Shown: piece after piece, positions 1 through 32,400 of the stretch
Numbering within the stretch: position 1 is the first letter of the stretch
Layout of the letters: the number at the start of each line of letters is the position of its first letter
Made by a program: the position numbers and the translations under genes
Notes under the pieces: model-generated
Seen by the model: the letters and a program-made list of their open reading frames with translations, nothing else
What the model was told of the DNA's origin: nothing
Databases searched by the model: none
DNA from: Deltaproteobacteria bacterium
GTDB lineage: Bacteria; Desulfobacterota; DSM-4660; Desulfatiglandales; HGW-15
Assembly: GCA_016932115.1 (NCBI GenBank)
Contig: JAFGDM010000062.1
Coordinates: 1-32,400 of the forward strand
DNA: 32,400 nucleotides
Direction: 5' to 3'

Positions 1-25
1 CTGGACCTGGCTAGACGATGGGGAC
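1..25 (-). tRNA. Probable tRNA-Glu, 5' part only (cut by the window edge)
   Basis: Read on the minus strand, the sequence begins GTCCCCATCGTCTAG followed by CCAGGTCCAG. This is the typical acceptor arm and D arm of bacterial tRNA-Glu (GTCCCCATCGTCTAG is nearly invariant in that isoacceptor). The anticodon lies beyond the window, so tRNA-Gln cannot be fully excluded. The gene follows tRNA-Lys in the same direction with 66 bases between them, so the two are probably co-transcribed. Confidence 0.7.
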
Positions 26-91
26 GCAAGAACGCTACCTTATGTGGCCACCGTCAGGGAATTTCCCTTGGATGAGTCCGAGTTTTTGTGG

Positions 92-167
92 TGGTGGGCC
101 GTGCGGGAGTCGAACCCACGACCAACGGATTAAAAGTCCGCTGCTCTACCAACTGAGCTAACGGCCC
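92..167 (-). tRNA. tRNA-Lys (anticodon UUU)
   Basis: The minus strand gives a complete 76-nt cloverleaf including an encoded CCA end. The acceptor stem GGGCCGT pairs with ACGGCCC. The D arm starts TAGCTCAGTTGGTAGAGC, the anticodon loop is CTTTTAA (anticodon TTT), and the T arm contains GGTTCGACTCC. It decodes AAA/AAG lysine codons. It lies upstream of the tRNA-Glu fragment in the same direction. Confidence 0.96.
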
Positions 168-208
168 GGACTGCAAATTATCTTTTATATGGCTTATCCA
201 CTTTTATG

Positions 209-1273
209 TCAAAGATTTTTTTTCGAATCAATCCTGAAAATGTGTCCCTGAATAAGGGCCAGCTCATCTTCATTGGGAAGGTAAGGATAGTTCCACTGCT
301 TATCATCAGGAAAGCAGTTCCCGAAGGGCCGGTTGCAGGCTACCTGCCCATCCAAGCCGAGACAGCCGGTGGTCATAAAAGGCGTGCCGAGATCAATGGT
401 TTCGAAAAGTGTATCGACATCCATACCGAAGTTAACAATACATCCATTTTCGTCAAAAGCCATGTGATCATAAGAGCTGAGGTTTTCTTCAATGAAATAG
501 CGTGCAAGCTGAACTCTCAGATAAGTCGGCCAGGTAGGTTGGGCCCGCCCTGCGAGGGCTGAACCCTTTTCAGCGAAAAAGGAGAAAAGGTGGTTTGCAA
601 CTCCCATATCCCAAAGCTTCTGCATGAGAGAAACCATTTCATGCTCGGTTTCACCCATCCCCACCATTAGGTGAGCCCCTACATGGGGTTTGGCGAAAAT
701 TTCCAGGGAATCCTGAAGAATCGCCCAATATTTTTCCCATTTGTGGGGTCCAGAGACACCGGTGCCCCTGTATCGATCAAAAAGCTCAGGCGTTGCAAGA
801 TCAATGGCAATTCCGACCTTTTCAGCCCCTACATTTTTCATGGCAAGAAGATCCTCCCTTTTTAAAATCGTGGGACTGATGAGGATAGAGATGGGGAGAG
901 ATGATTCCCTCTTCAATCGCCCGGTCATCTCAAGCGTGTCTCGGAGGCACTTTCCGTTGGTGATCATGGAAATGCAGGTCCTTTGCACATAAGAGGGGGC
1001 ATGATTGATGGCTGAAACGATTTTGTCCATGGAAAATACCGGCCAATCAACATGGATGAAACTCTTCTTCTCATAAGATCCCGGTCTTTTTTTGGCAAGA
1101 CCGCAGTAAGCACAGTTGGCAGAGCAACCTTCAGGGTAATGGACCAGAAGGTTGACACACCTGTTCACAGCGCCCCGGTACATTCTTCCATTCTTAAGAC
1201 CAAGGCAAATGGCTGTGGCCGCGCTCATCTTGGCATATTCGGGACTTCGTATTTTGGATCGAACTTCATTCAT
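209..1273 (-). CDS. Radical SAM protein, LipS-type lipoyl synthase candidate
   Basis: 354 residues. The radical SAM [4Fe-4S] motif CSANCAYC (Cys50, Cys54, Cys57; CX3CX2C) follows an N-terminal segment of the biotin-synthase-related type. The middle holds the barrel signatures, including VGMGETEHEM. The C-terminus has three cysteines (304, 313, 320) around a CNRPFGN motif that could bind an auxiliary cluster, the likely sulfur donor. Family knowledge: archaeal and some bacterial LipS1/LipS2 proteins are radical SAM enzymes of this type that insert two sulfurs into octanoyl groups when the classical LipA is absent. The neighbours support this, since it is last in a minus-strand series after an H protein and a lipoate ligase. 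Whether it is LipS1 or LipS2 cannot be settled here. Another biotin-synthase-like role is possible. The start is the ATG at 1273, with a distant AAAGG upstream. Confidence 0.68.
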   Translation of the reverse strand: MNEVRSKIRSPEYAKMSAATAICLGLKNGRMYRGAVNRCVNLLVHYPEGCSANCAYCGLAKKRPGSYEKKSFIHVDWPVFSMDKIVSAINHAPSYVQRTCISMITNGKCLRDTLEMTGRLKRESSLPISILISPTILKREDLLAMKNVGAEKVGIAIDLATPELFDRYRGTGVSGPHKWEKYWAILQDSLEIFAKPHVGAHLMVGMGETEHEMVSLMQKLWDMGVANHLFSFFAEKGSALAGRAQPTWPTYLRVQLARYFIEENLSSYDHMAFDENGCIVNFGMDVDTLFETIDLGTPFMTTGCLGLDGQVACNRPFGNCFPDDKQWNYPYLPNEDELALIQGHIFRIDSKKNL

Positions 1274-1402
1274 GCGTTTCTACTATACCTTTAATTCCTC
1301 ATGATTTCATCGGCCTTTATCATTATTCCGCTATCAGGATATGGCTGACCGTCTTCCGTATCCTTTGTTTCCGCTTGCTGCTTCCTGCTTAATGCCTGCA
1401 TT

Positions 1403-2476
1403 CTAAAGTCTTGTCTGATTCTCCTTTGCCAGAAGGATAGCTTCTGTAAGGGTGGGTGCATCCAGACCATAAATCATGTCGTTTCGCCACACCTTTGAAA
1501 TATTTTCCCGGATCATTTCTTCCCGCGCGGAAGTCCATTTGAGGGCGTTTTCTAATCGATGGATGTTTTCTGTGGTGGAAAAGAAATCCCCAGTGATTAT
1601 AACGTGTTCAATGGCGCCTCCTGAAAGGGAGAGATAGATTTCGAGGAGGCCTGCCCTTGTCTTAATTCTGCCTATGCCCATCCTCGACCTAGGATGTTTG
1701 TGGGAGAAAATCCATTCCCTTTGTGTGTATCTCTCATCGATGAATTTCTGAACCATCGTTTCTTCCCACTCATCGGGCTCATCTTGCCGAAACCGGATCC
1801 CAAACTTTTTTTCAAAACCCCACTGAATTGCGTCCATCACGGTTTCGATGGGGATGTTCTTACCCAGTTCCCGACGCACCGTCGTGATGCGCCTGCTAAA
1901 ACAGCTATATCCCTTGTCGCTCAATTTAAGCAAAGGGGTATTCATTACGTCGGTCATCAGCTCCACATCGAAATCGACTAGAAAGCTGGTATGGAAAAGC
2001 AAACTCTTACCTGTTTCTGAAGCTGCGGATAGGCCGGCGATTTTTTTCCCGGAAACTTCGAGGTCGTTTTTCGGCTGAAAATAAGACGTCACTCCAAGCC
2101 GCTCAAGGGCCATGGTGAAGACCCGAGCAACGGCTTCGAAAACCCCTGCGATGGTTCCACCCTTTAGTCCCGGCCAGTCCACGTTGATCCCCAGACCCAG
2201 AGCAATAACCTGCGGACCCATGATGACCGTGCCCCCTCCTGTGCTTCTTCGGTTGAACTCAACGCCTCTGGCGCGGCAGCGATCAAGCTTCAGGGCTGTC
2301 TCGATGTCCTGATACTTACCTACAATGACCGAAGGAACAAAGTTGTATAGGTGAAGGATGGGTGGAGACTCATGATCGGACACAGATTGAGGAAGTGTGT
2401 CATCCACTGCCAGCCCTTCCGCGGTCGAGACTGTCTTGGATGAGTCTCTAAAAAGGCGCCAATAGGAGGTTGTCAT
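1403..2476 (-). CDS. lplA: Lipoate-protein ligase A family protein
   Basis: 357 residues of the LplA/LipB/BirA acyltransferase fold. The signature RRSTGGGT (76-83) forms the lipoyl-AMP pocket, and NDLEVSGKKIAG (137-148) carries the catalytic lysine region (Lys144/Lys145). The C-terminal third has the GIGRIKTRAG to TGDFF pattern of the LplA accessory domain, so the large and small domains are fused in one chain. It should activate lipoate or octanoate with ATP and transfer it to a lysine of an acceptor protein. The obvious acceptor is the H protein encoded 127 bases upstream. The radical SAM gene follows after 129 bases. Together they suggest a dedicated assembly route for one lipoyl protein. 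No strong ribosome-binding site is seen before the ATG at 2476. Confidence 0.88.
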   Translation of the reverse strand: MTTSYWRLFRDSSKTVSTAEGLAVDDTLPQSVSDHESPPILHLYNFVPSVIVGKYQDIETALKLDRCRARGVEFNRRSTGGGTVIMGPQVIALGLGINVDWPGLKGGTIAGVFEAVARVFTMALERLGVTSYFQPKNDLEVSGKKIAGLSAASETGKSLLFHTSFLVDFDVELMTDVMNTPLLKLSDKGYSCFSRRITTVRRELGKNIPIETVMDAIQWGFEKKFGIRFRQDEPDEWEETMVQKFIDERYTQREWIFSHKHPRSRMGIGRIKTRAGLLEIYLSLSGGAIEHVIITGDFFSTTENIHRLENALKWTSAREEMIRENISKVWRNDMIYGLDAPTLTEAILLAKENQTRL

Positions 2477-2603
2477 GGAAGCAGACGAAAATTATTCGAA
2501 ATATTGCTCCAAAAAACATATGATATTCAGTCGTCGGGCGAAAGGCACACAGCTCACTGAGCACGGAAAAACCGTTCCGGTCGCCGCACACCTTGCCCCG
2601 TTA

Positions 2604-3044
2604 CTATTTTGCTTTAGCCTTTTCCTCTTCAGCCCTTTTGATTTCTTCCTCGATAAAGGGGGCTACGGCCTGACCTTTCATGAGGTTTTTCAACTCCTCT
2701 TCAAGGCTTGAGGCTTCTATGATCAAGATCCATCCTTTGCCGTAGGGGTCCGAGTTAATAAGGCTGGTGTCCTCTTCAAGGTCTTCATTGATTTCGGTGA
2801 TTTCTCCGGACAGGGGAGCAACCAGTTTGCCGATCCATTTTCGGGACTGGATTTTTCCGCACACCTCACCCTGGGAAACCTCTTCCTCTGTTTCAGGGAG
2901 ATCTATAAACACAACATCCCCCGCCTCTTTCTGGAAAAAGTCATTCATGCCGACCGTCACCTTGGTTCCCTCCACTCTGGCCCAACTATGGTCCTTGTGG
3001 TAGTAAAGTTCATCCGGCATATTGTATCCCTTAATGTCCCCCAT
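2604..3044 (-). CDS. gcvH: Glycine cleavage H-like lipoyl carrier protein
   Basis: 146 residues with an H-protein fold. It starts YYHKDHSWARVEG, contains GDVVFIDLPE, and has the lipoylation segment QSRKWIGKLVAPLSG in which Lys69 aligns with the lipoyl lysine of GcvH. The typical tail ITEIND and LINSDPYGKGW follows. The last 20 or so residues are an extra, highly charged Glu/Lys tail. An AAGGAGG site lies 9 bases before the ATG at 3044. No gcvT or gcvP is nearby, so it may not serve glycine cleavage. Related H-like carriers work in sulfur oxidation (LbpA of the sHdr pathway) and several are found per genome in sulfate reducers. The exact partner is unknown, but acceptor status for the adjacent LplA is a reasonable inference. 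Confidence 0.9.
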   Translation of the reverse strand: MGDIKGYNMPDELYYHKDHSWARVEGTKVTVGMNDFFQKEAGDVVFIDLPETEEEVSQGEVCGKIQSRKWIGKLVAPLSGEITEINEDLEEDTSLINSDPYGKGWILIIEASSLEEELKNLMKGQAVAPFIEEEIKRAEEEKAKAK

Positions 3045-3062
3045 TGAATGCGTCCTCCTTTT

Positions 3063-3284
3063 CTAGGGTTTAATGATTTTGTTGCGCTCGGTAGAAGTTG
3101 TCAAGACCCTCAGCCCGGCAAATCCGGGATCAGGGTATGAGACAGGCGCCAAGTTTTTTAGGGCTGCGGTTATCTCCCCGGCAGATTCCGGATCCCAGCA
3201 CCCACGAATCACAGAGGTGCGTCCGATGGTATGGGTATAAAATATTCCTAAAATAAAAACAACACAAAAGAACCTCGTCACCAT
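3063..3284 (-). CDS. Small hypothetical protein with N-terminal signal or membrane segment
   Basis: 73 residues that I do not recognise. The first 20 or so (MVTRFFCVVFILGIFYTH) form a basic-then-hydrophobic segment that could be a signal peptide or membrane anchor. The rest is polar with a single Cys near the start of the mature part. Its ATG overlaps the hisD stop by one base (TGATG), which is typical of translational coupling. Its stop lies 18 bases before the gcvH start, so it fills the only gap in the cluster exactly. This spacing is the main argument that it is real. No good ribosome-binding site is visible. It could still be a chance ORF. Confidence 0.45.
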   Translation of the reverse strand: MVTRFFCVVFILGIFYTHTIGRTSVIRGCWDPESAGEITAALKNLAPVSYPDPGFAGLRVLTTSTERNKIIKP

Positions 3285-4579
3285 CAGCGGTCTTTGAACC
3301 TGGCCAGAACCGCTCTGGCGTGATTGGGGAGCCTTTCCGCCCCGGCAAGGGCAACCACCACGTCCTTGAGACTTCTAAGCCCCTCTTTGCTCAAGTACTG
3401 AAAGGTGGGCTTTTTGACGAAATCATCCACGGAAAGTCCCGAGAACATACGTGCACAACGGGCAGTGGGCAGCACATGGTTCGTGCCTGAGGCGTAATCT
3501 CCGACAGGCACAGGCGCGTAAGGGCCCATGAAAATGGAGCCGGCATGCTTGATCTTGGAGAGAACGAAAAAAGGATCGCGACAAAGGATCTGAAGATGTT
3601 CTGGCGCATACTTGTTGGAAAAATCAATTGCGCCGTTCATATCCGGCGCGATGATAACATGTGATCTCGTTAAAGAAGAGGCAATAATTTCTTTTCGTGC
3701 AAGAGACGGAAACTCCTTCTCTATCCGGTGACATACCCTCTCACCCAATTTCCTTGAAGGCGTTACCAGAACCGCCACGGAATCGGGGTCGTGCTCGATC
3801 TGCGATACAAAGTCCAGTGCAATCAGAATAGGGTCTGCCGTTTCATCGGCAAGAATGAGGGCCTCGCTCGGACCTGCGGGGCAATCGATATCCACGTTCC
3901 CAAAGACGATCATTTTTGCTGCTGTTACATACTTATTACCGGGTCCCACGATCTTGTCCACCTTGGGCACGGTTTCGGTACCGTAAGCGAGAGCCGCGAT
4001 CCCCCAAGGGCCGCCTGCTTTGTAGATGTCCCGGCACCCTGCTATGTCGGCAGCCACCAGAGTGGCGGGATCGACGATCATATCCTTACGGGGCGGAGTT
4101 GTCAGAACAATGGTATTTACCCCGGCCACCAAGGCAGGAATCGTCGTCATGAGTACGGTACTCGGGTATGACGCCCTTCCTCCCGGAATGTAGCATCCCA
4201 CCTTATCCATGGGTCTGACCATCCTGCCTGCGAAGATACCGTCTGATACCTCTATAGACCACATTTCCCGCTCCACCTGCGCGCGATGAAAACGGGTAAT
4301 GTTTTTCGCGGCGATTCCGAGACTGTCCACGACAGCTTTGTCAATAAGGCTATAGGCCTGCTTAATCTCTTCGTCGCTCACCTTGAGATCCGCCCTGCCC
4401 ACGTCCTCTTTGAATTCCTTGTTGACTTCAAGCAGAGCGGCGTCGCCTGTTTGTTTCACGTTTTCTATGATTCTTCGAACGTGCTCATAGATCGAGGAGA
4501 TGTCCTGGAACGATCTTTCCATGATAAGTTGAAGCTCATGGGGACGAAGATCCACCATCGATACGGGATGTATCAACAT
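3284..4579 (-). CDS. hisD: Histidinol dehydrogenase
   Basis: 431 residues from the chosen start. It catalyses the last two steps of histidine synthesis, L-histidinol to L-histidine, using NAD and a zinc ion. Family motifs are present in order: CYIPGGRASYPS, GPGNKYVTAAK, DCPAGPSEALILAD, the metal-site region QIEHDPDSVAVL, NKYAPEHLQIL with the catalytic Glu-His pair, and GDYASGTNHVLPT. A longer reading frame exists upstream, but it would overlap the Nudix gene by about 85 bases. The ATG at 4579 has an AGGGGAAG site in front and starts 5 bases after the Nudix stop, and the protein then has the normal family length. Other histidine genes in the window (hisH, hisF) are about 25 kb away. Confidence 0.95.
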   Translation of the reverse strand: MLIHPVSMVDLRPHELQLIMERSFQDISSIYEHVRRIIENVKQTGDAALLEVNKEFKEDVGRADLKVSDEEIKQAYSLIDKAVVDSLGIAAKNITRFHRAQVEREMWSIEVSDGIFAGRMVRPMDKVGCYIPGGRASYPSTVLMTTIPALVAGVNTIVLTTPPRKDMIVDPATLVAADIAGCRDIYKAGGPWGIAALAYGTETVPKVDKIVGPGNKYVTAAKMIVFGNVDIDCPAGPSEALILADETADPILIALDFVSQIEHDPDSVAVLVTPSRKLGERVCHRIEKEFPSLARKEIIASSLTRSHVIIAPDMNGAIDFSNKYAPEHLQILCRDPFFVLSKIKHAGSIFMGPYAPVPVGDYASGTNHVLPTARCARMFSGLSVDDFVKKPTFQYLSKEGLRSLKDVVVALAGAERLPNHARAVLARFKDR

Positions 4580-4584
4580 CTTTT

Positions 4585-5094
4585 TCACTTCCCCTGTTTG
4601 ATATAGTCTCTCAGTGCGTCCGCCGTGCTTCGAAAAGCGAGCTGTTCCCAGGGCACGTCCTTTTTGCAATAAAGCCCGGCTTCTTGAGATTCATCGGCTG
4701 CGACCAGATTTCCAGACAGGCACTCAGCTATATATACCACCACCACCGCCATTTGTCCGGGATAGGAATAAACACCGAGGAGTTTGTTAATGTGTGTAAG
4801 AAGGCCGCATTCCTCTTCAGTTTCTCTGATTGCTGCGGCGGTCACTTCTTCTCCACGGTCTACATACCCACCGGGTAGGACCCACTTTCCTCGCTGAGGT
4901 TCAATGTCGCGTTTGAGAAGGACGATCCTTCCGTCCATTTCCACAATGGAACAGGCCACCACCTTGGGATCGAGGTAAAAAACGAAATCGCACCTGGAAC
5001 AGACAAGGCGTTGCGGCTCCTTTTCCTTGAGGGTTAAATGACCCAGATCTCCCCCACAAACAGGGCAGAATCTAAATATCACATCTTGGTACAT
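4585..5094 (-). CDS. Zinc-ribbon Nudix hydrolase
   Basis: 169 residues. The N-terminus has a zinc ribbon with two CXXC pairs (Cys10/13 and Cys32/35) as in NudC-like and ADP-ribose-type Nudix enzymes. A complete Nudix box runs from Gly76 to Leu98 (GX5EX7REUXEEXGU, with RETEEECGL at the end), which binds the metal and cleaves X-linked nucleoside diphosphates. The substrate cannot be read from the sequence. It is first in the compact minus-strand cluster and 5 bases upstream of hisD. I chose the ATG at 5094, with AGGCG 11 bases upstream. A TTG three codons further up (5103) is an alternative but lies too close to that site. Confidence 0.88.
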   Translation of the reverse strand: MYQDVIFRFCPVCGGDLGHLTLKEKEPQRLVCSRCDFVFYLDPKVVACSIVEMDGRIVLLKRDIEPQRGKWVLPGGYVDRGEEVTAAAIRETEEECGLLTHINKLLGVYSYPGQMAVVVVYIAECLSGNLVAADESQEAGLYCKKDVPWEQLAFRSTADALRDYIKQGK

Positions 5095-5185
5095 GGGTGG
5101 CAAATCGCCTATTCAACACATTTTTTCCGTTCGCAGAGGAAGCGAAATCTCAATGAAGGATCAATGAACGAACCCCCTTACGGCT

Positions 5186-6097
5186 TCATTGCGCGGTTAA
5201 CCAAACATAGTCGGCCATATCTTTTTCGAGGATAACCGTTTCATGAAGCTGATATGGCATGATAGTCACCACGGAAACAGGGAGACGCCGTTTGGTTCGA
5301 TCCGGTATGCCGAATTTCCAGCTTATGTGGCCGTTTCCGGAAAATACAATGATTTTTTTACTATGCTTCTTGATAAACTCCGCAATGTTGCGGGCCATGG
5401 TTTCGTCCCAGACACACTGGGCTTCATAGAAGAATTGAAATTTCTTAAGATTCCCGCTATCATGGCGCTCGTACGTCTCCAGGACATAAGCTCTGTGGGC
5501 TTCATTGCCTAGATCCAGCTCGCAGGGGATCAGCTCTCTTTCCCTTTCTTCCAGGCCGTCTAATCCTTCCCGGGCCACCTTTTTTACGATATTCCTAGGG
5601 GCATTGAGAGCAAGAACCGGAATCCGGTCTTGTTTTGCCGCCAAGAGCAGGGGACGGTAAAAATGAAAGGGGTATCCCCAAGTTGTTTTCCAGTCCACCG
5701 ATTCAAGAAATTGTTCCTCTGTTGCGTCTCCCATTGTGTATTGATCTAGGAGGTCCTGTTGGTCCTGCTCAAAGAATTCCATCCCTATCGACAAAGACGG
5801 TACCCGGGCGAGCAAGGCCTGCAGAATTTGCACCTGGATCAGGTGGTGTTCCACATTCGTGTGCGTCTCTCCCACAAATACGACGTCAAAGGATGAAATG
5901 TGATCCATAAATTCGCTGAAGGAAACGGCTTTACCTGAAGAGAGATCCAGGATCTGGTTCCGATGGAACATCTCTGAGCTTCCTGCTATTGAGATCAGGA
6001 TCGCCTTAGGCATTTTGTTTATTCCCGCACAGCCTAAAAAGAACACCATAATAACAAATGAAAGAAGGGCTCGCACGGTTAATGAATTGCTCCTCAT
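5186..6097 (-). CDS. ChaN-like lipoprotein (haem-binding uptake / Tiki superfamily)
   Basis: 303 residues. The N-terminus is a lipoprotein signal: basic MRSNSLTVR, a hydrophobic stretch, then FFLGC with the lipidated Cys23. The domain that follows matches the ChaN/DUF399 family: DVVFVGETHTNVEHH (71-85), GMEFFEQDQQDLLDQY, and a final IIVFSGNGHISWKFGIP. Family knowledge: ChaN of Campylobacter is an iron-regulated outer-membrane lipoprotein that binds haem, and the fold is shared with Tiki/TraB-like putative metalloproteases. Either a haem-related or a proteolytic role is possible. It is separated from the Nudix gene by about 90 bases and divergent from uvrC. No iron-box-like site is obvious upstream. 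Confidence 0.85.
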   Translation of the reverse strand: MRSNSLTVRALLSFVIMVFFLGCAGINKMPKAILISIAGSSEMFHRNQILDLSSGKAVSFSEFMDHISSFDVVFVGETHTNVEHHLIQVQILQALLARVPSLSIGMEFFEQDQQDLLDQYTMGDATEEQFLESVDWKTTWGYPFHFYRPLLLAAKQDRIPVLALNAPRNIVKKVAREGLDGLEERERELIPCELDLGNEAHRAYVLETYERHDSGNLKKFQFFYEAQCVWDETMARNIAEFIKKHSKKIIVFSGNGHISWKFGIPDRTKRRLPVSVVTIMPYQLHETVILEKDMADYVWLTAQ

Positions 6098-6293
6098 GCC
6101 GGCATTCCCGTGAGATTCTTCCTGAGACGCCGGGATAAATCACTTGACGATGACAATTCCTATCAAATACCCTACTTCCGCACAAGTCGAAATCCACACA
6201 CGGGGGAAATTTTAGAGGACTTCATCGCCAAAACGGGTTTAATCCCCGAAAGGACATCTCCGAAATCCATGTCAGTGGATTCCATTTTGAGAC

Positions 6294-8150
6294 ATGATCA
6301 TGATCGAACTTTCCGAGAACAAACAGAGCCTGCATTTCGAGGCGCTTCGTTCCCAATTGCCGGAAGAGCCCGGCGTTTATCTATTTAAAGATTCCTCAGG
6401 TGCAGTGGTCTACGTCGGAAAAGCGAAGAACTTGAAAAAACGGGTTCTTTCCTACTACAGGCAGGCGGAGAGAGCGCCCCAAAAGACCTTATTGATGATT
6501 CAAAAAGCCCGTTTCCTGGAATACATTATTACCTCCAATGAGAAAGAGGCCTTCATCCTTGAAAGCAATCTTATTAAGAAGCATCTCCCGCGGTATAACA
6601 TTATTTTGAGAGACGACAAACAGTACCCCTGGCTTCGTCTTGCCGCTGAGGAAGACTACCCGAACTTGACCATAGTGCGAAAGCCCCACAAGGACGGGGC
6701 CTTGTATTTTGGACCTTTCTCCTCGGCGGGGTCGGTGCGGAGCACCGTGAAGCTGATCGATCGAATTTTTAATCTGCGAAAGTGCCGCAGCCACACCCTG
6801 CCGAACCGCTCAAGACCCTGTATCAACTTTCAACTTGGTCGATGCCTCGGGCCTTGCTCGGGTGGAATACCGCCTTCCACATACAAGGAAGTGGTGGAGC
6901 AGGTTAGGCTATTTCTTGAAGGCCGTAGGATGGAACTTATGAAATCTCTAAAAAAAAATATGGAGACTGCGGCACAAAACCTTGACTTTGAGAAAGCGGC
7001 AGCGATCAGAGACCAGATCAAATCGGTGGAAAGAACCATTGAAAAGCAGCATGTGGTCGCTCCAAGGATGGGGGATCAGGATGTTATCGGTCTTGCCAGG
7101 CAAAATGGTGCCTTCCTGGTAGCTCTTCTCATGGTGAGAGGCGGCTACCTCACCGGCAGCCGGGAATTCTTGCTCAAAAGCCGCGGGGGGTCGGCTAAGG
7201 ATGCACTCGAAGCTTTTTTAAAGCAGCATTATCCCGGGGAACCGGTTATCCCGAAGCATATTCTTATCTCCGAAGCTGTGGGCGACCTGAGGGCTATCGG
7301 AGAATGGATATCCGATGCGGCCGGGAGAAGAGTCTTGATCGAGAAACCGTCTAGAGGAGAAAAACTTCGTCTTATTAAAATTGCGGTTGCAAATGCTGAA
7401 AACCTGCTCAAAAACAGACTGGAGTCGAGCGGGGAAGATCTGATCCGATCAGCCCAATCCGTACTTTTGCTGGATAAAATCCCGAGGACTATGGAAGGTA
7501 TCGACATTTCTAATATTTCAGGGGAAATGGCTGTAGGTGCCATGGTGACCTTCGTAGACGGCCTGCCGCACAAACAAGGATACCGGAATTACAGAATCAA
7601 AGGGGATGTGGGAGTCGACGATTATGCAATGATGGCTGAACTGGTGACACGGCGATTGTCTGCCGGCCCGCCGCCGGATCTTTTTGTTGTAGACGGTGGC
7701 AAAGGACACCTTCGGACCGTGAAAAAGGTGGCGGACCGGTTTTGCCCGGAAAATGCACCGGGCCTGGTGAGCATTGCCAAGGGGAAAAAAATAGGGGAAA
7801 TGGACAGGATTTATTTGCACAACCGCAAGAATCCCTTGACTTTGAGAGAAGGCCATCCCGTGCTATTACTGCTCATGCGAATTCGGGATGAAGCCCATCG
7901 CCGTGCCGTAGGCTACCATCGGAAGCTGAGGGCCAGGGGGATCAAATTGTCGGATTTGGACTGCATCCCCGGAATAGGGCCTAAGAGAAAACGACTTTTG
8001 ATGAACCATTTCGGAAGCTTAGAAGCTATTGCCGGAGCGGAAACCGAGGAGCTTGCCAAGGTTCCCGGCATTTCAACGACTACGGCAAAAGAAATTTTTC
8101 GCTTTTTTGGCGGCATTATTGGATTGACACAGCAAAATGAGCTGTGTTAG
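6294..8150 (+). CDS. uvrC: Excinuclease ABC subunit C
   Basis: 618 residues, normal for the family. It makes both incisions flanking a DNA lesion after loading by UvrB. Domains in order: GIY-YIG nuclease (GVYLFKDSSGAVVYVGKAKN, residues 27-46, with Arg50), a cysteine group (CRSHTLPNRSRPC and GRCLGPCSG) probably binding a cluster or zinc, the UVR helix pair that binds UvrB (LDFEKAAAIRDQIKSVE), the RNase H-like endonuclease domain (GIDISNISGEMAVG, VVDGGKGHL), and a C-terminal tandem helix-hairpin-helix (IPGIGPKRKRLLMNHFGS, VPGISTTTAKEIF). Two starts are possible, the ATGs at 6294 and 6300, and neither has a clear ribosome-binding site. It faces the ChaN-like gene across 196 bases in which I see no clear promoter. 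Confidence 0.97.
   Translation: MIMIELSENKQSLHFEALRSQLPEEPGVYLFKDSSGAVVYVGKAKNLKKRVLSYYRQAERAPQKTLLMIQKARFLEYIITSNEKEAFILESNLIKKHLPRYNIILRDDKQYPWLRLAAEEDYPNLTIVRKPHKDGALYFGPFSSAGSVRSTVKLIDRIFNLRKCRSHTLPNRSRPCINFQLGRCLGPCSGGIPPSTYKEVVEQVRLFLEGRRMELMKSLKKNMETAAQNLDFEKAAAIRDQIKSVERTIEKQHVVAPRMGDQDVIGLARQNGAFLVALLMVRGGYLTGSREFLLKSRGGSAKDALEAFLKQHYPGEPVIPKHILISEAVGDLRAIGEWISDAAGRRVLIEKPSRGEKLRLIKIAVANAENLLKNRLESSGEDLIRSAQSVLLLDKIPRTMEGIDISNISGEMAVGAMVTFVDGLPHKQGYRNYRIKGDVGVDDYAMMAELVTRRLSAGPPPDLFVVDGGKGHLRTVKKVADRFCPENAPGLVSIAKGKKIGEMDRIYLHNRKNPLTLREGHPVLLLLMRIRDEAHRRAVGYHRKLRARGIKLSDLDCIPGIGPKRKRLLMNHFGSLEAIAGAETEELAKVPGISTTTAKEIFRFFGGIIGLTQQNELC
8127..8147 (+). other. 7-bp hairpin at the end of uvrC
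   Basis: ACACAGC (8127-8133) and GCTGTGT (8141-8147) form a perfect stem with a 7-base loop directly before the uvrC TAG stop. An A-rich and not T-rich stretch follows, so it is a poor intrinsic terminator. It may stabilise the 3' end of the mRNA. Confidence 0.3.
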
Positions 8151-8274
8151 ATTTAAAAAATAAGGACAATTTGGCCGACTATTTTGAAAGACAATGCTTC
8201 TTGCGCATTAAGCCGGCCGTTCAATATAAAAATTCCTCCCACATGACTTTATACTCAAAAGCCGAGAGAGGTTC

Positions 8275-9183
8275 GTGGCATTTAAGAAGATTAACATTGT
8301 AATCCTTCCTGAAGGGGCAAAACAGGTCAGGCAGCTCAAGGTGCCAAAATTCCTGTTATTGCTTATTTTTTGTTTTTTTATCTCCGGAGGGTTTTTCCTT
8401 GCGTGGGTATTCAAAGACTACCGTTCCGTAAAAACAGATATTCCTCGGCTCACCCTTCTGCAAAAAGAAAACTCCCGGAATCAAGAACAAATTGTATCCC
8501 TGACAGAGAAGATTTCGGTCATTCAAAAAAAATTGACGGAGCTCAACGACTTTGACAAGAAACTGAGGATGATGGTAAACTTAGAACCCACGCGTTCAAA
8601 CCCGCACTTTGTGGGTATGGGGGGATCCGATCCTGCCAGCTTACGTTCTCGAACCGCTGCCGAAAAGCTGAATCAAAAAATTGTCCGGTCCATGCACAAA
8701 TCCCTTGATGAGATCGACACGGAGATATCCGTTCAAATGCTCGAAAGGAGCGAGCTGCTGTCTTACCTCAACAAACAGAAATTGCTGCTTGCGTCGACAC
8801 CCTCGGTCTGGCCTACCAGAGGGTGGATCAGCTCCGAGTTTGGATACCGGTTATCTCCTTTTACCGGTGAGAAGGAATTTCACAAGGGCGTTGATATCTG
8901 CAACAGATCGGGTTCTCCCGTCATATCCCCTGCCAACGGAGTTGTAGCTTCCATGGGGACTGACTCGGGCTATGGGAACCTGCTCGTAGTCAATCATGGT
9001 TACGGTCTTATAACGAAGTATGCCCACCTGGACAAGGTCCTGGTCAAGAAAGGGCAGGCGGTAGAGCGTGGGCAACAAATTGCCTTGGTAGGCAACACGG
9101 GCCGTACCACAGGACCTCACCTGCACTATGAAGTCCACCTCAACGGCGTGCCGGTCAATCCTTTGCACTATATCCTCAACTAG
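8275..9183 (+). CDS. Membrane-anchored M23 (LytM) family peptidase
   Basis: 302 residues. A short cytoplasmic start is followed by a membrane helix (about 25-46), a coiled-coil region (about 55-100 and again about 125-165), and a LytM domain. The domain carries the zinc ligands in FHKGVDI and HLHYEV, with SSEFGYRLSPFTG and YAHLDK between, so it is probably active against peptidoglycan cross-links; activator-type LytM proteins lack these residues. The start is GTG at 8275 with GAGAGAGG in front. It lies between uvrC and secA. An M23 gene before secA, with argJ after it, is an order I recall from other proteobacteria such as pseudomonads. Roles in cell-wall growth or daughter-cell separation are plausible. 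Confidence 0.92.
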   Translation: MAFKKINIVILPEGAKQVRQLKVPKFLLLLIFCFFISGGFFLAWVFKDYRSVKTDIPRLTLLQKENSRNQEQIVSLTEKISVIQKKLTELNDFDKKLRMMVNLEPTRSNPHFVGMGGSDPASLRSRTAAEKLNQKIVRSMHKSLDEIDTEISVQMLERSELLSYLNKQKLLLASTPSVWPTRGWISSEFGYRLSPFTGEKEFHKGVDICNRSGSPVISPANGVVASMGTDSGYGNLLVVNHGYGLITKYAHLDKVLVKKGQAVERGQQIALVGNTGRTTGPHLHYEVHLNGVPVNPLHYILN

Positions 9184-9236
9184 CTTAATCATTCCATTTC
9201 AATCCGTATTCAGATATACTATCATCATTGGCAGCA

Positions 9237-9289
9237 TTGATGAGTTCGTAAGTCATTATGGTCCAGGACTTTTTTATGAAATCTATCAG
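9237..9289 (+). repeat. Imperfect inverted repeat between the M23 gene and secA
   Basis: TTGATGAGTTCGTAA at the left and TTTATGAAATCTATCAG at the right are imperfectly inverted. The pattern resembles short dispersed palindromes with a GACTTTTTACGAATTCATCAA-like arm that I recall from deltaproteobacterial intergenic regions. Only one degenerate copy is in the window, so the call is tentative. Confidence 0.3.
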
Positions 9290-9347
9290 GTGTTCCCGGG
9301 AGAACAGGGACATCGATCACAATTTAGGAGCTGAGTAAAAAGAAAAA

Positions 9348-12209
<2,862 letters not shown>

Positions 12210-12260
12210 AACCCCCTAAGGCAGCTTTCATAAACTTGCGGAAAGAGCAGGTGGAACGAG

Positions 12261-13451
12261 ATGAATGAAAAACAATCCATTGTGAAAGGGTTTCGGGCGG
12301 CCTCCGTGGCGGCCGGTATTAAGAAGGGCGGAGGTCCGGATTTGGCTCTAATTGTTTCGGATCAGGAAGCTTCGGCTGCGGGGGTTTTTACTACCAACAA
12401 GGTCAAGGCCGCCCCGGTGATTTTGAGTCAGGAGCACCTCCGAAGGGGAAGGGCTAGAGCGATTGTGGCCAACGCAGGAAATGCGAATGCATGCACCGGC
12501 CGGGCAGGGTACCTTGCGGCCAAACAAACGGCGGAAATGGTAGCCCGTGAACTGGGAATCGAAACCCAGGAGATCCTGGTATCATCAACGGGCGTCATTG
12601 GGGCGGCTCTTGATGTGGATTTAATATCTCGGGCTGTTCCGGAACTTGTGAAAAACCTTTCGCCGGGGGGACTCCGAGAAGCCGTTCAGGCTATCATGAC
12701 AACCGATTCCTTCCCTAAGATGGCTCAGGCGGAAGGGGTCGCTTGTGGAAAAACATATAAGATTATGGGATTAGCAAAGGGCGCCGGCATGATCATGCCC
12801 GATATGGCGACCATGCTGTGTTTTGTTCTGACAGATCTGGCGATAGAGGGCGGCCTTCTGAGAAAGGCCCTTAGCTCCGCCGTCAACAAAACATTGAACC
12901 GGATCACAGTGGACGGGGATACAAGTACCAACGACACGGCGCTCATCCTGGCCAATGGGACGGCCGGGAACGGCGACCTGAGTCCCTCGGATTTCGAGGG
13001 GTTTGAAAAGCAACTCACCGGAGTCCTGGGAGAACTGGCCGCTATGATCGTAAAGGATGGGGAAGGGGCAACCAAGGTCGTCACCATTCAGATCAAGGGG
13101 GCGCTTTCGAAGGAGGATGCCGACAAAGCGGCCAGAACCGTTGCTAACTCTACCCTGGTTAAAACGGCTTTTTACGGCCAGGATCCAAACTGGGGAAGAA
13201 TCATGGCGGCCCTCGGCCGATCCGCGATCGAGATCAAAGAAGAGCTAACCTCAATTTGGATGGATGATGTGAAAATTGTGCATCACGGCGTCGGCGTCGG
13301 CATGCTTGGGGAAAAGGAAGCGGCGGAAATCATGAAAAACACCCAATTCAGGGTTACTGTTGATCTTGGCTTGGGGAACTATGAGGAGACTCTTTTAACC
13401 TGTGATCTCACCCATGAATATGTGAGCATCAACGCACACTATCGCACGTAA
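12261..13451 (+). CDS. argJ: Bifunctional glutamate N-acetyltransferase / ornithine acetyltransferase
   Basis: 396 residues. ArgJ recycles the acetyl group from N-acetylornithine to glutamate in arginine synthesis, and the bifunctional type can also use acetyl-CoA. The precursor cleaves itself at KGAGMIMPDMATML, where Thr184 becomes the N-terminal nucleophile of the beta chain. STGVIG (109-114), which supplies the oxyanion hole region, and DGDTSTNDT are also present. His is replaced by Met in the usual GMIHPNMATML motif. Mono- or bifunctionality cannot be decided from sequence alone. A GGTGGA site precedes the ATG at 12261. The neighbouring carB in the window makes the carbamoyl phosphate used later in the same pathway. 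Confidence 0.96.
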   Translation: MNEKQSIVKGFRAASVAAGIKKGGGPDLALIVSDQEASAAGVFTTNKVKAAPVILSQEHLRRGRARAIVANAGNANACTGRAGYLAAKQTAEMVARELGIETQEILVSSTGVIGAALDVDLISRAVPELVKNLSPGGLREAVQAIMTTDSFPKMAQAEGVACGKTYKIMGLAKGAGMIMPDMATMLCFVLTDLAIEGGLLRKALSSAVNKTLNRITVDGDTSTNDTALILANGTAGNGDLSPSDFEGFEKQLTGVLGELAAMIVKDGEGATKVVTIQIKGALSKEDADKAARTVANSTLVKTAFYGQDPNWGRIMAALGRSAIEIKEELTSIWMDDVKIVHHGVGVGMLGEKEAAEIMKNTQFRVTVDLGLGNYEETLLTCDLTHEYVSINAHYRT

Positions 13452-13469
13452 TCCGTAGGGGAGGAGACG

Positions 13470-14546
13470 ATGCATGTGGTTGTCATGGCAGGAGGGTCCG
13501 GGACCCGATTTTGGCCGGTGAGCAGGCAGGCAAGGCCAAAGCAGTTTTTGAACATCACCGGCGGGCAACCTATGGTGGTGGAGACCTGTGATAGGGTTAC
13601 GAGCCTGGTTAGTGACGAGGAGATCATTTTAATCGTGGGCCGAGAGCACCTAAATGAGACAAAGACTCTTTTCAAAGGCCGAGATGTCCACATCCTGGCC
13701 GAACCTGTGGGACGGAGTACGGCTGCTTGTATCGGGTTGGGCGCCGTCTATGCGGCTCACCTCGGCTGTCAAAGGCCGGTTGTGTTTATGCCCGCCGATC
13801 ATTTCATTGCAAAGCCGGCCGCCTTTGTGGAAAGCCTGAAGCAGGCTTCAGAGATTGCTTCGTCCGAAGCGATCGTCACTCTGGGAATTGTGCCGACAAG
13901 GCCTGAGACAGGGTACGGATATATCCAATGGAAAGAAGAGCGTCCCGACTTCTGGAAGCAAAAAGCTTACCGAGTGGTGGCTTTTGTCGAAAAACCGACG
14001 ACTGACAAGGCCAAACAATACATGCTTAGAGGGGATTACCTCTGGAACGCGGGTATTTTTGTAGCGACCCCCAAGACGATTCTGAAGGCCTTGGAAAGGT
14101 ATCTTCCCCCTGTCCACCAGGGCATGATGCGATTGGTTTCCGCTTTTGGAGCAGGAGGATTTGAGAATCAATTGGAAGTCGTGTACGAAAAACTGGAATC
14201 GATTTCCTTTGACTACGGTGTTATGGAGAAGATTGAGGATGCAGTCTTTGTGGTGCCCTGCGACTGTGGCTGGAGCGATGTAGGGTCATGGGAGTCTTTG
14301 TTCGAGCTGCGCGAAGCAGAGCAGGACGAGAATGGAAACTTTCGAGAGGGAGAATGTATGCTCATTGATTGCAAAAAGAGCTTTGTTTCGAGCAGGGGAG
14401 GAAAGATGATCTCCTGTCTCGGTCTCAAGAACTGCCTTGTAGTGGACACTCAGGATGCGCTTCTGGTTGCAGATATGAAAAAATCTCAGGAGATCCGAAG
14501 AATCACGGAGCAGCTTAAACTGAAGCGAAGGAACGATCTGTTTTGA
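13470..14546 (+). CDS. manC: Mannose-1-phosphate guanylyltransferase
   Basis: 358 residues, the short form without a C-terminal mannose-6-phosphate isomerase cupin. It joins mannose 1-phosphate and GTP to GDP-mannose for polysaccharide or lipopolysaccharide synthesis. The nucleotide-binding signature GGSGTRFWPVSR (8-19) is followed by PKQFL. Further motifs are FMPADHFI, RPETGYGYIQW, FVEKP, LWNAGIFVA and CDCGWSDVGSW, all characteristic of this family. A GGGGAGGAG site precedes the ATG at 13470. The stop overlaps the start of the phosphomannomutase gene by four bases (TTGA), so the two consecutive enzymes of GDP-mannose synthesis are translationally coupled. Confidence 0.94.
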   Translation: MHVVVMAGGSGTRFWPVSRQARPKQFLNITGGQPMVVETCDRVTSLVSDEEIILIVGREHLNETKTLFKGRDVHILAEPVGRSTAACIGLGAVYAAHLGCQRPVVFMPADHFIAKPAAFVESLKQASEIASSEAIVTLGIVPTRPETGYGYIQWKEERPDFWKQKAYRVVAFVEKPTTDKAKQYMLRGDYLWNAGIFVATPKTILKALERYLPPVHQGMMRLVSAFGAGGFENQLEVVYEKLESISFDYGVMEKIEDAVFVVPCDCGWSDVGSWESLFELREAEQDENGNFREGECMLIDCKKSFVSSRGGKMISCLGLKNCLVVDTQDALLVADMKKSQEIRRITEQLKLKRRNDLF

Positions 14547-15889
14547 GACCTTATATTTTCAGGGAATACGATATTCGGGGCAGATGCCCTGATGAGCTGG
14601 GGGAAGAGACGGCTTTTCTTCTGGGCCGGACGTTCGGCACCTATTTTCGGGAACGGGGGGCAAGGTCGGTTTCCTTGGGTAGAGATTGTCGACTCAGTTC
14701 TCCGATGCTGGCCGAAGCTCTCAGGGATGGGCTGCTCATTACGGGGACATCGGTGGTCGACCTGGGGATTATACCAACGCCTCTTCTTTACTTTTCACTC
14801 CATCACCTCAAGGTCGACGGCGGCGTACAAATCACCGGAAGCCATAATCCGCCTGAGTACAATGGATTCAAAATTTGCCTCGGCAAAGCCACTCTTTACG
14901 GGGAAGAGATCCAAAAACTTTTACATATCGCGGAATCGGGTGTTTTTTTCGAGGGGCGAGGGGAATTGGAAAGGAAGGAAATTTTGGAGCCCTACATGGA
15001 ACAGGTATCGGCGAGTGTCCATGTGGGCCCTATTCCAAGAAAGGTCGTCATCGATGCGGGAAACGGGGTGGGCGGCTTGGTTGCTCCGGAACTTTACCGA
15101 AGGATGGGTGTTCGGGTGGAAGAGCTTTTTTGCGAACCGGACGGGCGGTTTCCCAACCACCATCCTGATCCTACCATTTTGGAAAACCTGGACGGCCTCT
15201 CTAAAAAGGTCGCGTCGACCGACGCGGACCTAGGCATAGCATTCGACGGGGATGCAGACAGGATCGGAGTGATGGAAAGGGACGGGAAAATCATTTGGGG
15301 TGATCAGTTGATGATCCTTTTCTCCCGCCACATATTGAAAAAAAATCCGGGAGCGAAAATTATCGGCGAAGTCAAATGTTCCCAGACCCTTTATGACGAT
15401 ATTGAAAAACACGGTGGCCGTCCCATCATGTGGAAAGCAGGGCACTCGTTGATCAAGGGCAAGATGAAAGAAGAGGGGGCGTTGCTGGCAGGTGAAATGA
15501 GCGGGCACATCTTCTTCGCGGATCGCTACTATGGATTTGATGATGCTATTTATGCAGGCGCGCGCCTTTTGGAGATCCTGACCTCGGAGCAGAGGAGCAT
15601 TCGGGATCATTTGGCCGATGTTCCGGTTTTTGTGAGTACCTCTGAAATTCGCATCGATTGTGAGGAAGAAAAGAAATTCTTGGTGGTTTCCCGTTTGGTG
15701 GAGACCTTCAAGAAGGATTTTCAGGTTATTGATGTGGACGGTGCAAGGGTTCTTTTTGAAGGTGGGTGGGGACTTGTCAGAGCATCCAATACCCAGCCGG
15801 TTCTGGTGCTTCGCTTTGAGGCGGTTGATGAAAAAAGACTTCATGAAATTCGGGATTTCTTCATGGACAAGCTTGCAAAGGAACTATGA
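14543..15889 (+). CDS. Phosphomannomutase / phosphoglucomutase
   Basis: 448 residues of the alpha-D-phosphohexomutase family. It converts mannose 6-phosphate to mannose 1-phosphate, the substrate of the upstream enzyme, and members of this family often also act on glucose phosphates. The phosphoserine is Ser100 in TGSHNP (98-103), the magnesium loop is DGDADR (235-240), the sugar-binding loop is GEMSGHIFF, and the phosphate-binding loop is RASNTQP near the C-terminus. The start is a TTG that shares four bases with the preceding stop, with AAGGA about 11 bases before it. The next in-frame ATG would delete the conserved REYDIRG start, so TTG is preferred. It ends in a four-base overlap with rdgB. 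Confidence 0.93.
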   Translation: MRPYIFREYDIRGRCPDELGEETAFLLGRTFGTYFRERGARSVSLGRDCRLSSPMLAEALRDGLLITGTSVVDLGIIPTPLLYFSLHHLKVDGGVQITGSHNPPEYNGFKICLGKATLYGEEIQKLLHIAESGVFFEGRGELERKEILEPYMEQVSASVHVGPIPRKVVIDAGNGVGGLVAPELYRRMGVRVEELFCEPDGRFPNHHPDPTILENLDGLSKKVASTDADLGIAFDGDADRIGVMERDGKIIWGDQLMILFSRHILKKNPGAKIIGEVKCSQTLYDDIEKHGGRPIMWKAGHSLIKGKMKEEGALLAGEMSGHIFFADRYYGFDDAIYAGARLLEILTSEQRSIRDHLADVPVFVSTSEIRIDCEEEKKFLVVSRLVETFKKDFQVIDVDGARVLFEGGWGLVRASNTQPVLVLRFEAVDEKRLHEIRDFFMDKLAKEL

Positions 15890-16536
15890 TGAAAGACATG
15901 CAGCGCAGTTTGGATAGGCCACTGGTCCTGGCCACGCGAAATCCTGGTAAGATCTTGGAGTTTCGAAAACTTCTCTCCGGCTTTGATGTTGATATCAGGA
16001 GTCTTGATGAGTTCGGTCCTATCCCTCCCACCGTGGAAGACGGCGCTACATTCGAGGAGAACGCATACAAAAAGGCGCATTTTACGGCCAGGGTGCTCGG
16101 GCTTCCGGCCCTTGCCGATGACTCCGGCTTGGTGGTTCCTGCCTTAGAAGGAGATCCGGGCGTCAAGTCAGCCCGATATGCCGGCCCGGGAGCAGATGAT
16201 GTAAAGAATACCTTGAAACTTGTCAGAGCCATGGAGGAGGTGAAGGAGAGAAAGGCGGCGTTTGAGTGTGTGATCGCGGTTGCTGTTCCAAGAGGGCCCG
16301 CACTGATCTACGAGGGGAAATGCGAAGGTGAAATCGCCAAGGTTCCGGCAGGTGACCAGGGTTTTGGCTATGACCCAATTTTCTACTACCCACCCCTAAA
16401 GAAAACCTTTGCAGAGATGTCGTCAGATGAAAAAAACCTTGTGAGCCACAGGGGGAAAGCCATGGGAGAACTCCTGGAAGAATTCGGCAAGGTTTTGATA
16501 TGGCTGAGGCAGAGGCTCGCGGAAGAACCGGTTTAA
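15886..16536 (+). CDS. rdgB: RdgB/HAM1 family non-canonical purine NTP pyrophosphatase
   Basis: 216 residues. It hydrolyses ITP, XTP and dITP to monophosphates, keeping deaminated purines out of DNA and RNA. Motifs: ATRNPGK (16-22), TFEENAYKKA, the DDSGL acidic loop (78-82), GVKSARYAG (92-100), GFGYDPIF and SHRGKA near the C-terminus. It starts at ATGATG, overlapping the phosphomutase stop (ATGA), so it is coupled to the sugar-nucleotide genes although its job is unrelated. The stop is followed at once by the 111-bp inverted-repeat element. Confidence 0.95.
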   Translation: MMKDMQRSLDRPLVLATRNPGKILEFRKLLSGFDVDIRSLDEFGPIPPTVEDGATFEENAYKKAHFTARVLGLPALADDSGLVVPALEGDPGVKSARYAGPGADDVKNTLKLVRAMEEVKERKAAFECVIAVAVPRGPALIYEGKCEGEIAKVPAGDQGFGYDPIFYYPPLKKTFAEMSSDEKNLVSHRGKAMGELLEEFGKVLIWLRQRLAEEPV

Positions 16537-16548
16537 ACATTCAGGATC

Positions 16549-16659
16549 GCAACAATTTAGCTTTTTTCATGCTCCACCCCGAATACACTTCGTTTTTCAG
16601 TATTAAGAGAGACCCCCCATGCTTGATGCTTGCGATTTTTCAAACAGCTAAATTGTTAC
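16549..16659 (+). mobile_element. MITE-like element, copy A, with 8-bp target duplication
   Basis: The 111-bp element has 14-base terminal inverted repeats, GCAACAATTTAGCT at the left (16549-16562) and AGCTAAATTGTTAC at the right (16646-16659), which differ at one position. It is flanked by identical direct repeats TCAGGATC at 16541-16548 and 16660-16667, the expected trace of transposase-made insertion. It has no coding capacity. The inside carries the core shared with three other copies in this window (AGAGRGACCC, then ATGC). It sits 12 bases after the rdgB stop and just upstream of the selenoprotein promoter. A parent transposase is not in the window. Confidence 0.72.
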
Positions 16660-16708
16660 TCAGGATCTTTTTTCTTTTTGAATGAGTAGTTGACAGACTT
16701 TTCTTAAT

Positions 16709-16728
16709 GCATAGTTTTATGCTATAAT
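16709..16728 (+). promoter_or_regulatory. Extended -10 promoter of the selenoprotein gene with overlapping hairpin
   Basis: TGCTATAAT (16720-16728) is a perfect extended -10 (TGN followed by TATAAT). A TTGACA at 16690-16695 is 27 bases away, too far to be its -35 box. The 14 bases just before the -10 are an inverted repeat, GCATA-gttt-TATGC (16709-16722), which may be an operator. The predicted 5' leader is about 28 bases and contains the AAGGAGG at 16751-16757. Confidence 0.55.
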
Positions 16729-16762
16729 TTAAGGCATAACCATTTCTAAGAAGGAGGCTGAG

Positions 16763-17074
16763 ATGTTTGATGTAACAACCAAAGCGGATCAGATGATCCA
16801 GGAATTCTTCAAGGGCAAGGATGATAAACGAATAATAAGGATTTTTTTATCTCAAGGCGGGTGATCCGGGCCCTCTCTGGGCATGGCTCTGGATGAGCCT
16901 AAGGATGATGACGAACTCATGGATAACAATGGGATTACGTACCTGATAAACAAACAGCTTTTAGAGCAGGTAAAGCCGGTGACCGTTGATTTTGTTGAGT
17001 CGGGTTATGGGTCCGGCTTCTCCATTTCCTCAAATCTCATAAAAGGAAATTCCTGCGGAAGCTGCTCCTGTTAA
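16763..17074 (+). CDS. HesB/IscA-like selenoprotein (Sec at codon 34)
   Basis: A 103-residue reading frame from ATG 16763 contains one in-frame TGA at 16862-16864 and ends at TAA. The frame is the same on both sides. The protein reads RIFLSQGG-U-SGPSLGMALDEP, where the selenocysteine takes the place of the conserved Cys of the IscA/HesB family. The C-terminus ends CGSCSC with three cysteines. HesB-like selenoproteins with Sec at this place are known in Desulfobacterota. The AAGGAGG site lies 5 bases before the ATG, the promoter is clear, and a hairpin follows the TGA directly. Ordinary gene callers would report only a 63-residue tail from the ATG at 16883. The function is unknown; iron-sulfur or redox chemistry is inferred. 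A true nonsense mutation is unlikely given the intact frame. Confidence 0.88.
16862..16894 (+). promoter_or_regulatory. Putative bacterial SECIS element
   Basis: The UGA is followed directly by a foldable segment. Bases 16864-16870 pair with 16888-16894 (A-T, T-A, C-G, C-G, G-T, G-C, G-T), and 16872-16873 pair with 16885-16886. An alternative apical stem is GCCC (16870-16873) with GGGC (16879-16882) around the loop TCTCT. Position directly downstream of the UGA fits bacterial SelB recognition. The fold was done by hand. Confidence 0.6.
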
Positions 17075-17083
17075 AAATGATAG

Positions 17084-17126
17084 GATCGCAGTACCTGTTA
17101 TTAAGCAAGGGCTGCGATCTTTTTTT
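17084..17126 (+). terminator. Rho-independent terminator of the selenoprotein gene
   Basis: The perfect 8-bp stem GATCGCAG (17084-17091) / CTGCGATC (17112-17119) has a 20-base loop and is followed by seven T residues. It lies 10 bases after the selenoprotein stop. Confidence 0.8.
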
Positions 17127-17146
17127 CCCAAAGAGTGTTCAGCTGT

Positions 17147-17193
17147 TCGGAGTTCAGGAGGGGGAGGGGAACCCTGAGCTCCGATATTTTTTT
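17147..17193 (+). terminator. Second, stronger Rho-independent terminator
   Basis: A 12-bp stem TCGGAGTTCAGG (17147-17158) / CCTGAGCTCCGA (17173-17184) has a single T-G wobble and a purine-rich loop, and is followed by TATTTTTTT. It lies 20 bases after the first terminator and about 100 bases before yggS. It either backs up the first one or acts as an attenuator for yggS. Confidence 0.8.
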
Positions 17194-17291
17194 GCCTCCC
17201 GGAATTACCCCTGCCCTATTGGTGAGCTTCCGCGCTTTGCCCCTTTACAGATCTTAGGATTTAAAGTAAAAACTTTTTCGGAGGATGAATT

Positions 17292-17945
17292 TTGATCCGG
17301 GACAGAGTAAGGGAGCTTCTGAGTGAATTGCCGCCGGGCGTAACGCTTGTGGGAGCGGCAAAGACTCGCACGCCTGAGGAGATTTTCGAGGCGATAGACG
17401 CGGGTTTGGAAATTGTCGGGGAAAACTATGTTCAGGAAGCGGAGAGAGCGTATCATCTTATCGGGAACCGGGTTCGATGGCACATGATCGGGCATTTGCA
17501 GACCAACAAGACAAAAAAGGCGGCCATGGTTTTTGACATGGTTGAGACCGTCGGCTCCGTGAAACTTGCCCTCGAGCTTGACAAGGTTTGCGGGAATATG
17601 AAAAAGATCATGCCGATCCTTATTGAAATCAATAGCGGCGAGGAGGAGCAGAAGTCGGGCGTTATGCCTGAAAATGCAACTTTTTTGATCGATCAAATAA
17701 GACATCTCCGGCACATCAGGGTCATGGGTCTGATGACGATGGGGCCCTTTGAAGGAAACCCCGAAGATTCCAGGCGTTATTTTAAGAAAACGAGAGAGAT
17801 TTTCGACGGGATCAAGGCAATGGACCTTCCCGACGTGGAGATGCGGTATCTCAGCATGGGCATGTCCAATTCCTATAAAGTGGCCTTAGAGGAGGGTGCA
17901 AATCTTATTCGCATTGGAACAAAGTTGTTCGGAGAAAGGACGTAA
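17292..17945 (+). CDS. yggS: YggS family pyridoxal phosphate homeostasis protein
   Basis: 217 residues, a PLP-binding alanine-racemase-like barrel without the second domain. It buffers free PLP and influences amino-acid metabolism. The PLP lysine is Lys24 in LVGAAKTRTPEEI, followed by IVGENYVQEA, WHMIGHLQTNK, the GLMTMGP segment, LSMGMSNSYKVALEEGANLIRIGT and LFGER. The start is a TTG at 17292, with GGAGG 7 bases upstream. An ATG at 17285 is out of frame. The gene stands alone between the tandem terminators and a 150-base gap before the TtcA-like gene. Confidence 0.93.
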   Translation: MIRDRVRELLSELPPGVTLVGAAKTRTPEEIFEAIDAGLEIVGENYVQEAERAYHLIGNRVRWHMIGHLQTNKTKKAAMVFDMVETVGSVKLALELDKVCGNMKKIMPILIEINSGEEEQKSGVMPENATFLIDQIRHLRHIRVMGLMTMGPFEGNPEDSRRYFKKTREIFDGIKAMDLPDVEMRYLSMGMSNSYKVALEEGANLIRIGTKLFGERT

Positions 17946-18131
17946 GGGCGAACCTGGGTCGAATGTTTAACGTGCCTAGGGCGCCTGAAGTTCAAATACA
18001 AAAAACCGAGCGTCGAGGGACAAAGCAAAACCTGGGACAGTCAACACGCACCATGCGCCATGCATCATAGACCGTGAAACCCGCACCCTTTGACTTTCGA
18101 CCCGAAATCTTCATGGGACCACCCAACAAAT

Positions 18132-18884
18132 ATGCGTCATGTGGCTGAAGCAATGAAGCGCCTGATGGGAAAGGCCATCCACAGCCGTGATATGATCAAA
18201 GAAGGTGACCATATCCTCGTGGCCGTCTCAGGGGGAAAGGATAGTCTTTCCCTTTTGTGGCTTCTGAAAGAGCGCTGCATGAGGGTGCCCATCTCCTACA
18301 AGGTCACAGCCGTGCATGTAGATCCCGGTTTCAGCACCCAATCAGGGGAGCGAATGGAAGCTTTTTTTGCAGCCCATGGCTTTGACCACCGGGTGATCAA
18401 AAGCGATTTCGGGCCCCTTGCCCACAGTGCTGAAAACAGGGAAAACCCTTGTTTCCTCTGTTCCCGCCTGCGACGGAAAAGGCTCTTCGAGTCGGCGGCG
18501 GCCTTGTCCTGTAACAAGATCGCCCTCGGCCATCACAAGGACGATTTTATCGAAACTTTTTTTCTGAACATTTTCTATGGGGCTTCCATCAGCACCATGG
18601 CGCCGGTTCAGCCGCTTTTCGATGGAAAGATTTGTATTATCAGGCCTCTTTTTATGATTGATCAGAAAATGATCAAGCGGTATGCCGACTGGATGGGTTG
18701 GCCGGAGATCCCACTTGGATGCCCGACGGCAGGCGCATCCAAACGGGAAGAGATCAAGACTATGCTCGATCGCTTCTACAAAAACAACAAAAAGGTCAAG
18801 GGAAACATTTTTCACGCTCTCCAGAACATAAGGCCGGAGTCCTTTCAGGGATGGATGGAACGGAAGAAGGAGCTTTTATCCTAG
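18132..18884 (+). CDS. TtcA-like tRNA thiolation enzyme (PP-loop ATPase)
   Basis: 250 residues from the chosen start. The ATP-binding PP-loop SGGKDS is at 33-38. Three cysteines, Cys107 and Cys110 in CFLC and Cys197 in GCPT, are in the positions that hold the [4Fe-4S] cluster in TtcA and related enzymes. GHHKDDFIETFFLN is the usual TtcA family signature. TtcA makes 2-thiocytidine at position 32 of some tRNAs, but group members with other uridine targets exist, so the substrate is not certain. The reading frame is open upstream to a TTG at 18090; neither start has a good ribosome-binding site, and the ATG at 18132 matches the family N-terminus better. A small membrane protein follows 18 bases later. 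Confidence 0.85.
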   Translation: MRHVAEAMKRLMGKAIHSRDMIKEGDHILVAVSGGKDSLSLLWLLKERCMRVPISYKVTAVHVDPGFSTQSGERMEAFFAAHGFDHRVIKSDFGPLAHSAENRENPCFLCSRLRRKRLFESAAALSCNKIALGHHKDDFIETFFLNIFYGASISTMAPVQPLFDGKICIIRPLFMIDQKMIKRYADWMGWPEIPLGCPTAGASKREEIKTMLDRFYKNNKKVKGNIFHALQNIRPESFQGWMERKKELLS

Positions 18885-18902
18885 GGGGAGAGGAGATGAA
18901 AC

Positions 18903-19265
18903 ATGGATGATCAGGAGATATATCGGGAAAAAAGGAATCGAGAGCAGGGCGGCAGTCCGGAAGAAATGGATGCGAAAGTAGGTTCTTCAGTCCATGAGAA
19001 GCCTAAACCGCACGGTTTTGTCCATGTCCTATGGCTTTTGGTTGTACTCAGCGCCTTTCTTTTTGGGGCCAGCGTGGTAAACATTGTTTTGGGGATGAAA
19101 ATCTATGAAACTTCCAAAAGACAGAGCTCAGTCATAGAGAGACTGAACATCTCCATGAAAGAGGTTCAGAAAACGGTGCTTCATTTGTCTGAAATCACTG
19201 AAGAGATGCTCCAGGCCGAAGACGAATATGATACGGGAGTGCCTTTAGAGGAAGAAAAGATTTAA
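18903..19265 (+). CDS. Small single-pass membrane protein, unknown function
   Basis: 120 residues that I do not recognise. A charged N-terminal part of about 38 residues is followed by one membrane helix (about 39-65) and then a likely coiled coil (about 68-105) that ends in an acidic tail. The arrangement suggests an N-terminus in the cytoplasm. The gene has a good GAGGAG site 7 bases before the ATG at 18903, is 18 bases from the TtcA-like gene and 34 bases from carB. This close spacing makes it a real member of the operon, but it says little about function. Confidence 0.75.
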   Translation: MDDQEIYREKRNREQGGSPEEMDAKVGSSVHEKPKPHGFVHVLWLLVVLSAFLFGASVVNIVLGMKIYETSKRQSSVIERLNISMKEVQKTVLHLSEITEEMLQAEDEYDTGVPLEEEKI

Positions 19266-19299
19266 ACCTTCACCATCTTTTACAAGGAAAGGATTCCTC

Positions 19300-22200
19300 A
19301 TGCCCAAGCGGAGCGACCTGAAAAAGGTTATGATCATTGGGTCCGGCCCTATTGTGATCGGACAGGCCTGTGAGTTTGACTACTCCGGTACGCAGGCCTG
19401 CAAGGCCCTTCGAAAGCTGGGATACGAAATCGTATTGGTGAATTCAAATCCGGCTACCATCATGACGGATCCGGGAATGGCCGAGGCAACCTATATTGAA
19501 CCGCTGAACAGAAAAACCATGGAGGAAATCATTGAAAAAGAACGGCCCGATGCCATTCTGCCCAACCTGGGCGGACAAACAGGTCTCAATCTTTCCTTGG
19601 ACCTAGCGCGGAGCGGAGTTTTGAAGCGTTACGGCGTTAAGGTCATCGGTGTGGACGTGGAGGCCATTGAAAGAGGAGAAGATCGGATTGCCTTCAAGGA
19701 AACCATGGCACGGCTTCATATTGAGATGCCCAGTAGCCGGCCGGCTTTCAGCGTGGATGAGGCGGAGAAGGCGGCGTCCGAGCTTGGGTATCCGGTGGTC
19801 ATACGCCCTGCCTACACTCTTGGCGGAACAGGAGGAGGCCATGTTTACAATGTGGAGGAACTGCGCTCGGTCGCGGCCAGGGGACTAGCTGCGAGCATGG
19901 TCGGCCAGATTCTGGTTGAGGAATCCGTTTTGGGCTGGGAGGAACTGGAACTGGAGGTGGTGAGGGATGCCAAGAACCGGATGATCACGGTTTGCTTCAT
20001 CGAAAACGTGGATGCCATGGGGATTCACACGGGAGATTCTTACTGTGTCGCCCCGATGCTCACAATTGATCCCCAGCTCCAGCAGAGACTTCAAAAATCC
20101 TCCTACGACATTGTAGAGGCCATCCGGGTCATCGGAGGCACTAATATTCAGTTTGCCCACGACCCTGCCACGGACAGGGTCGTTGTGATCGAAATCAACC
20201 CGAGGACATCCCGTTCCTCCGCCCTCGCATCCAAGGCAACGGGCTTTCCCATTGCACTCATCTCCGCCATGCTGGCAGTAGGCTTGACCCTGGATGAGAT
20301 CCCCTACTGGCGGGAAGGAACACTGGATAAATATACTCCTTGGGGAGAATATGTGGTGGTTAAGTTCCCACGGTGGGCCTTCGAGAAGTTTCCGGGAGCC
20401 CTAGACAGGCTGGGCACCCAAATGAAAGCCGTGGGCGAGGTTATGAGCATCGGCAAAACTTACAAAGAAGCCTTTCAAAAATCCATTCGATCTCTAGAGA
20501 TAGGACGCTACGGGCTGGGCTTTGCAGGGACCTTTAACAAAAACAGTCTGGAGGAGCTGATGGATCTTCTCGCAGTGCCGACCAGCGAGAGGCAGTTTGT
20601 GATGTACGAGGCCCTTAGAAAAGGAGCGTCCATAGAGGACCTTTCAAGGAAAACTCACATCAAGCCATGGTTCATTCATCAAATGAAGGAGCTGGTTGAG
20701 CTTGAGGAAAAAATTCTGACTTTCAAAAACAAAGGGCTCCCTGAAGATCTTCTGACCCATGCCAAAAGAGACGGTTTTTCAGACCGTTACCTTTCACAGC
20801 TTCTAGATATTCCTGAAAGGGACATCCGGGAGCGGCGGGTATCTCTAGGCGTTGTGCATAGCTGGGCCGCGGTTCCTGTGAGCGGTGTGGAGAACGCGGC
20901 CTATTATTATTCTACGTATAATGCTGCGGATGAAGTTAAGAGCAGCCAGCGAAAAAAGATAATGGTTCTTGGGGGCGGGCCGAACCGGATCGGGCAGGGT
21001 ATCGAGTTTGACTACTGCTGTGTACACGCGGCTTTGACTTTAAGGGACGAAGGGTATGAATCGATTATGGTGAACTGTAACCCTGAAACCGTGTCCACCG
21101 ATTTTGACACGTCCGACAAGCTTTATTTCGAGCCCCTTACGGCCGAAGACGTATTAAGTATTTTTGAAAAAGAGCAACCCGAGGGGGTGATTGTGCAGTT
21201 CGGCGGGCAGACACCGCTCAATCTGGCAACCGAACTGGCAAGGGCGGGAATTAGGATTCTAGGTACTTCGCCGGATACGATCGATCTGGCGGAAGATAGA
21301 GATCGGTTTCGCCAGATGATGCGAAAACTTGGTATTCCCCAGCCGGAATCCGGGATGGCAAGCGATTTGGAAGAGGCCGTTGAAATCGCACACGCCATAG
21401 GCTATCCGCTGATGGTGCGACCTTCCTATGTGCTTGGAGGGAGGGCCATGGAGGTTATCCATGATGAGGAAATGCTGAAGCGCTACGTGGGCGCCGCTGT
21501 AGACGTGACGCCGCAACGCCCTATTCTCATCGACAAGTTTCTGGAAAATGCCATCGAAGCGGAAGCCGATGCAATTGCGGATGGAATCGATGCTTTTGTT
21601 CCTGCCGTGATGGAGCATATCGAACTGGCGGGGATACATTCGGGAGACTCCGCCTGTGTTATCCCGCCGATCAGCATTCCTCGCAAGCATGTTGATACGA
21701 TTTACGAATATACTAAGAAGATCGCCGTGGAGTTCGGAGTGATCGGTCTTATGAATATCCAATATGCCATCGCAAACGATGTGGTTTATATTCTGGAAGC
21801 AAATCCTCGAGCATCAAGGACCGTCCCGTTGGTCTCCAAGGTCTGCAATATCAGCATGGCCCGAATCGCCACGCAATTCATGCTGGGGAAAAAAATGAAG
21901 GACCTAAACATCGAACCCAAGACAATCCTCCATTTCGGAGTTAAGGAATCTGTTTTTCCCTTCAATATGTTACCTGAAGTTGATCCTCTACTGGGCCCTG
22001 AGATGCGTTCTACGGGCGAAGTGCTCGGATTGGCCGATTCCTTCGGCGTGGCTTTTTACAAGGCTGAAGAGAGCGCTCAGCAGGTTCTTCCCCTGGAGGG
22101 TACTGTATTGATCACGGTTTCAGAGCAGGATCGGCCTGCCGTGCTGGAGGTGGCAAGACAGTTTGCAGAGTTGGGATTTAAAATCAAGGCCACCGAAGGA

Positions 22201-22500
22201 ACGCGCAGATTCCTGGCCGAGCAGGGCATTGAGAGCGAGCAGGTGTTCAAACTTCATGAAGGACGGCCGAATATCGTGGATGCGATCAAGAACCGGGAGA
22301 TTCAACTGGTTATCAACACCCCCATAGGCCGGCTTGGGAAGCACGATGATTCCTATATTCGGAAATCGGCCATCCAGTACAAAGTCCCCTACATCACCAC
22401 CCTTGCTGCGGCTCTTGCGGCGGCAAAGGGCATTCGTGCCGTCCGAAAGGGCCACGGAACGGCCAAGTCCCTACAGGAATATCACAAGGAAATCAATTAA
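19300..22500 (+). CDS. carB: Carbamoyl-phosphate synthase large subunit
   Basis: 1066 residues, normal length. It makes carbamoyl phosphate from bicarbonate, ammonia (from CarA) and two ATP, feeding arginine and pyrimidine synthesis. The two homologous halves are clear: MIIGSGPIVIGQACEFDYSG at the start and VLGGGPNRIGQGIEFDYCC in the middle, each with an ATP-grasp domain (RPAYTLGGTGGG; RPSYVLGGRAM). An oligomerisation region lies between, and a MGS-like allosteric domain closes the protein (LITVSEQDRPAVLEVARQF and NTPIGRLGKHDDSYIRK). An AAGGAAAGGA site precedes the ATG at 19300. carA is not in this window. It converges on the transketolase gene with 44 bases between the stops and no clear terminator. 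Confidence 0.98.
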   Translation: MPKRSDLKKVMIIGSGPIVIGQACEFDYSGTQACKALRKLGYEIVLVNSNPATIMTDPGMAEATYIEPLNRKTMEEIIEKERPDAILPNLGGQTGLNLSLDLARSGVLKRYGVKVIGVDVEAIERGEDRIAFKETMARLHIEMPSSRPAFSVDEAEKAASELGYPVVIRPAYTLGGTGGGHVYNVEELRSVAARGLAASMVGQILVEESVLGWEELELEVVRDAKNRMITVCFIENVDAMGIHTGDSYCVAPMLTIDPQLQQRLQKSSYDIVEAIRVIGGTNIQFAHDPATDRVVVIEINPRTSRSSALASKATGFPIALISAMLAVGLTLDEIPYWREGTLDKYTPWGEYVVVKFPRWAFEKFPGALDRLGTQMKAVGEVMSIGKTYKEAFQKSIRSLEIGRYGLGFAGTFNKNSLEELMDLLAVPTSERQFVMYEALRKGASIEDLSRKTHIKPWFIHQMKELVELEEKILTFKNKGLPEDLLTHAKRDGFSDRYLSQLLDIPERDIRERRVSLGVVHSWAAVPVSGVENAAYYYSTYNAADEVKSSQRKKIMVLGGGPNRIGQGIEFDYCCVHAALTLRDEGYESIMVNCNPETVSTDFDTSDKLYFEPLTAEDVLSIFEKEQPEGVIVQFGGQTPLNLATELARAGIRILGTSPDTIDLAEDRDRFRQMMRKLGIPQPESGMASDLEEAVEIAHAIGYPLMVRPSYVLGGRAMEVIHDEEMLKRYVGAAVDVTPQRPILIDKFLENAIEAEADAIADGIDAFVPAVMEHIELAGIHSGDSACVIPPISIPRKHVDTIYEYTKKIAVEFGVIGLMNIQYAIANDVVYILEANPRASRTVPLVSKVCNISMARIATQFMLGKKMKDLNIEPKTILHFGVKESVFPFNMLPEVDPLLGPEMRSTGEVLGLADSFGVAFYKAEESAQQVLPLEGTVLITVSEQDRPAVLEVARQFAELGFKIKATEGTRRFLAEQGIESEQVFKLHEGRPNIVDAIKNREIQLVINTPIGRLGKHDDSYIRKSAIQYKVPYITTLAAALAAAKGIRAVRKGHGTAKSLQEYHKEIN

Positions 22501-22544
22501 GCGGTCGTTTAATGAGAAATGCCCTCGTCTTACCCCTGGCGCGT

Positions 22545-24548
22545 TTATATACGGTTAATCAGGTTCAGAGCCCGTTTCGCTATATTCTCACCGGTTAAAG
22601 CGAACCTCTCGTAGAGCACTTTATATGGGGCAGAGGCGCCGAAGCGGTCAATACTGATTACTTCTCCTCTCTCGCCCACGTAACGATGCCACCCCTGTGC
22701 CACACCGGCTTCAACGGCGACCCTAGCGTGGATGTGGGAGGGCAACACCCGAGAGCGGTATTCCTTCGGCTGGATGTCAAACAACTCCCAGGAGGGCATG
22801 CTGATTACCCGTGGGCGAAGGCCCTTTTCTTCTAGTTTATTTGCAGCTTCAAGGGCTAAATGCACTTCCGAACCGGTTGCAATAAGGATCACATTCGGGT
22901 CACCTGCCGTCGGTTCGGAGAGGATGTAGGCTCCCTGATAAAGGCCTTCGGCTGGTGCCAAACGACTTCTGTCAAGGACCGGAAGGGTCTGTCGTGTGAG
23001 GGACAGGGCGACCGGTCCGCTTTTGTTTTCCAGGGCGAAACGCCAGGCCGCAACAGTCTCGGAGGCGTCGCAGGGGCGGAGGACGATAAGATTTGGTATG
23101 GCCCTAAGGGCCGCCAGGTGTTCTACCGGTTGATGGGTCGGCCCGTCTTCGCCAAGGCCGATACTGTCATGGGTGAATAGGTAGATTATCTTCAACCCCA
23201 TGAGGGAAGCCAGGCGGATGGCAGGACGCATATAATCCGAGAAGACAAGAAAGGTTCCCCCATAAGGAATAAAGCCCCCATGGAGAGCCATACCGTTCAG
23301 CACTGCCCCCATTGCGTGTTCCCTTACGCCGAAACGGAGGTTGCGCTTGTCATGATGGTTAACCTGGAAATCTCCTCCACCCTTGATCAAGGTCTTGTTT
23401 GAAGGTGCCAGGTCCGCTGATCCGCCGACAAGGTTTTTGACACGACCGGCAATCGCATTGAGAACTTTCCCCGAAGCGTTTCTTGTGGCCTCGCCCTTGA
23501 GGTCAGGGGCGAAGAGAGGAAGGTCAGCTTGCCAGCCGTCAGGAAGTTCTCCTTCCATCCATGCGCGCCATTCCTCGGCTAGGTCAGGGTAGGCTTTTTC
23601 ATAGGATTGGAATAGATCGTTCCATTGCGTTTCGCTCTGTCTTCCCTTGTCGAGGGCCTTTCTGAAATTGGTGAGCGCCTCTTCAGGGATGAAGAAATTC
23701 GGTTCCGAGGGCCACCCCAGGTTTTTTTTGGTCAACCTGATCTCTTCCGCACCCAGCGGTTCCCCATGGGCTGAAGCCATACCCCCTTTATTGGGGCTTC
23801 CATAGCCAATGGTGGTACGCACCGAGATCAGGGAAGGCCGCTTTGTTTCTCTCTGAGCGGAAATGAGGGCGTTTTCTATTGCTATAAGGGCATTGCCGTC
23901 GGTTACCTGCTGCACATGCCAGCCGTATGCAGTGAATCTTGCAAGCCTGTTTTCAGAGTATGTTAGATCCGTGCTTCCTTCAATGGTTATGCGGTTATCA
24001 TCATATAAATATATAATCTTGCCCAGGCCTAGATGTCCTGCAAGGGAGGCTGTTTCGTGAGATATACCCTCCATAAGATCACCGTCGCTTACGATCGCAT
24101 AGGTGAAATGGTTCACGATCTCGTGTCCCGGACGGTTGAATCTCGCAGCCAGAATTCGTTCGGCAAGTGCCATGCCTACGCCGTTGGCTAATCCCTGGCC
24201 CAGAGGTCCTGTTGTTGTTTCAACACCGGGGGTAAGACCATACTCGGGATGGCCGGGCGTTTTGCTTCCCCATTGGCGGAAATTCTTTAGCTCACTCAGA
24301 GGGAGATCATACCCGGTGAGGTGGAGGAGGCTGTAGAGCAACATTGACCCATGGCCGGCGGAAAGCACGAATCGGTCTCTGTCGTGCCAAGCAGGATTCG
24401 CCGGGTTGTGTTTAAGAAATCTTGTCCAGAGTACATAAGCCATAGGCGCTGCGCCCATGGGCATACCTGGATGGCCTGATTCGGCTTTTTCAACACACTC
24501 GGCCGATAACATGCGAATGGTGTTTACGCAGAGAGCATCGAGATCCAT
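22545..24548 (-). CDS. tkt: Transketolase
   Basis: 667 residues, normal length. It moves two-carbon units between pentose-phosphate pathway sugars using thiamine diphosphate and a metal ion. Motifs: [18 protein letters not shown] at the N-terminus, [40 protein letters not shown], the thiamine-binding [12 protein letters not shown] to DDNRITIEG segment, [18 protein letters not shown] with the catalytic Glu, and [26 protein letters not shown] site precedes the ATG at 24548. The gene is 25 bases after the DapA-like gene and is the third member of the kdsD operon, so it may supply or balance pentose phosphates for the arabinose-5-phosphate isomerase. Confidence 0.98.
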
Positions 24549-24573
24549 AAAGTCCGTCCTCCATTTTCGTAGC

Positions 24574-25530
24574 CTATTGCGGATAGTCTCCGTAGTCGTT
24601 CATTTCCTTGATGAGGGCCCTCACCTTTTCTTCCTCAACCTCGGATTGCATAATAGACATGGGGCTTTCAATGATCTCCATCTTTGAAAGGACGCTCTTG
24701 ATCGTCGGCGACGGAAAGGACCGGCAAATCTCCGCGAGCTTTTGGAGATAGACGCCCGTCTTTAGGAGTTGGTGCAATCGATCCGGATAATCCCCTTGAC
24801 CGTCCGGCATGTTGAGGGAGGCGTCGGTGATTTTTCGCCACGCTTTTGGAGCGAGATTTGCGCCTGATGAAACCACGCCGCTCATGCTGGGATACATCAG
24901 GAAATGAGATTCTTGACCATCGTAGATGCGGAAGTCATGCTTTTTTCGAACCGCTTTTTGGTAATGGCCGGTTCTTTCGAGAGGCCCGAGGAAGATCAAG
25001 CCCCGGATCTCTTGGATTCCTGCCAGATTCTTGAGAATGGCGGTGCGAATATTTTTTCTCTTAAAAGTCCGGCCTACCTGCCTGATGAGTTCGGGATCGT
25101 TGTGAAGCATCCATGATTGTTTCGCTATGGTGCATAGATTCTGATAGTGCAGGGTTAGCCCCCGATTACTATGATAGTAAAGAGGGGTGTCTACCCAAAA
25201 GAGAGGCCCGCTGTATTTCCTTGTCTCCACTTTTTTTAGGAGGAGAAGGAGGATTTGTCCGGTATCATCTTGCGTCCCACCGGTAACCCAGACAAAGAGC
25301 GGCGTCCGACCGCGAACGACCACAAGTGTTTTGTCAAAAAGATCTTCTCGTTGCGAGACACTTAAATTGACACCTTCACCAGCATAAGGGCTTGCAATGA
25401 AAACAGCCTGAACGTGGGGCAGCACCCTGTCCAGAAGCCGACCCAAGCCACGGCCGTCTATTTCGCCGTTTGCCCTAAGCGGGGTCACGAGATCGACGAT
25501 GAGACCCCGCGGAGCGGTTAAATGATCCAT
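24574..25530 (-). CDS. DapA/NAL superfamily aldolase paralog, atypical active site
   Basis: 318 residues from the chosen start. The TIM-barrel of the dihydrodipicolinate synthase / N-acetylneuraminate lyase family is recognised from [16 protein letters not shown], the Schiff-base lysine Lys167 in AILKNLAG, and [11 protein letters not shown] (the usual catalytic Tyr region). The conserved GTTGE loop is changed to ASPYAGEG (46-53). The loop PSRTG that normally binds the substrate carboxylate is absent, being replaced by the short MLHNDP stretch. So ordinary dihydrodipicolinate synthesis is unlikely and the substrate is unknown. The C-terminus has an extra helical tail. I chose the ATG at 25530, with GAGGAG 12 bases before it; the upstream ATG at 25575 would overlap kdsD more. 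It lies between kdsD and transketolase. Confidence 0.75.
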
Positions 25531-26494
25531 TGATTCTGAATTCTCCTCTTCCAAGCAAATCATGGAGATGAACAAGTCCTTTGAGTTTCTTATCCCGGTC
25601 TATGATGCAGAGATGGGTGATTTCGTAAAGTTCCATGATGCCGAGGGCTTCCGCGGCACTCTGCTCCTCTTGCACCGTTCTGGGTGAGGCGGTCATGACC
25701 TGCTCGACTTTTAGGTTGTGGATGCTTTTATGCTTCAAAAGGGCCCTGCGGAGATCACCGTCCGTAATGATGCCCGCGAGCCCGAGTTCCTTGTCTACCA
25801 CCACAACTGCGCCTATTTCTTTAGCTTCGATCTCCTTGATAGCCTGCTCGACTTTGGTACCCAGGAGAACGGTGGGAATATGATCCTCCATAAACATAAC
25901 TTCCTTGACCTTGATGGCCAACCGTTCCCCCAGACTGCCGCCGGGGTGAAACTTCTTGAAATCCTTTGACTTGAAGCGCCTTGAGTTGATGAGTACCACG
26001 GCCAGGGCGTCTCCCATGGCGAGAGCGGCTGTAGTGCTGGCTGTAGGCACGAGGCCCATGGGACAGGCCTCTCTTTGTACGCCTACATCAATGACCACGT
26101 GACTTTCCTTTGCAAGAGAAGAGGCCAACGCTCCTGTGAAGGTGATTATTTTTGCACCCATGTTCCTGATCATCGGCAGAATTGTATTGATCTCCGGGGT
26201 ATTCCCGCTGTGGGAAACCACAAGAACCACATCGTCCCGTGTAACCATCCCCAGATCTCCATGAATGGCCTCCGCCGGGTGAAGAAAAAGAGAAGGTGTT
26301 CCGGTGCTGTTGAGGGTTGCTGAAATTTTCCTTGCCACAAGCCCGGATTTTCCCATTCCCGTCAGTATAACGCGTCCTTTTGATTTAAGGATCAAACGGA
26401 CGGCTCGCTCGAATTCAGGGCCGACTCGGTCGACGAGAGACAGCAAAGCTTCCGCCTCAATCTTAAGAACTTCTTTTACCTGTTCGATAACCAT
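25475..26494 (-). CDS. kdsD: Arabinose-5-phosphate isomerase
   Basis: 339 residues. It converts ribulose 5-phosphate to arabinose 5-phosphate, the first step of Kdo synthesis for lipopolysaccharide. A SIS domain (ILTGMGKSGLVARKISATLNS; HPAEAIHGDLGMVTRDDVVL; VSHSGNTPEINTI; REACPMGLVPTASTTAALAMGDALAV) is followed by two CBS domains (VKEVMFMEDHIPTVL; VEQVMTASPRTVQ), the classic KdsD/GutQ architecture. The last 20 residues after HLHDLL are extra and overlap the start of the next gene by 56 bases. It is first in the operon with the DapA-like protein and transketolase. The start ATG at 26494 has only a weak GAGATG in front. Confidence 0.93.
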   Translation of the reverse strand: MVIEQVKEVLKIEAEALLSLVDRVGPEFERAVRLILKSKGRVILTGMGKSGLVARKISATLNSTGTPSLFLHPAEAIHGDLGMVTRDDVVLVVSHSGNTPEINTILPMIRNMGAKIITFTGALASSLAKESHVVIDVGVQREACPMGLVPTASTTAALAMGDALAVVLINSRRFKSKDFKKFHPGGSLGERLAIKVKEVMFMEDHIPTVLLGTKVEQAIKEIEAKEIGAVVVVDKELGLAGIITDGDLRRALLKHKSIHNLKVEQVMTASPRTVQEEQSAAEALGIMELYEITHLCIIDRDKKLKGLVHLHDLLGRGEFRINGSFNRSAGSHRRSRDPA

Positions 26495-26669
26495 TGGGTT
26501 TCATCTCAAATAAGGGTTCAGCCAAGGATGAACTTCTTCATTACTAGCACTTTTGGGAAGCCGTCTCAAGCTTGAATTCCTGATAAAAATCCGGAACGGC
26601 AGCTTCAAAAGCACAAAGGAGATTGATTATTCCAGGGAATTCGCAGTAGGCTTTTGATTCCATTGATAT

Positions 26670-26675
26670 TATAAT
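26670..26675 (+). promoter_or_regulatory. thrC: Candidate -10 box of thrC
   Basis: TATAAT lies 44 bases before the thrC ATG in the 225-base region divergent from kdsD. No convincing -35 box is found at the right distance. A GAGG ribosome site lies 8 bases before the ATG. The rest of the region shows no clear structure. Confidence 0.35.
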
Positions 26676-26719
26676 AGGGGTCCATTGAATTTTAAATTTT
26701 ACGCACTGAGGTTATTCTT

Positions 26720-28222
26720 ATGAAATTGGAAGACTTCCCAGAGCCCATCCAGTCACGCCTTCTTCCTCGACCCGAGGGGGAAATGCGGTATCGTTGTCTT
26801 GGGTGCAAAGGTGAAACGGGCATAGACCGTCTTTTATACACCTGCCCTGAGTGCGGCAGTGTCCTCATGCTTTATGATAGGACTTTTGACAGGCTGCTGA
26901 AAATCGATGGAAAAGAGTGGCGCAAGATTTTCGATTATCGGCGAATGTTGAACCACCAAGCCTTAAAGGGGATCTTTCGCTATTATGAATTTATTGCTCC
27001 CGTCATCCCCCTCGAACGTATCGTCTACCTTGGAGAAGGACAGACACCCCTCGTCGAGGCGAACGGCAGGTTAAAGGACCTGGTTGGTCTGGATTTTTAC
27101 TTCAAGAGCGAAGGACTCAATCCAAGCGCCTCTTTTAAGGACCGGGGGATGGCTTGCGCTTTGAGTTTCATCAACGATTTCGTAAGAAAGGAAAAGATCG
27201 ACAAGATCCTGGCCGTCTGCGCCTCTACGGGTGACACCTCAGCCTCTGCCGCTCTTTACAGCTCCTACCTGGGAGATTTCATTAGTTCTGCGGTTCTACT
27301 TCCCCAAGGAAAGGTCACGTCGCAGCAGCTTGCACAGCCGCTGGGAAGCGGCGCAAAGGTCTTAGAAATCCCCGGGGTCTTTGATGATTGCATGAAAGTG
27401 GTGGAAACACTTGCCGAGACCTATCAGGTGGCGCTTCTCAATTCAAAAAACAGTTGGCGGATTTTGGGTCAAGAGTCTTTGTCCTTTGAAATCGCCCAGG
27501 ACTTCGATTACCAAGTGGGGGATAAAGTTGTCGCCCTTCCTATTGGAAACGCTGGAAATATAACAGCCGTGATGAGCGGATTCCTCAAGTTCCTAAAGGC
27601 CGGCGTCATAACAAGCCTTCCCAAAATTGTAGGCGTCCAATCAGAGCAGGCGGATCCGGTGTACCGCTACTATCTTGAAGAAAAAGACCCCAAACGAAGC
27701 TTTGTCCCTGTTGCCGTGAAGCCCAGTGTGGCTCAGGCGGCCATGATCGGGAATCCCGTGTCAATGCCCAGGGTCATTGAAACGGTTCGCGAATATAATC
27801 GTTCGGCAGGGGAGAAGAAGGTATTCGTAGTGCAGGTCAAGGAACAGGAAATCATGGATGCCATGATCATTGCCAACCGCAATGGAAACGTAGCCTGCAC
27901 CCAGGGAGGAGAAGCTATGGCAGGCTTGAAGAGAGCCGTGGAAAAAGGGTTTACAAGACCGGGGGATATCGGCGTTCTGGATTCAACCGCGCACATGCTC
28001 AAATTCCTGACCTTCCAGGAAATGTATTTCCAGAACGGCTTTGCCCCTGAATTTAAGGTTAAGCCGCGGGAAGACCTTAAAAACGCCCCTCTGCTCGTCA
28101 AGCCTAGCACTCTCGATCAATTTCCCGGTGCCGGGAAACCTCTACGAGGCGATGCGATGAAACGCTTTATAGATGAGACGGCGGTTGAAATTGCCGAAAT
28201 TTTGGGTCTTCAAAAGAGGTAA
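26720..28222 (+). CDS. thrC: Threonine synthase
   Basis: 500 residues. It converts O-phosphohomoserine to threonine with PLP. An N-terminal zinc ribbon has CXXC pairs (Cys26/29 and Cys42/45), and the PLP lysine is Lys140 in NPSASFKDRG. Further motifs are the ASTGDTSAS loop that binds phosphate and GQESLSFEIAQDF. The zinc-ribbon form is common in deltaproteobacteria and archaea. The start ATG at 26720 follows GAGG. It is divergent from kdsD, and rlmH follows after 53 bases. Confidence 0.95.
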   Translation: MKLEDFPEPIQSRLLPRPEGEMRYRCLGCKGETGIDRLLYTCPECGSVLMLYDRTFDRLLKIDGKEWRKIFDYRRMLNHQALKGIFRYYEFIAPVIPLERIVYLGEGQTPLVEANGRLKDLVGLDFYFKSEGLNPSASFKDRGMACALSFINDFVRKEKIDKILAVCASTGDTSASAALYSSYLGDFISSAVLLPQGKVTSQQLAQPLGSGAKVLEIPGVFDDCMKVVETLAETYQVALLNSKNSWRILGQESLSFEIAQDFDYQVGDKVVALPIGNAGNITAVMSGFLKFLKAGVITSLPKIVGVQSEQADPVYRYYLEEKDPKRSFVPVAVKPSVAQAAMIGNPVSMPRVIETVREYNRSAGEKKVFVVQVKEQEIMDAMIIANRNGNVACTQGGEAMAGLKRAVEKGFTRPGDIGVLDSTAHMLKFLTFQEMYFQNGFAPEFKVKPREDLKNAPLLVKPSTLDQFPGAGKPLRGDAMKRFIDETAVEIAEILGLQKR

Positions 28223-28275
28223 ACCGATGTTATCTTGTTCTGCCGATATAACCGTTGTGCGCCTGATGGCTCAGA

Positions 28276-28749
28276 ATGCTCAAAATCCGAATCATCGTTG
28301 TTGATAGGACCCGTGCCGGTTTTTTAAGAGAAGGCGAGTCTTTTTACTTAAAAAGGCTGCGTTACTACGCGACTGTGGAATGGGCGGTGGTCAAGCCCGT
28401 GAAAATAGTCAAAGGCAAAAATGATAGGGGAATCCTGAATGCCGAGGGCGAAGCTGTAGAGCGAAAACTATTTCCGAAGGAGTACGTAGTTGCCCTGGAC
28501 CGGACAGGAGATCCGATGGATTCCGAGGGGATTGCGGACTGGCTGGATAATCTTGCCCGTCAAGCTTCAGGAGGGGTCTCGTTTGTGATCGGAGGGCCAC
28601 TTGGGCTTTCTAAAAATATCCTGAAAAGGGCTCAAAAGGTTTTTTCGTTATCGCGCCTCACCCTTACCCATGAGATGAGCCGTCTCGTGCTTCTGGAGCA
28701 GCTTTACAGGGCCATGACTATTCTGAGCGGCGAAAAATATCACAAGTAA
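28276..28749 (+). CDS. rlmH: 23S rRNA pseudouridine-1915 N3-methyltransferase
   Basis: 157 residues, a SPOUT methyltransferase that modifies helix 69 of 23S rRNA on assembled 70S ribosomes. The motif VSFVIGGPLGLSKNIL, and the C-terminal SLSRLTLTHEMSRLVLLEQLYRAMTILSGEKYHK region, of which LEQLYRAMTI and the final YHK are diagnostic, are present. It is a little longer than the E. coli enzyme at the N-terminus. The start at 28276 has no good ribosome-binding site. A copy of the dispersed repeat begins within a few bases of its stop. Confidence 0.94.
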   Translation: MLKIRIIVVDRTRAGFLREGESFYLKRLRYYATVEWAVVKPVKIVKGKNDRGILNAEGEAVERKLFPKEYVVALDRTGDPMDSEGIADWLDNLARQASGGVSFVIGGPLGLSKNILKRAQKVFSLSRLTLTHEMSRLVLLEQLYRAMTILSGEKYHK

Positions 28750-28751
28750 AA

Positions 28752-28821
28752 AAAATTGCAGTTTTGAGAGGGACCACCATGCCTGATGGCTGTGGATTTT
28801 TCAAAAAAATGAAATGTTGCC
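28752..28821 (+). repeat. MITE-like repeat family, copy B (left end missing)
   Basis: The core GCAGTTTTGAGAGGGACC followed by ATGC matches copies C and D, and the right end reads ATGAAATGTTGCC like copy D. The left end is absent, replaced by the end of rlmH, so it is a truncated copy. A T-rich run (TTCTTTTATCCC) follows. Confidence 0.6.
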
Positions 28822-28914
28822 GGATTCTTTTATCCCTCTTCACTTAGCGAATTGAAGACCAATTCTTGCACGGGAGGGTCCCTTCACCGGGGAGGGGTAT
28901 GCGTCTGCCGGGGT

Positions 28915-29283
28915 TCAAGAGGAGGCTTGCCCGGCTTCCAGGGCCATAGCGATCTTGTTTTTGAGTTCGGTCAGATCAAAAGATTTGATGACGTAGAAAT
29001 CCGCAGCAATGGATTTCATGTCCTCTTTGAATGTATCATAGGCCGTACAAAGAACAACAGGCAGATCGTAATATTTGTTGCGAATATCCTGAAGCAAATC
29101 AAGGCCATTGTAATCAACCATTTTAATGTCCAGCACGATCAAATCCGGTTTTTCTTCCTCAATTCGTTCAATGAGCCTGTAGCCGCTGTCGGCGGTAATG
29201 ACCTCATAACCGGCTTCTGTGAGCTCCTCGGAATAAAGAAAGCGGATGTGCTCTTCGTCATCAACAATGAGGATTTTGGCCAT
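28915..29283 (-). CDS. Stand-alone response regulator receiver protein
   Basis: 122 residues, a single CheY-like receiver with no output domain. The acidic pair is Asp8/Asp9, the phosphorylated residue is Asp52 (LIVLDIKM), the switch residues are Thr80 and Lys100. Such proteins relay phosphate or bind a partner. The kinase is not in the window; downstream on this strand is only the convergent rlmH. A CAGGAG site lies 8 bases before the ATG at 29283. Function and partner are unknown. Confidence 0.92.
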   Translation of the reverse strand: MAKILIVDDEEHIRFLYSEELTEAGYEVITADSGYRLIERIEEEKPDLIVLDIKMVDYNGLDLLQDIRNKYYDLPVVLCTAYDTFKEDMKSIAADFYVIKSFDLTELKNKIAMALEAGQASS

Positions 29284-29446
29284 AATCTCGCTCCTGCTGG
29301 TATTTCAAAACCTATCTAACACATATTTTCAAAAGAAGCAAAAAGTATTAAGAAAAAGTCAATGGGACGCCCCCCAACGGAGCGGCCGGTGATGAGCTTT
29401 TCTCTTCCATCGGCCTTGAGCCGATAGCCCTGCGCCGTGCACTTTT

Positions 29447-30226
29447 TTACCAATGCATGCGGACCTTGATTCCTTTGTTGTGAAGGTAGGATTTAAGTTC
29501 CCGGATACTCAAAAGACCGTAATGTGTGACACTTGCAATGAGAGCGGCATCAGCGAGACCACTTGTGAGAACCTCAAAAAGATGCCGGGCTTCACCTGCC
29601 CCTCCCGATGCGATTACCGGGATGCTGACACGAGAGGCGATCAACCGGGTGAGATTTAGCTCATAACCCTCTTTGGTGCCGTCAGCGTCAATGGAATTGA
29701 GGCAAATTTCCCCTGTTCCCAGCTCTTCGGCTTTCCGAGCCCAGACGAGGGCGTCAACGCCGACAGGGGTTCTGCCGCCGTCGATAACTATTTCGTATCC
29801 GCTCGGGATCTTTTTAGAAGGGGTCACTTTTTTGACATCCATGCCCAGAATGATCGCCTGACTGCCGAAGGCCTCGGCGCCTCGTGCGATAAGACCAGGG
29901 TCCCGGATGGCCGCTGAGTTGACACTGACCTTTTCGGCGCCGGCAAGGAGGACTCGGCGCATGTCTTCCACACTCCGGATGCCTCCTCCCACACAAAAAG
30001 GAATAAAGATCTTTTCCGCCACACGGCGCACCGTTTCGATCATGATGTCCCGGTTTTCGCTTGAGGCGGTGATATCATAGAAGACCAGTTCATCGGCGCC
30101 TTCTTCGCAGTAAAAGGAGGCCATCTCAACGGGATCGCCGATGTCCACGTTTCCTTTAAACTTGATTCCTTTGGTCAGCTTGCCGTTGCGAACGTCGAGA
30201 CAAGGGATGATTCGCTTGCTAAGCAT
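29447..30226 (-). CDS. hisF: Imidazole glycerol phosphate synthase, cyclase subunit
   Basis: 259 residues, normal length. It is the (beta-alpha)8 barrel that uses ammonia from HisH to make imidazole glycerol phosphate and AICAR in histidine synthesis. Catalytic Asp11 (CLDV) and Asp130 (GMDVKK) are in the canonical places. FCVGGGIR and [13 protein letters not shown] are also present. A longer frame begins at 30313, but the ATG at 30226 fits the family N-terminus ([11 protein letters not shown]), has a GGAAGGGAAAGG site in front and overlaps the hisH stop by 8 bases, so this start is preferred. hisH-hisF form a coupled pair. Confidence 0.95.
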
Positions 30227-30857
30227 CTTCCTTTCCCTTCCAGGAACAGAAATTGGAAAGGATTCTGAGACCGGGGCCGCCGCTTTTTTCCGGATGAAAC
30301 TGAACAGCCGCAAGGTTTTTACACAAAAGGACTGACGCGAAGGAAAACCCGTAGTGCGTTTCCCCTAGAACGATTTCAGGGTCACTTGGACTGGGATAGT
30401 AGGAGTGGACAAAATAAAACTCGCTGTCCCGATCAATCCCGCGGAAGAGGGCGTGCTTTTTTTTAAATTGAACGCTGTTCCAACCCATGTGGGGTACCTT
30501 CAAGGTCCTTCCTTCGCCTCCTCGCATGTTTTCGGGAAAGCGGCGAACCTCACCTTTAATCAGGCCGATACAGGCGGTATTGTTTTCCTCGCTCTTTTCC
30601 AGGATGATCTGGGTGCCGAGGCAGATCCCGAGGATCGGTTTCCGCTCCTCGTAGGATACAAAGAGAGCTCTCTCCATGCCTAGCCTCCTGAGGTCGGACA
30701 TGGCTTTACCGGCAGCGCCTACTCCCGGCAATATAATTCTTTCAGCAAGTGACACCTGCTCCGGATCATGGGTAATTACCGAGTCATGGCCCAGAAAAGC
30801 CAAAGCCCTTTGAACGCTGGCCAGATTTCCCGCTTGATAATCGACGATGGCGATCAT
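30219..30857 (-). CDS. hisH: Imidazole glycerol phosphate synthase, glutaminase subunit
   Basis: 212 residues. It hydrolyses glutamine and passes ammonia to HisF. The class I amidotransferase triad is Cys79 (GICLGTQ), His188 and Glu190 (FHPEKSG). The N-terminal IVDYQAGNL is typical. GGAGG lies 9 bases before the ATG at 30857. An inverted repeat-containing element lies directly upstream (30877-30990), where the promoter would be expected. The coupled hisF follows with 8 bases of overlap. Confidence 0.95.
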
Positions 30858-30876
30858 CGCCTTTGCCTCCGGGGGG

Positions 30877-30990
30877 CTGAAAAACGCCCATCTGCAGGGT
30901 TACCCTCACGCATCGTTGCTGCAACCTACTTTCATGTACGCCTCACTCCTCGGAACATCGGTTGCCTAGCTTCCGGGTATTTTTGATCAG
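30877..30990 (-). repeat. Inverted-repeat element upstream of hisH (dispersed family)
   Basis: The left end CTGAAAAACGCCC is roughly inverted at the right end GGGTATTTTTGATCAG. The interior has CCATCTGC, GCATCGTTGCTGCA and CATGTACGCCTCACTCC, a pattern I recall from Geobacter-like dispersed intergenic repeats. About 114 bases long. No target duplication is obvious, and there is one copy in this window. Confidence 0.55.
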
Positions 30991-31027
30991 CTCGTCATGC
31001 TTCCTTTCTCCTAATACTCCATTGCTC

Positions 31028-31882
31028 CTACTTATGATATTCGTAAAAGCCCCTTCCGGTTTTACGGCCCAGCCATCCTGCATCCACATACTTGATCAGG
31101 AGAGGGCAAGGCCGGTACTTTGCGTCTCCAAGCCCTGAGTGGAGAACCTGCATGATTGCCAGACAGGTATCCAGTCCGATTAAGTCGGCCAGGGCAAGAG
31201 GTCCCATGGGGTGATTCATCCCCAGTTTCATGACTTCGTCAATGTCTTGAGGTGTCCCCACTCCTTCGAAGAGGCAGTAAACAGCTTCATTGATCATGGG
31301 TATGAGAATCCGGTTGCTGATAAACCCGGGGAAATCGTTGGCCGGCACCGGTGTTTTGCCGAGCTTTATCGTCAAATCCCTGGTGATCTGAAAAGTCTCA
31401 TCGGAGGTGGCAAGCCCTTTGATAATTTCAACGAGTTTCATCACGGGGACCGGGTTCATGAAATGCATACCGATGACAGTCTCAGCTCTGCGGGTCGCAG
31501 CGGCGATTTTGGTGATGGAAATGGAGGAGGTGTTGGAGGCGAGGATGACCCCTCCCCTGCAGATTCCGTCAAGGTCACGGAAAATCTGCAGTTTGAGTGT
31601 TTCCTTTTCCGTGGCTGCTTCGACCAAGAAGTCTGCTGCTGCCAGTTCGTCCAAGGATACGGTACCCTTGATCCTGCCGAGGATCGCCTCTTGATCCGCT
31701 GCCGTGATCTTTTCCTTCTTAACCATGCGGCCGAGGCTGTCCGTGATGGAGGTCAGTCCTCGCTGTATGAATTCTTCCTTGATGTCACTCATGATGACCG
31801 ATAATCCGGTCGCTGCCGCCACCTGGGCAATCCCTGAACCCATTTGGCCTGCTCCCACAATACCAATTGTCTTAATTTCCAT
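31028..31882 (-). CDS. 3-hydroxyacyl-CoA (3-hydroxybutyryl-CoA) dehydrogenase
   Basis: 284 residues, the normal length of single-domain-pair Hbd/PaaH enzymes. It interconverts 3-hydroxyacyl-CoA and 3-ketoacyl-CoA with NAD(P)H. The dinucleotide-binding [14 protein letters not shown] is at the N-terminus, SNTSSISIT and [16 protein letters not shown] carry the catalytic residues (His140), and [16 protein letters not shown] is the helical domain signature. AAGGAGGT lies 10 bases before the ATG at 31882. Other beta-oxidation genes are not in the window. A role in fatty-acid degradation or butyrate-type metabolism of an anaerobe is inferred. Confidence 0.94.
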
Positions 31883-31956
31883 GTCGACCCAACCTCCTTA
31901 GTAATTTAATCCGCCCGCCTCACCCGTTGCCCGAAGCATAGGATAGCGATGTGGCT

Positions 31957-32034
31957 TCTTCGTTTTGCAGTTTTAAGAGGGACCCCCATGCTCGGTGCCG
32001 CCGGCTTCAGCATTTCAAACAGCTAAATTGTTAC
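31957..32034 (+). repeat. MITE-like repeat family, copy C
   Basis: The core GCAGTTTTAAGAGGGACCCCCATGC matches the other copies in two blocks. The right end AGCTAAATTGTTAC is identical to the right terminal repeat of copy A. The left terminal repeat is absent, so this copy is truncated or degenerate. T-rich sequence follows. Confidence 0.6.
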
Positions 32035-32050
32035 AAGGTTTCTATTTTTC

Positions 32051-32087
32051 AGAGTCCTTGGTTTTTGTCAAGAATGAACTCTTTTTT
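32051..32087 (+). terminator. Weak terminator-like hairpin after repeat copy C
   Basis: AGAGT (32051-32055) pairs with ACTCT (32078-32082), with CTTG/CAAG further inside, and is followed by six T residues. No plus-strand gene lies upstream, so the signal has no obvious user unless the repeat is transcribed. Confidence 0.3.
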
Positions 32088-32162
32088 CACATGTGATCTA
32101 TCTTGAAATCAATTTTCGAAGCCTCTTTGAGATCTCGCCGCGAGTTTTTGCCGCCCCTGGTA

Positions 32163-32258
32163 TTTTCATGCTCCACCCCGGATTCTCTTTGTTTTGCAGT
32201 TTTGAGAGGGACCCTCGTGCTTCGTGCCCGGGGTTTTTATAAGAAACTGAAATGTTGC
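32163..32258 (+). repeat. MITE-like repeat family, copy D
   Basis: The left part TTTTCATGCTCCACCCCG matches copy A, the core GCAGTTTTGAGAGGGACCC matches copies B and C, and the right end CTGAAATGTTGCC is the same type as copy B. No left terminal repeat or target duplication was found. Confidence 0.6.
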
Positions 32259-32328
32259 CCTTTTTCTGTGAACTCTGCTAAAAACGTTATAAGTGTTTTG
32301 TTCCGAGGTTAGGTTCTAACTTTTCAAA

Positions 32329-32349
32329 TCTGAGAGATTATCTCTTAGA
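32329..32349. other. Near-perfect 21-base palindrome
   Basis: TCTGAGAGAT (32329-32338) and ATCTCTTAGA (32340-32349) pair over ten positions (one T-G wobble) around a single central T. No gene is seen next to it inside the window. A one-base loop is too tight for an RNA hairpin as drawn, so a protein-binding site is more likely than a terminator. Confidence 0.45.
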
Positions 32350-32400
32350 AAATTGGTAACACTTCGGCTTTTTGAAACTCTTCGATTCCGGCGTTGGGCA

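Follow-up and report, generated by a model that had tools for sequence, protein, structure and literature searches.

The locus studied here lies on the forward strand of the window, that is, the whole stretch of 32,400 nt that was analyzed, and comprises a short gene, predicted to encode a selenoprotein, together with its flanking signals and two neighbors:

15886..16536, + strand: upstream neighbor rdgB (XTP/dITP diphosphatase), a conserved neighbor among relatives
16720..16728, + strand: extended −10 promoter-like motif TGCTATAAT, read from the sequence and absent from the output of the sigma-70 scan, so weak
16751..16757, + strand: Shine-Dalgarno sequence AAGGAGG, with a 5-nt spacer to the ATG at 16763 (a similar GGAGG precedes the starts of most homologues)
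16763..17074, + strand: predicted gene for a HesB-like selenoprotein of 103 residues, Sec at residue 34, ending in TAA (frame, profile matches, and homologues)
16862..16864, + strand: UGA codon 34, predicted Sec (TGA column shared with homologous loci)
16885..16899, + strand: candidate apical stem-loop of a bacterial SECIS element, GGCUC-UGGAU-GAGCC, with the UGA 25 nt ahead of its loop (synonymous shuffle test)
17082..17128, + strand: intrinsic terminator, arms GATCGCAG / CTGCGATC and then a run of T (folding)
17292..17945, + strand: downstream neighbor, a YggS-family PLP protein, a conserved neighbor among relatives

Positions 16763 to 17074 hold 103 sense codons and a TAA (17072 to 17074), with a TGA at codon 34 as the sole interruption. 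This is the frame that the initial annotation had read from the sequence, and both its translation and the ideal AAGGAGG in front of its ATG agree with that reading; conventional ORF calling does indeed give only a 63-residue tail, the single ORF of at least 60 amino acids in the same frame and stretch (16883 to 17074). The further claim that standard annotation would truncate the gene holds for plain ORF calling, which here splits a HesB-like selenoprotein gene, but an up-to-date pipeline may call the gene correctly because NCBI family models exist for it (NF038090 and TIGR01911). The open frame by itself says little, since chance alone often produces frames of 100 or more codons interrupted by one TGA (the window has 31 such stretches bounded by TAA or TAG), and that the gene is real follows instead from homology, TGA conservation, and the SECIS element. 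The conventional call could also be taken at face value, as one of two short genes: a leader of 33 residues that stops at the UGA and, from 16883, a protein of 63 residues. Such a split would fall inside one conserved domain, which is matched over residues 1 to 100, and homologues with Cys at this position are continuous, which rules out an arrangement that we consider extremely improbable.

Translated through the UGA as a single 103-residue protein, the product matches the NCBIfam model NF038090 (IscA_HesB_Se) with 122.4 bits (cut-off, 85) over profile positions 1 to 101 of 101; it also exceeds the gathering score of PF01521, the Pfam domain of A-type Fe-S carriers (39.3 versus 26.3 bits), and passes the cut-off of TIGR00049. 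The gene is thus an added member of the HesB-like selenoprotein family, which the literature already describes and for which NCBI maintains dedicated models. A 2006 list of 25 bacterial selenoprotein families includes it, with members in Syntrophobacter, Syntrophus, and Desulfovibrio, among sulfate-reducing and syntrophic Deltaproteobacteria (PMC1794560), and it appears in current reviews with the motif UxGP (PMC13188914). The in-frame UGA sits in just this motif (GG-U-SGPSLG), at the position of the conserved Cys, in keeping with the earlier statement that known HesB-like selenoproteins carry Sec there. In the solved A-type carriers 2apn, 1nwb, 1r94, and 2d2a, the residue opposite position 34 is the cysteine of GGCSG, and eight homologues have Cys at this position, so the TGA had been correctly placed at the conserved Cys of IscA/HesB proteins.

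With the members of NF038090, the protein shares a full-length match and a Sec in the family's U-x-GP motif (PMC13188914), and we found no feature that separates it from them. It differs in its relation to TIGR01911 (HesB_rel_seleno), the model that reviews name for this family, against which it scores below threshold (49.5 bits; cut-off, 66.35). The likeness to IscA, SufA, and ErpA lies in the domain (PF01521; PDB 1r94, 2d2a, and 2apn) and in the location of Sec34, which corresponds to the first ligand cysteine. In contrast to these carriers, the predicted Sec replaces Cys and is followed by SGPSLGMALDEP, with a CGSCSC tail in addition, and the scores stay well below the cut-offs of all three equivalogs (37.8 versus 150.6 bits for IscA, 48 versus 136.2 for SufA, and 41.6 versus 117 for ErpA).

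To place the UGA in an evolutionary frame, we searched 85 genomes of the order, 56 of which gave matches, and aligned 71 loci drawn from this search, from extra regions, and from one scan of named genome contigs; the added loci bring in metagenome-assembled genomes (MAGs) labeled Desulfatiglandales, Deltaproteobacteria, Desulfobulbaceae, Desulfovibrio, and Myxococcales. The column of residue 34 contains TGA in 63 of the 71 loci, Cys in the other 8, and no other residue, the 71 loci being not fully independent because three of the named ones (L049 to L051) duplicate numbered loci; the distinct UGA segments number 58. The alignment is continuous across the UGA, as the initial annotation had proposed to check, and a second UGA occurs in none of the 71 loci. 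Across the phylum, 57 of 148 genomes score above the NF038090 cut-off, in most cases with a single TGA inside. Several phylum genomes also harbor tandem HesB-like pairs, one gene with and one without an in-frame TGA, side by side:

G198:C28:21832-22599, tandem TGA/non-TGA pair
G170:C1:406362-407344, tandem TGA/non-TGA pair
G098:C1:2212589-2213333, tandem TGA/non-TGA pair
G099:C1:3107363-3108133, tandem TGA/non-TGA pair
G123:C6, G158:C1, G190:C19, and G218:C40, further tandem TGA/non-TGA pairs

Downstream of the UGA, the stem-loop GGCUC-UGGAU-GAGCC has a small apical loop containing a G, the features that we took as the mark of a bacterial SECIS element, as in PMC1088965. Because the same stretch encodes the conserved residues MALDEP, synonymous codon shuffling was chosen as the control. 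All five stem pairs are present in 55 of the 58 distinct UGA loci and in none of the eight Cys loci, compared to a mean of 5.3 loci (maximum, 12) in 500 synonymous shuffles, a comparison that takes no account of how closely the loci are related. That the Cys loci lack the stem meets this concern in part, as does a compensatory change in one UGA locus (L071), where a C-G pair has become U-A and the stem reads GGUUC...GAACC. Codon choice is similarly narrow: the Ala codon is GCU in 57 of the 58 UGA loci (GUU in the remaining one), and GCU ranks third in the Ala usage of the pool. Folded without constraint, the 51 nt that follow the UGA in the window reach a z score of only −1.5 relative to dinucleotide shuffles, and in about a third of the UGA loci the unconstrained minimum-energy fold favors an alternative hairpin; since the free fold often prefers this hairpin, we base the SECIS assignment on the test of the named stem. 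The conservation of the stem-loop beyond its coding constraint points to selection on an RNA structure tied to the UGA.

A trivial origin of the TGA would be a pseudogene or a sequencing error, with the Cys codon of a normal iscA/hesB gene mutated or misread, for which a single substitution (TGC or TGT to TGA) would suffice. This reading would have to account for 62 further loci, spread over different genera and families, that carry a TGA in the same column and for the five stem pairs kept by 55 of 58 UGA loci, in a frame that is intact and has both a ribosome-binding site and a terminator. Given the TGA conservation, which rules it out, we assign it hardly any probability.

Decoding of the UGA as Sec would need the corresponding machinery, and profile searches by family found all four components that the initial annotation had proposed to look for in the same genome (323 contigs, 95% complete): selA (510 bits), selB (389 bits), selC, the tRNA-Sec gene (74.9 bits against a cut-off of 47, with the anticodon UCA in CUUCAAA), and selD (371 bits), which has its own in-frame UGA in GSGUASK. 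There is a small chance, given how fragmented the genome is, that a binning error misplaced the contigs carrying the sel genes. The selD gene (L016:1456-2529; G000:C48) is itself a selenoprotein gene (GSGUASKL) that conventional ORF calling would truncate. A second match to the selD profile (L017; G000:C127:11325-12116), at 87 bits and below the cut-off, lies in a frame of 379 residues when TGA is read as U. Since the TGA codons of this frame all precede MSKFSLDVL, the likely start, it is probably an ordinary AIR-synthase/HypE-like protein and not a selenoprotein.

An open frame over a TGA does not itself name the residue inserted, which could be another amino acid, e.g., Trp, through a reassignment like that of code 4 or through near-cognate readthrough. 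However, TGA is an ordinary stop in the window, where it terminates 6 of the 22 ORFs checked, the alternative residue in the column is always Cys and never Trp, and both a SECIS element and the full Sec machinery are present; we reject code reassignment on these grounds, and a residue other than Sec seems to us most implausible.

Taken together, the equivalence of UGA and Cys, the SECIS element, and the complete Sec machinery support the selenoprotein reading made initially, and the gene at 16763 to 17074 almost certainly encodes a 103-residue HesB-like selenoprotein with the fold of an A-type carrier and UGA codon 34 decoded as Sec. Codon 34 would be decoded by SelB and tRNA-Sec, guided by the SECIS hairpin, which places its apical loop 25 nt past this codon; that Sec is actually inserted in this organism we infer from the sequence. 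A-type carriers hold iron or an Fe-S cluster with three cysteines; Sec34 would take the place of the first of these, and the remaining ligands would come from the CGSCSC tail at the C terminus. A role in the binding and transfer of iron or an Fe-S cluster is suggested more tentatively. In Methanococcus maripaludis, mutagenesis and 75Se labeling led to the identification of an archaeal HesB-like selenoprotein, whose disruption mutant fixed nitrogen normally (PMC11097638). The present gene adds to the family a well-supported member from Desulfobacterota, with a quantified SECIS element.

No Cys-containing A-type carrier was detected in a six-frame PF01521 search of the whole 95%-complete genome, which returned the HesB-like gene alone. 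One could speculate, although we think it rather unlikely, that this organism relies on the selenoprotein as its only A-type Fe-S carrier, with no Cys backup, and that the same may be true of many others in its order. If so, Fe-S cluster delivery itself would be selenium dependent, and these anaerobes would offer a clean system for studying the role of selenium in Fe-S assembly.

In most relatives' loci that are sufficiently long, rdgB and/or yggS adjoins the gene, and this recurrence indicates a stable chromosomal gene. From its ribosome-binding site, the upstream intergenic region, and the terminator, the gene is probably its own transcription unit. The strong terminator described initially does fold well (hairpin at about 17082 to 17121 plus U run; −20.5 kcal/mol; z score, −5.3), though it is missing from the list of the consensus scanner. 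The extended −10 promoter fared less well: the motif TGCTATAAT is present, but the sigma-70 consensus scan reported no promoter near the gene, and it stays a motif only. A TTGACA at 16690 to 16695 does not form a normal −35/−10 pair with it, because the gap of 27 nt is too long. An Rfam scan of the whole window returned a tRNA and nothing else.

Just upstream of the HesB-like gene lies a dispersed repeat of about 100 nt (16551 to 16657; query, 16536 to 16665), with 16-nt inverted ends that are 94% complementary and 75 nt apart. About 40 copies occur in the genome, most of them 89 to 95% identical and many close to contig ends; for roughly a dozen, a second, diverged copy lies some 75 to 150 nt away in the opposite orientation. 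The repeat resembles a miniature mobile element, or else the termini of a larger element, and seems to break the assembly. Elsewhere in the window, two adjacent minus-strand genes resemble a LipS2-type lipoyl synthase (209 to 1273; 214.8 bits, below the cut-off of 270) and a lipoate-protein ligase (1403 to 2476; 153 bits, below the cut-off of 280), and they are perhaps a diverged lipoate assembly pair.
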